Source: Lysinibacillus mangiferihumi (GTDB taxonomy: Bacteria > Bacillota > Bacilli > Bacillales_A > Planococcaceae). From it: DNA of 64,000 nucleotides. Position numbers and translations under genes: made by a program. The notes below the pieces were generated by a model. The model saw nothing but the letters and a program-made list of their open reading frames with translations, had not been told where the DNA came from and made no database searches. The stretch is taken from assembly GCF_003049665.1 (NCBI RefSeq), contig NZ_PYWM01000012.1:1-64000 (forward strand). Reading direction: 5' to 3'. Of the stretch, positions 1-64,000 are shown piece by piece (position 1 is the stretch's first letter; every line of letters starts with the position of its first letter).

Positions 1-250
1 ATGCCGTCCCACCTTGTTTAATTTTCGTCATCATGGCCTCATTGGAATCAAATGTTTCGTAAATGACATGGATGCCTGTTTCTTTTTCAAATTGCTTTAG
101 TAAATCGGGGTCTATATATTCGCCCCAGTTAAAAATAGTTAATGTATCTTTTCCACTTTTACCACCGGTAGCGCTCATTGCATCAGCCGCGTACACTAAC
201 AGAGCGGAGACGACAAGTATGGCGATGGTAGCTTGAATTAAAGACTTCAT
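1..250 (-). CDS. potD: Spermidine/putrescine ABC transporter substrate-binding protein PotD (N-terminal part)
   Basis: Only the first 83 codons lie in the window; the gene runs off the left edge. After a hydrophobic N-terminal segment (residues about 5-22) the mature part opens with TLTIFNWGEYIDPDL, the hallmark start of PotD/PotF periplasmic-type binding proteins that capture polyamines outside the membrane. The ATG overlaps the potC stop as ATGA (247-250), so translation is probably coupled. No cysteine follows the hydrophobic segment, so it is not a lipoprotein like most Gram-positive binding proteins; it may keep its N-terminal anchor. Last gene of potABCD. Confidence 0.9.
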   Translation of the reverse strand, partial: MKSLIQATIAILVVSALLVYAADAMSATGGKSGKDTLTIFNWGEYIDPDLLKQFEKETGIHVIYETFDSNEAMMTKIKQGGTA

Positions 251-1044
251 TGTTGTCCCTCCGTTCTTTTACTCGTACGACTTGTGAAGAAATAATAGCC
301 GACTACTACTATAATTGTAACGAAGAATACTAAACCAGAAATGGCGTTCACTGTCAGAGAAATACCAGCACGTGCCATCGAGTAAATTTCAACAGATAAA
401 GTACTAAAGCCATTTCCTGTCACGAAAAATGTTACAGCAAAGTCATCTAGTGAATACGTTAAAGCGAGAAAGAAACCAGCAAAAATCCCTGGTTGGATAT
501 ACGGTAAAATTACGCGCATCATAACATCTTTTTTCGTTGCGCCAAGATCTAAAGCCGCATCAATTAACGACTTATTCATCTCTAATAATTTTGGTAAAAC
601 CATCAGTACGACAATAGGAACACTAAACGCGACATGGGCTAATAATACTGAAGCGAAGCCCAGTTTAATGCCTACCATTGTAAATAAAATTAAAAAGCTT
701 GCACCGATAATAACATCTGGACTAACGATTAATACATTATTTAAGGAAAGCAGGGTATTGCGCATTTTCGAATCTTTTACTGTAACGATCCCGATTGCGC
801 CTAGTGTGCCAATAATTGTGGAAATTAGTGCAGAAAGCAAAGCCACAATCACCGTATTAATTAAAATAACGAGTAATCTAGAATCCTCGAATACAGCTTT
901 ATAATGATCCAATGTGAAGGATTGGAAGTTTGTCATGGAATCCCCACTATTGAATGAGTAAAAGACTAAGTAAAAAATAGGAGCATACAGGACGATAAAA
1001 ACAATCGCTAAATACACTTTTGCAGATGTGGACAGTTTGCTCAT
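247..1044 (-). CDS. potC: Spermidine/putrescine ABC transporter permease PotC
   Basis: 265 residues with about six membrane segments. It carries the cytoplasmic coupling loop of ABC permeases, seen as DAALDLGATKKDVMMRVILP around residues 163-182, where the ATPase docks. Length and order after potB match PotC, the second permease of the polyamine importer. Its start overlaps the potB stop by four bases and its stop overlaps the potD start, so the operon is tightly coupled. Assignment rests on operon context as well as sequence; substrate could be spermidine, putrescine or both. Confidence 0.93.
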   Translation of the reverse strand: MSKLSTSAKVYLAIVFIVLYAPIFYLVFYSFNSGDSMTNFQSFTLDHYKAVFEDSRLLVILINTVIVALLSALISTIIGTLGAIGIVTVKDSKMRNTLLSLNNVLIVSPDVIIGASFLILFTMVGIKLGFASVLLAHVAFSVPIVVLMVLPKLLEMNKSLIDAALDLGATKKDVMMRVILPYIQPGIFAGFFLALTYSLDDFAVTFFVTGNGFSTLSVEIYSMARAGISLTVNAISGLVFFVTIIVVVGYYFFTSRTSKRTEGQQ

Positions 1045-1850
1045 CGTACGCGACCTCCTTTATCCTTTTGACCTGTAATGAACATGATGATTACCATAAA
1101 TAAAATTAAAAATACGGCAATCGTTGAACCCATGCCCCAATTTTGCGTTACAAGGAATTGTTGCTCAATTGCTGTACCGAGCGTAATAACGCGGTTTCCT
1201 GCAATTAAGCGCGTAATCATGAAAAGTGATAAAGCAGGGATGAAAACAACTTGAATTCCTGATTTAACACCATCCATTGTTAGTGGCAGTACAACGCGAC
1301 GGAATGTTGTAAAGGCTGAAGCACCTAAGTCACGAGCTGCGTAGACAAGGGTTGGGTTAAGACGATCCAACGAGTTGAAAATTGGTAAAATCATAAAGGG
1401 AATAAAAATATAAACGGATACGAAGACAAAGCTCATATCAGTAAATAGCATTTGCTTCGGATCAAAGCCGAATACTTCAATGGCTGCATTGATTGGACCA
1501 TATAAACCGAATATCCCTATAAACGCATATGTTTTTAACAAAAGATTAATCCACGAAGGAATAATAATGAGCAATAGCCATAGCTGTTTGTGTTTGGTCT
1601 TCGTTAAAAAATAAGCTGTTGGGTATGAAATCAGCAATGTAAAGAATGTGATTAAAAACGCATACCAAAACGAACTAAGTGTCATTTTTAAATAGACAGA
1701 TGTAAAAAATGCTTTGTAGTTATTGAGCGTAAAATTGCCATGTAAATCTAGTAGGGAGTAGTAAACAACGAGGGCAATCGGCGCAATAACAAATAGTGCA
1801 ATCCATAAAACGTATGGAAATAACGCTGATTTCGAAGTTTTAGTTTGCAT
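1041..1850 (-). CDS. potB: Spermidine/putrescine ABC transporter permease PotB
   Basis: 269 residues with about six membrane segments and the permease coupling loop [20 protein letters not shown]. It pairs with PotC to form the membrane channel of the polyamine importer. Three in-frame ATGs occur at the start (1865, 1859, 1850); I chose 1850 because a GGAG lies nine bases upstream of it, whereas it falls too close to the others. With this start the gene overlaps the 3' end of potA by 11 bases. Confidence 0.92.
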
Positions 1851-2946
1851 CTTCGTCATCTCCATAGGATTCTAGACGTTTATCGAACTCTTCCTCAGTT
1901 TCATTTAGGCGCATTACATGAATGGCTTCTGGATCAAAGTCTAAACCTATTTCTGTCCCTACTTCAGCTTTCTTCAATGAATGGACAAGCCACTCATTAC
2001 CAGCTTTATCGTAAGTGGAGAGCTCATAATGGACTCCACGGAATAATTGTGTATCAACTTTAACAATTAGTTTTCCTTTGTCGACTGTTGTGATTTCCAA
2101 ATCTTCTGGACGAATAACAATATCAATTTTTTCATTTGGTTTCATTCCTTGGTCAACACATTCAAACACTTTCCCAGCAAACTCCACTTTAAAATCTTCT
2201 ATCATAACGCCGTTAACAATATTTGATTCTCCGATAAAGTCGGCCACAAAACGGTTAATGGGTTCATCATAAATATCTACTGGTGTACCTGATTGTTGAA
2301 TTTGCCCTTCGCTTAAGACAAATATTTCATCACTCATGGCAAGTGCCTCTTCTTGGTCGTGTGTGACAAATACAAATGTTTTACCAAGTCGTTGTTGTAA
2401 TTCACGTAGTTCATACTGCATTTCTGTACGAAGTTTTAAATCAAGCGCAGAAAGAGGCTCGTCGAGTAAAATAACTTCTGGATCATTAACAATAGCTCGT
2501 GCAATCGCAACACGTTGACGCTGACCACCCGACATTTCAGAAATTTCTCGATTGCCATAGCCGGCTAAGTTGACAAATTTTAGCGCTTCTCCCACACGTT
2601 CTTTAATGTTATTTTCAGGAAGTTTTTTAATACGTAATCCAAATGCTACATTTTCAAAAACATTTAGATGTGGAAATAACGCATAATCTTGAAATACTGT
2701 GTTAACTTGACGTTCATTGGCTGGAACCGTGTTGATTTTTTTATCGTGGAAAAACACATCGCCTGTAGTTGGTTCTGTGAAACCAGCGATAATGCGTAAT
2801 ATCGTTGTTTTACCGCAACCTGACGGACCAAGCAACGTATAGAACTTTCCCTTTTCAAGCTCTAAGTTAATATTTTTTAGGACGACTGTGCCGTCGCTAT
2901 ATGATTTTGATACATTTTCAAAGCGGATAATAGAATTTGTTGTCAT
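1840..2946 (-). CDS. potA: Spermidine/putrescine ABC transporter ATP-binding protein PotA
   Basis: 368-residue ATPase energising polyamine uptake. Walker [10 protein letters not shown] is at residues 40-48, Q-loop [11 protein letters not shown] around 85-95, signature MSGGQ at 138-142 and Walker B VILLDEP at 158-164. The long C-terminal part (about 270-350) fits the TOBE regulatory domain of the PotA/MalK type. It starts 17 bases after the XRE-cupin regulator behind AAGGAGG and heads the structural genes of the operon, the usual gram-positive potABCD layout. Confidence 0.95.
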
Positions 2947-2963
2947 TGAAGCGCCTCCTTAAG

Positions 2964-3506
2964 CTATAAATAAGAATCCGTTGCGACGAGTAAAATTTTT
3001 GTTTCATCGTCATGGGCATTAAAAATTTGATGATGATCTGCCGCGTCAAAATAGAGCGCATTACCTTCACTAGCTATATATTGTTCATTCCCTAAAACGA
3101 GACGAATACGCCCTTTGACAATATAAATAAATGTTTCTGATAGCGATGGTTCAAACTGTTTGAATTCGCCGTCAGCAGCAAGTGTCAAAAAGATGGGCTC
3201 CATTTCTTTCTCATTAGATGTAGGAATAAGCCATTGAATTTCATATTTTTTTTCTTCGTCTGTATAAGTCGATTGATCTTCCTCGGTGTAGACAACCTTT
3301 TGCTCAGGTGCATCATCATCGAAGAATTCCTTGGGCGTCGATCCTAAAACTTCTAATAATGAAAAAAGCGTTTCAATAGAAGGCGAATTCAAATCACGCT
3401 CTAGTTGTGAAATATAGCCTTTACTTAAATCTGTACGTTCTCCAAGCTCTTCTTGGGTAAGACCTTTTTTCAAACGAAGTGCTTTAATTTTTCCTCCAAT
3501 TTGCAT
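2964..3506 (-). CDS. XRE-family regulator with C-terminal cupin domain (pot operon regulator)
   Basis: 180 residues. Residues about 5-60 form an XRE/lambda-repressor helix-turn-helix (LRLKKGLTQEELGERTDL, then GYISQLERDLNSPS); residues about 110-178 resemble a small-molecule-binding cupin. Proteins of this build, such as PuuR, often sense polyamines or their breakdown products (family knowledge). First gene of the pot operon, so it probably controls the operon and itself. AGGAGGG lies five bases before the ATG, and a palindromic site lies just downstream of the predicted promoter. Confidence 0.88.
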   Translation of the reverse strand: MQIGGKIKALRLKKGLTQEELGERTDLSKGYISQLERDLNSPSIETLFSLLEVLGSTPKEFFDDDAPEQKVVYTEEDQSTYTDEEKKYEIQWLIPTSNEKEMEPIFLTLAADGEFKQFEPSLSETFIYIVKGRIRLVLGNEQYIASEGNALYFDAADHHQIFNAHDDETKILLVATDSYL

Positions 3507-3575
3507 CGTTTCCCTCCTAGAAGAAGTTTAGCAATCATAAACTTTCAGAAAATGAAGTTTACTTTAACGAAACTT

Positions 3576-3587
3576 TTAGTTTACTAA
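3576..3587. promoter_or_regulatory. Candidate operator of the pot regulator
   Basis: TTAGTTTACTAA is an inverted repeat, TTAGT and ACTAA around a two-base centre. It lies 10-21 bases downstream of the -10 box of the leftward promoter, roughly at +5 to +16. Two more AAGTTTA copies follow at 3524-3530 and 3555-3561. The position suggests roadblock-type autorepression by the XRE-cupin protein; this is inference. Confidence 0.5.
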
Positions 3588-3597
3588 AAACATTACT

Positions 3598-3625
3598 ATT
3601 ATACATAATAATGAAAAATTTGCAA
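3598..3625 (-). promoter_or_regulatory. Sigma-A type promoter of the regulator-potABCD operon
   Basis: Read leftward: -35 TTGCAA (3620-3625), 16-base spacer, perfect -10 TATAAT (3598-3603). The start codon of the regulator is about 90 bases downstream. Confidence 0.65.
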
Positions 3626-3697
3626 TCGTTTTGGAGGAAAAAATGCAGATGTATTTGAAAGAAAAGAAGCTTCTCTATTTTCGAGCAGTTTTTTGTG

Positions 3698-3740
3698 TTA
3701 TTCTAGAATAAATTTACGAAAAGAAGCTAATAACTATAGT
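3698..3740 (+). promoter_or_regulatory. Candidate ykuU promoter with adjacent 14-bp palindrome
   Basis: TTTACG (3713-3718), a 16-base spacer and TATAGT (3735-3740) make a plausible sigma-A promoter. Directly upstream, 3698-3711, is the perfect palindrome TTATTCTAGAATAA, partly resembling Fur/PerR-family boxes. Peroxide control by PerR would suit a peroxiredoxin, but the match to the PerR consensus is imperfect. Confidence 0.45.
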
Positions 3741-3766
3741 GTAGTGATGATTATTTATTGGGTATT

Positions 3767-3872
3767 TGACAAAAATTTGTCAGTACACTTGAAACGATTA
3801 GCGTGGCGAAGTGCACTTCGTTGAAAATCTGTGCTTTCTTTGCTATCGTAGAAGACGGTTCGCATGTGCGAA
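3767..3872 (+). promoter_or_regulatory. ykuU leader with three perfect palindromes
   Basis: Between promoter and gene lie TGACAAA-AA-TTTGTCA (3767-3782), CGAAGTGCACTTCG (3807-3820) and TTCGCA-TG-TGCGAA (3859-3872). They could be operators or form RNA hairpins in a leader of about 160 bases. None matches a riboswitch I know. Confidence 0.4.
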
Positions 3873-3910
3873 TGGAATATAAAACTACATATTATTCGGA
3901 GGGATTTATA

Positions 3911-4453
3911 ATGGCAGAACGCATGGTAGGTAAACAAGCCCCAGACTTCACAATGGAAGCAGTACTTCCAGACAAATCTTTTGGTAAAGTATCTTTAGAA
4001 GAAATTAAAGCACAAGACAAATGGACTGTACTGTTCTTCTACCCAATGGACTTCACTTTTGTATGTCCAACAGAAATTACTGCGATGAGCGATCGTTATG
4101 ATGAGTTCGAAGACTTAGATGCAGAAGTAATCGGCGTTTCAACTGATACAATCCACACGCACTTAGCTTGGATTAACACAGATCGCACGCAAAATGGCCT
4201 TGGAGAATTAAAATACCCATTAGCAGCAGATACGAACCATGCGATTTCGAAAGAATATGGCGTTTTAATTGAAGAAGAAGGTATCGCACTACGCGGCTTA
4301 TTCATCATTAATCCAGAAGGCGAATTAAAATATCAAACAGTATTCGATAATAATATTGGCCGTGACGTTGATGAAACTTTACGTGTATTACAAGCTTTAC
4401 AAACTGGCGGTCTTTGCCCAGCAAACTGGCGCCCAGGTCAAGCAACTCTTTAA
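3911..4453 (+). CDS. ykuU: 2-Cys peroxiredoxin YkuU
   Basis: 180 residues, AhpC/TSA family. The peroxidatic cysteine is C52 in MDFTFVCPTE and the resolving cysteine C169 in GGLCPANW, so this is a typical 2-Cys peroxiredoxin reducing hydroperoxides in the cytoplasm through dimers or decamers. The reading frame is open further upstream, but ATG 3911 has GGAGGG seven bases before it and begins at the conserved family N-terminus. The thiol oxidoreductase ykuV follows, as in B. subtilis, and may recycle it (inference). Confidence 0.93.
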   Translation: MAERMVGKQAPDFTMEAVLPDKSFGKVSLEEIKAQDKWTVLFFYPMDFTFVCPTEITAMSDRYDEFEDLDAEVIGVSTDTIHTHLAWINTDRTQNGLGELKYPLAADTNHAISKEYGVLIEEEGIALRGLFIINPEGELKYQTVFDNNIGRDVDETLRVLQALQTGGLCPANWRPGQATL

Positions 4454-4531
4454 TTGAATTGAGCAAAGTCCTTCACTTTTAAAAAGAGCGGGATGAATGC
4501 GAATTATGCAATGAAATCAGTAGTGGTACAG

Positions 4532-4622
4532 CTATTGAGCAAGTCGGAGTACTCTGGCACTGTCTAGATTTTTTTCGAGCTTTTTGAAAAAAATCTAGAC
4601 GCAATTACGCCAAGGCTCAATT
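4532..4622. repeat. Large cruciform-forming inverted repeat between ykuU and ykuV
   Basis: Core arms are a perfect 15-bp inverted repeat, GTCTAGATTTTTTTC (4562-4576) and its complement (4586-4600), with a nine-base loop. Outer pairs ATTGAGC/GCTCAAT and TGGC/GCCA extend it to roughly 90 bases with internal loops. It has no terminal T-run, so it is not a plain terminator. Confidence 0.6.
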
Positions 4623-4644
4623 CATGCATAAAATGAATAATGGG

Positions 4645-4677
4645 TCCCCACGACACGCTTGTGGGGATATTTTTTTC
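4645..4677 (+). terminator. Intrinsic terminator or attenuator just upstream of ykuV
   Basis: Stem TCCCCAC (4645-4651) and GTGGGGA (4661-4667) with a nine-base loop is followed by TATTTTTTT. It ends 15 bases before the ykuV start and its Shine-Dalgarno, so it either ends ykuU transcripts or attenuates ykuV. Confidence 0.7.
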
Positions 4678-4692
4678 AAGGGAGGATTTTTT

Positions 4693-5145
4693 ATGAAACT
4701 TCGTGAACAAATGCCTGAACTTACAGGTGCAACAACATGGTTAAATGGTGAAGTAACGAAAGCACAATTAGTTGGCGAAAAACCAACACTAATCCATTTT
4801 TGGTCTGTAAGCTGTCATTTATGTAAAGAAGCAATGCCGGAAGTGAATAATTTCCGTGACAAATATAAAGATGAATTAAACGTTATTGCTGTGCATATGC
4901 CACGTTCTGAAGCAGATACTGATTTGGATACGATCAAAGCTGTTGCAGCAGAGCATGATATTACACAACCGATTTTTGTAGATAATGAAATGAAGTTAAC
5001 GGATGCTTTTGAAAACCAATACGTACCCGCTTACTTCGTATTCGATAAAGACGGACAGCTTCGCCATATGCAAGCTGGTGGTAGCGGTATGAAGATGTTA
5101 GAAAAACGTGTGAATCGAGTTCTCGATGAAATGCGTAACGCATAA
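4693..5145 (+). CDS. ykuV: Thiol-disulfide oxidoreductase YkuV
   Basis: 150-residue thioredoxin-fold protein of the TlpA/ResA type without signal peptide, so cytoplasmic. Active site is C41-H-L-C44 in WSVSCHLCKE; the cis-proline loop is in YVPAYFVFD. Closely resembles B. subtilis YkuV through most of its length. ATG 4693 is preceded by GGGAGGA at proper spacing; the frame is open upstream but lacks a ribosome site there. It follows ykuU across a structured intergenic region, so the two may be transcribed separately. Confidence 0.93.
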   Translation: MKLREQMPELTGATTWLNGEVTKAQLVGEKPTLIHFWSVSCHLCKEAMPEVNNFRDKYKDELNVIAVHMPRSEADTDLDTIKAVAAEHDITQPIFVDNEMKLTDAFENQYVPAYFVFDKDGQLRHMQAGGSGMKMLEKRVNRVLDEMRNA

Positions 5146-5161
5146 TTTTAATATTTGCTAG

Positions 5162-5190
5162 GCGGGGATGTTTAAATCCTCGCTTTTTTT
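5162..5190 (+). terminator. ykuV terminator
   Basis: GCGGGGAT (5162-5169), six-base loop, ATCCTCGC (5176-5183), then seven T. Ends the ykuV transcript. Confidence 0.85.
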
Positions 5191-5322
5191 AATAGTAATA
5201 TTATAGAATGTCGAAAATACTAGATAGAAAAGGTAAAATGACGATTGGTCTCCTGTTTTGACAATACATATAAGCGAGAATAAGTTAAAATAAAGTAATT
5301 GTAGTTTTCGGAGGGATTTTGA

Positions 5323-5988
5323 ATGATGAAAAAAGAGTTTGCCGTCATTGGACTTGGACGTTTCGGAGGGAGTATTGTTCGTGAGCTTATGAGTCAAGGT
5401 GCGCAAGTAATGGCGATTGACCATTCATCTGAACGGGTAGATGAGTTTGCTGCCATCGCAACGCAAGCTGTTATTGCCGATTCAACAGATGAATCGGTAT
5501 TAAATTCATTAGGTATTCGGAATTTTGAACATGTCATTGTCGCTATCGGCGAAGATATTCAGGCAAGTATTTTAACGACCATTATTTTAAAAGAAATAGG
5601 TGTTCAGCAAATTACAGTAAAAGCTCAAAACGACTACCACGAAAAAGTGCTAAGAAAAATTGGAGCAGATTTTGTAGTTCATCCTGAGCGTGATATGGGT
5701 ATCCGTATAGCGAATAATATGTTATCTAATACGGTGCTCGATTATTTAGAGCTGTCAGATGAGCATTCGATTATGGAATTAAAAGCGAATGATGCCATTG
5801 CCGGTTATTCGATTATGGATTTAGATATCCGTGCAAAATACGGCATTAACATTGTCGGCATAAAACGAGGATCCGATATTATCGTTTCTCCACAAGCAAG
5901 CGACAAAATTTTACTTGGAGATATTATGCTTCTTATCGGTGCTGATGTGGATATTAACCGTTTTGTGAAGAAGGCAATGAAAGAATAA
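5323..5988 (+). CDS. ktrC: Potassium channel gating subunit KtrC (TrkA family)
   Basis: 221 residues. N-terminal RCK/TrkA-N Rossmann domain with GLGRFG at residues 10-15 binds nucleotides (ATP/ADP gating in Ktr systems); the C-terminal part (about 140-221) is a TrkA-C domain, which in KtrC binds c-di-AMP. It forms the cytoplasmic ring under a KtrB/KtrD membrane subunit, which is not in this window. GGAGGG lies seven bases before ATG 5323; a second ATG follows directly. KtrA is the alternative paralogue; KtrC fits better because B. subtilis ktrC (ykqB) neighbours rnjA. Confidence 0.85.
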   Translation: MMKKEFAVIGLGRFGGSIVRELMSQGAQVMAIDHSSERVDEFAAIATQAVIADSTDESVLNSLGIRNFEHVIVAIGEDIQASILTTIILKEIGVQQITVKAQNDYHEKVLRKIGADFVVHPERDMGIRIANNMLSNTVLDYLELSDEHSIMELKANDAIAGYSIMDLDIRAKYGINIVGIKRGSDIIVSPQASDKILLGDIMLLIGADVDINRFVKKAMKE

Positions 5989-5996
5989 GAAAGAAG

Positions 5997-6033
5997 TGGA
6001 ATATTGTAGTTGGTTTGCAATACTCCATTTTTT
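5997..6033 (+). terminator. ktrC terminator
   Basis: TGGAATATTG (5997-6006) pairs with CAATACTCCA (6018-6027) with one mismatch, followed by six T. Confidence 0.75.
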
Positions 6034-6095
6034 CATATACAATCCAACTTTTTATGAAGTTTGTTAAGAAAGCTGATGGGGAGTAGGTTTAGCAC

Positions 6096-8618
6096 ATGTT
6101 TAAATTTAGGAAAGAACCATTACTACGGTTTCTAAAAATTATATTTCCAATCATACTTTTAGCGATAGCGATTTACGAAATACAACAATCGCTAAGGGGG
6201 GTAAATGTAAATTTACTGCGAAATGAAGTTAGTCAATTGCAAGTATGGGAACTGTTGTTGATTTTTTTCATTACGTTTTGTGCGATTACTCCGATGATTT
6301 TTTACGATGTTATTTTGGTAAAACTATTAGGAATGAAAATAAACAAGCGTACTTTAGTGAACAATTCGTTTATTGTCAACACATTTTCGAACCTTATTGG
6401 CTTTGGCGGTTTAGTGGGTGTATTTCTACGAAATTATTTTTATTCAAAATATAAAGTGGATCGTGAAGGCTTGTTAAAGAGCATTGCCACCGTTACTCTT
6501 TTTTATTTAACAGGGATTTCATTGTTAACTTGGTTGATGTATCTGTTCTTTTGGGATTTCCCAATGTTAAAAGAAATTCGCTGGTTATCAATTGCTGTCA
6601 TAGTGGTCAGCTTATATGTTCCTGTATTTTTAGTGATGCATCTTATTCGCTATAACAAAAGAAGTGCCTTAACGTATAAAGTATTCCTACAGTTAATGAT
6701 TACTTCTGTTGCTGAATGGCTTGCGGTCTTTTTTGTCATTTGGATGTTAACAATCATCATCCAAATACCGATGGAGCTCTCTACGCTCATACCGATATTT
6801 TTAATTGCCTCATGTGCAGGTATAGTAAGCATGATTCCGGGAGGGGTTGGCTCATTTGACCTTGTTTTTTTATGGGGGACGCAAAGTGTTGGAATTGCAG
6901 AAGAAAAAGTACTCTTTTTATTAATCTTGTATCGTGTGGGCTACTTTGTACTACCATTTTTAGTGTCTGTACTATTATTTATGAAAGATTATTGGGAGCG
7001 TTGGAATCGGTCGTGGGATGATGTACCAAATGTTATTTTTCAAAAGATTAGTCATATGTTGTTAACCAGTTTAGTATTTATCTCGGGCATTGTCTTACTG
7101 TTATCAGCATCTGTACCAGGTATTTTAAGCAGATTAAAAATCGCTCAGGAGTTTTTATCATCGCCAATTATGAATATTTCCCATCAATTGACTGTTGCGG
7201 CAGGCTTTATTCTATTAGGGTTGTGTAGGGGAATTAAATATAAAGTGAAAACGGCTTATCAACTTGCCATTATCGTGCTTAGCAGTTCGGCTTTATTTTC
7301 AATTAGTAAAGGGTTTGATTATGAAGAAGCCATTTTTTTACTGATAGTCGCTGTATTGTTAATGGCATCCAAAAAACAATTTTATCGGGAAAGTTATGTC
7401 TTAACATGGGGTACTATTTTATTTGACCTTGCTGCGGTTATTTTCATTACGGCAATGTACTTATTAATAGGTTATATCAATTTACCTACCGCAAAAATTC
7501 ATATTCCGACACCATTGCAATATTATATGCTTACAGATTATCGGGATTTATTTTTCAGTGCAATGATCGGTATTCTCATCGCTTGCGCTATTTTTTACTT
7601 AGGTTATCTTACACGCGGACCTAAAAAAATGCACAAGCTACTATCAAAAGAACATGAAGATAAAATCAAAAGTCATCTTATGGAGTATACGGGAACGGAG
7701 TTTTCACATCTCATTTTTTTGCATGACAAATTTGTCTATTGGAATAAAGAAAATACGGTGTTATTCGCCTATCAAATCTATGCAGATAAAATCGTGGTAC
7801 TAGGCGATCCGGTAGGTCCAGAAAGTGATTTATTATCGGCTATTCAGGAGTTTTTGGAAGTAGCAGATAGGCATGGCTATACACCTGTTTTTTATGAAAT
7901 TAACAACAAGATTTTCCCTGTGTTACATGAGCATGGTTATAGCTTTTTTAAGCTGGGCGAGGAAGCGTTTGTTGATTTAGAGATGTTCACATTTGCTGGT
8001 AAAGAAATGAAGGGCAGCAGGGCGGTAAAAAATAGATTTGAACGCGAGAACTATACGGTCGCAATATTAAGTCCGCCCTACTCACAGGAGGTTATGACTG
8101 AACTAGCGGAAGTATCAAGAAAATGGCTACAAGGAAGGGCCGAGAAGGGATTTTCTCTTGGCTTTTTCGATGAAAATTATTTGAACACCTCAAAAATTGC
8201 TGTGTTAAAAGGAGCTGAAGGCGTCATTGGCTTTGCAAGCATCATGCCCATGTATGATAAGGGCGAAAGAATTTCAGTCGATCTGATGCGCTTTAAACCT
8301 GGGGCACCGTCTGGTACAATGGATTTCATTTTCTTATCGCTGTTTCAATGGGCGAAAGAACAAGGATACCGTGTATTTAATATGGGCATGTCTCCGTTAT
8401 CGAATGTCGGTCAATCTAGATACTCTTTTTTAAGCGAAAAAATTGCAGCACAAATATTTTTACATGGCCAGTATTTCTATCATTTTAAAGGCTTAAAAAA
8501 CTTTAAATTAAAATATGCAGATTTTTGGGAACCAAAATATATAGCGTATCGCAAAAAATCATCGTTGCCCTTTACAATGGCACAAATCACATTATTGATT
8601 GGACGAAAGAGAAAATAA
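6096..8618 (+). CDS. mprF: Phosphatidylglycerol lysyltransferase MprF
   Basis: 840 residues, the full two-domain length. The first 500 or so residues hold many membrane segments forming the flippase part (INTFSNLIGFGG-like and SMIPGGVGSFDLV motifs); residues about 520-840 form the cytoplasmic synthase with two GNAT-like halves (VVLGDPVGPESD, FNMGMSPLSNVG). It transfers lysine from Lys-tRNA to phosphatidylglycerol and flips the product outward, lowering surface charge and sensitivity to cationic peptides (family knowledge). Single gene between ktrC and a GNAT gene. GGGGAG precedes the ATG. Confidence 0.93.
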   Translation: MFKFRKEPLLRFLKIIFPIILLAIAIYEIQQSLRGVNVNLLRNEVSQLQVWELLLIFFITFCAITPMIFYDVILVKLLGMKINKRTLVNNSFIVNTFSNLIGFGGLVGVFLRNYFYSKYKVDREGLLKSIATVTLFYLTGISLLTWLMYLFFWDFPMLKEIRWLSIAVIVVSLYVPVFLVMHLIRYNKRSALTYKVFLQLMITSVAEWLAVFFVIWMLTIIIQIPMELSTLIPIFLIASCAGIVSMIPGGVGSFDLVFLWGTQSVGIAEEKVLFLLILYRVGYFVLPFLVSVLLFMKDYWERWNRSWDDVPNVIFQKISHMLLTSLVFISGIVLLLSASVPGILSRLKIAQEFLSSPIMNISHQLTVAAGFILLGLCRGIKYKVKTAYQLAIIVLSSSALFSISKGFDYEEAIFLLIVAVLLMASKKQFYRESYVLTWGTILFDLAAVIFITAMYLLIGYINLPTAKIHIPTPLQYYMLTDYRDLFFSAMIGILIACAIFYLGYLTRGPKKMHKLLSKEHEDKIKSHLMEYTGTEFSHLIFLHDKFVYWNKENTVLFAYQIYADKIVVLGDPVGPESDLLSAIQEFLEVADRHGYTPVFYEINNKIFPVLHEHGYSFFKLGEEAFVDLEMFTFAGKEMKGSRAVKNRFERENYTVAILSPPYSQEVMTELAEVSRKWLQGRAEKGFSLGFFDENYLNTSKIAVLKGAEGVIGFASIMPMYDKGERISVDLMRFKPGAPSGTMDFIFLSLFQWAKEQGYRVFNMGMSPLSNVGQSRYSFLSEKIAAQIFLHGQYFYHFKGLKNFKLKYADFWEPKYIAYRKKSSLPFTMAQITLLIGRKRK

Positions 8619-8651
8619 TTGGATATTTTTAAAATTTGGTAAATATTAAAT

Positions 8652-8777
8652 TAATATGGAAAATTGAACGTGTTATAATTTTCCTATTAACAGTGAAAGG
8701 AATGATGAATATGAAACAGGTATGGAAAGTGATTGAGAAGTAGCATACTCATACAATATGTCGCTTTTTCAATCATT
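8652..8777 (+). promoter_or_regulatory. Promoter, 10-codon leader ORF and hairpin upstream of a GNAT gene
   Basis: TTAATA (8652-8657), a 17-base spacer and a perfect TATAAT (8675-8680) form a promoter. AAAGGA (8697-8702) stands eight bases before ATG 8711, which opens a short ORF, MKQVWKVIEK and stop (8711-8743). Its 3' end lies in the left arm of an imperfect hairpin (about 8728-8777) whose right arm contains five T. The arrangement resembles leader-peptide attenuation ahead of resistance genes. The rest up to 8892 has coding-like fragments in shifting frames but no gene I can name. Confidence 0.45.
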
Positions 8778-8892
8778 CACAGCACATTAAAGCCAGGCGG
8801 ATGGGACGTTTTTGAGGGAGCTTTACAAGCATGAAATATGAACGCCATTACGCTGAGTTTGAATTGATATGATAATTGAAAAGAGGCTACTT

Positions 8893-9447
8893 ATGTACAC
8901 AGATCAAGAATTAATTATTCGTCCTATTATCGAGTCTGATTTAGAGCGCATTTGGGAGCTTGTTTATAAAGATGAGCAACCAGAATGGAAAAAATGGGAC
9001 GCTCCCTATTTTCCACATAAAGCGAAACCGTTTCATGATTTTATGTTAACGGCACATCAATTTATCAATCAAAAAAATTTTTGGGCCATTGAAGTTGAAG
9101 GTGTTATTTGTGGTGTCATCTCCTATTATTGGGAGCACAAACCTTCTAAATGGCTAGAAATGGGCATTGTTTTTCATGAGTCTCATAACTGGGGGAAAGG
9201 GCTTGGCACTAGAGCAATGACACTTTGGATTGAGCACTTATTTTCAACAATGCCACTTGTGCGTGTCGGCTTTACCACATGGTCACAAAACAAGCGCATG
9301 ATTCGTGTCGGAGAGAAATTAGGAATGCAATTGGAAGCGACTATTCGCAAAGTGCGTTATTACGAGGGAGTTTATTATGATTCCATTCGGATGGGGATGT
9401 TAAGAGAAGAATGGGAAGCTAAAAAAGAATGTCTTATAACTAAATGA
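8893..9447 (+). CDS. GNAT N-acetyltransferase (RimJ/RimL-like)
   Basis: 184 residues, one GNAT fold. The acetyl-CoA binding motif A is seen as NWGKGLGTRAM around residues 101-111, followed by RMIRVGEKLGMQLEA, the usual helix near the substrate end. Such proteins acetylate protein N-termini, amino acids or antibiotics; the substrate cannot be told here. ATG 8893 was chosen because AGAGG lies six bases before it; an in-frame ATG at 8869 lacks a ribosome site. It stands behind a possible attenuator, which would suit an inducible detoxifying enzyme (inference). Confidence 0.8.
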   Translation: MYTDQELIIRPIIESDLERIWELVYKDEQPEWKKWDAPYFPHKAKPFHDFMLTAHQFINQKNFWAIEVEGVICGVISYYWEHKPSKWLEMGIVFHESHNWGKGLGTRAMTLWIEHLFSTMPLVRVGFTTWSQNKRMIRVGEKLGMQLEATIRKVRYYEGVYYDSIRMGMLREEWEAKKECLITK

Positions 9448-9602
9448 TATGTTATGTATAGCGCGACTAATCTAAGTGAATATGGGACTGCATTCAAGAT
9501 TATATTGGATGTAGTCTTTTTTATGGTAAATTTGGGTAAATATATTTGATTTTACACAATGTCTTTGTCATAATAAAGAAAATTCTAATAATGAGGAATA
9601 GT

Positions 9603-10091
9603 ATGCTAATAACTGAAAATTGTGTAATTGAGTCTGTAAAGCCACACCATCAAGATGATATTTATTCTTTATATTGTAATCAGGATGTCAGAGCATTTCT
9701 TGGAGGGATTCCAGATAAAAACTATATTCTTTCTTCCTGTAACAGCATGTTGCAATCATCATTTCCTAATTCATACTTTTACATATCACTAAAGAACACG
9801 AATGAATTCATTGGTCTAGTATCCATTGATGAATATCATGAACAAACAACATACGAGCTTAGCTATCAATTTTTGCCACAATATTGGGGCAAAGGTTACG
9901 CTCAAGAAGTTTTAACTGCGGTCATCCATTATGGATTTACTAGTTTACAATTATCAAAGCTAGTAGCAGAAACACAAACTGTCAATATTGCCTCCTGTCG
10001 GGTACTAGAAAAAATAGGTATGGAAAAAATACAAGTATTAGAAAGGTTTGGGCAGGAACAAGCTGTTTATCAGTTACTGAACACAAAATAA
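9603..10091 (+). CDS. GNAT N-acetyltransferase
   Basis: 162 residues, RimJ/RimL-type GNAT. Visible are LSYQFLPQYWGKGYAQEVL (strand 4 and the CoA pyrophosphate loop) and NIASCRVLEKIGMEKIQ near the end. ATG 9603 has GAGG six bases upstream, giving a start at MLITENCVIES; the frame continues upstream without support. It follows the previous GNAT gene by 155 bases but sequence similarity between the two is limited to family motifs. Substrate unknown. Confidence 0.78.
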   Translation: MLITENCVIESVKPHHQDDIYSLYCNQDVRAFLGGIPDKNYILSSCNSMLQSSFPNSYFYISLKNTNEFIGLVSIDEYHEQTTYELSYQFLPQYWGKGYAQEVLTAVIHYGFTSLQLSKLVAETQTVNIASCRVLEKIGMEKIQVLERFGQEQAVYQLLNTK

Positions 10092-10160
10092 TGGTAGTTG
10101 AAAGTAAACAAAGGATAGGGATAGCAGATGGGAAAAGGTGGGCTACTAGAAAGAGAATCC

Positions 10161-10203
10161 AAAAAATCCGGAAAAAGTTAGCTTCGTGACTAACTTTTTC
10201 CGG
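10161..10203 (-). terminator. Terminator of the DUF4085 gene
   Basis: Perfect 14-bp arms, CCGGAAAAAGTTAG (10168-10181) and its complement (10190-10203), with an eight-base loop. Read leftward the stem is followed by ATTTTTT (10161-10167), so it ends the leftward gene; it may also stop rightward readthrough. Confidence 0.85.
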
Positions 10204-10215
10204 GTAGCACATCAA

Positions 10216-10902
10216 TTAGAGGTCTTTAGCAATTGATGAAGGTAGGTATTCAATGAAGACATCTGTTGCTTCAATAGTTGTTTCCCACATTTCGCATGGA
10301 CCATCGAATAATACATGTAGTTCAAAACCATGATTGGTTACATACACCTCATCGTATATCCACCATGCATCGATAATATGCTCAATATTCGATATTTTGT
10401 GGACTCCCGTAAATGTTAATTTAATATCAACGGTTTGTCCATTTCCATCATGATGATTTAGTAGTAATATACATTCCTTGCTGTCCGATAAATAGCTAAC
10501 AGAAATAACGGTTGCATCGTGCATAGAACTTTCGTATAATCGCACAGCATTTTCTGGAAGTAAATGTTTAATTAATGCATAATTCGCTTTACATTCATTT
10601 CGTATCGTTTTTAATTTATGTTCAAAACGACTGCGACATTGCTCTATTACTTCTTTTTCTTCTTGTGATGGATAATTGATCATAAATGTTCCTTTATTAA
10701 TTGCATGGTGGAGTGATACAGGAAGGAACGTTAATAAGTCATTTTTTCTATACGCTAACTCTGATTTTAATCTCTCTATATAGTCAATGTCCATATCATC
10801 ATATGATTGTACAAGTTCCACCCATTCCTCCTTTGAATCAGGAAATACTACAAATCCGTATATTTGCATTTCATCATATAATTCTTTCGTATAATATTTC
10901 AT
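10216..10902 (-). CDS. DUF4085 family protein
   Basis: 228 residues, no signal peptide or membrane segment, acidic and rich in aromatic residues. The opening MKYYTKELYDEMQ and the C-terminal half with HDATV, DGNGQTVDIKLTFTGV and WWIYDEVYV resemble the DUF4085 proteins of Bacilli, whose function is unknown. The start at 10902 is preceded by GGGGGAAATA; an upstream in-frame ATG overlaps a dispersed repeat copy and lacks a ribosome site. Stands alone with its own terminator. Confidence 0.7.
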   Translation of the reverse strand: MKYYTKELYDEMQIYGFVVFPDSKEEWVELVQSYDDMDIDYIERLKSELAYRKNDLLTFLPVSLHHAINKGTFMINYPSQEEKEVIEQCRSRFEHKLKTIRNECKANYALIKHLLPENAVRLYESSMHDATVISVSYLSDSKECILLLNHHDGNGQTVDIKLTFTGVHKISNIEHIIDAWWIYDEVYVTNHGFELHVLFDGPCEMWETTIEATDVFIEYLPSSIAKDL

Positions 10903-10919
10903 TATTTCCCCCATAACTG

Positions 10920-10942
10920 AAGTGCCAGGCACCCAATCAATT
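10920..10942 (+). repeat. Dispersed 23-bp repeat, copy 1
   Basis: Contains the palindromic core GTGCCAGGCAC followed by a CAATT end. Same unit as at 18758, 18831, 25105, 25311 and 53629. It lies between the DUF4085 gene and the RND exporter terminator. Confidence 0.75.
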
Positions 10943-10954
10943 CTTTTTAAAAAA

Positions 10955-10982
10955 GAGGGTGCTCCATTGCAGGAGCACTCTC
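10955..10982 (-). terminator. RND exporter terminator
   Basis: GAGGGTGCTCC and GGAGCACTCTC with a six-base loop; leftward it is followed by TTTTTT. Confidence 0.8.
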
Positions 10983-11005
10983 TTTCATGTTGTTGCTTTT
11001 ATTCA

Positions 11006-14000
11006 TTAGTTTTCTTCAACATCTTTACGGTTTTTCTTTAACATTTTGGATAGCATTTCATAGACAATTGGTACGACTACTAATGTTAATAATGTTGAAG
11101 ATAATAAACCGCCGATTACTGTAATCGCGAGGTCTTTCGAAATTAGACCGCTACCACCATTACCAATTGCCATTGGAATCATTGCACCAATTGTTGCAAT
11201 GGCAGTCATTAAAATTGGACGTAAACGTGTTGCGCCTGCTTCTAAAATGGCCTCACGCATTCCAAGTCCGTCGCGTTCCATATGGATAATACGGTCTACA
11301 AGTACGATGGCATTGGTCACAACGATACCGATTAACATTAAGAGACCCATCATAACGGATACAGAAATCGTTTGATTTGTTACATATAAGCCAACAAATG
11401 CGCCAATGACTGCAAATGGTAATGAGAAGAGGATAGCAAATGGTGCTAAACCTTCACCGAACGTTACGACAAGAATAAAGTAAACGATAGCGATGGCTGC
11501 TAACATCGCAATACCTAGTTGCGTAAATGTTTCTTGCATATCTGCCGCTACACCGGATACGCCTGTTGTCACACCTTTAGGTAAGTCTAATTTAGCGATC
11601 TTTTTATCTGCAGCGGTCGTTGCTTTTGAAATATCATCGCCAATAATTGTGGCAGATACAGTGGCGAAATATTCACCTTTTGAGCGCGATAGTGAATTAA
11701 GTGTAGTACCTTCTTCAACGTTTACTAATTCACCAATTGTCATCGTTGTACCTAAAGCCGTTTTAATTTCAGTTTTTAAAACATCATCGATTGATAAGGC
11801 TGCTGCCTTGGCATCGCGTTTGACAATGACGTTAATGTCTTTGCCATCACGTTCAACTGTTGTTAACACTTCTTGTGAAGTAGTAGAATTTAAAGCCATG
11901 ACAATTTGAGCAGTCGTTAAGCCATATTGTAAGACATTTTTTTGCTCTACTTTTAAGACATGTTCTACATATGAATCTTCATAATCAGACTTCACATCTT
12001 CTAGACCTTTGACATCTTTGAGTGATCCTTCAACATCTTTAACTGCGCTACGTAACTTATTTAAGTCTTCACTGTATAATGTGTAACTTACTTCGTTTGA
12101 AGCCATAGACGTTGATGAGAAGTTTTGGCTTTTCCATTCACCTGATTGCTCAAGATTAAATACATAGTCTTCTACTTCTTCACGAGCAGCAGGGAAGTCT
12201 TCCATTTCTGGGTCAAAGATGAGGTACATTAATGCCCCACCAGCTGTGCCACCCATCATCATTGCTGCTGGGTCAGCGTTTGTAGCATCAGTAATTGAAA
12301 CTTGTAAAATATCGATATCTTTACGTTTCATTAATTCTTTTTCAACTTGTGCTACATTTGCTTCTGTTTCATCAGCTAGCTCGCCAGTACCAGGTGTATA
12401 TGTTAAATACATGACCTTTTCCTCTTGAGAACCCATGAAACTAAAGCCGATTAATGGTGTTAAAGCAAGTGAACCAACAAGCATTAAAATCGCAATCGTA
12501 GACGTAATGATTTTATGATTTAATGCTTTTTCTAATATACCTCTGTACCAAATAGCTAGTTTACCAACTTCTTGATGCTGGCTTTCCTTTTTCTCTCCGT
12601 AGATTTTTTTACGGAATAAGAAGTGGGATAAAGCTGGTACAATGGTAATTGCTACTATTAATGACGCACCTAAAGCAAATGTCATCGTTAATGCGAAAGG
12701 CATAAATAATTCGCCAACCATACCGCCTACAAAAATAAGAGGGGCGAATACCGCTACCGTCACTAATGTAGAAGACAAGATTGGTTTAAACATTTCAATA
12801 GTTGCTTCACGAATCAGTGCGCGACCCGTTAATTTTTCTTGTTTTAAATGGATACGTCGATAAATATTTTCTACTACGACAATGGAGTCATCAATTACAC
12901 GTCCAATGGCGACGGTGATTGCACCAAGTGTCATAATATTTAACGTAATATCCATCCAGTTTAATAATAGTAATGCCATGAAGACGGAAACTGGAATTGA
13001 AATAATCGAAATAATGGTTGATTTGAAATCGCGTAAGAATAATAAGATAATTAAAACCGCGATTGCGCCACCGAATACCGCTTTTTCAATCATTGTGAAG
13101 ACTGAATCTTCAATTGGAGCACCTTGGTCAAGTGAAATATCTATTTTTAAGCCGTCAATTCTTTTTTCTTCATCTTTAATCAGCTCTTTTACTGCATTGA
13201 CAACCGTTACTGTATTTGCATCTTGACTTTTTACGATTTGAATTGCAATGGCATCTTTACCATTTGTACGAGATACAGATTGTACTTTACCTTCAACTTC
13301 AATCGTAGCAATGTCGCCTAAGCGAACGAAAGGAGAAGGTTGTGTAGCTGAAGGTGTGACAGGTATTAATAAATCTTTTAATTCATCGATAGATTTAACT
13401 TTACCATCTACGGAAACCGCTTGTTCACCAACCGTAAATTGATATAAACCAAGTGATAATGACATATCACTTGCTTGAATCATTTGCTTGACTGCGTCTT
13501 CAGTTAAGCCAAGAGCAGCCATTTTTTCTTCGTCATATTTAAACGAAACTTCTTCAATGTGTTGACCTGTAATCGTTGCTGAAGCAACACCGTCGATTTT
13601 TTCGATTTTAGGAAGTAATAAATCTTCTACTGTTGATGTTAGGTCAACAATGTCTTCCTTTGAACTACTCACAGATAATGCGACAACCGGCATCATGTTC
13701 ATACTAATGGCCATGATTGTTGGTTCTTGCGCGCCTTCAGGCAGTTTTACATTATCGAGAGCGGATTCTAACTGACGTTTCTTTTCATCCATATCAATGC
13801 CATAGTCATATTCGACTTGCACTTGGGCAACATTTGAAGAGGAAGTGGAATAAACTGCTTTCACATCCTCTAAACTTTCAACGGATTTTTCAAATGGAAT
13901 AGAAAGTTCATTCATGACTTGTTCAGGCGTGGCACCTGGATACACGCCCATTACAATTAAGTATGGAATCGATATATCAGGGATTGATTCCATTTTCATT

Positions 14001-14101
14001 CTTGTACCTGAATAAATCCCTGAGACAGTGATGATAATTGTTAATAACCACACTGCCAATTTGTTTTTCAATACAAAATTAACTAAACCTTTCACCTTCA
14101 C
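11006..14101 (-). CDS. swrC: RND-family efflux permease (SwrC/AcrB-like)
   Basis: 1031 residues, complete RND length. Membrane segment 1 at residues about 13-31, then a large extracytoplasmic loop, a central block of membrane helices (about 335-500) with the family motif GAITVAIGRVIDDSIVVVEN, a second loop and a final helix block (about 850-1020). It uses the proton gradient to export amphiphilic compounds; B. subtilis SwrC exports surfactin and supports swarming (family knowledge; the substrate here is not known). No fusion protein or outer channel adjoins it. Divergent from a TetR regulator with a shared operator. Confidence 0.85.
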   Translation of the reverse strand: MKVKGLVNFVLKNKLAVWLLTIIITVSGIYSGTRMKMESIPDISIPYLIVMGVYPGATPEQVMNELSIPFEKSVESLEDVKAVYSTSSSNVAQVQVEYDYGIDMDEKKRQLESALDNVKLPEGAQEPTIMAISMNMMPVVALSVSSSKEDIVDLTSTVEDLLLPKIEKIDGVASATITGQHIEEVSFKYDEEKMAALGLTEDAVKQMIQASDMSLSLGLYQFTVGEQAVSVDGKVKSIDELKDLLIPVTPSATQPSPFVRLGDIATIEVEGKVQSVSRTNGKDAIAIQIVKSQDANTVTVVNAVKELIKDEEKRIDGLKIDISLDQGAPIEDSVFTMIEKAVFGGAIAVLIILLFLRDFKSTIISIISIPVSVFMALLLLNWMDITLNIMTLGAITVAIGRVIDDSIVVVENIYRRIHLKQEKLTGRALIREATIEMFKPILSSTLVTVAVFAPLIFVGGMVGELFMPFALTMTFALGASLIVAITIVPALSHFLFRKKIYGEKKESQHQEVGKLAIWYRGILEKALNHKIITSTIAILMLVGSLALTPLIGFSFMGSQEEKVMYLTYTPGTGELADETEANVAQVEKELMKRKDIDILQVSITDATNADPAAMMMGGTAGGALMYLIFDPEMEDFPAAREEVEDYVFNLEQSGEWKSQNFSSTSMASNEVSYTLYSEDLNKLRSAVKDVEGSLKDVKGLEDVKSDYEDSYVEHVLKVEQKNVLQYGLTTAQIVMALNSTTSQEVLTTVERDGKDINVIVKRDAKAAALSIDDVLKTEIKTALGTTMTIGELVNVEEGTTLNSLSRSKGEYFATVSATIIGDDISKATTAADKKIAKLDLPKGVTTGVSGVAADMQETFTQLGIAMLAAIAIVYFILVVTFGEGLAPFAILFSLPFAVIGAFVGLYVTNQTISVSVMMGLLMLIGIVVTNAIVLVDRIIHMERDGLGMREAILEAGATRLRPILMTAIATIGAMIPMAIGNGGSGLISKDLAITVIGGLLSSTLLTLVVVPIVYEMLSKMLKKNRKDVEEN

Positions 14102-14137
14102 ACCTACCCTTTATTGACTTACTAGATTCAATTATTT

Positions 14138-14166
14138 ATACTAATGACTAATCAGTCATTTGTCAA
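14138..14166 (-). promoter_or_regulatory. Exporter promoter with TetR-type operator between its boxes
   Basis: Leftward: -35 TTGACA (14161-14166), a 17-base spacer, -10 TAGTAT (14138-14143). The whole spacer is nearly filled by the palindrome AATGACT-AATC-AGTCATT (14143-14160), the kind of site bound by TetR dimers. A repressor there would block polymerase directly. Confidence 0.75.
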
Positions 14167-14194
14167 CGAAATGCATTAGGAGAGATTTAAAAAT

Positions 14195-15028
14195 ATGTTA
14201 AAAAAGCAATTAATTATGGAGAAAGCATTAGAACTGTTCTCTGAACAAGGCTTTGAAGCAACATCTGTACAGCAAATTACGGAACGCTGTGGGATTTCCA
14301 AAGGGGCATTTTATTTGTCTTTTAAAACAAAAGATGAGCTTCTTTTCTCGATGGTTGACTACTACTTACAGCAATTTATTGCAGACATTGACCACGTAGT
14401 CAGAAATTCAAATAATAAAGATATCATGCTGGTTGATTTCTACAAAAATATTTTTCAAGCATTCAAAAAACATGCAGCATCTTCACGTGTTTTTTTTAAT
14501 GAAAAGGTATTTCTTACAAATAAAGAGCTGTTTCACAAAGTGAGTGCCTATGAAGCAGATATGTCGAAGTCTATAGTCCAGATGCTTGAACAGTTGTATC
14601 GTGAAGAGCTACAAGAGACAAAGTACGATGTTATGTATTGTGTAAAAGGGTTTATGAAAAGTTATGCCGAGCTATTTATATTTTCTGATTTACCGCTCGA
14701 CCTAGATCAGTTGGCGCAATCTTTAGCGGAAAAGACCGATATAATTGCTCGACATACGACCATCCCTTTTATTACCGAAGAACTTGCTCAATTAGTAGCA
14801 AGACCATGTGATCAAGAAATAACGCAGGAATCGCTATTACAGTTAATTGATCAAAGTATTCAAAACTTAGAGCCGTCAATTGAACGAGAATCTTTGGAGC
14901 TTTTAAAAAATCAGGTTGAGCAGACGACATATAGTCAAGCGATTATAAAAGGTTTAATTGAAAATATTCGCCTGCAGCCGGGGTGTCAATGGGTCGTATA
15001 TGTATTGGATAAATACTTTCAGTTTTAA
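14195..15028 (+). CDS. TetR/AcrR-family transcriptional regulator
   Basis: 277 residues. Residues about 6-52 form the TetR helix-turn-helix (ALELFSEQGFEATSVQQITE then GISKGAFYLSFKTKDEL). The remaining ligand-binding part is longer than the usual 140-150 residues and ends with an extra helical region (about 215-277). Divergent from the RND exporter over an operator palindrome, so it is very likely its repressor, released by an exported compound. AGGAGAG precedes ATG 14195. Confidence 0.88.
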   Translation: MLKKQLIMEKALELFSEQGFEATSVQQITERCGISKGAFYLSFKTKDELLFSMVDYYLQQFIADIDHVVRNSNNKDIMLVDFYKNIFQAFKKHAASSRVFFNEKVFLTNKELFHKVSAYEADMSKSIVQMLEQLYREELQETKYDVMYCVKGFMKSYAELFIFSDLPLDLDQLAQSLAEKTDIIARHTTIPFITEELAQLVARPCDQEITQESLLQLIDQSIQNLEPSIERESLELLKNQVEQTTYSQAIIKGLIENIRLQPGCQWVVYVLDKYFQF

Positions 15029-15034
15029 ATTTGA

Positions 15035-15082
15035 AATAGAATTGCTCACAGTTTGGTTATTGTGAATAATTCTATTTTTTTG
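15035..15082 (+). terminator. TetR gene terminator
   Basis: AATAGAATTGCTCACA pairs with TGTGAATAATTCTATT with small bulges, followed by a run of seven T. Confidence 0.75.
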
Positions 15083-15336
15083 TATTTGTTCTTGAAAAGA
15101 GATGTTACTCTTTTTAAAGAGGGAAAGTTATCGTGTTGATATTACTATATACGTAAAACATTGTAGGAGGTTTCAAAATTTTAGGAATTTATGAAATCAC
15201 ATTCAAAATTTTTAAACGTGGGACAAAAAAGAGTAATGGGAGATGTCCTGATTTAATTATTCAACTCCATCCATAGAGAAGGCTTGAACAAGGATACTAC
15301 TTTATCGAAGAAAAATAGAGTTTCTATGCAAAAAAA
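15083..15336. other. Intergenic stretch, no gene recognised
   Basis: A possible ORF of 21 codons starts at an ATG near 15190 behind AGGA, but composition and neighbours give no support. AT-rich, without a clear repeat, up to the MITE-like element at 15337. Confidence 0.4.
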
Positions 15337-15464
15337 GGGGCTGGGACATAACTAAAAAAATTTAAGAAACAGACGAAAGGTGTTCATAATTTTTTGCTAT
15401 ATGGAGACATTAGCTATTCTTGCTTTTGCAATTTAAAAAATTAGAAGTGTTCACTAGTTTGTTG

Positions 15465-15575
15465 GTAGCGAAGGCGGTGACTCCAGCGGGAACAGCACAT
15501 AATGTTAGACGCAACAGACCGCGCGTAGCGAGGGTTGCGGCTTACGGTGTGCCCGCGGAAAGCACCGCCGTAGCG
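15465..15575 (+). ncRNA. GC-rich structured repeat, copy 1 (putative RNA element)
   Basis: Nested complementary segments: outer GGCGGTG (15473-15479) with CACCGCC (15563-15569); middle GCACA with TGTGC beside CGGG/CCCG; inner CGCAAC with GTTGCG. Between them are conserved unpaired stretches such as GACTCC and GGAAAGC. A second copy at 25160-25274 keeps the loops but changes the outer stem on both sides, which suggests selection on structure. Whether it is transcribed is unknown. Confidence 0.5.
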
Positions 15576-15592
15576 GACAACAACGGCATAGC

Positions 15593-15633
15593 AAAAAAGT
15601 GTTAGATTGATGGCAGTCAATCTAACACTTTTT
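15593..15633 (-). terminator. rnjA terminator inside the MITE-like element
   Basis: Arms AGTGTTAGATTGA and TCAATCTAACACT with flanking A and T runs and a six-base loop; leftward it ends in TTTTTT. A nearly identical hairpin in the opposite orientation lies behind phnX (25048-25087). Confidence 0.8.
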
Positions 15634-15664
15634 CTCTTATGTCCCAGCCTCTTAATATTGAAGA

Positions 15665-17332
15665 TTATACTTCCATAATAATTGGTAAAATCATTGGACG
15701 ACGTTTTGTTTTCTCAAATAAATAAGGTCCTAAAACATCAGTGATTTCATTTTTAAGTTCAGTCCATTGAGGTGTTTTACCTTGGATGGTTTCATTTAAA
15801 TGACGATTTAGCATTTTTTGTGCTTCGTTAATCATTGTGCCAGACTCACGCATATAGACAAATCCTCGTGAAATAATATCAGGCCCTGAAACGATTTTTT
15901 GGTTTTCCATATCAACGCTGACAACAACAATTACTAAACCTTCTTCAGAAAGGATACGACGATCACGTAACACAATATTACCGATGTCTCCAATACCATT
16001 ACCATCAATATAGACATCACCAGAAGGGATGCGTCCTGCAACATGTGCTTCATTTGCACTTAATGCCAGAACATCACCGTTTTCCATCACAAAAGTATTT
16101 TCCAGTGGAACATCACAATCTTCTGCTAAATGTGTATGCATTTTTAGCATACGGAATTCACCGTGAATAGGCATAAAGAATTTTGGTTTCATCAGTCGTA
16201 GCATAAGCTTTTGTTCTTCTTGTGAACCGTGACCAGAAGTATGGATATTATTTAATGCACCGTGAATAACTTCTGCGCCAGCACGGAACAGTAAATTGAT
16301 AATTTTATTTACGCTAACCGTATTACCTGGTACTGGTGAAGAAGAGAAGATAACTGTATCGCCAGGCTGGATTTGAATTTGACGGTGTGTACCATTGGCA
16401 ATACGAGATAATGCTGCCATTGGTTCACCTTGCGAGCCTGTACATAAAATCATTACTTCATTGGCAGGTAAACGGTTAATGCTTTGCGCATCAATAAAAG
16501 TATCTTTTGGTGCGTTGATGTAGCCTAGTTCACGGCCGATTGTAATGGCATTATCCATAGATCGACCGAATACAGCGATTTTTCGTCCGTATTTAATGGC
16601 AGCATCTGTTGCTTGTTGTAAGCGGTGAATATTGGATGCAAATGTTGCGAAAATAATACGACTATCAACCTTGCGGAAGATTTCATCGATACTTTTCCCA
16701 ACTGTACGTTCAGACATTGTGAAATTTGGTTTTTCAGCATTCGTACTATCAGATAATAGGCAAAGAACGCCATCACGTCCAATTTCAGCCATTTTTGTTA
16801 AGTTTGCAGGCTCTCCTACAGGTGTAAAGTCGAATTTAAAGTCACCTGTGTGCACGATATTGCCAGGAGGCGTTTTTACGACGATACCGTAAGCATCTGG
16901 AATACTATGCGTTGTTCTAAAGAAGCTGACAGATGTCTTTCTAAATTTAATAATATCTTCTTCTTTAATTTCGATTAGTTTTGTTGTACGTAGTAAACCA
17001 TGCTCTTCTAGTTTATTGCGCAATAAGCCAAGTGCAAGCTTACCTCCATAAACAGGAACATTTACTTGACGTAGTAAATAAGGGATACCACCAATATGGT
17101 CTTCGTGTCCGTGCGTAATAAATAGCCCTTTAATTTTATCTACGTTTCGTACTAAATACGTGTAATCTGGAATAACATAGTCAATTCCAAGTAAATCGTC
17201 TTCTGGAAATTTTATACCGGCATCAATCAAGATGATTTCATCTTGAAATTGAACACCGTAAGTATTTTTGCCGATTTCGCCCAGTCCGCCGAGCGCGAAA
17301 ACAGCTGCTTGGTCATTTTTAACAAACTTCAT
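15665..17332 (-). CDS. rnjA: Ribonuclease J1
   Basis: 555 residues, metallo-beta-lactamase/beta-CASP ribonuclease with both endonuclease and 5'-3' exonuclease activity, central to mRNA turnover and rRNA maturation (family knowledge). The zinc motif HGHEDH is at residues 74-79; further metal or phosphate ligands are in VHTGDFKFD and [10 protein letters not shown]. Length and sequence match RNase J1 rather than J2. It follows rpoY by five bases in one leftward operon, as in B. subtilis (ykzG-ykqC). Confidence 0.96.
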
Positions 17333-17337
17333 GTTTG

Positions 17338-17547
17338 TTAAATTTCCTCCAAGACGAAGTTCGGACTTGCTTGTTCGTACTCTAAATAGTTACCTTCAAG
17401 CAGTTGAATGAACTCAATGTTGTAATGACGGTCTTGTAACTTTTGACGTACTTCACGTTCTGAAGCAGCTTCAAGGTATAGACTTTTAGTGTTTTCGCGA
17501 ACTGGAATCTCATGTGCTTTTTCTTGATAATAAACTTTGTAAATCAT
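17338..17547 (-). CDS. rpoY: RNA polymerase epsilon subunit RpoY
   Basis: 69 residues beginning [19 protein letters not shown], with [21 protein letters not shown]: the DUF1447/YkzG family, a small accessory subunit of gram-positive RNA polymerase. ATG 17547 has AAAGGAGAG at good spacing; the frame is open upstream but those starts have no ribosome site. Always found next to rnjA in Bacilli, as here. Confidence 0.93.
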
Positions 17548-17793
17548 AGTTTGCTCTCCTTTGATTGCGTACATTATTATTGCACATTTGGCTATTACCA
17601 CACACGTACTACAAGAAAAAATCGCGAATTTCTAGTATACTTTAGACGAATAAAGAAATGAGCGTTTGAATTTCTTGTATCTCAATACTTTAATCTTGCA
17701 CTTTTCATGAAAAGCAATGAGACAGTGGTTGCGCATAGTCAAATGAATGCATTTCCTTTATATTATCACGCAGCTACTCTAAAATAAAGAAAA

Positions 17794-17814
17794 GCCCTTC
17801 AAATAATGAAGGGC
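17794..17814 (-). terminator. Terminator of the small cationic peptide gene
   Basis: GCCCTTCA and TGAAGGGC with a five-base loop; leftward it is followed by TTTTC and a T-rich stretch. It begins six bases after the stop codon of the peptide gene. Confidence 0.85.
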
Positions 17815-17819
17815 AAATG

Positions 17820-17891
17820 TTAGGCAATTGATTTTTTTCCGAGTACGCCACGAAGTCGCTTCAACAATTTTCGCTTTAGTTTCTTCAGCAT
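17820..17891 (-). CDS. 23-residue cationic amphipathic peptide
   Basis: A short ORF starting MLKKLKRKLLKRLRG and ending in a Lys-Lys-Ser-Ile-Ala tail. Of 23 residues seven are Lys and three Arg, with Leu spaced every three to four positions, so it would form a positively charged amphipathic helix. AAGGAG stands nine bases before the ATG, TTTACA-17-TATAAT lies just upstream and a strong terminator follows, making a complete transcription unit. I do not recognise a family. It could be membrane-active, nucleic-acid binding or ribosome-associated; not decidable from sequence. Confidence 0.65.
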   Translation of the reverse strand: MLKKLKRKLLKRLRGVLGKKSIA

Positions 17892-17912
17892 GGCACATCA
17901 CTCCTTAGGATC

Positions 17913-17941
17913 ATTATAATTAAAAACAATGCCTGTGTAAA
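17913..17941 (-). promoter_or_regulatory. Promoter of the small cationic peptide gene
   Basis: Leftward -35 TTTACA (17936-17941), exactly 17 bases, -10 TATAAT (17913-17918). The predicted transcript start falls at about the Shine-Dalgarno, giving a very short leader. Confidence 0.75.
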
Positions 17942-17988
17942 GGATTTAGCCTTTGCAATATCATACATAAAAAGAGAGGGATTATAGG

Positions 17989-18759
17989 ATGAAAAAAATT
18001 TTATTTTTTGATGTAGATGGGACGCTTTATAACAGTGAAAAAGTAATGCCTGCTTCTGCCAAAGAAGCGCTATTGGAAGCACGTCGTAAAGGGTATGAGC
18101 TTGCAATAGCTACTGGACGTGCACCATTTATGATTGAACCATTGCTAGAAGAGCTTGATATTAATACGTATGTGACCTTTAATGGACAGTATGTTGTTTA
18201 TCAAGGCGAGGTTGTCTACGCAAATGGTGTGGAAAAGGAAGAATTAGCGAAAATTATTGCCTTTGGAGAAGCGCGCAATGAACCCGTTGTTTTTTTAGAT
18301 GACAAGCGAATGATTGCGTCAGTTGGAGGGCATAACATGGTATCCGAAAGTTTAAATACATTAAAATACCCGTACCCAGAATTAGACTCATCTTATTATA
18401 TGCAGCACGATGTTTATCAAACACTAATCTTTATGGAAGAAAAAGATGAACATTTGTATTATGAGGCATTTCCAAATGTCCAGTTCGTGCGTTGGCATGA
18501 ATATTCTTGTGATATTTTACCTAAAGGAGGTTCCAAGGCTGCTGGAATCGAAAAAGTGCTCGCGAAAATGGGTTTAACGTTAGAGGATGCCATTGCTTTT
18601 GGTGATGGTATGAATGATATTGAAATGTTAGAGGCTGTTGGTACGAGTGTGGCAATGGGAAATGGACATGAAAAAGTAAAGGCGGTCGCGACACATATTA
18701 CCGATCACGTAGATGCAGACGGACTCGCAAAAGCGATGCGCTATTTAAAAATTATTTAA
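17989..18759 (+). CDS. ykrA: Cof-type HAD-IIB phosphatase YkrA
   Basis: 256 residues. HAD motif I is FFDVDGT with D8 nucleophile and D10; motif II ATGRA around 41; motif IV GDGMND at residues 205-210; a C2B cap lies between. This subfamily dephosphorylates sugar phosphates and similar metabolites in the cytoplasm; the substrate is not known. Position next to rpoY and before def matches B. subtilis ykrA. GAGAGGG precedes the ATG. Divergent from the small peptide gene. Confidence 0.88.
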   Translation: MKKILFFDVDGTLYNSEKVMPASAKEALLEARRKGYELAIATGRAPFMIEPLLEELDINTYVTFNGQYVVYQGEVVYANGVEKEELAKIIAFGEARNEPVVFLDDKRMIASVGGHNMVSESLNTLKYPYPELDSSYYMQHDVYQTLIFMEEKDEHLYYEAFPNVQFVRWHEYSCDILPKGGSKAAGIEKVLAKMGLTLEDAIAFGDGMNDIEMLEAVGTSVAMGNGHEKVKAVATHITDHVDADGLAKAMRYLKII

Positions 18760-18780
18760 GTGCCAGTCACTCAAACAATT
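18758..18780 (+). repeat. Dispersed 23-bp repeat, copy 2
   Basis: AAGTGCCAGTCACT core with the common CAATT end, overlapping the ykrA stop codon. With copy 3 it flanks the ykrA terminator in direct orientation. Confidence 0.75.
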
Positions 18781-18795
18781 TTGAATATTAAAAGG

Positions 18796-18820
18796 AAAAC
18801 CCACGAGAAGTGGGTTTTTT
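18796..18820 (+). terminator. ykrA terminator
   Basis: CCCAC, five-base loop, GTGGG, then six T. Confidence 0.85.
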
Positions 18821-18830
18821 ACGTATTATC

Positions 18831-18852
18831 GGTGCCAGTCACTCAAACAATT
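18831..18852 (+). repeat. Dispersed 23-bp repeat, copy 3
   Basis: GGTGCCAGTCACTCAAACAA, differing from copy 2 only at the first base of the shared part. Confidence 0.75.
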
Positions 18853-18867
18853 CACTCAAATAATGTT

Positions 18868-19626
18868 TTAGATATCAACAACCTCCAGCTGAATGCCAGC
18901 CTCCGTAAATTGATGTAATGTTTCTTTGGGCAGTCCGTTATCAGTAAGTATCATATCGACCTCTTCTAGCGGGCATACTTGAATAGCCACATCTTTATTG
19001 AATTTGGTAGAATCAGTTGCAACATAAACTGTCTGCGAAATATTAATAAGCTGTTTCCTCGTCATCGCTTCTTCTAAACTAAAATCGGATATTCCTTTTT
19101 CTAATGTCACGCCACTAGCGCATATAAATGCCTTATTAATATTGAGATGGTCGAAGCGGAAAAGGAAGTCATTTGAAGTAACCGATTTTTCCGAATGTCT
19201 CACTCTTCCGCCAATAATCATCACTTCAATAGTAGAACCAATTAAATCAAATGCTACAGGAAGAGAGTTCGTCACGACTGTTAGTTTCTCCTTGCCTAGT
19301 AGAAATGGTGTCATTTGATAAGTTGTTGAGCCACTATCGATAAAAATGCAGTCACCATGATCAACTAAAGAAGCGCAAGCTTTGGCAATGGCGATTTTTT
19401 CTGTCAACTGCTGTGTTAATCGATTGTCCATTAATCCTTCAACGGGTTCAATATATTTTACACCCCCATAAAATTTCTCGATTTTCTTCTCTTGCACAAG
19501 TTGTTGAATATCTCTTCGAATAGTTTCCATCGATACATTGAATTCTTTTGTCAGGGTTACTAATTTTACTACCTTGTTATTCCGAATGAATTGCAAAATA
19601 TGTTGTTGCCTTTCTACTGTATACAT
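18868..19626 (-). CDS. DeoR/GlpR-family regulator of the phosphonate operon
   Basis: 252 residues. The N-terminal winged helix shows QHILQFIRNNKVVKLVTLTK then VSMETIRRDIQQL (residues about 8-42), typical of DeoR. The C-terminal sensor (about 75-235) is the NagB/RpiA-like fold with FIDSGSTTYQM and VATDSTKF, which normally binds a phosphorylated metabolite. Divergent from the aminoethylphosphonate genes, so it probably controls them, perhaps sensing phosphonoacetaldehyde or a related compound (inference). Phosphonate operons are more often controlled by LysR or GntR proteins. Confidence 0.85.
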   Translation of the reverse strand: MYTVERQQHILQFIRNNKVVKLVTLTKEFNVSMETIRRDIQQLVQEKKIEKFYGGVKYIEPVEGLMDNRLTQQLTEKIAIAKACASLVDHGDCIFIDSGSTTYQMTPFLLGKEKLTVVTNSLPVAFDLIGSTIEVMIIGGRVRHSEKSVTSNDFLFRFDHLNINKAFICASGVTLEKGISDFSLEEAMTRKQLINISQTVYVATDSTKFNKDVAIQVCPLEEVDMILTDNGLPKETLHQFTEAGIQLEVVDI

Positions 19627-19646
19627 TACATCACCTCTTATTGTTA

Positions 19647-19710
19647 TTTACTCAAAGTAGTAATAAGTTTGTCAACAGTTAGTCAGAATTTACTCAACAT
19701 TTACACAAAC
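19647..19710. promoter_or_regulatory. Repeated TTTACtCAA motifs between the DeoR and phosphonate genes
   Basis: TTTACTCAAA (19647-19656), TTTACTCAAC (19689-19698) and TTTACACAAAC (19700-19710) are direct repeats; the first overlaps the inverted repeat TTACT-CAAAGT-AGTAA. Likely DeoR-protein operators. A -10 like TATACT lies at 19738-19743 with no good -35. Confidence 0.5.
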
Positions 19711-19773
19711 ATGTGATTTCTCTTTACAAATTGTCTCTATACTGTGGTTAACAACTCAAAAGGAGTGAGCAAT

Positions 19774-20526
19774 TTGTTAGAACTAAAAAATATTTCAAAA
19801 AGTTATAAAAATAAAAATGTTTTAAGAGATATAAATTTAACGATAGATTCTGGTGAAATTGTTTCGTTATTGGGGCCGAGTGGTTGTGGGAAAACGACAT
19901 TACTCAACATTGTTTTAGGTCTCACAGAACAAACAGATGGACAACTTTTTTACAATGGACAAGATATATCGAAACAATCGATGCAGGATAGAGGATTTAA
20001 TATCGTTTTCCAAGATTTCGCGTTGTTCCCACATTTGAATGCTTACGACAATATCGTCTATGGCCTGAAAAATAAAAAACAGCAAATGTCAAAAGCTGAA
20101 ATTCAGGAGTATGTGGATTTCTTAGAACTCGCTCCACATCTACATAAAAAGATTCACGAATTATCTGGTGGACAGAAACAGCGTGTCTCTATTGCTAGAA
20201 CACTTGTTATGCAGCCCAAAATTTTATTGCTAGATGAACCGTTAAGTGCGCTAGATGGTGTGATAAAAGAATCGATTAAGGAGCGCATTAAATCAATTGC
20301 TCGCCAATTTAAATTAACAACTATTATTGTGACACATGATCCTGAGGAGGCGCTCACATTATCAGATAAAGTACTCATCATTAATGAGGGAACTGTCTCA
20401 CAATATGGCACACCTCACGAAATATTGAAAACACCAAAAAATCAATTTGTGGAAGACTTTATATTAAAGCAACTTCATATTAAACGTCATAACATCTATC
20501 AACTGTTTGGAGAATCCTATGCTTAA
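19774..20526 (+). CDS. 2-Aminoethylphosphonate ABC transporter ATP-binding protein
   Basis: 250 residues. Walker [10 protein letters not shown] at 34-42, Q-loop FQDFALFPHLN from 79, signature LSGGQ at 130-134 and Walker B LLLDEP at 151-156. TTG 19774 is taken as start because AGGAG lies eight bases before it; the upstream in-frame GTG (19744) has no ribosome site. First gene of the phosphonate operon; partner of the fused permease. Substrate is inferred from phnW and phnX downstream; by itself the protein resembles iron or polyamine importer ATPases. Confidence 0.85.
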   Translation: MLELKNISKSYKNKNVLRDINLTIDSGEIVSLLGPSGCGKTTLLNIVLGLTEQTDGQLFYNGQDISKQSMQDRGFNIVFQDFALFPHLNAYDNIVYGLKNKKQQMSKAEIQEYVDFLELAPHLHKKIHELSGGQKQRVSIARTLVMQPKILLLDEPLSALDGVIKESIKERIKSIARQFKLTTIIVTHDPEEALTLSDKVLIINEGTVSQYGTPHEILKTPKNQFVEDFILKQLHIKRHNIYQLFGESYA

Positions 20527-22144
20527 AACGAATAAAATGGTGAAAATTCTCTTTCTGCCAATTGTCTTCTTTTTTCTGTTCTTTTTAATTGTGCCATTAC
20601 TTTATATGTTTTGGCAGTCTTTGAAAAAAGGCAATAGCATAACGATTCAAAACTATGTAGAAGCATTACAGAGCGTTGAAATTCGAGAAGCGTTTCTTAA
20701 TAGTTTCCAAGTGTCATTTGTCGCCGCTGTTATTACTACTTGTTTAGCGTTTGCTCTTGCCTATGCCATGCATTTTACGACGATGAATCAACATTTAAAA
20801 AAGCTTGTACATATCGGGGTGACATTGCCGATGCTCTTGCCGACAATTACCTATGGTTTTGTATTGCTTTACACATTTGGCAATCAAGGAATACTAACAA
20901 AACTTCTGGGGCAGCCCTTAGTGACGATTTATGGATTTAATGGCTTGTTGATTGGGTATGTACTTTACACATTGCCTGTTGCATTTATTTTAATGCAAAA
21001 TTCCATGCAGTACATTGATAAACGCTTTTTGCTTGTCTCGATGCTAATGCATGATAGACCATCACGTCGATTTTACCATACCGTATTTCGACCTATGATA
21101 GGAACAATTGGTGGAGCATTTATTTTAACGTTTATTTTAAGTTTTACCGATTTTGGCATTCCTGCTTCGGTAGGTGGGGGTTATAAAGTGATTGCAACAG
21201 AGCTATATCAAGCGATGCTTGGCTCTATTGTGCGATTTGAGCAAGGGGCGGTCATTTCCGTACTTATGCTTGTACCTGCTGTACTTGGCATCGTAATGCT
21301 AAGCGTGCTAGATCGATTTAATTTTCAATATAAGCATGTCAGTCAAAGTGCTCTAGCCGTTCATCGTCTTCGAGACAATACATTTACAGTGCTATCGCTA
21401 GTATGTGTAAGTGTGATTTTTATCATCTTCTCGACAATGTTTATCGTGCCGTTTACTAAGGGCTATCCATATGACTTTAGTTTCACATTGGAACATGTAC
21501 AAAATGTTTTAGCAGAAAAGAATTTAACAAGGGTTTATATGAATTCACTTATCGTTGCCTTTTTTACAGCAATTTTAGGCGTTTGCATAGCATTTGTTTC
21601 AGCACTTCTAAATGTCAGAACACCGCTAAAAGGGAGAAGTACATTAGATTTTGCGTCAATGATTACCAATACAGTGCCAGGTATGGTACTCGGTCTTTCT
21701 TATTTATTTTTCTTCAATGGGAGTTCGCTTAAAGGGACCTTCTTCATCATTATTGCCTATACGGTTGTCCATTTCTTTACAACACCGTATTTAATGGCGA
21801 AAAACTCTTTGCAAAAAATGGACCCAACATGGGAAGTGACCGGAGAGTTATTAAAGGACTCTTGGCTTCAAACGGTCATTCGCGTTATTTTGCCGAATAT
21901 AAGACCTACTATTTTTCAAATGTTTAGCTATTATTTTTTAAATGCCATGGTAACAGTTAGTGGTGTAATTTTCCTTGTCAGTACGAAAACGATGCTTGTC
22001 TCCACGCGCATTAAAGAATTGCAGCATTTTGCGAAATATACGGATATTTTTGTTCTCTCAATTTTTATTTTATGTACAAACCTCATTGTGAAATTAGGTT
22101 GTGACTATATAACAACAAATAAAGAAAAGTTTAAGGAGATGTAA
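20519..22144 (+). CDS. 2-Aminoethylphosphonate ABC transporter permease (two fused permease domains)
   Basis: 541 residues with about twelve membrane segments: two permease domains in one chain (about 1-270 and 285-541), joined near residue 280, as in the PhnU2/FbpB type. The second coupling loop is seen as TGELLKDSWLQTVIRVILP; the first is more diverged. ATG 20519 has GGAG six bases upstream and overlaps the ATPase stop by eight bases. The fusion supplies both halves of the channel, so no second permease gene is needed. Confidence 0.85.
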   Translation: MLKTNKMVKILFLPIVFFFLFFLIVPLLYMFWQSLKKGNSITIQNYVEALQSVEIREAFLNSFQVSFVAAVITTCLAFALAYAMHFTTMNQHLKKLVHIGVTLPMLLPTITYGFVLLYTFGNQGILTKLLGQPLVTIYGFNGLLIGYVLYTLPVAFILMQNSMQYIDKRFLLVSMLMHDRPSRRFYHTVFRPMIGTIGGAFILTFILSFTDFGIPASVGGGYKVIATELYQAMLGSIVRFEQGAVISVLMLVPAVLGIVMLSVLDRFNFQYKHVSQSALAVHRLRDNTFTVLSLVCVSVIFIIFSTMFIVPFTKGYPYDFSFTLEHVQNVLAEKNLTRVYMNSLIVAFFTAILGVCIAFVSALLNVRTPLKGRSTLDFASMITNTVPGMVLGLSYLFFFNGSSLKGTFFIIIAYTVVHFFTTPYLMAKNSLQKMDPTWEVTGELLKDSWLQTVIRVILPNIRPTIFQMFSYYFLNAMVTVSGVIFLVSTKTMLVSTRIKELQHFAKYTDIFVLSIFILCTNLIVKLGCDYITTNKEKFKEM

Positions 22145-23130
22145 TGATGAAAAAGTCGACAGTCATGATGTTTGGAACGGTTAGTTCTGCAATTGTATTA
22201 GCAGCGTGTGGAGGTGCGGAGGCTGATACGAAGGATCAAGTTATTATCTATTCTAATGCTGATGATGAAGCAATTGAAGTAATGCAAACCACACTCGATA
22301 AAAAGGGGTATGAAGGAAAGTATATTATCCAATCATTCGGTACATCTGAATTAGGTGGGAAAATGATGGCAGAGGGGAAGGATATTGAAGCGGATGTAGT
22401 AACAATGGCTTCTTACTTTATCGAAAGTGCTCAAACATCTAAATCAATGTTTGTTGAACTATCTTCGGATTTAAAGCCGTTAGACGGTGGTTCAACTTAC
22501 GCATTACCGATTTTAGGGAATGTCGGGTCTATTTTTATCAATACAGATTTATTGGCGCAAAAAGGGCTACCTGTGCCACAAACAATTAAAGATTTAACGA
22601 AGCCAGAATATAAAGATTTAGTTTCTTTTCCAAATATTTTAGACTCCTCTACTGGCTGGCTATTAGTACAGGCGATTATGAGTGAATATGGCGAAAAAGA
22701 AGGAAAGCAAGTATTAGCAGATTTAATTAAAAATGCTGGACCGCATATTGAAAGTTCTGGTTCTGGCCCTATTAAAAAGGTGAAAACAGGAGAAGTCGCA
22801 GCAGGGTTTGGCTTACGTATTCAAGCAATTGATGCCAAAAATGAGGGCTTACCAATCGACTATATTGACCCAACAGAAGGCAACTTCACGTTAACAGAAT
22901 CTGTTGCCGTTGTAGATAAAGAAGGGGACGAGGCATTGGCGAGTGAAATAGCAAAGGTCATTGCGACTGAGGCGCGAGCAGATTTGTTAAAACAATATCC
23001 TGTAGCACTTTATGAAGGCGAGCAAGTAGAGGAAAAATATGTTCCAAAATACTTAAAAAAATGGGATACGACTTTAACTGTCGATTTATTAGAAAAACAT
23101 CAAACATTCTTTAAAGAAGCACAACAATAA
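22144..23130 (+). CDS. 2-Aminoethylphosphonate ABC transporter substrate-binding lipoprotein
   Basis: 328 residues with an N-terminal lipoprotein signal ending in the lipobox LAAC (cysteine 22), then VIIYSNADDEAIEVMQ, typical of class-1 binding proteins for iron, thiamine and phosphonates. It overlaps the permease stop by one base behind AAGGAG; a second ATG three bases on is equally possible. Anchored outside the membrane, it would deliver aminoethylphosphonate to the fused permease; substrate inferred from the operon. Confidence 0.85.
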   Translation: MMKKSTVMMFGTVSSAIVLAACGGAEADTKDQVIIYSNADDEAIEVMQTTLDKKGYEGKYIIQSFGTSELGGKMMAEGKDIEADVVTMASYFIESAQTSKSMFVELSSDLKPLDGGSTYALPILGNVGSIFINTDLLAQKGLPVPQTIKDLTKPEYKDLVSFPNILDSSTGWLLVQAIMSEYGEKEGKQVLADLIKNAGPHIESSGSGPIKKVKTGEVAAGFGLRIQAIDAKNEGLPIDYIDPTEGNFTLTESVAVVDKEGDEALASEIAKVIATEARADLLKQYPVALYEGEQVEEKYVPKYLKKWDTTLTVDLLEKHQTFFKEAQQ

Positions 23131-23144
23131 AGGAGCCTAACAAT

Positions 23145-24245
23145 ATGAATACCTACAAATTATTAACTCCCGGTCCACTAACAACTACAGAAGCAGTAAA
23201 AAAAGAGATGCTAGTGGATCGCTGTACATGGGATGACGACTACAAGCAAGTTACACAAGAAATACGCAAACAGTTAGTGGCGTTAGCGCAGGTTGATGAA
23301 ACAGACTATACAGCTATCTTAATGCAAGGAAGTGGGAGCTTTGTCGTTGAATCGGTTCTGACAACTGCTATTGGAAATGCAGATAAGGTACTCATTATAA
23401 CAAATGGAGCGTACGGTGAACGAATCGTAGAAATGGCAACTGTCCTTCAATTACAGCATGTCGTTTACAGTGTACCGTATCATGAGCAACCATCACCTTT
23501 AGAAGTACAAGCTATACTTGAAAAAGATGCTGCTATTACGCATGTCGCGATTGTTCATTGTGAGACGACAACGGGGATATTAAATCCTATTGATGAAATA
23601 GGCAAAGTTGTAAAATCGTTTAATAAAACATTTATTGTAGATGCCATGAGTAGCTTTGGTGGCGTGCCAATGGATTTATCGAATATGCAAATTGATTTTT
23701 TAATCAGTAGTGCTAACAAATGTATTCAAGGCGTGCCAGGTTTTGGATTTGTCGTTGCGAAAATAGAAGCGTTAGAAAAATGTAAAGGACAGGCCAAAAG
23801 TGTAGCATTAGATTTATACAAACAATGGGAAGTGATGAGTGTAGACGGGAAATGGCGTTTTACATCACCAACACATGTTGTAGCGGCCTTTGCAAAGGCG
23901 TTGGATGAACTTGCTGTAGAAGGTGGCGTTGCGGCACGCTACACACGATATGCTAAAAATAATCAACTATTGCGTGAAAGATTATCACGCTGTGGTTTTG
24001 AAGCTTATATTTCAGCGGAAATGCAATCGCCGATTATCACGACGTTTTTATATCCATATGAAGGATTTTCTTTCGAGCATTTCTATCATGAAATGAAGCA
24101 AGCAGGCTTTGTTATTTATCCTGGAAAGCTAACTGAATTTGATACATTCCGAATCGGTAATATAGGGGATGTTCATGAGGAAGATATGACTACATTATGT
24201 AATGTTATTGAAAACTATATGGCGGTGAAAAATAATGAAAATTGA
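23145..24245 (+). CDS. phnW: 2-Aminoethylphosphonate-pyruvate transaminase PhnW
   Basis: 366 residues, class V aminotransferase. It begins KLLTPGPLTTTEAVK, characteristic of PhnW, and carries the PLP lysine K192 in SSANKCIQG. It moves the amino group of 2-aminoethylphosphonate to pyruvate, giving phosphonoacetaldehyde and alanine in the cytoplasm. AAAGGAG precedes the ATG; the 3' end overlaps phnX by 11 bases, coupling the two enzymes of the pathway. Confidence 0.95.
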   Translation: MNTYKLLTPGPLTTTEAVKKEMLVDRCTWDDDYKQVTQEIRKQLVALAQVDETDYTAILMQGSGSFVVESVLTTAIGNADKVLIITNGAYGERIVEMATVLQLQHVVYSVPYHEQPSPLEVQAILEKDAAITHVAIVHCETTTGILNPIDEIGKVVKSFNKTFIVDAMSSFGGVPMDLSNMQIDFLISSANKCIQGVPGFGFVVAKIEALEKCKGQAKSVALDLYKQWEVMSVDGKWRFTSPTHVVAAFAKALDELAVEGGVAARYTRYAKNNQLLRERLSRCGFEAYISAEMQSPIITTFLYPYEGFSFEHFYHEMKQAGFVIYPGKLTEFDTFRIGNIGDVHEEDMTTLCNVIENYMAVKNNEN

Positions 24246-25023
24246 AGCGGTAATTTTTGATTGGGCAGGTACAGCGGTTGACTTTGGTTGTTTTGCACCT
24301 GTCAATGTATTTCTTACTATTTTTGAAGATGCAGGTGTTGCGGTGACACTAGAAGAAGCACGCAAACCGATGGGCATGTTGAAAATTGACCATATTCGGA
24401 CGATGCTTGAGATGCCAAGAGTGAGTGAGGAATGGGCACGTGTGTATGGCCGTTCATTTACCGAACAAGATGTACAGGCACTATATTCGCAGTTTGAAAC
24501 GAAATTAATGGCATCGCTTGCTAAGTATACGGACCCGATTCCACATGTGAAAGAAACGGTTCAACAATTAAGACAAGCCGGAATACGCATTGGCTCCACA
24601 ACAGGCTATACTGCCGCTATGATGGAAGTCGTGACACATCACGCTGCTGAGAAAGGATACAAGCCTGATTTTTTAGTTACACCGACTGATATAGGAGATA
24701 AGGGACGTCCCTATCCATATATGATTTTCAGAAATATAGAAGAACTTGGCGTGAAAGCGACGAAGCAAGTCGTTAAAGTCGGGGATACTACGTCAGATAT
24801 ACAAGAGGCATTAAATGCCGGAGTTTGGGCTGTTGGCGTTATAGTCGGAAGTTCTGAAATGGGCTTAACGGAACAAGAATTTAAGAGTCTATCTGATGAA
24901 GAGCAACAAGCCGTTATTGAAAAAACAAAAGCTATTTTTGAACAAACGGGTGCACACTATACGATTCAAACAATGCGTGAACTGCCGGCATTAATTGAGA
25001 CGATTAATGCGCGATTAGTTTAA
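24235..25023 (+). CDS. phnX: Phosphonoacetaldehyde hydrolase PhnX (phosphonatase)
   Basis: 262 residues, HAD superfamily. Nucleophile D9 lies in FDWAGT, where the unusual Ala-Gly replaces the usual second Asp of HAD enzymes; the Schiff-base lysine is K50 in GMLKIDHI; motif IV is VGDTTSDI. It cleaves the C-P bond of phosphonoacetaldehyde to acetaldehyde and phosphate, completing the pathway begun by PhnW. Last gene of the operon, followed by a strong hairpin terminator. Confidence 0.95.
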   Translation: MKIEAVIFDWAGTAVDFGCFAPVNVFLTIFEDAGVAVTLEEARKPMGMLKIDHIRTMLEMPRVSEEWARVYGRSFTEQDVQALYSQFETKLMASLAKYTDPIPHVKETVQQLRQAGIRIGSTTGYTAAMMEVVTHHAAEKGYKPDFLVTPTDIGDKGRPYPYMIFRNIEELGVKATKQVVKVGDTTSDIQEALNAGVWAVGVIVGSSEMGLTEQEFKSLSDEEQQAVIEKTKAIFEQTGAHYTIQTMRELPALIETINARLV

Positions 25024-25047
25024 AAGATAGCAGATAGAATAAAAGCG

Positions 25048-25087
25048 AAAAAGTGTTAGATTGACTGCAATCAATCTAACACTTTTT
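25048..25087 (+). terminator. phnX operon terminator (shared repeat hairpin)
   Basis: Perfect 17-bp arms, AAAAAGTGTTAGATTGA (25048-25064) and its complement (25071-25087), with a six-base loop. The same hairpin inverted occurs behind rnjA (15593-15633), so the hairpin is itself a dispersed module. Confidence 0.85.
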
Positions 25088-25104
25088 GCTATGCATATAA
25101 GAGT

Positions 25105-25127
25105 AAGTGTCAGGCACTAATTCAATT
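25105..25127 (+). repeat. Dispersed 23-bp repeat, copy 4
   Basis: AAGTGTCAGGCACT core with CAATT end. With copy 5 it brackets the GC-rich structured repeat in direct orientation. Confidence 0.75.
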
Positions 25128-25159
25128 TCCGTGCTAGCCATGTATTTATGACTTGCCAA

Positions 25160-25274
25160 GTAAAAATCCACGTAGACTCCTGGGGGAACGCACGCAATGT
25201 AAGACGCAACAGACCGCGCGACAGCGAGGGTTGCGGCTTACGTCGTGCCCGCGGAAAGCGTAGTGGATTTTTAC
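25160..25274 (+). ncRNA. GC-rich structured repeat, copy 2 (putative RNA element)
   Basis: Closed by a perfect 12-bp stem, GTAAAAATCCAC (25160-25171) with GTGGATTTTTAC (25263-25274). Inside, GCACG pairs with CGTGC and GTAAG with CTTAC, while the loops GACTCC, GACGCAACAGACCGCGCG and CCCGCGGAAAGCG match copy 1. The stems differ from copy 1 by compensating changes. No coding potential. Confidence 0.5.
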
Positions 25275-25310
25275 GATTTAGGAGCTGATATTATGCTAGG
25301 TATCTATGCT

Positions 25311-25334
25311 AAGTGCCAGGCAACTAAAACAATT
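25311..25334 (+). repeat. Dispersed 23-bp repeat, copy 5
   Basis: AAGTGCCAGGCAACT core with the CAATT end, one base longer than the other copies. Confidence 0.7.
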
Positions 25335-25350
25335 ACATTAGTGGATGGTA

Positions 25351-25393
25351 GTGGCTTACGTGTGCGCCAGCGGAAAGCATCTGTCGTAGCTAC
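25351..25393 (+). repeat. GC-rich structured repeat, truncated right half
   Basis: GGCTTACGTGTGCGCC and GCGGAAAGC followed by GTCGTAGC match the right half of the structured repeat; the left half is absent, so this is a decayed partial copy next to the def stop. Confidence 0.55.
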
Positions 25394-25402
25394 TAGTGAG
25401 TC

Positions 25403-25960
25403 TTAGTCGCGTTCGTATGGAACAGCGTCTGGAATTTCAGCAAATGGATTTTTTTCATTAATGCGATCATAAAACATAATGCCGTTTAAATGATCTAATT
25501 CATGCTGGAAGGCGATAGCTGGCAAGCCAGTTAGACGCATTTTTTTCTCTTCCCCGTCGATTGTTTTAAATTTCACGGTTATACGTGCGTGACGTGGTAC
25601 ATAACCAGGGACATTGCGATCAACAGATAAGCAGCCTTCGCCAGTTGGCAAATAGGTATTTTCAACAGAGTGGCTAACAATTTTCGGATTGATTGCGATA
25701 AAGCTCAATTGTTCTCCTTTGTCATCTTTTAAGTGAAGGGCAAACATGCGATGTAGACTATTTACTTGGTTAGCAGCTAATCCAATCCCGCTGCGTAAAT
25801 CATATTTATCGGCAATTTCAGGATCTTGGCTGTTAATTAAAAATTGTAGCATATCTGTAGCAAGCTGTTTTATTTCATCAGTTAAAGGAAATTGAACTTC
25901 CTCTGTTTTAGTGCGGAGTGTCGGATGGCCTTCGCGAATTATATCATCCATTAAAATCAT
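25403..25960 (-). CDS. def: Peptide deformylase
   Basis: 185 residues with all three deformylase motifs: GIGLAANQ at 58-65, EGCLS at 108-112 and HELDH at 153-157, which bind the metal (C110, H153, H157). It removes the formyl group from new N-terminal methionines. The insertion between motifs places it in the type 2 (gram-positive) class, like B. subtilis DefB (YkrB). AAAGGAAG lies before ATG 25960; a second in-frame ATG is three codons on. Position between ykrA and pdhA is as in B. subtilis. Confidence 0.95.
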   Translation of the reverse strand: MILMDDIIREGHPTLRTKTEEVQFPLTDEIKQLATDMLQFLINSQDPEIADKYDLRSGIGLAANQVNSLHRMFALHLKDDKGEQLSFIAINPKIVSHSVENTYLPTGEGCLSVDRNVPGYVPRHARITVKFKTIDGEEKKMRLTGLPAIAFQHELDHLNGIMFYDRINEKNPFAEIPDAVPYERD

Positions 25961-26136
25961 GTGAGAATCTTCCTTTCAATCTTTGTATTACCTTATTTAT
26001 AAGTATACATCACGCATTAAAACATGCACATGAAAAAAGACTTTATTTGAATAAACTTAAAAAATTTTTGTGTAGCTATTAGATTACAGAAAACTGGGGT
26101 ATTCTACTATTGGTCATTATTTAGAGAAACGTAATG

Positions 26137-26284
26137 TTTGAGCGCTTAAAGGAAGTTGTTGTAATACAGATTTTTATTATTAGTGGTACAGTATAGGACA
26201 GTCGACTCTTAACGTTTTTGTAGAAAAATTCTTTGTTATAAGGCGTAATATATGATTGACCGACTGTATTTTATTCAGTATACT
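26137..26284 (+). promoter_or_regulatory. pdh operon promoter region
   Basis: TTGACC (26256-26261), 17 bases, TATACT (26279-26284) is a strong sigma-A promoter 72 bases before pdhA. TTTGAGCGCTTAAA (26137-26150) loosely resembles a CcpA cre site. The rest of 25961-26355 shows nothing else. Confidence 0.65.
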
Positions 26285-26352
26285 GAGTCCTAAGAATAAG
26301 TTGTACTAGTTTGAAAGTGATTTATTTTAATACAGTTGAAAGGGAGATGTGA

Positions 26353-27471
<1,119 letters not shown>

Positions 27472-27474
27472 CCT

Positions 27475-28452
27475 ATGGCACAAATGACGATGATTCAAGC
27501 AATTACAGATGCGCTTCGCACAGAATTAAAGAATGATGAAAACGTTCTGTTATTCGGGGAAGATATAGGCGTCAACGGTGGGGTTTTCCGTGCAACTGAA
27601 GGCCTACAAAAAGAATTTGGTGTAGATCGTGTATTCGATACACCATTAGCAGAGTCAGGTATTGGTGGCTTAGCAATCGGTCTTTCGCTTCAAGGTTTCC
27701 GACCAGTTCCAGAAATTCAGTTTTTCGGCTTCGTCTATGAAGTGATGGATTCAATCAGTGGACAATTAGCACGTTTAAGCTACCGTAGCGGTGGTGTATA
27801 TAATGCACCTGTTACTATCCGTTCTCCATTCGGTGGCGGTGTGCATACACCAGAAATGCACTCAGATAGCTTAGAAAGTTTAATGACGGCACAGCCGGGC
27901 TTAACAGTCGTTGTCCCATCCACACCTTACGATGCTAAAGGATTACTTATTTCTTCTATTCGCAATGACAATCCAGTCATTTTCTTAGAGCATTTAAAAT
28001 TATATCGCTCATTCCGCGAAGAAGTACCTGAGGAAGCATATGAAATTCCATTAGGTAAGGCAGATGTAAAACGTGAAGGTAAAGATTTAACAATTATTGC
28101 ATATGGCTTAATGGTACATGAAAGCTTAAAAGCAGCAGAGGAACTTGAAAAAGAAGGGCATTCTGTAGAAGTTATTGATTTACGTACAATTCAACCAATC
28201 GATATTGAAACAATCATTGCGTCAGTTGAGAAAACAGGCCGAGCAATCGTTGTTCAAGAGGCTCAAAAACAAGCAGGTATTGCTGCGAATGTTGTCGCTG
28301 AAATTACAGAACGAGCTATCTTGAGTTTAGAAGCACCTGTACTTCGAGTAGCAGCACCGGATACAGTGTACCCATTCCCACAAGCTGAAGGTGTTTGGTT
28401 ACCGAACTATAAAGATGTAATGGAAACAGCGAAAAAAGTCTTAACATTCTAA
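27475..28452 (+). CDS. pdhB: Pyruvate dehydrogenase E1 beta subunit
   Basis: 325 residues, transketolase-like. [18 protein letters not shown] near residue 28 and [16 protein letters not shown] near 56 are typical E1 beta segments; the C-terminal part begins near 200 with a transketolase C-domain. Starts three bases after the pdhA stop behind GGAG, so E1 subunits are made in equal amounts. Confidence 0.96.
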
Positions 28453-28499
28453 TGTAGTTTGCATATTTGAAGAAAAGCAAAGAGAAAGGATGGGTACAC

Positions 28500-29843
28500 A
28501 TGGCATTTGAATTCAGATTACCGGATATTGGCGAGGGTATTCACGAAGGCGAAATTGTAAAATGGTTCGTTAAAGCTGGGGATACTGTCAAAGAAGACGA
28601 TATTCTTTGTGAAGTACAAAACGATAAAGCAGTTGTAGAAATTCCTTCACCAGTTGAAGGGAAAGTAGAGGAAATCTTAGTAGGAGAAGGTACAGTTGCT
28701 GTTGTTGGCGATGTATTAATCCGTTTAGATGCTCCAGGCTACGAAGATTTAAAACTTAAAGGTGACGATCATGCAGAGGCGAAAACGGAGGCACAAGTTC
28801 AGTCAACGGCTGAAGCTGGTCAGGATGTAGCAAAAGCGCCTGCTAAAGAAGAAGCACCAAAAGCTCCAGCAACAGCGGAAGTAGCTGTAAAACAAGAGAC
28901 AGCAGATAGTACAAAACGTATTATTGCAATGCCTTCTGTTCGTAAATTTGCAAGAGACAATGAAGTAAATATTCATGAAGTGTCAGGTACTGGTAAAAAC
29001 GGTCGTATTCTAAAGGAAGATATTGAGAATTTCCTAAATGGTGGTGGAGCAGTGCAAGCTGCAGAAGCTCCAGTGGCAAATGAAGAAGCAGTTGCTCAAC
29101 AAGAAACTGCCCAAGCTGCGCCGGTTGTTCTTGAAGGGGACTTCCCAGAAACACGTGAAAAAATGTCTGGTATTCGCAAGGCGATTGCCAAGGCAATGGT
29201 TCACTCGAAACAAACTGCACCTCATGTTACACTGATGGATGAAGTTGATGTAACAGCTCTTGTAGCACATCGCAAAAAATTCAAAGATATTGCTGCTGAA
29301 AAAGGTGTGAAATTAACGTATTTACCATACGTAGTAAAAGCGCTTATTTCAACATTGCGTGAATTCCCAGAATTTAACCGTTCTTTAGATGATGCAACAC
29401 AAGAAATTATTCAAAAGCACTACTACAATATCGGTATTGCAGCAGATACAGAAAAAGGTTTATTAGTTCCAGTTATTAAACATGCAGATCGCAAATCAGT
29501 ATTTGCAGTTTCAAATGAAATTAATGACTTAGCGACAAAAGCGCGAGATGGTAAACTTGCTCCGCATGAAATGAAGGGCGCTTCCATGTCTATCACGAAT
29601 ATCGGTTCTGCAGGTGGCCAATGGTTTACGCCAGTAATTAACCACCCTGAAGTAGCGATTTTAGGTATTGGTCGAATTTCTGAAAAACCTGTAATAAAAA
29701 ATGGTGAAATTGTAGCTGCACCTGTGTTAGCATTATCATTGAGCTTTGATCATCGCATGATCGATGGAGCCACTGCGCAAAATGCTTTAAATCACTTAAA
29801 GCGTTTGTTAAGTGAGCCAGAATTATTATTAATGGAGGCGTAA
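28500..29843 (+). CDS. pdhC: Dihydrolipoamide acetyltransferase (PDH E2)
   Basis: 447 residues. A single lipoyl domain carries the lipoylated lysine K43 in [12 protein letters not shown]; an Ala-Pro rich linker follows (about 95-135), then the E1/E3-binding domain ([18 protein letters not shown], about 143-175) and the catalytic domain with FDHRMIDGA near the end. It forms the complex core and makes acetyl-CoA. ATG 28500 has AAAGGATGG upstream; the longer open frame has no ribosome site. Confidence 0.96.
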
Positions 29844-29848
29844 CAAAA

Positions 29849-31264
29849 ATGGTAGTAGGAGATTTCCCAATCGAAACAGATACTCTTGTCATTGGTTCAG
29901 GTCCTGGAGGATATGTAGCAGCAATTCGTGCAGCTCAAACTGGCCAAAAAGTAACAATCGTTGAAAAAAATGTACTTGGTGGTGTGTGTTTAAACGTAGG
30001 TTGTATTCCATCAAAAGCATTAATTTCAGTGGGTCACCGCTTTGAGCATGCTAAACATTCAGATGACATGGGTATCATCGCTTCTGATGTGAAATTAGAC
30101 TTTTCAAAAGCGCAAGCTTTTAAAGACAGTGTTGTTAAGAAATTAACTGGCGGTGTTGAAGGCTTACTTAAAGGTAATAAAGTTGAAATTGTACAAGGTG
30201 AAGCGTATTTCGTTGACGCTCATTCAGTGCGTATCATCAATGGTGAATCTGCTCAAACATATACATTTAACAATGTTATTATTGCAACAGGTTCTCGTCC
30301 AGTTGAAATTCCAACGTTTAAATTCTCTGAGCGTGTACTAAACTCTACTGGCGCACTTTCTTTACAGGAAGTACCTAGTAAATTAGTTGTAATCGGTGGA
30401 GGTTACATCGGAACAGAGCTAGGCTCAGCTTATGCAAACCTAGGTGCACAAGTTACAATTATCGAAGGTGGCAAAGATATTCTTGCTGGTTTCGAAAAAC
30501 AAATGACACAAATCGTGAAAAAAGGCCTTAAAAAGAAAGGCGTTGAAATTGAAGTAAACGCATCTGCTAAAGGCGTTGAAGAAACAGAAAACGGCGTAGT
30601 TGTTACGTATGAAGTTGGCGGAGAAGAGAAAAAAGTCGAAGCTGATTATGTATTAGTAACTGTAGGTCGTCGTCCAAATACAGATGAAATGGGTCTTGAA
30701 GGTGTTGGCATTGAATTCGGTGAACGTGGCCTTATTAAAGTTGACAAACAATGCCGTACAAACATTCCAAACATCTATGCAATTGGTGATATCGTAGCAG
30801 GTCCTCAGCTTGCACACAAAGCTTCTTATGAAGGTAAAGTGGCTGCTGAAGCAATCGCTGGCGAGAAATCAATCGTAGATTATCTAGCTGTTCCTGCTGT
30901 ATGCTTCACTGATCCAGAAATGGCAACAGTTGGTTATAACGAAGATCAAGCCAAAGCTGAAGGTATTGAATATACTGCAGCGAAATTCCCATTCGCAGCA
31001 AATGGCCGTGCGCTTGCCTTAAACCAAACAGAAGGTTTCGTGAAACTAGTTGCGCGTAAAGAAGATGGCTTATTAATTGGTGCTCAAATCGTAGGTGCTG
31101 GTGCATCTGATATGATCGCTGAAATGGGCTTAGCAATCGAAGGCGGTATGACTGCTGAAGATATCGCGTTAACAATTCATGCTCACCCAACATTAGGTGA
31201 AATTACAATGGAAGCTGCTGAAGTATTACTAGGCAACCCAATCCATATTGTAGCGAAAAAATAA
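29849..31264 (+). CDS. pdhD: Dihydrolipoamide dehydrogenase (PDH E3)
   Basis: 471 residues. FAD motif [11 protein letters not shown] at 17-27, redox disulfide C47/C52 in [16 protein letters not shown] motif [17 protein letters not shown] near 185, and the dimer-interface HAHPTLGE near the end supplying the catalytic His-Glu. It reoxidises lipoamide with NAD+. Last gene of pdhABCD, followed by a clear terminator; it may also serve other keto acid complexes. Confidence 0.97.
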
Positions 31265-31274
31265 TTGAACATAT

Positions 31275-31316
31275 AAAACGACTATAAAGCATGTTCGCTT
31301 TATAGTCGTTTTTTTG
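31275..31316 (+). terminator. pdh operon terminator
   Basis: AAAACGACTATAAAGC (31275-31290) pairs perfectly with GCTTTATAGTCGTTTT (31297-31312), with further T. Confidence 0.9.
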
Positions 31317-31385
31317 TATAATTTTACTAACTTTGATACAGTAAAACTAGTAAATAACTATTTGAAAACATAGAGGTGGGGCGAA

Positions 31386-32168
31386 ATGGAATTAGGCTTA
31401 AAGGGAAAAGTAGCAATTATTACTGGTTCAAGTAAAGGGATTGGTTATTATACGGCGATGCAGCTAGTAAAAGAAGGTGCAAAGGTAGTAATTAGTGCAC
31501 GTGGTGAAAAACAGCTACAGGTGGCCGCTGGATGCATTAAAAATGAAACGGGCGAGGAAGTCTTAATTGTACCGACGGATATTACGAAGGAAAAAGACTG
31601 TAAGAGGCTTATAGAACGTACTGTGGAGCATTATGGACGCATAGATATTGTGATTAATAACGCAGGCACAGCGTCAGCTAATCCGTTTGAAACGGTAAGC
31701 AGTGAAGTGTGGCAAGCTGACATCGATTTAAAAGTGTTTGGTGCTATCAATTGCTCTAAATATGCTGTGCCTTATATGAGAAAGGTAGGCGGCGGTGCGA
31801 TTGTTAATGTGACGGCAGTAATGGCTAAAACACCTCCTGCAAGTTCACTTCCTACTACTGTTAGTCGAGCAGCTGGACTCGCTTTAACGAAGGCCATGAG
31901 CAAAGATTTAGGAAAAGATAATATTCGTGTGAATTCAGTGTGTATTGGTTTAATTCGAAGTGATCAAATTGAGAAGTTATGGAAAAAAGAAGCACAAGAT
32001 CTTTCGTGGGATGACTACTCTCGTAAAGTTGGTCAATCTATCCCACTAGGTCGTGTAGGAGAAACGCAAGAAGCAGCTAATGTCATTACTTTCTTAGTGT
32101 CAGATGCAGCAAGCTATGTAACAGGGACAGCTGTAAATATTGACGGTGGTTCAGGGCACGCCTTATAG
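31386..32168 (+). CDS. SDR-family protein lacking the canonical catalytic Tyr-Lys
   Basis: 260 residues with the short-chain dehydrogenase fold: TGSSKGIG at 13-20 for NAD(P), NNAG at 91-94 and a C-terminal DGGSG. Where the usual Tyr-x3-Lys should lie, the sequence reads TTVSR (157-161), so Tyr is Thr and Lys is Arg; the catalytic Ser region is NVTA. It fits the described BKR-like SDR subgroup (cd05344 type, from memory) that lacks the tetrad. Often annotated 3-oxoacyl-ACP reductase, but that activity should not be assumed. Monocistronic after pdhD. Confidence 0.8.
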   Translation: MELGLKGKVAIITGSSKGIGYYTAMQLVKEGAKVVISARGEKQLQVAAGCIKNETGEEVLIVPTDITKEKDCKRLIERTVEHYGRIDIVINNAGTASANPFETVSSEVWQADIDLKVFGAINCSKYAVPYMRKVGGGAIVNVTAVMAKTPPASSLPTTVSRAAGLALTKAMSKDLGKDNIRVNSVCIGLIRSDQIEKLWKKEAQDLSWDDYSRKVGQSIPLGRVGETQEAANVITFLVSDAASYVTGTAVNIDGGSGHAL

Positions 32169-32385
32169 GGAGCGACAAGTATGTCGTTATGTTTAGTACT
32201 TTTTATTTAAATTATTGCAATAGCGTAAATATAGAAAAAGTGCGCAGTTAAGCGGATTTTGTACACAAAGGAGCAACTCATTCGTGTTTGGGTTGACTCT
32301 TTTTTCTATTATTTTTCTAAAATTGTAATAGACAGAAAATTCCTTCAGTTGTAGAATAAGCGTAACAGGGGGGAACGGTGGCGAA

Positions 32386-32829
32386 ATGATGAACGAAAAT
32401 TTTACTATGATATTGATGCGAGTTGTTCGTATTATTGTCCAAATTGGCATACTTAATATTTTTTATTACATCGGTGTGGGCATTGTGTCTTACTTACACA
32501 TTCCGCTTCCAGGAAGTGTAATTGGCTTACTGTTATTGGCACTTTTACTCAATTTTAAACTAATGAAAGTAGAATACATTCAAGATGGTGCTGGCTTTTT
32601 AATTGGCGTTTTAACATTGTTCTTTATTCCAGCAACTGTTGGTATTATTGATTATCCAGAACTGATGTCAACAACGGGTCTGCTGATTATTTTGGCGGTT
32701 ATTGCTAGTACATTAATAGCTATTTATGTAACGGGAATACTCACCCAACTGATTGAAAAAAGAGAAGTAGCGAAGAAAGAACAAGCAGTAACTATTGAAG
32801 AGGGGAAGGGAGAATTATCTGTTGATTGA
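32386..32829 (+). CDS. lrgA: CidA/LrgA family holin-like protein
   Basis: 147 residues with four membrane segments and the family motif YHIPLPGSVIGLLLL-like segment (HIPLPGSVIGL near 45-55). CidA/LrgA proteins work with the LrgB partner encoded downstream in murein hydrolase control, cell death or, in B. subtilis PftAB, pyruvate transport (family knowledge). The charged C-terminal tail from residue about 115 is longer than usual. ATGATG start behind GGTGG; overlaps lrgB by eight bases. The role here, cidA or lrgA, cannot be decided. Confidence 0.82.
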   Translation: MMNENFTMILMRVVRIIVQIGILNIFYYIGVGIVSYLHIPLPGSVIGLLLLALLLNFKLMKVEYIQDGAGFLIGVLTLFFIPATVGIIDYPELMSTTGLLIILAVIASTLIAIYVTGILTQLIEKREVAKKEQAVTIEEGKGELSVD

Positions 32830-33499
32830 ACTTATTGTTGTACTTGGTACGATTGGGCTGTTTATATTATTTACAAAGCTGTATCAACGGTTTCCCCATC
32901 CTTTAATGATTCCATTAGTGACGACAACTATTGTCAGTGCAGTTAGCTTACTTGTTTTTAATATTCCATATTCAACCTATATGGTAGGGGGAGAATGGCT
33001 ACAAAAAATGTTGGGGCCGGCTGTTGTTGCACTTGCCTACCCGCTTTATAATCAGAGAGCCATCATTATGAAATATAAAGTCTCTATTTTATCCGGTATT
33101 ATATTAGCAATGGTAATTGGATTAGTAACCATTTTTGTTATGCTAAAATGGATCGGAGTTAAAGAAAGTTGGATGCTGACGGCGTTACCTAAATCTTTAA
33201 CAACGCCTGTTGGCATGCAGGTAAGTGAAACAATTGGCGGAATTCCTCCTTTAACGGCGGTTTTTGTTATGATTGCAGGTTTTGTTGGCGCTATTATTGG
33301 GCCATTCGTATTGAAATATGGAAAGATTGATTCTGCTGTCAGTAGAGGTGTAGCAGTAGGAAGTGCCTCGCACGGTGTTGGGCTTGTAAAACTAAGAGAG
33401 TATGGTGAGCAAGAATTATCGGTTGGTTCGCTTTCTATGGGGTTAACAGCGATTATAGGAGCTTTTCTCTGTCCGCTCTTTGTCTATCTATTTTTATAA
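32822..33499 (+). CDS. lrgB: CidB/LrgB family protein
   Basis: 225 residues with about seven membrane segments; characteristic are MLGPAVVALAYPLYNQ and the glycine-rich GVAVGSASHGVGLVKL. Partner of the LrgA-like protein. TTG 32822 is preferred because GGGAG lies nine bases before it and the upstream frame has no ribosome site; it overlaps the lrgA stop. No LytTR or LysR regulator adjoins the pair, unlike many cid and lrg operons. Confidence 0.85.
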   Translation: MIELIVVLGTIGLFILFTKLYQRFPHPLMIPLVTTTIVSAVSLLVFNIPYSTYMVGGEWLQKMLGPAVVALAYPLYNQRAIIMKYKVSILSGIILAMVIGLVTIFVMLKWIGVKESWMLTALPKSLTTPVGMQVSETIGGIPPLTAVFVMIAGFVGAIIGPFVLKYGKIDSAVSRGVAVGSASHGVGLVKLREYGEQELSVGSLSMGLTAIIGAFLCPLFVYLFL

Positions 33500-33506
33500 A
33501 AGAAAG

Positions 33507-33538
33507 CCCTTTACAAGGCATAATGGGCTTGTAAAGGG
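33507..33538 (+). terminator. Hairpin after lrgB
   Basis: CCCTTTACAAG and CTTGTAAAGGG with a ten-base loop, but without a T-run; may be a weak terminator. Confidence 0.4.
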
Positions 33539-33568
33539 TAATAGCATTTTCGCTTGACACAAGCATAG

Positions 33569-34165
33569 TTAACTTTTTTCAATGATTAATTGAATGGTAT
33601 GTGCAAGTCCTGTGTGTAAAGTACCTTCATGGCGTATTTGTTCACCGGTAAAGAAATGAATAATTTTATAGGGCTGACACCACGTAAGCACCGATGCTGG
33701 ATTATATAGGAAATTCATATTTTGTGGACCGCCTGTTGCATAGGACAATTGATATGTGGAATATAATTCCATCATAATGCGACCTCCGGGTTTAACCGAA
33801 TTGACGATGCGTTGAAAAACGGCATGTTGCTGTTCTGCGGGAAAATGACCAAATACCATCACGGCAGCGTCAAATGTTTCTACTGGTAGTTCATCTTGCA
33901 GTAAATCTTGCAGTTGTGTGTTGACAGTAACGCCATGCTTTTTTGCTAACTGTGCTGTTTTTTCAAGACCGCTTTTTGCATAATCAAAAGCCGTTACCAC
34001 ATGCCCTTTAGAAGCTAAATAAACGGCATTTCTACCTTCTCCTTCAGCATATGCGGCAACATTAACATACCCCTCTAAAAATTCTACATAGTTTTCTATA
34101 AACGCATTTGGCTGTTCGCCATAGACGTATTCAATTGTGTTAAATCGTTCATCCCATGTATTCAT
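33569..34165 (-). CDS. Class I SAM-dependent methyltransferase (TehB-like)
   Basis: 198 residues. AAYAEGEGRNAVYLASKGH around residues 50-68 is the SAM-binding motif I region of TehB/UbiE-like methyltransferases; FDAAVMVFGHFP near 105 is motif II. Such enzymes methylate small molecules or oxyanions; the substrate is not known. ATG 34165 (MNTWDERF) has GGGAG upstream; a longer frame starts at 34210 without support. Isolated leftward gene between lrgB and speA. Confidence 0.8.
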   Translation of the reverse strand: MNTWDERFNTIEYVYGEQPNAFIENYVEFLEGYVNVAAYAEGEGRNAVYLASKGHVVTAFDYAKSGLEKTAQLAKKHGVTVNTQLQDLLQDELPVETFDAAVMVFGHFPAEQQHAVFQRIVNSVKPGGRIMMELYSTYQLSYATGGPQNMNFLYNPASVLTWCQPYKIIHFFTGEQIRHEGTLHTGLAHTIQLIIEKS

Positions 34166-34382
34166 ACAATTCACTCCCTTTATAAATATTGTAAGTAAAG
34201 GACAGCACATAAGCTATTTTTCTGCTTTATACAATTATTAATACAATCTTTTTCAATTTAATGAAAGCAATGCAATAGAATGAAAGAGGGTAAATATAAA
34301 TGTAAAAAAATGGTTATTTTATAGGTTTGTGAAATAATGGAATTTTATGTAAGTATGTTACATCTGTATGATTCAACTATAA

Positions 34383-34416
34383 AAAGCTACCCCTTCTAAT
34401 ATGAAGAGGTAGCTTT
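34383..34416 (-). terminator. speA terminator
   Basis: AAAGCTACCCCTTC and GAAGAGGTAGCTTT with a six-base loop; T-rich on both sides, so it can act in both directions. Confidence 0.8.
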
Positions 34417-34421
34417 GTTTT

Positions 34422-35891
34422 TTAAATAATTGCTCTGCGTTCTTTAATAACACGGATTGTTTGTAATGTTGTATCTTCGGGTCCTTGAACTGGTAAACCA
34501 GCTTCAATATTCATTTGAATATAACGAATATTTTCTTGTGTAATTATTTCCCCGGGAATAAAAATAGGTATTCCAGGTGGGTAGACCATGATAAATTCAG
34601 CGCAAATACAATTGTCTGCTTCTGCAAGAGGTACTACTTCTGTATCTGCATAAAAAGCATCACGAGGTGACATTGCAAGTGCTGGAATTTCAGGTACATT
34701 GACAACTGTTTCAGTAATAGCAGCTTCTGAATCAAAAGCTTTTGACATACGGCTTAAAGCATTGATGAGAAGATTAATTTCTTTTTTCGTATCTGCTAAT
34801 GTCACTAAACATAAAATATTGTATAAGTCCGATAACTCTACTTCAATATTTGCATTGTGACGAAGCCATTCCTCTGCTTGGTGCCCTGATATGCCTAAAT
34901 CTTTTACACTAATTAACAGTTTTAGCGGATCCATATCGTATGTTGCGGACGAGTGAAGCTTTTCCTTACCTGCACATTTTAAATGTGGAATTTGGTTAAT
35001 GCGTTTACGCGCATCTTTTGCTAAACGTAGTGCATCCCCAATTAAATCATAGCCATGAATTGCAAGCTGACGACGAGCTGTGTCGAGCGATGCAAGTAAT
35101 GGATAGGATGTTGATGTTGTTGTCAGCATAGAAAAGACTGCTTGTACGCGCTTAGCTGAAACTAGTCCTTCACGTACGTTTAAAATTGAAGTTTGCGTCA
35201 TGGAGCCTCCAAGCTTATGTACGCTTGTTGCAGCCATATCCGCGCCTGCTTCCATTGCTGAGTATGGTAGCTCGTCATGGAATTTAATGTGCACGCCATG
35301 TGCTTCATCGACAACGACTGGAATATTACGGCGATGGACAATTTCGACAATGCGTTTTAAATCCGCAGAGAAGCCGTAATAAGTTGGATTAATAACAAGG
35401 ACAGCCTTGGCGTCCGGATAAGCATTTAAAGCCTTTTCTACAGCTTCCGCCGAAATACCATGAGAAATGCCATATTCACTATCTACTTCAGGATGAATAA
35501 AAATAGGAATTGCACCAGCGAAAACAATCGCTGACATAATGGATTTATGAACATTCCGTGGTACTAGAATTTTATCACCTGGACCGACGACGGTCAGTAT
35601 CATCGTCATAATGGCGCCACTAGTACCTTGAACGGAAAAGAATGTATGATCAGCACCAAAGGCTTCTGCTGCCAGTGCTTGCGCATCCTTGATAGCACCT
35701 TTTGGTGAATGTAAATCGTCTAGTGGAGCAATGTTGATTAAATCAATTGATAAAACGTTGTCGCCGACGAATTCTCGGAAAGCAGGATCCATACCGTGCC
35801 CTTTCTTATGGCCTGGAATATGGAACTGAATTGGATGTCTGTTCCGATGTTTTAGTAATACGTCGAACAATGGAGTCTCTAATTGTGACAA
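34422..35891 (-). CDS. speA: Arginine decarboxylase SpeA (Orn/Lys/Arg decarboxylase fold type I)
   Basis: 489 residues. PLP lysine K226 lies in ATSVHKLGG, with VVVDEAHGVH before it (about 192-201) and FHIPGHKKG at 23-31. In B. subtilis the protein at this position makes agmatine from arginine, the first step to spermidine; lysine decarboxylation is the alternative. I place the start at TTG 35891, giving MSQLETPLF, which matches the B. subtilis N-terminus and has GAGGTGG upstream; a GTG four codons earlier sits on the ribosome site. Confidence 0.88.
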   Translation of the reverse strand: MSQLETPLFDVLLKHRNRHPIQFHIPGHKKGHGMDPAFREFVGDNVLSIDLINIAPLDDLHSPKGAIKDAQALAAEAFGADHTFFSVQGTSGAIMTMILTVVGPGDKILVPRNVHKSIMSAIVFAGAIPIFIHPEVDSEYGISHGISAEAVEKALNAYPDAKAVLVINPTYYGFSADLKRIVEIVHRRNIPVVVDEAHGVHIKFHDELPYSAMEAGADMAATSVHKLGGSMTQTSILNVREGLVSAKRVQAVFSMLTTTSTSYPLLASLDTARRQLAIHGYDLIGDALRLAKDARKRINQIPHLKCAGKEKLHSSATYDMDPLKLLISVKDLGISGHQAEEWLRHNANIEVELSDLYNILCLVTLADTKKEINLLINALSRMSKAFDSEAAITETVVNVPEIPALAMSPRDAFYADTEVVPLAEADNCICAEFIMVYPPGIPIFIPGEIITQENIRYIQMNIEAGLPVQGPEDTTLQTIRVIKERRAII

Positions 35892-36037
35892 CGCAGGTAC
35901 CACCTCACTTTTATAATATCTAAGAAAACAAATGAATTATAGCACCTAACGACATGAAAAAATAGACTTTAATTAAAAAAATAAAAGGATTTTTTCGTGA
36001 TTACGAGAAGATAGTATGGAACGAAAGGAGAGATTCG

Positions 36038-36997
36038 ATGAAATGGGAGACACGTATTACCGAACTATTAAAGATTAAATATCCAATAATCCAGGGGGGA
36101 TTAGCCTATTTAGCATATGCTGATTTAGCAGCAGCTGTGTCAAATGCTGGCGGTTTAGGGCAAATAACGGCGATGAGTTTACGCGACCCAGACTTATTGC
36201 GTGCGGAAATTCAAAAACTAAGAACATTAACAGATAAGCCGTTTGGTGTAAACTTTGCCATTGGGATGCATGGCACAGGCTATGAAGATATGGTGCGAGT
36301 TGCTGTTGAAGAAAGTGTACCTGTTGTCACAATGACAGGCGGTAATCCCGCACCGATTTTTGATTTACTTGCAGGAACAGGCATTAAAAAGCTAGTGCTT
36401 GTTGCAGCGCGTAGACAGGCTCAGAAAGCTGAAGAACTAGGGGCAGATGCAGTGATGGTTGTTGGACAAGAAGGTGGTGGCCATCTTGGGCGTGATGACG
36501 TTGGGACAATGGTGCTCGTACCTCAAGTGGTCGATAGTGTAAAAATTCCTGTGATTGCGTCTGGTGGCATTGGCGATGGTCGCGGTTGGATGGCCGCACA
36601 TGCGCTTGGTGCAGAGGGCATTGAAATGGGCACGCGCTTTATTGCGACGAAGGAATGTGTGGATGCCTCACAAGCCTATAAAGACGCATTACTCGCGAGC
36701 TCTGAGGCGGATACAACGGTGATTAAACGATCTATTGGGGCGCCTGCACGCGCCTTACGGAGTGACTTCACAGCAAAAATTTTAGAAATAGAGCGTGAAA
36801 CACCTACTTATGAGGCTTTAAAAGACTATATTAGTGGCAGTGCCAATAAACGTTTTATTTACGATGGAGAAAAGGATGCTGGCATTGGTTGGGCAGGACA
36901 AGTGACTGGCATGATCCATGATATCCCAACAGTGGACGAGCTAATTACAAGAATGGTTGCAGAAGCGGAAAGTATCCGGGTAAAATGGGGACACTAA
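36038..36997 (+). CDS. Nitronate monooxygenase / FabK-like FMN protein
   Basis: 319 residues, FMN-dependent TIM barrel of the 2-nitropropane dioxygenase family: PIIQGGLAYLAY at the start, GGNPAP near 103, VVGQEGGGHLGRD near 142 and ASGGIGDGRG near 180. Members oxidise nitronates or, as FabK, reduce enoyl-ACP. Motifs do not settle which; nitronate monooxygenase is the safer name. Followed 21 bases on by yktA. Confidence 0.82.
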   Translation: MKWETRITELLKIKYPIIQGGLAYLAYADLAAAVSNAGGLGQITAMSLRDPDLLRAEIQKLRTLTDKPFGVNFAIGMHGTGYEDMVRVAVEESVPVVTMTGGNPAPIFDLLAGTGIKKLVLVAARRQAQKAEELGADAVMVVGQEGGGHLGRDDVGTMVLVPQVVDSVKIPVIASGGIGDGRGWMAAHALGAEGIEMGTRFIATKECVDASQAYKDALLASSEADTTVIKRSIGAPARALRSDFTAKILEIERETPTYEALKDYISGSANKRFIYDGEKDAGIGWAGQVTGMIHDIPTVDELITRMVAEAESIRVKWGH

Positions 36998-37018
36998 TGT
37001 AAAGGTGGTTACGTTCAA

Positions 37019-37306
37019 ATGGAATATTCTTATCCGTTTTCAATCGATTGGTCAACAGAAGAAATTGTTGATGTTGTAAAATTTTTTGAAGGCATTGAAC
37101 TTGCGTATGAAAAGGGCATTAAACGTGAAGTGATGCTGGCAAAATATCGTCGATTTAAAGAAATTGTGCCTTCTCAAGCAGAGGAAAAAACCATTTTCCG
37201 TGAATTCGAAGATGCTAGTGGATATGTTAGCTATCCAGTAGTGAAGCAAGCAAAAGAAGCGGTTGATGGTACGATAATCAAAGTTGTACCAAAGCAAAGA
37301 CGTTAA
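37019..37306 (+). CDS. yktA: UPF0223 family protein YktA
   Basis: 95 residues, hydrophilic, predicted mostly helical. [20 protein letters not shown] and [12 protein letters not shown] match the UPF0223 family, which is conserved across Bacilli with no known function. Placement after speA and before yktB follows B. subtilis. AAAGGTGG precedes the ATG. Confidence 0.88.
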
Positions 37307-37324
37307 ATGTTGGCTTGGAAATGG

Positions 37325-37357
37325 TATGCTAGGGAATACTCTAGCATGCTTTTTTTA
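37325..37357 (+). terminator. yktA terminator
   Basis: TATGCTAG and CTAGCATGC arms around an eight-base loop, followed by seven T. Confidence 0.75.
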
Positions 37358-37817
37358 TAAAAAAACAAACCCGCCCTGCCTTCTGGACAGATGTACACAA
37401 TGGATTGTGAATATTTGTGCCCGTTGAAAGCAAAGCGGATTTTGCTAGCTTACTATTTATAATACTATGGTAAAATAATAATTCTTCTTAAGAATTCACT
37501 AGCATTATGGTGTTAATTTATAGTTGTCTGCATAAACTACAGCAATATCAATTTTTTCAAAAATGTTCACAGATTTTGGATTTTTCAATAATATACAACG
37601 ACATAGCTCAAGGCTATAGAAAAAACTTTAGCCACAACAAGTGATTGATAATTCTTGCTGTGCAAAATCCTCAACAACCTCAAAAGAAAGTGCTTCAGTC
37701 CTTTAGCTTACAATTTACAGAAACGGTTAATGGATAAATACCTCGTCCAAAATTGTTAAACCTTATAAATTTCTTGTAAGATTTTTATGCCACATTTTCA
37801 AAAATGAATAGGCCATT
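37358..37817 (-). other. Intergenic stretch with a possible coding relic
   Basis: Read leftward from about 37770 to 37520, two frames give coding-like stretches separated by one frameshift and one stop (for example ALSFEVVEDFAQQELSIT and later NIFEKIDIAVVYADNYKLTP). No family recognised; chance open frames in AT-rich DNA are possible. No clear RNA or repeat. Confidence 0.3.
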
Positions 37818-38444
37818 TTATTTTTCTTGAATAATTTTATAAATTGGAAGTAATGCAGTGAATGTTTCCTCTACTAATTGTTGGAATTGACTAACAGACA
37901 ATTTTATCGCTTCTTCTCGTGGAATATGACGGCCAACTAAAAATTCCCCTTTTTTAACATCACGTAGACGGATAAGCAATTCATCTAGTTTATCTTCCTT
38001 CGCGTCTTCGATGGAAATTGCCTCTGGTGACATATGATCCCCAGAAACAATAAAATCATTCGGAAGCTGTTGTAGCAAGGATTTGTTGGCTAGTAAACGT
38101 TGTGCCATTAAATTTTTTTGCGGTGCTTCATAAATAATAGCAAAGACGATGAATAAATGTGTGCTCCAAAGACCAATCTGAAAGTGAGGCAATGCTTTAT
38201 AGCCTCTTTTATAAGGAGCAAAGGCAACCCAACTATCATTTGGTGGATTTACCGTTCTGCGGGCGTGTTTAGCAACATGGGGGTAAAATTCTTCTCCAAG
38301 ATGACTGGAAAAGAAAGCAGAGAAGTTCTCTCCTAGTTTATTGAACTTTGGTCGTACACAGGAATTTAAGGCATCCATTCTTTGTTCTAAACCATTTATT
38401 TGAAACACATTAAAATCTTTATTAGTCCATTTTAGTGTAGGCAT
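37818..38444 (-). CDS. yktB: DUF1054 family protein YktB
   Basis: 208 residues, no membrane segments. WTNKDFNVFQINGLEQRM at the start and PNDSWVAFAPYKRGYKALPHFQIGLW in the middle mark the YktB/DUF1054 family. A structure-based alpha/beta fold is known for the family but no function. Leftward between rightward yktA and ykzI, as in B. subtilis. Confidence 0.9.
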   Translation of the reverse strand: MPTLKWTNKDFNVFQINGLEQRMDALNSCVRPKFNKLGENFSAFFSSHLGEEFYPHVAKHARRTVNPPNDSWVAFAPYKRGYKALPHFQIGLWSTHLFIVFAIIYEAPQKNLMAQRLLANKSLLQQLPNDFIVSGDHMSPEAISIEDAKEDKLDELLIRLRDVKKGEFLVGRHIPREEAIKLSVSQFQQLVEETFTALLPIYKIIQEK

Positions 38445-38567
38445 TTTTAATAACTCCTTTCGATTATAAGGTTTATTTTATTGAAAAAATGGGAAAAAAT
38501 CTTATAACAAGAACTTTAGCGAATCGTATAAGGTTTTGGAAAAAAATAAAAAAGGGACGTGACTTTT

Positions 38568-38765
38568 ATGAAACAAGTCGTAAAAATTATACGTAAAGTT
38601 GACATTGAAAAGCAATATGAACGCATTTTACAATTAGAATTAGATTATGAGCTAGCCTCACTCTTCTTAGCGATGAATGAGAAAGACGAAGGTGCAATCG
38701 CAAAAAGTAAAAAGCGTCTAGCTGAAATACAGATGGAGCTGGAAAGTTTGCACGCCTATGCGTAA
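38568..38765 (+). CDS. ykzI: YkzI family small protein
   Basis: 65 residues, charged and mostly helical (KQYERILQLELDYELASLFLA then KSKKRLAEIQMELESL, a likely coiled coil). Matches the position of B. subtilis ykzI, divergent from yktB. ATG 38568 has AAGGGA upstream; an in-frame GTG three codons earlier is too close to that site. Function unknown. Confidence 0.78.
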   Translation: MKQVVKIIRKVDIEKQYERILQLELDYELASLFLAMNEKDEGAIAKSKKRLAEIQMELESLHAYA

Positions 38766-38786
38766 AAAAAAATTAACCCCCATATG

Positions 38787-38826
38787 AAAATCACTTGCTG
38801 AATATTCCGACAGCAGGTGATTTTTG
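38787..38826 (+). terminator. ykzI terminator
   Basis: AAAATCACTTGCTG and CAGCAGGTGATTTT with a ten-base loop, followed by TT. The rest up to 39099 shows no gene. Confidence 0.75.
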
Positions 38827-39099
38827 TTGTTATAAAGGGTAAAATAGACAATATACCATTGTTAGATAATGGAGTTTTCATCTTTCTTCATTTGACGCTA
38901 CACATGCAAAGCTCTTAAAGGGTCACATTGTGCATGATGCTCACTCTTATTGTGGAGAGTGTGTAGGCCATTTTACTGTCTAGAACCAGAGTACGTTTAA
39001 AGTGTGTAGCTACGGTAGTTTTATTGCTTGAATACCACAGATAAGCAAGTTGTGTGTGGACGGGCGTAAATGTTTTCTATATTCGAGGGGTGGGTTTTT

Positions 39100-39897
39100 A
39101 TGGATTTAAAGCAGATCGATCAATTTGCAAAAAGTATTATTGTTGAAGCGGGAAACCGTATTCGTAATGCATTTTCGTATAATTTAGTGATCGAGACAAA
39201 ATCGAATGCGAATGACCTTGTTACAAATATAGACCGTGAAACAGAATTGTTTTTTATAGAAAAAATTAAATCTTTTGATCCTACCCATCATATTATAGGC
39301 GAAGAGGGTATGGGGGAAAAAGTGGAGTCATTAGATGGCGTTGTATGGATTATCGACCCGATTGATGGAACGATGAATTTTGTAAAGCAACATCGCCACT
39401 TTATGATTTCAATTGGAATATTTATTGATGGTATAGGGAAACTTGGTTACATATATGATGTAATGCGCGAAGATTTATTTTATGCAATTGCTGGACAGGG
39501 TGCTTGGTATAATGCGTCACCGTTACGTAAGTTACAACCTGTGACCATTGAAGAGTCCGTTATTGGCATTAATGCACATTGGGTTGCACCCAATCGCCAT
39601 ATACATCATGAAAAAGTAATTGACCTAATTCGTAAAGTTCGAGGTACGCGTTCTTATGGCTCTGCAGCAATGGAAATTGCCTTTGTTGTTAGTGGAAAAT
39701 TAGACGCTTATGTATCGATGCGGCTATCTCCATGGGACATTGCCGGCGGAACAATTATTGCAAATGAAGTTGGGGCTATTGCAACCAATTTACATGGACG
39801 AACTGTAGATTTACTACATCAAGATACTTTTATTATTGCAAATCCTTCTATTCATCATGAATTATTAGAAAAATATATTGTGCCTTATGATGTATAA
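39100..39897 (+). CDS. yktC: Inositol monophosphatase family protein YktC
   Basis: 265 residues. IGEEGMG near 69, WIIDPIDGTMNFV near 87 and SPWDIAGG near 215 are the three metal-binding motifs of the inositol monophosphatase/FIG family; it hydrolyses inositol-1-phosphate or related sugar phosphates. ATG 39100 is preceded by GAGGGGTGGG; the longer frame from 39070 lacks a site. Synteny with B. subtilis yktC. Confidence 0.9.
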   Translation: MDLKQIDQFAKSIIVEAGNRIRNAFSYNLVIETKSNANDLVTNIDRETELFFIEKIKSFDPTHHIIGEEGMGEKVESLDGVVWIIDPIDGTMNFVKQHRHFMISIGIFIDGIGKLGYIYDVMREDLFYAIAGQGAWYNASPLRKLQPVTIEESVIGINAHWVAPNRHIHHEKVIDLIRKVRGTRSYGSAAMEIAFVVSGKLDAYVSMRLSPWDIAGGTIIANEVGAIATNLHGRTVDLLHQDTFIIANPSIHHELLEKYIVPYDV

Positions 39898-39904
39898 CTT
39901 TAAA

Positions 39905-39942
39905 AAAACTGTTTAGGAATGTTGATTCCTAAACAGTTTTTT
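39905..39942. terminator. Bidirectional terminator between yktC and the regulator gene
   Basis: Perfect 16-bp arms AAAACTGTTTAGGAAT and complement with a four-base loop, A-rich before and T-rich after. It serves converging genes. Confidence 0.9.
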
Positions 39943-39949
39943 GTATGCG

Positions 39950-41248
39950 CTAATTTAAATCGAGCTGATAGTATTTTTTTGGACGTCCTCGAGTGGTGGA
40001 AGTAGTGCTAGGTAATTCGACAGCTAAATTTTTTTCATGCAGTTGTTTTAAAATGCGGTTTGCAGAACGTACAGTAATGCCTAAATGCTTGCTTAGCAGT
40101 TCGCCATTGACGATAGTTGTTGCTAATCTTTCGATAACAGCCTCGATTTTTTGCAATTGTAATAAAGGAATATCATGGGTAACGCTTAATTTTTGTAAGA
40201 GCTGTTGTTTTTCGTTATCAAACTGCAATAAAGTCCCGTTTAGCAACGGACCAATTTCTTTTTCATGTTCAATAATATAGCCTTGCGTTTCCTTGGAAGA
40301 GCAGAGCGTAGCAGCCCTTTTTGCGTATTTCTGACTTTCAGTTAAAGAGTTACCGATACCCCAACCTATTTTTACAGGAAATTGTAATGTATCATCTAAA
40401 AAATCTACAAGTTGACAATGGCTATAATCTTCGGTTGTGATTAAAAATTGCTGATAGGTTGTAATAAGGGCCATATAAGAAGCTTCGCGATGTACGATAA
40501 AGGTGCTTGCATACAGTTGCTTAAAATCTAAAATGGCTTTATATAAAGCAATTTGTCGATATTCCAATTCATCGATATTGGATTTATCAATCGGAATTAA
40601 AATATGGACAACGACTACTTTGTTTTGCTCAAGTTGTCGAAGCTGAAGCTGATTGACCAACTGATCCAATGTTAATTGCATAGCATGGCGTGATGGGTGA
40701 AACGCGATAAACGGTATATTTAGTTGTGCCAATCGCTCTCGCATTTCTGCAATGCGCGTAAAGCTTAAATCTACTTTATTGTCGCGATGTAACTGAATAT
40801 GCCAATTAGCAGCCTTCTCAACAATATCGTTGCTTGCGAACTCGTTCATTGTTTGACTAAATAGATAGGGCTGTCTACCGATTGACCATTCATGAATGCC
40901 GAGGTATTCGTTCTCTTCATAACAAAAATCAATGGCAATCCGATTCATAGCAATTGTATTGTCATAAAATAACTCCGTTAAGACACGGTAAAAATCTCGC
41001 TCTGAAATATCAAAATAGAGCATGGGGATAGCCGTGTTTGGAAAATATGTTTGCGAAAAAAAGTATGGGATTTGCCCGCTAAAAAGTGCACCATCTCCAG
41101 CTAGTAAATGTTGCTTTAGCAGCGCATTTAAATGCTCAAAATCTGTGTAGGGATGGTAATGGAAATGGCAAAAAGATGGCTTAATTTTCTCTAGTTGCGT
41201 TACCCATGAGAGAGATAGTTTAGCGGTGAAAACATTAATTTTATACAT
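39950..41248 (-). CDS. Putative transcriptional regulator with C-terminal winged helix (AbgT locus)
   Basis: 432 residues, not recognised as a named family. The last 65 residues look like a winged helix (GELLSKHLGITVRSANRILKQLHEK, then RGRPKKYYQL, a wing and basic tail). The middle (about 205-330) alternates strands and helices; VKIGWGIGNSLTESQKYAKRA resembles the GGDEF-like sensor of PucR/CdaR-type regulators. AAGGAG stands eight bases before the ATG. Divergent from the AbgT transporter, which it probably controls (inference). Confidence 0.6.
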   Translation of the reverse strand: MYKINVFTAKLSLSWVTQLEKIKPSFCHFHYHPYTDFEHLNALLKQHLLAGDGALFSGQIPYFFSQTYFPNTAIPMLYFDISERDFYRVLTELFYDNTIAMNRIAIDFCYEENEYLGIHEWSIGRQPYLFSQTMNEFASNDIVEKAANWHIQLHRDNKVDLSFTRIAEMRERLAQLNIPFIAFHPSRHAMQLTLDQLVNQLQLRQLEQNKVVVVHILIPIDKSNIDELEYRQIALYKAILDFKQLYASTFIVHREASYMALITTYQQFLITTEDYSHCQLVDFLDDTLQFPVKIGWGIGNSLTESQKYAKRAATLCSSKETQGYIIEHEKEIGPLLNGTLLQFDNEKQQLLQKLSVTHDIPLLQLQKIEAVIERLATTIVNGELLSKHLGITVRSANRILKQLHEKNLAVELPSTTSTTRGRPKKYYQLDLN

Positions 41249-41274
41249 AGAGTAAGCTCCTTAACTATAAATTA

Positions 41275-41289
41275 AATATTGAAAATATT
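41275..41289. promoter_or_regulatory. Candidate operator between regulator and AbgT gene
   Basis: AATATT-GAA-AATATT is an inverted repeat in the 146-base divergent intergenic region. In AT-rich DNA this may be chance. Confidence 0.3.
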
Positions 41290-41394
41290 CTAAAAATATG
41301 GTTTCTTTGTATTAAGGACACATGCTATCAATGTCTTAAATGAGGATTAAGATGAATAGCACAAGTCGAATAACACAGAGAAGGAGAGGGGCTT

Positions 41395-42921
41395 ATGCAA
41401 AAAAATTTAGACACAGTAAAAAAATCTTGGATTGATAGAATGCTAGATAGCATTGAAAAGGCCGGTAATAAACTACCAGACCCCATCACGCTATTTATTA
41501 TTTTAGCAGGTATTGTGCTTGTTTTATCATGGATATTATCGATGTTTGGTGTCTCAGCAGTTCAACCAGGCACTGAAGATGTTATTCAAGTGAAAAATCT
41601 GCTAAGTCAAGAAGGTCTTATTTTAATATTAACGCAAATGGTATCAACATTTACAGGCTTCGCTCCTTTGGGATTAGTGATTGTGACAATGATTGGTATT
41701 GGTTTAGCCGAGCAAACAGGGCTTATATCTGCCGTAATGAAAAAGCTAGTGCTGTCAGCTCCGACAAAATTAATCGTGCCATTTATTATTTTCACAGGTT
41801 TAGTGGGGAATCTAGCTGCCGATGCAGCGTTCATTATTTTACCGCCAATTGCAGCGATGATTTTTATGAGCATTGGTCGAAACCCACTAGCAGGTTTAAT
41901 TATTACATATGCTGCAGTAGCTGGAGGCTTTAGTGCCAATATTTTAATTAGTTCACTTGATGTATTGTTATTGGGAATTACGGAATCATCAGCACAGATT
42001 GCAGATTCTGCCTACACTGGTCGAGCAACAATGAACTATTATTTTTTAATTGCTTCGACATTTTTACTAATTGGGATTGGTACGTGGGTTGCCAAAAAGT
42101 TTACTGAGCCTCGCTTTGGCAAGTTTGAAGGCAAGGTTGAAATGTTAGAACCGCTAACAGCTTTAGAAAAGCGCGGTTTACGATGGGCAGGACTGGTGAC
42201 AGTCATTTATAGTGCAGTTATTGCATTTACGGTCATTCCGTCTAACGGTCTTTTACGTGATCCGGAAACAGGGGGCTTTTTAAATTCACCATTTATGTCA
42301 GGTATTGTGCCGATTATGTTATTCTTCTTCCTTTTACCAGGTCTTGCCTATGGCATTGCGGCAAAAGAAGTGAAAAATGACAAGGAAGTGGCTGAGAAAA
42401 TTTTTAAATCGATTGCGGATATGGCTCCATTTATTGTTTTAGCATTTGCTGCTTCACAAATGATTGCCTTTTTTAACTGGAGTAATATCGGTGCTATTTT
42501 AGCCATTAAAGGAGCGGAACTTTTACAAGCATTAAATTTTACAGGTTTACCAATGATGATAGGATTTGTTTTAATATGTGCTTTCGTTAACTTACTTATC
42601 GCCAGCGCTTCTGCGAAGTGGGCTTTACTTGCGCCAATTTTCGTTCCAATGTTCCTTTACTTAGGCTATTCCCCTGCTGTTACGCAAATGGCCTATCGAG
42701 TAGGAGACTCTATTACCAATCCAATTACACCAATGCTACCGTATTTTGCTATTTTGCTATCGTTTGCCAAACGCTACGATAAAAATATCGGTATGGGGAC
42801 ACTAATTTCCGCGTTACTACCGTTCTCTGTGTTCTTTGCAATCGGTTGGATTATACTGTTCGCCATTTGGTTCCTACTTGGTTTACCACTGGGACCTGGA
42901 GATTATATATACTTAAAATAA
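41395..42921 (+). CDS. abgT: AbgT-family transporter (p-aminobenzoyl-glutamate type)
   Basis: 508 residues with about eleven membrane segments. GNKLPDPITLFIILAGIVL near the start, NLAADAAFIILPPIAAMIF near 140 and DSITNPITPMLPYFAILL near 440 are AbgT signatures. E. coli AbgT imports p-aminobenzoyl-glutamate, while other members export sulfonamides. The linked M20 amidohydrolase favours peptide-like amide uptake and hydrolysis. GGAGAGG precedes the ATG. Confidence 0.9.
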   Translation: MQKNLDTVKKSWIDRMLDSIEKAGNKLPDPITLFIILAGIVLVLSWILSMFGVSAVQPGTEDVIQVKNLLSQEGLILILTQMVSTFTGFAPLGLVIVTMIGIGLAEQTGLISAVMKKLVLSAPTKLIVPFIIFTGLVGNLAADAAFIILPPIAAMIFMSIGRNPLAGLIITYAAVAGGFSANILISSLDVLLLGITESSAQIADSAYTGRATMNYYFLIASTFLLIGIGTWVAKKFTEPRFGKFEGKVEMLEPLTALEKRGLRWAGLVTVIYSAVIAFTVIPSNGLLRDPETGGFLNSPFMSGIVPIMLFFFLLPGLAYGIAAKEVKNDKEVAEKIFKSIADMAPFIVLAFAASQMIAFFNWSNIGAILAIKGAELLQALNFTGLPMMIGFVLICAFVNLLIASASAKWALLAPIFVPMFLYLGYSPAVTQMAYRVGDSITNPITPMLPYFAILLSFAKRYDKNIGMGTLISALLPFSVFFAIGWIILFAIWFLLGLPLGPGDYIYLK

Positions 42922-42933
42922 GGGGTGTTACTA

Positions 42934-44127
42934 ATGGCAGTATTACAGCAAGAGCAGTTAGTTGGTTTATTAAAACGATACGAAGAGGAAATGATTCAAC
43001 TTCGTCGTCATTTTCATGAAAATCCCGAGCTTTCCTTTGAAGAAATTGAAACACCGAAAACGATTGCTGCATTTCATCGTGCTTTAGGACATGAAGTACG
43101 TGAAGGTGTTGGGGGTAACGGTGTTGTAGCGAAGTTAGTTGGTGCTAAGGCAGGAAAAACGGTGGCATTACGTGCAGACTTTGATGCTTTAGCTATTACA
43201 GAAGAAACGGGTCTGCCATTTCAATCAAAAATAAAAGGGCGCATGCATGCATGTGGTCATGATGGACATACAGCTTCATTATTAATTTTGGCGAAGGCAT
43301 TAAATCAAATGAAGGATAACTTAGCGGGGACAATTGTCTTTATTCATCAACATGCAGAGGAGCTTGCACCAGGTGGAGCGAAATCAATGATTGCTGATGG
43401 CTGTTTAGAAGGTGTGGATGTAATATTTGGTACACATTTATGGGCACCAACAGAACTTGGTAAGGTGCAAACAGCAATTGGACCATTTATGGCTGCGGCT
43501 GATGGCATTTACATTAAGATTAAAGGAAAGGGTGGTCATGGCTCAAATCCAAGCGATACGAAGGATTCCATCTTGCTTGCAGCGCAATTTATTACAAATT
43601 TACAACAACTTGTAGCACGTCGTATTAATCCATTGCGTCCTGCGGTAGTATCAGTTGGTCATATTGAGGCGTTAAACCCTTTTAATGTCATTGCAGACCA
43701 AGTCTATATGAAAGGGACTGTCCGTACCTTCCATGAGGAGGAGCGCGATTTACTGGAGCGTGAAATTGAAGAGCTATTAAAGGCAACTTGTTATTTAACA
43801 AAAGCGGACTATGAATATGAGTTTCGTCGTGGTTACCCACCAGTGGTGAATCATGCTGCAGAAACAGAGCATGTGATGGCGTCAGCAAGAAAAGTAGCAG
43901 ATGTCGAAGCGGTTGAATTTGTTGACCCTACGATGGGTGGTGAGGATTTTGCGTACTATTTAGAGGAAATACCAGGGGCATTTTTCTTTACTGGGGCAAA
44001 AAATCCAGCATGGCAAGAAGTGTATCCACACCATCATCCAAAATTCGATATTGATGAACGTTCATTGCGGATTGCAGCCAATGTTTTAGGTCAAGCAACG
44101 TTAGATTATTTGGCAAAAGACTATTAA
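42934..44127 (+). CDS. M20D-family amidohydrolase/carboxypeptidase
   Basis: 397 residues. RRHFHENPELSFEE near 22, ALRADFDAL near 78, HACGHDGHTA near 104 and IHQHAEE near 138 supply the metal ligands of the IAA-amino acid hydrolase / aminoacylase family; the dimerisation domain is inserted at about 180-290. It likely hydrolyses the compound imported by AbgT. ATG 42934 has AGGGG eight bases upstream. Thirteen bases separate it from abgT, so one operon. Confidence 0.88.
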   Translation: MAVLQQEQLVGLLKRYEEEMIQLRRHFHENPELSFEEIETPKTIAAFHRALGHEVREGVGGNGVVAKLVGAKAGKTVALRADFDALAITEETGLPFQSKIKGRMHACGHDGHTASLLILAKALNQMKDNLAGTIVFIHQHAEELAPGGAKSMIADGCLEGVDVIFGTHLWAPTELGKVQTAIGPFMAAADGIYIKIKGKGGHGSNPSDTKDSILLAAQFITNLQQLVARRINPLRPAVVSVGHIEALNPFNVIADQVYMKGTVRTFHEEERDLLEREIEELLKATCYLTKADYEYEFRRGYPPVVNHAAETEHVMASARKVADVEAVEFVDPTMGGEDFAYYLEEIPGAFFFTGAKNPAWQEVYPHHHPKFDIDERSLRIAANVLGQATLDYLAKDY

Positions 44128-44305
44128 TGAAAGCATCACTTGTTTGCATGCAGGCTGAGGAGATAGTAGTTAAACATGAAACAATTATGTTGTGAAATAT
44201 AGCCAAAAAGAGGCGTTGTCTACTCTGTAAGATTAAGTACAAGTAATTGTACATGCTGTCTTATTTACGAGTGTTTAACTTATAATGTTACACATTTAAT
44301 AAAAT

Positions 44306-44345
44306 GCACATTACTAAATGTAAATTTTAGTGGTGTGCTTTTTTA
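44306..44345 (+). terminator. Terminator after the AbgT-amidohydrolase operon
   Basis: GCACATTACTAAA pairs with TTTAGTGGTGTGC (two G-T or mismatched positions), followed by seven T. It lies 180 bases after the stop; the stretch between shows no gene. Confidence 0.7.
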
Positions 44346-44449
44346 TTTTGCTATCTTTCTCATATAGATTTGTTAAAAGACTAAACATTATACAATGATG
44401 CAGAAAAACATTAAAATAGGAACGTTAGTTCTTTTTTGGGGGTTAATAA

Positions 44450-44905
44450 TTGTATTGGTTTGAATATTGTCCTAAACATATCGAAAGTAAGTATGAGCTA
44501 CTTGTATTTAAAGATAATCAACCCTTTCTACCTTTAACAGATTACTACCATGACTGTTTAGGAAGAATAGACAAAAGTTCTGCAATATCCTATTTGAATT
44601 GTCTACTTCCATTTTTTAAATGGTTAGAGAAAGAAAGCAACTATCGAGGAAAGAAAGTGCAATGGAATGATTCAGAAGAAAAAATACGTGTTGTGGTTGA
44701 AGATTATTTGATGCATGAATTGAAGTGTAAGATTCGTGATAAAGACACGTTTCGCTTTGTAAATTTAACTAGTAAAATCCCTAATACGATAAGTCGTTTT
44801 TTATCAGCATTAAAATCTTTTTATAAGGCTATGATTCGTTTAAAACAGTATCCGTATAGTAATCCATTAATAGATAATATGGTACCTGTGGTTAGGACAC
44901 ATTAA
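44450..44905 (+). pseudogene. Truncated site-specific integrase (N-terminal part)
   Basis: 151 residues starting at TTG behind GGGGG. YLNCLLPFFKWLEKES and later TISRFLSALKSFYKAMI resemble the SAM-like core-binding domain of tyrosine recombinases. The catalytic domain with R-H-x-x-R-Y is missing; full-length relatives are about 400 residues. IS3 remnants follow 75 bases on, so the gene was probably cut by that insertion. Confidence 0.6.
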
Positions 44906-44979
44906 AAAGAGTGTTTTAACTGTGGGTATTTTTTTATATACTGGATATTCAAGATTAAAGGGACGGTCGAGAGGCTACT

Positions 44980-45281
44980 ATGAGTAAAATTTTATTTTCA
45001 CCAAAAGAGGTACAACTACTTCAAAAGAATCCAAATGTACAGAAAGTAAGCGAACGTGCGATTACGTGGAATCTTTTTTCGGTCATTTTAAAGATGAAGT
45101 AGACTTTGATTCAGTAAAAACACTCGATGAACTCAAAGCGAAGATTCATCACTACATCGTCAATTACAACAATTATCGATACCAATGGAATCTAAAAAAG
45201 ATGGGTCCTGTACAATACAGAAACCATCTCTTAGTTGCCTAATCTCTTTTTAGTTTGTTCTTGACACGGGTGCTACTTTAG
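44980..45281 (+). mobile_element. IS3-family remnant with internal deletion
   Basis: From ATG 44980 the first 31 codons (MSKILFSPKEVQLLQKNPNV on) match the start of an IS3 orfA. At about 45073 the sequence jumps, in another frame, to the end of orfB: FFGHFKDEVDFDSV to MGPVQYRNHLLVA, stop at 45243. All central parts including the DDE residues are gone, so it cannot transpose by itself. The 3' end CTAATCTCTTTTTAGTTTG recurs at 46834. Confidence 0.75.
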
Positions 45282-45307
45282 TTTAACACGAACAACTTTT
45301 TTAAATT

Positions 45308-45502
45308 CTACCAATTTACTGATCTCATAATATCATCTGATGCAACTAATAGAAACACCAATATACTAGTAATTATTGCGTATTTTTTAGCTTTTAGAGC
45401 TGTATTGTTGAATGTATCAATAATTGTCAGCAAGCTAAAAAATACAACTAGTGACCATAAGAGCGGTTCAATGACTAAAATAAAAAAACCTTCCATTGTC
45501 AT
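45308..45502 (-). CDS. Small membrane protein, unknown
   Basis: 64 residues with two membrane segments (about 5-27 and 40-55) separated by a Lys-rich loop (ALKAKKYA). AAGAAGG lies eight bases before ATG 45502. It follows the frameshifted secreted-protein gene by 27 bases on the same strand, so they may have formed one operon. No family recognised; may be linked to export or immunity of the secreted product (speculative). Confidence 0.55.
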   Translation of the reverse strand: MTMEGFFILVIEPLLWSLVVFFSLLTIIDTFNNTALKAKKYAIITSILVFLLVASDDIMRSVNW

Positions 45503-45529
45503 TAAAACAACCTTCTTTCATAAATTGAC

Positions 45530-46227
45530 TTAATCAAATGTAGAATCAACCCAATAAGTATCATTTTGTACTCTTAAATATACGTGCTCCAACGTAGCAT
45601 TGCTATCTTCGTAACGTCTTACCTTAGCACTAATACCACCGTATGCTGAATACTCTGAAGTTTCCTTATCACGGTATACACCCTGATTTAGAGGTTGTTC
45701 CCAATCAAAAACATTCATATATGGTGAATAAACTCTACTAATTTCATCGTAAGCTCCCACGTACGTACAAAAATCGGCCTTAAAACTCATTTCGATTTTA
45801 GGGTAAGAATACCAGCCTAACACTTTTACCCCTTTTACACAAGAATATCCTGATCCGCTGCTCCAGGTTCCATCAGAAGTACCGTCTGAAAGAGGCGTTA
45901 TTAAATCTGTATCGCTATCCATTGGTGGTTCAATTACATTTCCTGCTTCATCGTAGAATGTGGCTTCACTAAAATCAACTCCGCTTGCTGAGCCATCTGA
46001 ATATGTTGTGATTTGAGAATAGGGAGTTGGATGGTCAGTTTCTAAAATTCGTTTAACGGAGTTTTTCGGCTCTAACAAATTTTCATTCGCTTTTCAAACA
46101 AAGCGTTCTGCTCTACCAAAACTTTGTTACTCGAGGAGTCTACACCTTCAGAGGCAAAAGCGGAAGAGCTAATGCCTGCGAGGGATAGACCAAGGGTCAA
46201 ACCTGCTGCGTAAATTAATTTTTTCAT
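45530..46227 (-). pseudogene. Secreted protein of unknown function, frameshifted after the signal peptide
   Basis: ATG 46227, with AGGAG eight bases upstream, opens a clear signal peptide (MKKLIYAAGLTLGLSLAG, cleavage near AFA). After about 45 codons the frame shifts at a four-T run (46089-46095) and the rest continues in another frame to 45530 (about 182 codons, from LEPKNSVKRILE). One extra A in the coding strand would restore a protein near 231 residues with two cysteines (YSCVKG, ADFCTY). Unknown family. Confidence 0.65.
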
Positions 46228-46401
46228 TCCCAATGCTCCTTTGTTGTTTTTTATTACAAATATTTCTTCAATAATTAACCATTCTATATTTAATTTTACA
46301 ATAAGTAAACCTATTAAATGTAAAATATTTCAAAATGGGGATTTAGAGATGTGAAAAAACTAACATTCGCTAATTTTCCCTATGGTCCTCGAATACAAAA
46401 A

Positions 46402-46445
46402 AGACCGAAAACAACTTCTAATACCTTCTAAATTGTATTCGGTCT
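46402..46445 (-). terminator. Terminator of the DUF1002 fragment
   Basis: AGACCGAA and TTCGGTCT around a 28-base loop; leftward it is followed by TTTTTTG. Confidence 0.6.
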
Positions 46446-46482
46446 AAAATAAAGACTGGAATTTTTTAGCGTACCTTTTTGT

Positions 46483-46812
46483 TTACTCTTTTGTTGTGAA
46501 AATTGAAAGAACCCAATCCCATAGTTCCAATACAAAATTAGTAAATGAATCGACTAACCCTTTCGTTGATTCGTCATTAGCGAACTCATTCCATTTATCT
46601 TTAGCTGCTGAAATCGTATCATTCACTTTGGACCAATTGATATTAAGGTTCTTAACGGATTGGAAAAACTCGATAAATTGTTCAATTTGAGCGTCCGTTA
46701 GGGTAATCCTTAGGTCTTCAGCAACCCTCATTAAAATCGCTCGGATATCTTCATCGGTAGTTGCATCAGAAGTTGAGATTTCCTCTTTCACCTTTTGCAC
46801 GAAATCTACCGC
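46483..46812 (-). pseudogene. C-terminal fragment of a DUF1002 (YpuA-like) protein
   Basis: About 105-110 residues (from a GTG at 46800; coding similarity runs to about 46812). VKEEISTSDATTDEDIRAIL then ITLTDAQIEQFIEFFQSVKNLNINW resemble the C-terminal part of DUF1002 secreted proteins such as YpuA. The N-terminal two-thirds and signal peptide are missing, and the break coincides with an IS3 end at 46815. Probably non-functional. Confidence 0.65.
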
Positions 46813-46814
46813 TT

Positions 46815-46876
46815 TAAACCAACTCTTGGTTGACTAATCTCTTTTTTAGTTTGCCCTTGACACGGTTACCATTTTA
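46815..46876 (+). mobile_element. Second IS3 3'-end remnant
   Basis: Aligned with 45220-45281 at about 80 percent by eye: the last orfB codons (CTCTTGGTTGACTAATCTC against CTCTTAGTTGCCTAATCTC) and the end CCTTGACACGG. Together the two remnants border the 45.3-46.8 kb block. Confidence 0.65.
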
Positions 46877-46954
46877 TAAACTAACGGTGCAGGTTAATTG
46901 ACAGATTAAATGGTTTTAGACTTCTTATAGGCATATACTTAAATTAAAAAAGAA

Positions 46955-47260
46955 GTGTATTTACTGAAAAAGAGTAAAGTCACTTTAATTGGGACCATTG
47001 TAGTTTTATTCATTATAATATTTCTATTAATCAATAACGTCTTGTCAAAAGGTGATATATCCGAGGTTTCACCTACGATAAGTACTCAGCAACAAGCAGA
47101 AAATGAAAGAAAAGTTGATGAAATTAAAAATTTTATATACGGAGACAGTGGAATCATTAAACAAGTAGATGATGAATTAGTGAAAAAAGGTTATCAATTT
47201 CAGACGTTGGTTATGGCAAATTCTGTGGATGATGTTATGGTGAAATATATCTTAAGTTAA
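46955..47260 (+). CDS. Membrane-anchored small protein, unknown
   Basis: 101 residues from GTG 46955. A single membrane segment (about 9-30) is followed by an extracytoplasmic charged part with KVDEIKNFIYGDSGIIKQV and KKGYQFQTLVMANSVDDVMV. The abrupt end suggests it may be the N-terminal piece of a longer protein. The ribosome site is weak (AAAAAAGAA). No family named with confidence. Confidence 0.5.
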   Translation: MYLLKKSKVTLIGTIVVLFIIIFLLINNVLSKGDISEVSPTISTQQQAENERKVDEIKNFIYGDSGIIKQVDDELVKKGYQFQTLVMANSVDDVMVKYILS

Positions 47261-47390
47261 TTGTATTAAGCTAAGATATGGGGCAGTTTACTTTAATAAC
47301 ACCCAATGGTTTTATTTGATATATATGTTAGATTTAAAAGAAAATCGTGAAATAATATACTTAAATAAAAAAATAAAGGAGAGTAATGAA

Positions 47391-47825
47391 ATGAATAAAT
47401 TAATTTTCTCCGTATTGATAGTTATTATCTTGACTGGATGCAATGGATTCCCAACCGATACTCTTAGTCAACCAGAAGGCAAAGTGATTATGAATGGGGA
47501 ACAATATTCAATGATTCAAAGTAATTACCAGTGGAAAGAAGACAATGTAGAAATTAGTACAAAAAGTTCTACCGATATTAATGAATTAGCTGAACTTTTC
47601 GAAACAATAGAAGTTGAAAAAGACGGTACATTAAAATTTGAAATTGATAAAAATCCTACTTCAATTACGGTAGCTAAACTGAATGAAGATGGTACAACTG
47701 ATATTGTTGAAATGAAAGATAATGAAATTACGATGCCATCGGAAAGTGGATATTATATTTATCAACTTATAACAGTATGGTCTAAAGGAAAACAAACCTT
47801 TGTTTTTGATGTTAACGTAGAATAA
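47391..47825 (+). CDS. Putative lipoprotein, unknown
   Basis: 144 residues. Lipoprotein signal with lipobox LTGC (cysteine 17). The mature part is acidic and beta-rich, ending YYIYQLITVWSKGKQTFVFD, like a small immunoglobulin-like or cell-surface domain. ATG 47391 lies seven bases after GGAGAG; the longer upstream frame is not supported. No partner gene is evident; island context. Confidence 0.65.
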   Translation: MNKLIFSVLIVIILTGCNGFPTDTLSQPEGKVIMNGEQYSMIQSNYQWKEDNVEISTKSSTDINELAELFETIEVEKDGTLKFEIDKNPTSITVAKLNEDGTTDIVEMKDNEITMPSESGYYIYQLITVWSKGKQTFVFDVNVE

Positions 47826-47938
47826 AAAGAGAGTGACCCTCAACTAAATTAATTAGTTTCACTAACGGGTGCTTTAATTGAAGATTCTCATCCAGAAATA
47901 ATCAATCTTTATTATAAAAATCAAACTAGATAGATAAA

Positions 47939-47982
47939 GAACCAACTGTTTTGATCAAACTTTGTTTCAAAACAGTTGGTTT
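47939..47982 (+). terminator. Hairpin terminator after the lipoprotein gene
   Basis: AACCAACTGTTTTGA pairs with TTCAAAACAGTTGGTT, with T-rich tail. The rest of 47826-48148 has no recognisable gene. Confidence 0.75.
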
Positions 47983-48148
47983 CTTTCTGTATAAAATCAG
48001 CGTTTACAACTTACTTTTAATCGAGCTTTATTAAAAAGCTATATCAAAGCAGAATTAATTCTTCAACTAATTCTGACTTTTAATAAAATATTATGGACAA
48101 TGCCTCTTTTTGGACACATATTAGGTAGTTAGAAAGCAAATACTAACA

Positions 48149-48334
48149 TTAAAGTAAGCCTTGTTCGCGAAGTTTACGCTTCATTTTAAAAGCTGTCATG
48201 AAAATGACACAAGTAGCTACAATACCTGCTATTACTCCCCAAATATTACTTGCTGCTACTGAATACCCGATAGAACACATTGCTAGCACAGCTGCTAGTG
48301 CATAAATGGCCATTACGATTTTTCCACGATTCAT
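48149..48334 (-). CDS. ylaF: YlaF family membrane protein
   Basis: 61 residues with two membrane segments (about 5-24 and 30-48) and a basic tail (KMKRKLREQG). Matches YlaF (DUF5325) and lies next to typA, divergent, as in B. subtilis. AGGGGG precedes ATG 48334. Function unknown. Confidence 0.85.
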   Translation of the reverse strand: MNRGKIVMAIYALAAVLAMCSIGYSVAASNIWGVIAGIVATCVIFMTAFKMKRKLREQGLL

Positions 48335-48475
48335 AACCGAGCCCCCTAATTTATAGTAAATTTGTGATTAAAAATATTTTTTTAGAATGATAGAAATTCT
48401 AATAAGGACATTTACATCCTTCTTGTGCTATAATATCACAGTTAAACATTCGAAAAAAGAATATGGAGTGGAATA

Positions 48476-50320
48476 ATGACAAACTTACGTCAAGATCTTC
48501 GCAATATCGCAATTATCGCCCACGTTGACCATGGTAAAACTACCTTAGTCGACCAATTATTAAAACAATCTGGTACATTCCGTTCAAACGAACGTGTTGA
48601 AGAACGTGCAATGGACTCTAACGATATCGAACGTGAACGTGGTATTACAATATTAGCAAAAAATACTGCTGTCAACTATAACGGAACTCGTATCAACATC
48701 CTTGATACGCCTGGACACGCCGACTTTGGTGGTGAGGTAGAACGTATTTTAAAAATGGTAGATGGCGTTTTACTAGTTGTCGATGCGTATGAGGGTTGTA
48801 TGCCACAAACACGCTTCGTACTGAAAAAAGCGTTAGAGCAAAAGTTAACACCGATTGTAGTAGTGAACAAAGTAGATAAAGACTCAGCTCGTCCACTTGA
48901 AGTAGTAGATGAAGTATTAGAGTTATTCATCGAGTTAGGTGCAGATGACGATCAATTAGACTTCCCTGTTGTGTATGCTTCAGGTGTAAATGGTACGGCT
49001 TCTTTAGACGCTGATCCATCTAAACAAGAAGAAAATATGAAATGTCTATTTGAAAAAATTATTGAAGCTATCCCAGCACCAGTTGATAACTCAGAAGAAC
49101 CATTACAATTCCAAGTAGCTTTACTTGACTATAATGACTTCGTTGGACGTATCGGAATTGGTCGCGTATTCCGCGGAACAATTTCAGTAGGTCAACAAGT
49201 TGCTCTGATGAAATTAGACGGTACAGTGAAAAACTTCCGTGTAACAAAAATCTTTGGTTTCTTCGGCTTAAAACGTGAAGAAGTTGAGACAGCAAAAGCT
49301 GGTGACTTAATCGCCGTTTCTGGTATGGAAGATATCAACGTAGGAGAAACAGTTTGCCCTGTTGAACATCAAGAAGCGCTTACGCCTTTACGTATCGATG
49401 AGCCAACTTTACAAATGACTTTCTTAGTAAACAATTCTCCATTTGCAGGTCGTGAAGGGAAATGGGTTACTTCTCGTAAAGTAGAAGAGCGTTTACGTGC
49501 TCAATTACAAACAGACGTATCTTTACGCGTTGAAGATACTGATTCTCCAGATGCTTGGACAGTTTCAGGTCGTGGTGAGCTTCACCTATCAATCCTGATT
49601 GAAAATATGCGTCGTGAAGGTTTTGAATTACAAGTATCAAAACCACAAGTAATCGTGCGTGAAATCGATGGTGTTAAATGTGAGCCATTCGAACGTGTTC
49701 AAATCGATGTACCTGAAGAAAATGTTGGTTCTATTATTGAATCTATCGGTACTCGTAAAGGTGAAATGCTTGATATGGTGAACAACGGCAGTGGTCAAGT
49801 GCGTTTAACGTTCTTAGTACCAGCTCGTGGATTAATCGGTTATACGACTGAATTTATGTCAATGACAAAAGGTTTCGGTATTATCAACCATACGTTTGAT
49901 TGCTACCAACCATTATTACCAGGGAAAATTGGTGGTCGTCACCAAGGTGTACTCGTTTCAATGGAAACTGGTAAATCAACAACTTATGGTATGATGCAGA
50001 TTGAAGACCGTGGTACACTATTCTTGGAGCCAGGTACAGACATTTACGAAGGTATGATTGTTGGCGAAAATACTCGTGACGCTGATATCACTGTAAATAT
50101 TACAAAAATGAAACAAAAAACAAACATCCGTTCAGCAAATAAAGACCAAACGAATGTTATTAAAAAACCACGTATTTTATCTCTAGAAGAAGCGCTTGAA
50201 TACTTAGGGGATGATGAGTACTTAGAAATCACACCTGAATCAATTCGCCTTCGTAAAAAAATTCTAGATAAAAACGAACGTGAGAAAGCAGCGAAAAAAT
50301 TAAAAAACGCAGAACAATGA
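48476..50320 (+). CDS. typA: Translational GTPase TypA/BipA
   Basis: 614 residues, full length. G1 AHVDHGKTT at 15-23, G3 DTPGHADFGGEV near 76 and G4 NKVDKD near 133; then EF-G-like domains II, III and V and the unique C-terminal domain. It binds ribosomes and helps large-subunit assembly and stress or cold adaptation (family knowledge). GGAG precedes the ATG; ylaH follows in the same direction. Confidence 0.97.
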   Translation: MTNLRQDLRNIAIIAHVDHGKTTLVDQLLKQSGTFRSNERVEERAMDSNDIERERGITILAKNTAVNYNGTRINILDTPGHADFGGEVERILKMVDGVLLVVDAYEGCMPQTRFVLKKALEQKLTPIVVVNKVDKDSARPLEVVDEVLELFIELGADDDQLDFPVVYASGVNGTASLDADPSKQEENMKCLFEKIIEAIPAPVDNSEEPLQFQVALLDYNDFVGRIGIGRVFRGTISVGQQVALMKLDGTVKNFRVTKIFGFFGLKREEVETAKAGDLIAVSGMEDINVGETVCPVEHQEALTPLRIDEPTLQMTFLVNNSPFAGREGKWVTSRKVEERLRAQLQTDVSLRVEDTDSPDAWTVSGRGELHLSILIENMRREGFELQVSKPQVIVREIDGVKCEPFERVQIDVPEENVGSIIESIGTRKGEMLDMVNNGSGQVRLTFLVPARGLIGYTTEFMSMTKGFGIINHTFDCYQPLLPGKIGGRHQGVLVSMETGKSTTYGMMQIEDRGTLFLEPGTDIYEGMIVGENTRDADITVNITKMKQKTNIRSANKDQTNVIKKPRILSLEEALEYLGDDEYLEITPESIRLRKKILDKNEREKAAKKLKNAEQ

Positions 50321-50351
50321 TTTTCCGCTGATATGAAAGGGAGAGGGAGTC

Positions 50352-50750
50352 TTGGATATAAAGTCCGCTTTATTGGGTGAACTAAATGTTATTCAAGTTG
50401 CTGCATCAACAAATGCAGAGGAAACAACAAAGGTTTATGGGAGAATGGCTGGTATTACAAGATTTCTATATGAAAATTTACCAAGCTATGAAGTTGCAGG
50501 CTATGTTGTATTTCTTCTTGTCTTTGTACTTTCTGCAATTGTCTATAAATTAGGCTTTGCAAAAAAGTTAAAGCTATCTCAAAATATTGTCATTTATGTG
50601 TTCCTATTTTTGGGGTGTATTATGTTGACATTTTTCGCGTTATTCCTACCTATGATTGAAGGCCTCATCGTAGCGGCGTTAATTTTGATTGTATACAAAA
50701 CACGTATGTGGCGAGAAAAAAGAGAAGAGCAACAAGCTGCCAATCAATGA
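50352..50750 (+). CDS. ylaH: YlaH-like membrane protein
   Basis: 132 residues from TTG 50352 behind AAAGGGAG. Two to three membrane segments (about 48-66, 76-95 and 98-115), then a charged tail WREKREEQQAA. Same place after typA as B. subtilis ylaH. Function unknown. Confidence 0.85.
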   Translation: MDIKSALLGELNVIQVAASTNAEETTKVYGRMAGITRFLYENLPSYEVAGYVVFLLVFVLSAIVYKLGFAKKLKLSQNIVIYVFLFLGCIMLTFFALFLPMIEGLIVAALILIVYKTRMWREKREEQQAANQ

Positions 50751-50802
50751 TAGTAGCTTGGCTCCTTTACCATAAAACTTACCTTAAGTTTTAAGGGCAT
50801 AA

Positions 50803-50837
50803 AAAAGTCTTAGCATTTATTTGCTAGGGCTTTTTTT
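50803..50837 (+). terminator. typA-ylaH terminator
   Basis: AAAGTCTTAGCA and TGCTAGGGCTTT with a loop of about six bases, then further T. Confidence 0.75.
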
Positions 50838-51005
50838 CTTTGATAGAGAAAATTTTTACGTCTTAGGCAATCTACCTATGTAAGAATAGCTGTGCATCTA
50901 TGTTCAATCAATTGAATGTCATATGACAAAATGGTTGGCACCTAAATCTTCTAACGTGAATAAGTTAGTCTCGATAGGCTATTTATCAATCAAGGAGGAA
51001 ATGGA

Positions 51006-51998
51006 ATGCGTTGGCTTAAAAAAGGTTTGTTATTTAGTAGTATTGCTTTGTTGCTCCTTTCATTGGCAGCGTGTAATAAAGCGGAGCTAGAAAAAGTAAA
51101 GGTCGGAGAAGTGACGCGCTCGATTTTCTATGCTCCGCAATATGTAGCGCTTGAAAAAGGTTTTTTTGAAGAGGAAGGACTTTCTGTTGAGCTTCAAACG
51201 ATTGCCGGTGGCGATAAAACGATGACAGCGTTACTTTCAGATGGCATAGATATTGCCTTAGTTGGCTCAGAAACATCCATTTATGTAACAGCACAAGGTG
51301 CGAACGATCCGATTCAAAACTTTGCACAATTAACACAAACAGATGGTACATTTTTAGTAGCCCGTGAAAAGATGGATAATTTTTCTTGGGAAGATGTAAA
51401 AGGATCAACATTTTTAGGGCAACGTAAAGGTGGAATGCCACAAATGGCTGGCGAGTTTGTCTTGAAAAAGAATGGGATTGATCCTACGAAAGATTTAACA
51501 CTTATTCAAAATATTGATTTTGCAAATATCGCTACAGCCTTTGCTTCTGGAACAGGAGATTATGTTCAGTTGTTTGAACCGACAGCGAGTGTGTTTGAAA
51601 AAGAAGGGAAAGGTTATATTGTTGCTTCATTTGGCACGGAATCAGGCCATTTACCATACACGTCCTTTATGGCAAAAAGTAGCTACTTAAAGGATGATGC
51701 TAAAACAGTGCAAGGATTTACTAATGCGCTGAAGCGAGCACAAGATTTTGTACAAGAGAAAAGTGCGGCAGAAGTGGCAAAAATAATTCAGCCGTATTTT
51801 GAAAATGTTGATGTAGCGTTAATTGAGACGGTGGTCGAACGTTATAAATCACAAGGCTCTTATGCAACAGATCCAATTTTGGATGAAGAAGAGTGGGATA
51901 ACTTACAAACAATTATGGAGGAAGCAGGTGAACTTCCTCAACGAGTAAAATATGAAGAGCTTGTGAATACAAAGTTTGCAAAAAAGGCTGCAGAGTAA
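51006..51998 (+). CDS. ABC transporter substrate-binding lipoprotein (SsuA/ThiY-like, YtlA type)
   Basis: 330 residues. Signal peptide ends in lipobox LAAC (cysteine 23). SIFYAPQYVALEKGFFEEEGL at about 40-60 is typical of NMT1/THI5-like and SsuA/TauA binding proteins. With the following ATPase and permease it makes an importer like B. subtilis YtlACD. Substrate unclear: pyrimidine or thiamine precursors, riboflavin, or sulfonates. No TPP or FMN riboswitch was seen upstream. AAGGAGG precedes the ATG. Confidence 0.82.
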   Translation: MRWLKKGLLFSSIALLLLSLAACNKAELEKVKVGEVTRSIFYAPQYVALEKGFFEEEGLSVELQTIAGGDKTMTALLSDGIDIALVGSETSIYVTAQGANDPIQNFAQLTQTDGTFLVAREKMDNFSWEDVKGSTFLGQRKGGMPQMAGEFVLKKNGIDPTKDLTLIQNIDFANIATAFASGTGDYVQLFEPTASVFEKEGKGYIVASFGTESGHLPYTSFMAKSSYLKDDAKTVQGFTNALKRAQDFVQEKSAAEVAKIIQPYFENVDVALIETVVERYKSQGSYATDPILDEEEWDNLQTIMEEAGELPQRVKYEELVNTKFAKKAAE

Positions 51999-52766
51999 AT
52001 GGAATTTTTAAAACTAGATCATATTCACCATAGTTATTTTTCTAGTACGCAGGCAAAGGAAGTTTTAAGAGATATTAATCTAGATATTCGTGAAGGGGAG
52101 TTTGTTTCTTTTATAGGGCCAAGTGGCTGTGGAAAAACGACACTCTTGTCCATTATTGCTGGGTTATTTCCTGCAACGGAAGGCAAGGTTTTTATTGATG
52201 GCGAAATTATTGCGCCACATAATCAGGCACTTATCGGCTACATGCTTCAACAAGATTATCTATTCCCGTGGAAAACGATTGAGGACAATGTCACCATTGG
52301 TTTAAAAATCATGCAGCGGGATAATAAAACGCATAAAGTAACGGCCAATGCGCTCTTACATGAAATTGGTTTGCCACATGTCGGAAGTTATTATCCGAGA
52401 GAATTATCCGGAGGAATGCGTCAACGCGTAGCACTTGCAAGGACTTTAGCGGTTAATCCGAAAATATTATTGCTAGATGAACCATTTTCAGCGCTTGATT
52501 ATCAATCTAAGTTAAAGCTTGAAGATTTAGTTGTCGAAACATTAAAGGCCTATCAGAAAACGGCGATTCTTGTCACACATGATATTGGTGAGGCAATCGC
52601 TATGAGTGAAAGGGTATTTCTTTTCTCGGCTAATCCAGGTATGTTACACAAAGTGTTTGAAATACCTTCTGAGTTACAACAATTATCTCCGTTCGATGTA
52701 AGGCAACATCCAGCTTATTCAGATGTATTCCAAACGATTTGGAAGGAGCTGGAGAGTCTTGGATAA
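51999..52766 (+). CDS. ABC transporter ATP-binding protein (SsuB/YtlC-like)
   Basis: 255 residues. Walker [10 protein letters not shown] near 41, Q-loop LQQDYLFPW near 86, signature LSGGM near 134 and Walker B ILLLDEPF near 155. The LSGGM variant is common in the nitrate/sulfonate group. The ATG follows the preceding stop directly, so expression depends on coupling. Confidence 0.88.
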
Positions 52767-53553
52767 TACATTGTTTAAACAATATCAACAATTGCTAAAG
52801 AAGGAAAAGCGCTTCGTTCGTCTATATCAAATCATTATTTTACTGGTCTTTTTTGGGGGGTGGGAGCTGCTCTCGAGGCTTGAATGGATTGACCGTTTAA
52901 TCTTTAGCTCACCAACCTATGTATGGCAAACGTTTATTGAAAAAGTAAGCGACGGCACACTCACATTACATGTTGGTGTGACATTAATGGAGACGATTAT
53001 CGGCTTTATTGCTGGTACATTATTAGGGACTTTGATTGCAACCGTCCTCTGGTGGTCTCCGATGTTATCCAAAATTTTAGATCCGTATTTAGTTATATTA
53101 AACGCCATGCCAAAAGTGGCGTTAGGGCCGATTTTAATCGTTGCACTTGGGCCAGGATATTTTTCGATTATTGCAATGGGTGCACTAATATCTATTATCA
53201 TTACTACCATTGTTGTGTACACCGCTTTTAAAGGTGTGGATCCCAATTACAGTAAAGTGTTACAAACTTTTGGTGCAACTCGTTGGCAAACTTTCAAAGA
53301 GGTGATTTTGCCTGCTTCTTTTCCAACTATTATTTCGACTCTGAAAGTGAATGTTGGTTTGTCATGGGTTGGTGTGATTGTTGGTGAGTTTTTAGTTGCT
53401 TCAAAGGGGCTTGGTTATTTAATTATTTATGGCTTCCAAGTATTTAACTTTAATCTTGTCCTTATGTCACTGCTCATTATCGCTTTCTTCGCGACAATTA
53501 TGTATCAAGTTGTCGAATTGCTGGAAAAAGTGATTATCAAAAATAATGGCTAA
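52759..53553 (+). CDS. ABC transporter permease (SsuC/YtlD-like)
   Basis: 264 residues with six membrane segments; coupling loop [21 protein letters not shown] near 180. TTG 52759 overlaps the ATPase stop by eight bases and has GGAG nearby, the common coupling arrangement; the frame is open further up but inside the ATPase gene. Completes the three-gene importer that stands between ylaH and ylaI. Confidence 0.87.
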
Positions 53554-53556
53554 GTA

Positions 53557-53594
53557 AAAAACGCAAAACCTGTACTAATAGGGTTTTGCGTTTT
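53557..53594 (+). terminator. ABC operon terminator
   Basis: AAAAACGCAAAACC and GGGTTTTGCGTTTT around a ten-base loop. Confidence 0.85.
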
Positions 53595-53628
53595 GTACTG
53601 TTAAATCTGCTAGAGCGAGCGCTTTTTA

Positions 53629-53651
53629 AATTGTATGAGTGTCTGGCACTT
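53629..53651 (-). repeat. Dispersed 23-bp repeat, copy 6 (inverted)
   Basis: Read leftward it gives AAGTGCCAGACACT and a CAATT end; followed by a partial echo GGCACTTAAAATT at 53658-53670. Confidence 0.7.
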
Positions 53652-53662
53652 AAAATTGGCAC

Positions 53663-53866
53663 TTAAAATTCTTTGTCCATTTGTGGTGAGGTGCGGTAAA
53701 AGCGGAAATTTCCCGTTTCAATACGTGCCACCGTATTTTCCTTAATTCGATCATGGCATGTGTCGCACATATACGTATGAATCGGACGATTACGCAGTTT
53801 TTTTGCTAACGGTAAATCATCATCTAACTGGTTAATAGTATCGCAAATGACACATTTTACGCGCAT
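53663..53866 (-). CDS. ylaI: YlaI family zinc-ribbon protein
   Basis: 67 residues with two CxxC pairs, C5/C8 and C34/C37 (MRVKCVICD and YMCDTCHD), a zinc ribbon of the YlaI/DUF2197 type. Leftward here, whereas the order of ylaH and ylaI is otherwise that of B. subtilis. Function unknown. GAGGGA precedes the ATG. Confidence 0.85.
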   Translation of the reverse strand: MRVKCVICDTINQLDDDLPLAKKLRNRPIHTYMCDTCHDRIKENTVARIETGNFRFYRTSPQMDKEF

Positions 53867-53878
53867 CGCATTCCCTCC

Positions 53879-54379
53879 CTATTCCGCACGAATGGCTAAC
53901 ACATTTTTGATAGGGCTGTCTACATTGGAGCCGTCTCCAAATAATACATGAACGGGTCCATCTTCGGTTAAAGGTTTGCCATCCTGACTGTATTTAAAAA
54001 TTAATGTCTGTGCTTCTGCAATTGTAAATGCATGTTCTTCCCCGTTTTTACATTCAATGACGATTTTTGTCGCTTCGGGTTTAACTTCAGCATTTTTCAA
54101 GAAGTGACTTAATTCGATACCGAAAGTGCCCGTTTCCATCCCTTTGCGGTCGAATTTTCGTTCTGATTTTAATGTTGGTGGGAAAGTAGCACCTTCCATG
54201 ATTTCACGTGACCAGTGAGCACCGACTTCGCGCATATATTTTGTATCCGCATCTTCCTCTACTGCACTTTCCTGGAAGTACGTATTTAAGTCTAATTTAC
54301 GATCGTCAAAAATCCAAACCGTTGGATCTAATGTTAGTTGATACGAAACTGCACCCTTAATAGGAATAATTGTTTCCAT
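53879..54379 (-). CDS. Conserved YlaL-like protein
   Basis: 166 residues, cytoplasmic, starting METIIPIKGAVSYQLTLDPT and containing VWIFDDRKLDLNTYF. It resembles a conserved Bacilli protein found between ylaI and ylaN (YlaL in B. subtilis, from memory). Some databases give it a prolyl isomerase name, which I cannot support from sequence. ATG 54379 has GAGGAGG upstream; a longer frame begins at 54412. Twelve bases separate its stop from ylaI, so the two form a leftward operon. Confidence 0.65.
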   Translation of the reverse strand: METIIPIKGAVSYQLTLDPTVWIFDDRKLDLNTYFQESAVEEDADTKYMREVGAHWSREIMEGATFPPTLKSERKFDRKGMETGTFGIELSHFLKNAEVKPEATKIVIECKNGEEHAFTIAEAQTLIFKYSQDGKPLTEDGPVHVLFGDGSNVDSPIKNVLAIRAE

Positions 54380-54561
54380 AATAGAAATCCTCCTCAAATC
54401 TTGTATATCCATGAATTAGTATAACGCTAATGCAAGGAGATAATAAAGAAATATAATTCGGATTGTTTATTTTCCGACGAAGACACTTGCATTTTTACCG
54501 ACTAAAAGATAAACTTTATTAAGATAGAATCGAAGAAATATCAGATAATGGGGGCGTCCTC

Positions 54562-54843
54562 ATGGATACGAAATCACAAACTTCCTTTCAAGAGAAGGCT
54601 TTGGAGCTTTTAGTTGCTGATGCAGATAAAATTGCTCGCCTCATTCGAGTACAAATGGATCATTTAACGATGCCACAATGCCCTTTATATGAAGAAGTAT
54701 TAGATACACAAATGTTCGGCCTTTCACGTGAAATTGACTTTGCTGTGAAGCTTGGACTTATTGAACGCGAAAAAGGCAAGGCCATTCTCGATTCACTCGA
54801 GAAGGAACTTTCTGTACTACATGACGCGTATACAGACAAATAA
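54562..54843 (+). CDS. ylaN: YlaN family protein
   Basis: 93 residues, all helical, with [21 protein letters not shown] and [17 protein letters not shown], matching YlaN (UPF0358). B. subtilis YlaN is needed under iron limitation and has been reported to act on Fur. GGGGGCG lies before the ATG. Directly upstream of ftsW, as in B. subtilis. Confidence 0.92.
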
Positions 54844-54848
54844 AAAGA

Positions 54849-54885
54849 AAAAACTCAAACGCTGCTTGCGATTTGAGTTTTTTTT
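54849..54885 (+). terminator. ylaN terminator
   Basis: AAACTCAAA and TTTGAGTTT around a twelve-base loop, then TTTTT; ends just before the ftsW ribosome site. Confidence 0.8.
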
Positions 54886-54903
54886 CTAGAACGAGGTTTT
54901 CCA

Positions 54904-56085
54904 ATGAAACAATACTTAAAACGATATGCTCAAAATTTTGATTACCCATTATTTTTTACGGTTTTGTTGTTAAGTTTATTTGGCTTAGTAATGATTTATA
55001 GCTCAAGTATGATGGTGGCAATCGTCCACAAAGAACAAGCACCTGATTATTTTTATCGAAAACAACTCATTAACTTAGCTGTCGCGTCTTTAGGATTTGT
55101 GGCCGCAGCATTTTTCCCTTATAAGCATTATGCAAATAAGAATATTATGTTGTTACTGACGATTGTGTTAATTGTGCTTTTTACTTGGGTAAAAGTAGCT
55201 GGTAATGGGGCAGAGGAAGTAGGCTCTCAAAGTTGGATTAGTGTACCAGGATTGGGGAATTTCCAGCCTTCCGAATATTCGAAACTATTTATAATTTTAT
55301 ATTTTGCAGCAGCATTTTATCGGAAATCTCAAAAGTATACATTTGAAAAGCTTCAGCCAACAGAGATTTTTTATCCAATTTTCCTTTGGATACTTGTTGT
55401 AGCTGGTGTAGCCTTTGAAACAGATTTAGGGGCAGTTATTATTTTATGTGGTATCGCTGTATCTGTGGTCGCAGCAAGTGGTATTCCTTTTAAAACGTTT
55501 TGGAAGTTTTTTGGTGTGTTAGGTGCATTTGGTACAGCTATTCTAGGCATGCTCTGGCTATTTAAAGGTGAATTATTAAAAGGGAACCGTAAAGGACGTA
55601 TCGAATCTTATTTTAATCCATTTGATTTTGAAAATGGAGTGGGTCACCAAGTTGTCAATAGTTATTATGCAATTGGCGGTGGCGGTCTAGAAGGTAGGGG
55701 ACTCGGTCAATCTATTCAAAAATTAGGTTATTTGCCTGAGCCACAAACCGATTTTATTATGGCGATTGTAATGGAGGAACTTGGCGTTTGGGGAGTTCTA
55801 ATCGTCTTAGGTGGTTTAGGATTTATTGTATATAAAGGTTTTTCCATTGCATTGCGAACAAAAGATCCACTAGCACGTATGATTGCTGCTGGGATTGCGA
55901 GCTGGATTGCTTGGCAATCGTTTATTAATCTTGGGGGTGTAACCGGGTTAATCCCGTTAACCGGTGTCACGCTGCCTTTCATTAGTTACGGCGGGACATC
56001 TATAATTTTGCTATCTTTAGCTATGGGGATATTGATTAATGTTTCCATGTTCGAAAAGGTAGAAAGAAGGAAATCACAAACATAA
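54904..56085 (+). CDS. ftsW: Septal peptidoglycan polymerase FtsW
   Basis: 393 residues with about ten membrane segments, SEDS family. QPSEYSKLFIILYFA near 122, GRGLGQSIQKLGYLPEPQTDFIMAIVMEELG near 262 and LPFISYGGTSIILLSLAMG near 358 are SEDS signatures. It polymerises glycan strands from lipid II with a partner PBP at the division site. RodA and SpoVE are paralogues, but location between ylaN and pyc points to FtsW. Confidence 0.94.
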   Translation: MKQYLKRYAQNFDYPLFFTVLLLSLFGLVMIYSSSMMVAIVHKEQAPDYFYRKQLINLAVASLGFVAAAFFPYKHYANKNIMLLLTIVLIVLFTWVKVAGNGAEEVGSQSWISVPGLGNFQPSEYSKLFIILYFAAAFYRKSQKYTFEKLQPTEIFYPIFLWILVVAGVAFETDLGAVIILCGIAVSVVAASGIPFKTFWKFFGVLGAFGTAILGMLWLFKGELLKGNRKGRIESYFNPFDFENGVGHQVVNSYYAIGGGGLEGRGLGQSIQKLGYLPEPQTDFIMAIVMEELGVWGVLIVLGGLGFIVYKGFSIALRTKDPLARMIAAGIASWIAWQSFINLGGVTGLIPLTGVTLPFISYGGTSIILLSLAMGILINVSMFEKVERRKSQT

Positions 56086-56096
56086 GGGGGATACCT

Positions 56097-59000
56097 ATGG
56101 AATCAATCAACAAAATCCTTGTAGCCAATCGGGGAGAAATTGCAATTCGAATTTTCCGTGCGTGTACGGAGCTCAACATTCACACAGTCGCTATTTATTC
56201 ACGTGAGGATAGTGGAGCATTCCATCGCTTTAAAGCGGATGAAGCTTATTTAGTAGGGGCAGGCAAGAAACCAATCGATGCGTATTTAGATATTGAAGGC
56301 ATCATTGCAATCGCTAAGAATGCAGGCGTTGATGCGATTCATCCAGGGTATGGTTTTTTATCAGAAAACGTGGATTTTGCACGTCGTTGTGAGGAAGAGG
56401 GCATTTTATTTATCGGTCCAACTTCACAACATTTAGATATGTTTGGCGATAAGGTAAAAGCGCGTGAACAAGCCATTAACGCAGATATTCCTGTTATTCC
56501 GGGTACGGATGGTCCAGTTGCTTCAGTAGAGGAAGTACAAGCTTTTGGTGAACAATACGGATACCCGCTTATGATTAAAGCTTCTTTGGGTGGCGGTGGG
56601 CGCGGCATGCGTGTCGTGCAAACAAAGGACGATGTAGCATCTGCTTATGAACGTGCCAAATCAGAGGCAAAAGCAGCCTTTGGGTCTGATGAAGTGTATG
56701 TAGAAAAATGCATACTTCACCCAAAACATATTGAAGTCCAAATTATAGGCGATAAAATGGGCAATATTGTGCATTTATATGAGCGTGATTGCTCGATTCA
56801 ACGTCGCCATCAAAAGGTTGTAGAGATTGCTCCATCGAATTCAATTTCAGAAAATTTAAGAAATAGAATTTGTGATGCAGCAGTTCAAATAATGAAAAAT
56901 GTCTCGTACATAAATGCAGGGACAGTTGAATTTTTAGTTGCGGGTGATGACTTTTATTTCATCGAGGTAAACCCTCGAATTCAAGTAGAGCATACAATTA
57001 CGGAAATGATTACAGGCGTTGATATCGTACATGCGCAAATTAAGGTAGCGGCAGGCTACAGCTTGCATAGCGAAGAAATACACATACCGCAACAAGCGAA
57101 TATTCCGATGATTGGTTATGCGATTCAAGCACGTGTGACAACTGAAGATCCAGCGAATGATTTTATGCCAGATACAGGGAAGTTAATGGTATATCGTTCA
57201 AGTGGTGGCTTTGGCGTTCGTTTAGATGCAGGGAACGGATTCCAAGGTGCCGTTGTTACACCGTATTATGATTCATTGCTTGTGAAAATTTCAACATCAG
57301 GTATGACCTTTAAAGAAGCGGCTGCGAAAATGGACCGTAACTTAAAAGAATTCCGTATTCGTGGGGTAAAAACGAATATTCCATTTTTAAATAATGTAGT
57401 AACGCATAAAAATTTCTTAGAAGGTTCGTTTGACACGAGCTTTATTGATACAACGCCTGAATTATTCAATTTCCCTGTGCGACAAGACCGCGGGACAAAG
57501 CTGTTAAGTTATATCGGTAATGTGACGCTAAATGGTTTCCCAGGGGTGGAAAACAAGGCCAAGCCAATATTCTCACAGCCTATTAAGCCACTTGTGGATT
57601 TGAATGGGCAGCCGTTATCGGGTACAAAGCAAATTTTAGATGAGCAAGGTGCAAACGGTTTAGTGCAGTGGATTTTACAACAAGATGATGTGTTATTAAC
57701 AGATACAACGTTCCGTGATGCACATCAATCCTTATTAGCTACGCGTGTGCGTTCACAAGATATGTATCAAATTGCAGATGAAACAGCACGTATGATGCAT
57801 AACTTCTTCTCGTTAGAAATGTGGGGTGGCGCAACGTTTGATGTAGCGTATCGTTTTTTAAAGGAAGATCCATGGGAGCGCTTAGCTAAGCTACGTGAGC
57901 AAATACCGAATGTGCTGTTCCAAATGCTATTGCGTGGGGCGAATGCTGTAGGCTACACGAACTATCCTGATAATTTAATTCGTGCGTTTATCGCTGAGTC
58001 GGCTGCATCGGGTATTGATGTCTTCCGTATTTTCGATAGCTTAAACTGGATTAAAGGGATGGAAGTTGCCATTGATGCGGCAAGAGATGCAGGGAAAATT
58101 GCAGAGGCTGCGATTTGCTACACAGGTGATATTTTAGATGACGGACGTGCAAAATACTCCGTGCAGTATTACAAAGATATGGCGAAGTCGCTAGAGGCGT
58201 CAGGAGCCCATATTTTAGCGATTAAGGATATGGCTGGGTTGTTAAAGCCGGAAGCTGCTTACCGCTTAATATCGGAGCTTAAAGAGGCGACAAACCTACC
58301 AATTCATTTGCACACGCATGATACAAGTGGCAATGGGATTTATTTATATGCAAAAGCAATCGAGGCTGGGGTAGATATTTTAGATACTGCACTCGGTGCA
58401 ATGGCAGGTTTAACATCACAGCCAAGTGCTAACTCTTTATATTATGCGATGAAGGGTAGTAAACGTGAAATTCGTGCAGAAATTGAATCGCTTGAAAAGC
58501 TTTCTTATTACTGGGAAGATGTGCGTAAATACTATAAAGATTTCGAAAGTGGCATGATTAGCCCTCATTCTGAAATTTACGTCCATGAGATGCCTGGTGG
58601 TCAATACAGCAACTTACAACAACAAGCAAAGGCTGTCGGATTAGGCGATCGCTGGGATGAAGTAAAACGCATGTATTCACGTGTCAACCTATTATTTGGA
58701 GACATTGTGAAAGTGACACCGTCATCTAAAGTAGTCGGTGATATGGCATTATTTATGGTGCAAAACGAATTAAATGAAGAGACCGTTATATCTAGAGGGA
58801 AAACAATTGATTTCCCTGATTCTGTTATTGAATTTTTCCAAGGTTATTTAGGGCAACCACACGGGGGCTTCCCAGCGGCACTTCAAAAAGTGGTATTGAA
58901 AGAGCGCGAACCAATTACTGTTCGACCAGGTGAACTGTTAGAGCCTGTTAACTTTGAACAGCTAGAGGAAGTATTAGCGGATAAATTAAATCGTCCTGTT

Positions 59001-59531
59001 ACGAAGAAAGATATACTCGCTTATGCACTTTACCCGAAAGTATTTGAAGAGTATGCGAAAACGCTAGAGTCCTTCGGTAATATTTCAGTGCTAGATACGC
59101 CAACGTTTTTATATGGCTTAAAGCTAGGTGAAGAAATTGAAGTAGAAATCGAAAAAGGTAAAACGTTAATTATTAAACTGGTATCGATTGGTGAACCACA
59201 GCATGATGGTACACGTGTTATTTACTTTGAATTAAATGGTCAATCGCGCGAGCTTGTCATTCAAGATATGACGGTAGAAGTGGATGGCAGCATAGCTCTC
59301 AAGGCAGACCCAAGTAATCCGAACCAAATTGGGGCAACAATGCCAGGGACTGTATTAAAAGTCGTTGTATCTAAAGGTAGCCCTGTCAAACGTGGTGACC
59401 ACTTGTTAATTACCGAAGCCATGAAAATGGAAACAACTGTACAGGCACCAAAGGATGGTATAGTGAAAGAGGTATACGCAATTGCGGGAGATGCCATTTC
59501 AACAGGTGATTTATTAATTGAAATTGAATAA
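56097..59531 (+). CDS. pyc: Pyruvate carboxylase
   Basis: 1144 residues, complete single-chain enzyme. Biotin carboxylase domain (about 1-455, with GGGGRGMRVV and HPGYGFLSEN), carboxyltransferase domain (about 530-810, with TTFRDAHQSLLATR and HLHTHDTSGNG), tetramerisation region, and the biotinyl domain with lysine K1110 in EAMKMETT. It makes oxaloacetate from pyruvate and bicarbonate, feeding the citrate cycle. AAGGGGG precedes the ATG, 11 bases after ftsW. Confidence 0.97.
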   Translation: MESINKILVANRGEIAIRIFRACTELNIHTVAIYSREDSGAFHRFKADEAYLVGAGKKPIDAYLDIEGIIAIAKNAGVDAIHPGYGFLSENVDFARRCEEEGILFIGPTSQHLDMFGDKVKAREQAINADIPVIPGTDGPVASVEEVQAFGEQYGYPLMIKASLGGGGRGMRVVQTKDDVASAYERAKSEAKAAFGSDEVYVEKCILHPKHIEVQIIGDKMGNIVHLYERDCSIQRRHQKVVEIAPSNSISENLRNRICDAAVQIMKNVSYINAGTVEFLVAGDDFYFIEVNPRIQVEHTITEMITGVDIVHAQIKVAAGYSLHSEEIHIPQQANIPMIGYAIQARVTTEDPANDFMPDTGKLMVYRSSGGFGVRLDAGNGFQGAVVTPYYDSLLVKISTSGMTFKEAAAKMDRNLKEFRIRGVKTNIPFLNNVVTHKNFLEGSFDTSFIDTTPELFNFPVRQDRGTKLLSYIGNVTLNGFPGVENKAKPIFSQPIKPLVDLNGQPLSGTKQILDEQGANGLVQWILQQDDVLLTDTTFRDAHQSLLATRVRSQDMYQIADETARMMHNFFSLEMWGGATFDVAYRFLKEDPWERLAKLREQIPNVLFQMLLRGANAVGYTNYPDNLIRAFIAESAASGIDVFRIFDSLNWIKGMEVAIDAARDAGKIAEAAICYTGDILDDGRAKYSVQYYKDMAKSLEASGAHILAIKDMAGLLKPEAAYRLISELKEATNLPIHLHTHDTSGNGIYLYAKAIEAGVDILDTALGAMAGLTSQPSANSLYYAMKGSKREIRAEIESLEKLSYYWEDVRKYYKDFESGMISPHSEIYVHEMPGGQYSNLQQQAKAVGLGDRWDEVKRMYSRVNLLFGDIVKVTPSSKVVGDMALFMVQNELNEETVISRGKTIDFPDSVIEFFQGYLGQPHGGFPAALQKVVLKEREPITVRPGELLEPVNFEQLEEVLADKLNRPVTKKDILAYALYPKVFEEYAKTLESFGNISVLDTPTFLYGLKLGEEIEVEIEKGKTLIIKLVSIGEPQHDGTRVIYFELNGQSRELVIQDMTVEVDGSIALKADPSNPNQIGATMPGTVLKVVVSKGSPVKRGDHLLITEAMKMETTVQAPKDGIVKEVYAIAGDAISTGDLLIEIE

Positions 59532-59540
59532 TTAACGATA

Positions 59541-59587
59541 AAAAAAGGTTATTAGTAGCTATTGTAGCGCACTAATAACCTTTTTTC
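59541..59587 (+). terminator. pyc terminator
   Basis: GGTTATTAGT and ACTAATAACC arms with flanking A7 and T6 and a 14-base loop. Confidence 0.9.
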
Positions 59588-59645
59588 TTAATTTAAAAGA
59601 ATAGTAGAACGTGCTTAATTTCAAATTTGACTAATCTAGTTTTTT

Positions 59646-60119
59646 TCATTTCTTATTTTCTTTTATTTCTAAAGTAATGTTAGGTTGTTGTTCACTTAAA
59701 ACCTCAATAAAAAAGTTAGAAGTAATAAATAAATGATGTTCTGCATTAGGTTGTAAAACTTCTCTTGCTCCAAATATGCTGTCATACCATCTCAAAAAAC
59801 AAGAATTCTCTACTTTGTAGAACGTAGGTTCATATTCTAATTTGTCTCTGCCTTCATTTATATTTTCTACTACCATTTTAGAAATTAAATCTTCAATATC
59901 AGGTCTTGCCATTTCTTCGAAAATACGGAAAGTTATAATGGGATAGGGCTTTTCCTTTTTTTCATAAGTAAATGTATATTCGTTAGCGCTTCTGTAGTCT
60001 TTAAAAATTAAAACAAAATTTGTTTCATACACCATTTTTACAAAAATCATTTCATTATCAAATCTACTGAACGGATTATTCACCAAAGGATTCCAAATAA
60101 CTAACCTTTCATTTTTCAT
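59646..60119 (-). CDS. Unknown cytoplasmic protein, partner of the secreted protein upstream
   Basis: 157 residues, no signal peptide or membrane segment; beta-rich start (IVWNPLVNNPF, VKMVYETNFVLIFKDY) and charged middle. AAAGGAG precedes the ATG. It follows the secreted-protein gene by 17 bases on the same strand, so they form an operon. Size and location would suit an immunity or accessory protein, but that is inference; no family recognised. The pair is absent from the B. subtilis arrangement and is more AT-rich than its neighbours. Confidence 0.6.
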   Translation of the reverse strand: MKNERLVIWNPLVNNPFSRFDNEMIFVKMVYETNFVLIFKDYRSANEYTFTYEKKEKPYPIITFRIFEEMARPDIEDLISKMVVENINEGRDKLEYEPTFYKVENSCFLRWYDSIFGAREVLQPNAEHHLFITSNFFIEVLSEQQPNITLEIKENKK

Positions 60120-60136
60120 TTAGTTTCTCCTTTTAT

Positions 60137-60634
60137 TTAATTTCCAATGAATCGAACTTTATCATTACCAAAAGTTAAAGTTGGTCTTTGAGCTCCTAAA
60201 GTTGAAGAAGTACTTGTGTATAGAGTTAAGTAACCACCATCAGTTTGTTTTACATGTGTTATTTTATTCCCGTTAACATAGGAGGTTATTTCTCCAGGAC
60301 CGCCAATTCTAGAAAATTCAGCCCTAGCAGTAGAAGCATTTCCATTATTATGATATATCATAGTACCGCCCGACTTGTTAGAAAAACTAGAGCGATTAAG
60401 CAAAATACCCCAATCAACTTTTGCTAAACTTGGGATAGGATCAGATAAAGGGCTTACTAATAATGAATATTCATCTAGAGTATTCATTGTTTCTTTATCA
60501 GATAATATTATGCGACCTAATTTACTTGATTCATTTCCTTCCAAGGCGAAAGTTAAATTAGTAGGAATGATAAGGCTAATTAAAATTATTAATCCCATCA
60601 ACAAAACACATTTAAACTTACCCTTACTAGACAT
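60137..60634 (-). CDS. Secreted protein of unknown function
   Basis: 165 residues with an N-terminal signal peptide (basic MSSKGKFK, hydrophobic 9-29, cleavage near TFA-LEG). After an acidic segment the last 80 residues are Gly/Ser/Thr-rich and beta-like, from SGGTMIYHNNGNASTARAEF to FGNDKVRFIGN. No cysteine. The only AAGGAG is 13 bases from ATG 60634, longer than usual, so translation may be weak or the true start may differ. Possible toxin or surface protein; not recognised. Confidence 0.55.
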   Translation of the reverse strand: MSSKGKFKCVLLMGLIILISLIIPTNLTFALEGNESSKLGRIILSDKETMNTLDEYSLLVSPLSDPIPSLAKVDWGILLNRSSFSNKSGGTMIYHNNGNASTARAEFSRIGGPGEITSYVNGNKITHVKQTDGGYLTLYTSTSSTLGAQRPTLTFGNDKVRFIGN

Positions 60635-60893
60635 ATTATTAATCTCAACTCCTTAATGATATAAATTTTTTTATTAGATAATAAAGAATAGAAAGTACTA
60701 TTTCAACACGATAAGAAAAAGTCGGATATCTAACATGTGGATTGGCGATTTGCTGGAATTCAGTCTATGAGATGACGTTGTAAAAATAAATGGGGTGCAA
60801 ATAACTTTTTATGCGCATCAAAAAAGTAATATAAAACAGTGGATTTATAATGAAGTTCGTGCATGTTTTTAGTGAGGAGGATTTGAAGTAAAT
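60635..60893. other. Intergenic stretch with a possible coding relic
   Basis: From ATG 60735 rightward one frame is open to 60872 apart from a single TGA at 60768 (VQITFYAHQKSNIKQWIYNE near the end). It may be the tail of a lost gene; nothing else was seen. Confidence 0.25.
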
Positions 60894-60924
60894 GAAAAAA
60901 GATTCGACAGCAACGTGTCGAATC
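60894..60924 (-). terminator. ctaA terminator
   Basis: GATTCGACA and TGTCGAATC with a six-base loop; leftward followed by TTTTTTC. Confidence 0.85.
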
Positions 60925-60935
60925 CTTTTCGAATG

Positions 60936-61871
60936 TTATTTATTTTTTTCATTATAGTTGCTACGTGCTACGAGCATAATCATGTAACAAAGAAGGCCGA
61001 ATAAAAGTGAAATGAACAATGAGTGTAATAAAGCTACTGTTAAATTCAATCTAGTAAGGACTACTAACATACCTGCTAGAACTTGTAGAATAACGATGAT
61101 GAAAGCAGTAATCCAGCCATAATAAATAACACGTTGTTGTTTGTATTCTTTTATAGCGTGCCAAGTTATGTATGTAATCCAAATGAAAATAATGATAGCT
61201 GCCAGTCGATGTCCCATTTGAACCCATTCGTACATATTGTTTGGTTGAGCAAAAGGTGTTTCATTGTAGCAAAATGGCCAGTCAGGACATACTAAACTAG
61301 AATCTGTATGTCGAACAAGTGCCCCTGTATAAACGACTAAATAAGAATAAATTGTGACAGAGATTGTATGCCAACGTAGCTTTTTCCCAATAAATACGTT
61401 ATCTGCATCAAACTTTCGATCAACTTCAAATACAATCATAGAAAGAAGAAGAACGGCTGCAAAAGAAATAAGCGAGATTCCAAAATGCAGAGCTAGAATG
61501 AAGTCTCCTTGTCCCCATAATACTTGAGCTGCTCCAATAAGTGCCTGTGCAATTAAGAAGAACATCGATAAAAAACCTAAAAATTTTACTTCACGAATAT
61601 GACCAAGTTTCCGCCATGTCCAAATTGTTAGAACGAGAATTGAGATGGATACGACTCCTGTAACAAGACGATGAGAGAATTCAATTAATACTTCTGTTGT
61701 AATTTCTTTTGGGATAAGAGAACCATTACAATCTGGCCAGTTTCGACCACAGCCCAAGCCACTATCTGTTTTTGTAACAAGTGCCCCGCCAAGTAAAATA
61801 AGGAGCATTCCCAGTGTAGCGGCAACAGCAAACCACTTCATATACCTGTTATGTTGCATAAAATGAGTCAC
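60936..61871 (-). CDS. ctaA: Heme A synthase CtaA
   Basis: 311 residues with eight membrane segments in two four-helix halves. Heme-ligand histidines lie in EFSHRL and LHFG (first half) and QMGHRL and LLHS (second half); paired cysteines occur in GLGCGRNWPDCNG and SLVCPDWPFC. It oxidises heme O to heme A for cytochrome oxidase. Divergent from ctaB, as in B. subtilis. No clear ribosome site precedes ATG 61871 (GGTGA). Confidence 0.95.
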   Translation of the reverse strand: MTHFMQHNRYMKWFAVAATLGMLLILLGGALVTKTDSGLGCGRNWPDCNGSLIPKEITTEVLIEFSHRLVTGVVSISILVLTIWTWRKLGHIREVKFLGFLSMFFLIAQALIGAAQVLWGQGDFILALHFGISLISFAAVLLLSMIVFEVDRKFDADNVFIGKKLRWHTISVTIYSYLVVYTGALVRHTDSSLVCPDWPFCYNETPFAQPNNMYEWVQMGHRLAAIIIFIWITYITWHAIKEYKQQRVIYYGWITAFIIVILQVLAGMLVVLTRLNLTVALLHSLFISLLFGLLCYMIMLVARSNYNEKNK

Positions 61872-62195
61872 CTACTTTATCTATCAATATTACATGAAAG
61901 TAATGTTTCTGCTACTAGATGATATCTAAAATACAATTAAAATACAACTTGTAAAGAGAAGGGAGTATTAGATGTCGATTCCATTTCACAAATTGTTCAT
62001 AATTTCGTACTTTAACCTTCACAATTCATTTTAGAAAATGTTTTACTATAGATATGTTGTTTTTAATTATATTTCTAGACAAAGCTAATTTTTACAACTT
62101 CATCTAAATTTCACTAAACGTCTAGAAATCAATCGCAAATTTCGCTATAGTTATTGTTAGCGGAATATGCTTACAAAAATGAAAGGAGAGGTAAC
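61872..62195. other. Divergent ctaA-ctaB control region
   Basis: AT-rich region of 324 bases between divergent genes. It holds a possible 20-codon ORF, MSIPFHKLFIISYFNLHNSF (61972-62034), with AAGGGAG seven bases before its ATG. No convincing ResD, CcpA or other operator could be assigned by eye. Confidence 0.35.
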
Positions 62196-63113
62196 ATGTC
62201 AAACGGTCGTACATTATCGGCTACTAGAAACACTGATCCAGAATCAACATCTGTTGTAAAAGATTTCTTAGCTCTGATAAAAATTGGAATCGTTAACTCG
62301 AATCTTGTCACAACGTTTACAGGGATGTGGCTGGCATTTCAGTTTACTGGTAGACATTTCTTGCAAGAGCTTAATGTCATCGTTTGTATCATGCTGGGTG
62401 CGGCATTAATTATTGGCGGTTCTGGTGCAATGAATAATTTCATTGACCGAGATATTGATCCCATTATGAAACGAACAAAGTCAAGACCGACAGTTACAGG
62501 TAGATTTAAGCCGAATTTTGTATTGACCATTGCCCTCTCATTTTTAATTGTAGGTGAAATTTTGTTATTTACGGCATCATTTGCAGCCGGCATGTGGGGA
62601 CTAGTAGGAATATTCGCTTATGTTGTTCTGTATTCAATGTGGTCAAAAAGAAAGCATGTTAGTAACACGATAGTCGGAAGTATTTCGGGGGCGATTCCAC
62701 CTGTAATTGGATTTGCAGCTGTTGAACCTGCACTCGGCCCAGGAGCACTTGCTCTCTTTCTTATTATGTTTGCATGGCAACCACCGCATTTTTATGCGCT
62801 TGCTATGAAACGTACTGAAGAATATCGTGCAGCTAATATTCCAATGCTACCAGTAGTGAAAGGTTTTAAACGAACGAAGTACTCAATGTTTTTCTGGATT
62901 CTTTTATTATTCCCGTTACCGTTCCTTTTACCTGAGCTTGGAATTGGATTTTTAGTGCTTGCGACTACTTTGAACTTAGGCTGGTTAATACTAGCTTTAA
63001 AGGGCTTTACCACAAAAGATGATATGAAATGGGCAAATAAAATGTTTATTTACTCATTGAATCATATGACGATCTTATTTGTGGCAATTATAATATTTGC
63101 GGTGTTCAGCTAA
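62196..63113 (+). CDS. ctaB: Protoheme IX farnesyltransferase CtaB
   Basis: 305 residues, UbiA-type prenyltransferase with about nine membrane segments. NNFIDRDIDPIMKRTKSRP near 83 holds the Asp-rich substrate motif; a second is at RTEEYRAANIPMLPVV. It turns heme B into heme O, the CtaA substrate. ATG 62196 is preceded by AAGGAGAGG; the frame from TTG 62154 has no ribosome site. Followed by ctaC. Confidence 0.95.
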   Translation: MSNGRTLSATRNTDPESTSVVKDFLALIKIGIVNSNLVTTFTGMWLAFQFTGRHFLQELNVIVCIMLGAALIIGGSGAMNNFIDRDIDPIMKRTKSRPTVTGRFKPNFVLTIALSFLIVGEILLFTASFAAGMWGLVGIFAYVVLYSMWSKRKHVSNTIVGSISGAIPPVIGFAAVEPALGPGALALFLIMFAWQPPHFYALAMKRTEEYRAANIPMLPVVKGFKRTKYSMFFWILLLFPLPFLLPELGIGFLVLATTLNLGWLILALKGFTTKDDMKWANKMFIYSLNHMTILFVAIIIFAVFS

Positions 63114-63211
63114 ATTTAGGGATTCTTTCTTTCACAAGAATTCATATAGACAGAACCAATGTCCTAGGTACACATGAAAATACAACAAAGAAAGAGGGGT
63201 TTAATTAAGCT

Positions 63212-64000
63212 ATGATGAAAGGGCTTAAAAAGTGGCGTCTTTTTTCACTTCTAGCAGTGATGATGGTTTTCCTTTCAGGTTGTGGTGAAGATTATATTTC
63301 TGCACTGAAACCATCTGGTCAAGTAGGTAAAGAACAATTCAACCTATTATTGTTGGCTACTGGAATTATGACGTTAGTTATAGTTGTAGTATCTGTTATC
63401 TATTTACTTGCATTCTTAAAGTTCCGCCGTTCAAAAGTAGGCGAAAATGTTATTCCAAAGCAAGTAGAAGGTAGTCACACACTTGAAGTAATTTGGACAG
63501 TTATTCCTATTATTTTATTATTAATCTTATCTGTACCGGTTGTTACAGCTACTTATAAATTTGCAGATGTTGCTGCAATGGACGAAGTAGATGAAGCAGG
63601 TAACAAAACGGCTCTAACAGTAAACGTAACTGCAAAATTATACTGGTGGGAGTTCGAATATCCTAACCAAGGGATTGTAACAGCTCAAGAATTAGTTGTA
63701 CCAACAGGTCAAAAAGTTTACTTTAACTTAAAAGCTGCTGATGTTAAGCACTCATTCTGGATTCCCGCGATTGGCGGTAAAATGGATACGAACGTAGAAA
63801 ACTTAAATAAATTCTACTTAGTATTTGATAAAGAATCAGCAGATCTTAAAGATGGCGTATTCTATGGTAAATGTGCTGAGCTATGTGGCCCTTCACACGC
63901 ACTAATGGACTTTAAAGTAAAAACAGTTAGCCCAGAAGCATTCGATGCTTGGGTAGCGAACATGAAAGCAACTGAAGGACAAACTGCTTCTAAAGATTCA
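63212..64000 (+). CDS. ctaC: Cytochrome c oxidase subunit II CtaC (5' part)
   Basis: 263 codons lie in the window and the gene continues past its end. Lipoprotein signal with lipobox LSGC (cysteine 24), two membrane segments (about 43-66 and 90-110), then the CuA domain with KHSFWIPAIGGKMD and the copper ligands in KCAELCGPSHALMDF. In Bacilli a cytochrome c domain normally follows, outside the window. Start at ATGATG 63212 or 63215 behind GAGGGG. Confidence 0.95.
   Translation, partial: MMKGLKKWRLFSLLAVMMVFLSGCGEDYISALKPSGQVGKEQFNLLLLATGIMTLVIVVVSVIYLLAFLKFRRSKVGENVIPKQVEGSHTLEVIWTVIPIILLLILSVPVVTATYKFADVAAMDEVDEAGNKTALTVNVTAKLYWWEFEYPNQGIVTAQELVVPTGQKVYFNLKAADVKHSFWIPAIGGKMDTNVENLNKFYLVFDKESADLKDGVFYGKCAELCGPSHALMDFKVKTVSPEAFDAWVANMKATEGQTASKDS

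Follow-up and report, generated by a model that had tools for sequence, protein, structure and literature searches.

A conserved 23-codon gene upstream of rpoY in Bacilli encodes a cationic peptide that may work with the transcription and RNA-decay machinery

Microproteins of the SpoVM type sit on membranes as one leaderless amphipathic helix of about the same length as the peptide described here, SpoVM itself being sporulation-specific. The very small basic ribosomal proteins eL41 and bTHX likewise resemble the peptide in that each forms a single short and very basic helix. Attenuator leader peptides share with it the order of a short open reading frame (ORF), a terminator and then an operon. 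SR1P is a 39-aa Bacillales protein that acts in RNA decay, where it promotes the interaction of GapA with RNase J1 and thereby raises RNase J1 activity (PMC8152036). SR1P is thus an earlier case of a very small protein from Bacillales that targets RNase J1. It resembles our peptide in its tiny size, its restriction to Bacillales, its short transcript and its fixed genomic place, while its 39 residues and its origin from another RNA, the dual-function SR1, set it apart by description from a 23-residue peptide at rpoY–rnjA. For the epsilon subunit encoded by rpoY, the site on RNA polymerase has been described, while its role was left open (PMC7722741).

The locus lies in a 64,000-nt stretch of Lysinibacillus mangiferihumi DNA (contig NZ_PYWM01000012.1, positions 1 to 64,000), which we refer to as the window. 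An initial annotation, made from the letters alone, had proposed that a TTTACA-17-TATAAT promoter, an AAGGAG, an ATG with 23 codons, a stop and a terminator follow each other within positions 17794–17941, and that 10 of the 23 encoded residues are Lys or Arg, giving a net charge of +10. Reading of the minus strand confirmed all of these elements base for base, and counting returned the same composition and charge. Pfam also agreed with the neighbours named there, rpoY–rnjA on one side and ykrA on the other (Table 1). The Pfam families themselves denote RNase J and a HAD hydrolase, and the names rnjA, RNase J1 and ykrA are assumed here in line with the initial annotation; similarly, the 16S rRNA tail used to calculate Shine-Dalgarno (SD) pairing is the sequence that we assume for it. 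When the L. mangiferihumi genome was searched with the peptide at E values up to 10, the ORF was the sole match and no second copy was found.

Table 1. Elements of the peptide locus and its neighbours on contig NZ_PYWM01000012.1
Feature	Position	Strand	Details and basis
ORF, 23 codons + TAA, MLKKLKRKLLKRLRGVLGKKSIA	17820..17891	-	ATG at 17891, TAA 17822-17820
Shine-Dalgarno AAGGAG inside AAGGAGTGAT, extended 16S rRNA tail match	17901..17906	-	sequence; pairing energy
Sigma-A-type promoter TTTACA-17-TATAAT	17913..17941	-	TTTACA 17941-17936, TATAAT 17918-17913, 11/12 consensus bases
Intrinsic terminator, 8-bp stem then T run	17794..17814	-	stem begins 5 nt past stop codon; GC-rich hairpin
Conserved block past terminator, extended -10-like TGATAATAT at 17760-17768	17718..17793	-	alignments; role inferred
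rpoY, RNA polymerase epsilon subunit, downstream, codirectional	17338..17547	-	PF07288, E 2.7e-30
rnjA, RNase J1 (names assumed)	15665..17332	-	PF22505 + PF17770 = RNase J
ykrA-like HAD hydrolase (name assumed), divergent upstream neighbour	17989..18759	+	PF08282, E 4e-63

Within the genus, 32 of 32 genomes matched the stretch, and the ORF was open and intact in all 30 loci read, two of the matching genomes having given no locus. A peptide profile (E up to 1) matched 144 of 151 genomes of the family and 18 of its 19 genera. A second profile matched 193 of 200 genomes drawn from the order, all of which belong to this same family and overlap the 151-genome set, and its misses were the same seven genomes. 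In a draw of 398 genomes from the class, 88 matched with a limit of E 0.1, and 39 of these belong to the same family as the window. The best place of the 49 matches outside this family lay just upstream of rpoY in 37 cases, and the other 12 were short partial matches with E > 0.01. These 12 were the class-level best matches away from rpoY, and with them a larger protein carrying the motif was rejected; this check covered the best match of each genome, and some genomes have weaker second matches. The peptide was thereby found in 15 numbered families by profile, the window's family included, and in a sixteenth (f52) by reading. A recognisable rpoY was present in 175 of the 398 class-draw genomes, of which the profile located the peptide in front of rpoY in 76 and reading added one, while 98 had none at the sensitivity of the profile used; hence, RpoY works without the peptide in these genomes.

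We further read 80 named loci (GTDB species), picked as the best 80 of at least 549 relatives by their likeness to B. subtilis-type RpoY. A relative of the peptide lay upstream of rpoY in 79 of these best 80, with 23 codons in 75 and with 25 codons and a different tail in four, the latter from Halalkalibacter, Halalkalibacterium and Bacillus suaedae. Near B. subtilis, both B. inaquosorum and B. tequilensis encode MLRKLRKKLRRQWNGMLRKKAIA. In total 317 loci were scored, and the 287 that carry the peptide represent 210 distinct contexts and 123 distinct peptides, with a length of 23 codons in 197 contexts and of 25–45 residues in the remainder. The scoring matrix for the named, class and 317-locus readings was built from peptides found earlier, and any start codon was translated as M in the class-locus and 317-locus readings.

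The peptide search alone, with one best place per genome and the genome G094 left out, put 143 of 143 family places no more than 1 kb upstream of rpoY and on the same strand. This is the unbiased count of the linkage, since the 210 contexts, in all of which rpoY follows downstream on the same strand (19–578 nt from the stop, median 183), include loci fetched for holding rpoY. Such a position, together with the predominant length of 23 residues, does not fit an identity with SR1P. Because an ORF of at least 40 codons on either strand lies wholly between the peptide unit and rpoY in 50 of the 210 contexts, we refrain from describing rpoY as the immediate neighbour throughout; in L007–L009 a 71-codon ORF on the opposite strand occupies this interval. 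A ykrA match was absent in 9 of 29 peptide loci, judged over a stretch of about 380–1030 nt upstream, and in 2 of 20 of another set, and 14 loci had both ykrA and rpoY in the stretch and no peptide was found there. As the linkage persists where ykrA is missing, the peptide gene is bound to rpoY rather than to ykrA. The initial annotation had named, as speculation, a membrane-active peptide, an RNA- or DNA-binding helper or a ribosome-associated factor as possible roles; the linkage to rpoY makes RNA metabolism the favoured field of function. In three of the six loci read from family f41 the ORF ends 19, 21 and 31 nt before rpoY (L314, L315 and L290), which leaves no room for a terminator and is an operon-like arrangement.

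The interval between the unit and rpoY holds a TATAAT in 87 of 207 cases, compared to 28 after shuffling. A promoter score of at least 10 was reached by 50 of these intervals (5 shuffled) and a score of at least 9 by 90 (38 shuffled). About 75 nt past the terminator are strongly conserved among the aligned Lysinibacillus loci listed, and the TGATAATAT part is common to the family; judged from the alignments, this block is probably rpoY's own promoter and leader. Three Lysinibacillus loci (L024, L028 and L029) have 429–578 nt between stop and rpoY, with a sequence unlike that of other species, as if inserted.

The pN/pS ratio among 178 distinct 23-codon sequences was 0.116 for 490 close pairs and 0.142 for 1284 wider pairs, and 0.17 inside the genus (18 sequences). 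For 127 nearest-neighbour pairs it was 0.154, with 166, 97 and 488 substitutions at codon positions 1, 2 and 3, respectively. The nonsynonymous fraction of these pairs was 0.35 compared to 0.726 (sd 0.014, 300 simulations) for a null that distributes these changes randomly and ignores tree structure. As a yardstick we used the first 50 codons of rpoY from the same genomes. The synonymous rate of the peptide gene relative to rpoY was 0.84 (bootstrap 0.69–1.00) in 25 Lysinibacillus and 0.91 in 105 pairs elsewhere, and pN/pS for peptide and rpoY was 0.16 and 0.15 in Lysinibacillus and 0.13 and 0.17 elsewhere. Since pN/pS is RpoY-like and synonymous sites change nearly like those of rpoY, it is the peptide sequence that selection maintains, with a strictness similar to that for RpoY. 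Codons 17–23 are nearly invariant in Lysinibacillus, which may reflect a local constraint at the RNA level there.

These comparisons show that the ORF codes for a protein and that purifying selection acts on its amino acids. The proposal of a genuine small-peptide gene missed by annotation is hence supported at the sequence level by conservation and purifying selection. An ORF that is unconserved while the surrounding DNA is conserved would have spoken against this proposal; instead, the ORF is kept while synonymous sites diverge. Losses within the range of the gene are also few. The 80 named loci (the best 80 of at least 549) contain one probable broken remnant, L189 of Cytobacillus horneckiae, where an in-frame stop precedes readable codons for the final ten residues and a terminator-like hairpin is retained.

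The initial annotation had further argued that random short ORFs rarely show such a complete set of expression signals. The signals are indeed present, but the number of motifs in the region stays within that of shuffled sequences (promoter-like, 6 versus 8.3, sd 2.7; terminator-like, 4 versus 2.4, sd 1.4). As the counts do not exceed the shuffles, the motifs by themselves prove little, and it is the complete set of genus matches (32/32) and open ORFs (30/30) together with peptide conservation across families that marks the ORF as more than chance. We scored the 210 contexts by simple scripts against mononucleotide shuffles. In 158 contexts the promoter score reached 9 or more out of 12 (23 shuffled), and the end of the -10 element falls 20–24 nt ahead of the start codon in 148. 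A terminator-like hairpin starts no more than 75 nt from the stop in 167 contexts, compared to 1–2 in three shuffles, and its stem starts 0–9 nt past the stop in 139, compared to 0 in each of three shuffles; the script found no terminator in 43. In the window, the SD duplex has a pairing energy of -12.5 kcal/mol, which 9 of 48 window ORFs surpass, while the median over the contexts is -12.5 kcal/mol versus -9.1 kcal/mol for rpoY, and an extended A[AG]GGAG(N)TGAT motif occurs in 123 contexts. Such signals predict strong expression of the peptide gene.

Apart from the start residue, the positions that vary least among the 110 distinct peptides of 23 residues are K20 (109), A23 (108), L5 (105), I22 (103) and L17 (100), and position 13 holds Trp in 54 peptides and Leu in 52. 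Net charge ranges from +6 to +13 over the 123 peptides, with a median of +9, a range that includes the +10 of the window's peptide, and many members lack acidic residues. If the peptide is helical, residues 2, 5, 9, 13, 16 and 17, which are hydrophobic, share one face and Lys/Arg occupy the rest. For residues 1–18, the hydrophobic moment of every one of the 123 peptides lies above that of shuffles with z > 1 (median 2.24). The peptide encoded in the window is by itself less striking, as 7% of shuffles reach its moment. We infer that the peptide would form one cationic amphipathic helix, and the hydrophobic moment predicts the kind of helix seen in SpoVM-like peptides. The near-consensus vegetative-type promoter, the high charge and the linkage to rpoY–rnjA nevertheless distinguish it from SpoVM. 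The tails differ by lineage: most lineages end in K-[ST]-I-A, whereas the Halalkalibacter group and f52 have an RLIEV-like tail, f42 has a longer one and f41 has [VI]PTT with 5–20 further residues. In f41, L290, L314 and L315 have peptides lengthened to 34–45 residues that carry the [VI]PTT motif. Since the tails differ in this way, the predicted N-terminal helix is the common core. In the main lineage, the K-x-I-A tail is about as conserved as the hydrophobic face.

Searches of NCBIfam and Pfam with four peptides gave no family at E up to 10, short queries limiting the sensitivity, and membership in a known protein family was rejected on this basis. The PDB returned nothing significant, with two chance-level matches at E 0.69 and 3.9; this result and the regular Leu face of the peptide separate it from eL41 and bTHX. 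For window positions 17500–18050, Rfam gave five matches with a limit of E 5, and none came near the gathering threshold. A 43-residue relative from f41 had two matches among 5.8 billion predicted proteins, one of them identical and neither named. Literature searches by peptide string, gene name and theme found no description in the sources within reach, supplements and most subscription papers being beyond it. A B. subtilis transcript or small-ORF table, e.g. the web server of PMC5521070, may hold an entry. We consider the peptide to represent a new family of microproteins, the general kind being known already. A gene constrained like rpoY in 16 families or more, among them the nearest relatives of B. 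subtilis, has no family model or description in the sources searched. It also illustrates that genes of deep conservation still escape annotation because of length cut-offs.

What the comparisons establish is a selected coding gene that is found in 16 or more families, precedes rpoY on the same strand and usually has its own promoter, SD and terminator. For its function we favour, at a probability of roughly one half, a trans-acting microprotein that would work with the transcription and RNA-decay machinery encoded next door. The very short gene would probably be transcribed constitutively and its product would act in trans. The hydrophobic face of the helix may bind a partner and the charge RNA or an acidic surface, so that the helix would lie into a component of the transcription or RNA-decay machinery. 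First candidates for this partner are RNA polymerase at the epsilon site, RNase J1 and the ribosome, and its identity is the least certain step. The neighbourhood and the operon-like arrangement in f41 suggest the RNA polymerase/RNase J1 machinery. Neighbourhood, however, differs from physical interaction and rpoY seems to own a promoter; moreover, the same peptide chemistry would suit an anionic membrane. A narrower version, which we put forward tentatively, is an unrecognised accessory peptide of the gene-expression machinery of Bacillales. Its 23-residue helix would bind to RNA polymerase-epsilon, RNase J1 or the ribosome and adjust transcription or RNA decay. Such a peptide could have been overlooked even around B. 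subtilis because it falls below annotation size and trypsin would shred it. The fixed place beside the genes for the epsilon subunit and RNase J1 raises the question of whether a dedicated peptide links or tunes transcription and RNA decay.

Rather unlikely in our view is a peptide of the membrane surface, whose helix would lie on the anionic inner leaflet and sense, scaffold or modulate there, the place at rpoY–rnjA being old synteny. A Leu/Trp face opposed to a Lys/Arg face, the charge of +6 to +13, the many members without any acidic residue and the near-even split of position 13 between Trp and Leu would all suit such a role. The linkage to rpoY, however, survives when the other neighbour changes and is operon-like in three f41 loci, and plain membrane binding would not need a K-x-I-A tail conserved like the hydrophobic face. 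This reading fits the chemistry equally well as the trans-acting microprotein, but not the linkage.

More doubtful still is a cis-acting leader peptide, in which the position of the ribosome on the ORF would control the terminator and thereby read-through into rpoY–rnjA. The close spacing of stop and stem, at 0–9 nt in most contexts and in none of the shuffled ones, is consistent with this mechanism, as a terminating ribosome could cover the stem, and rpoY follows on the same strand in every context. Several points argue against it. A probable rpoY promoter lies past the terminator, as indicated by the excess of TATAAT and of scores of at least 10, though at a score of at least 9 the excess is only 90 versus 38. 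The script finds no terminator in 43 contexts, half of the f41 loci read offer no room for one, and in three Lysinibacillus loci the distance to rpoY extends to 429–578 nt. Furthermore, transcription in B. subtilis runs ahead of translation. Conserved codons or a C-terminal arrest motif would be a mark of leader peptides; here, synonymous codons vary, and so do the last residues between lineages (IA, RLIEV, VPTT and more), whereas K-x-I-A is conserved in the main lineage and codons 17–23 scarcely change in Lysinibacillus. Selection on the amino acids of the whole peptide, the probable separate promoter of rpoY and the missing terminator in some lineages set the peptide apart from attenuator leaders.

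The seven family genomes without a match comprise both of g9, four of eight of g10 and one of three of g7. In the four g10 loci (L071, L301, L302 and L303), promoter and terminator persist as judged by eye, and they enclose a different, apparently non-coding sequence in place of the ORF. Since these members of the family lack it, the peptide is unlikely to be indispensable, and the retention of promoter and terminator without the ORF indicates that the unit may have a second role besides making the peptide. That the RNA, as a small RNA or transcriptional insulator, is the functional product and the ORF incidental or secondary is nonetheless very improbable. Besides the g10 loci, the folding of the window transcript, which is better than that of shuffles (z -2.68, terminator included), and the almost invariant codons 17–23 with a synonymous rate slightly below that of rpoY in Lysinibacillus point in this direction. 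Against it, Rfam yields no family above threshold, and synonymous positions vary almost as fast as in rpoY while amino acids do not, which disfavours a non-coding RNA as main product. A chance ORF in conserved intergenic DNA, with which the promoter and terminator counts of the region would agree, is refuted by the 123 distinct peptides, the third-position excess, the pN/pS of 0.12–0.17 and the linkage of every family place checked to rpoY.

A few minor observations concern sequences around these loci. A small hairpin, TATTAGC...GCTAATA, lies between promoter and terminator in L071, L302 and L303 of g10, and these loci possibly encode a residual or new small RNA. The plus strand of the conserved block past the terminator in the window contains one open frame of 26 codons (17707–17787). 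No convincing peptide was found in the loci read from the rpoY-bearing families f4, f9, f16, f26, f34, f40, f45, f46, f47 and f49 and in one of f8. In L295 of family f59, a 27-residue basic ORF with an SD-like site lies upstream of rpoY; it scores below the peptide family and may be a distant relative or chance.
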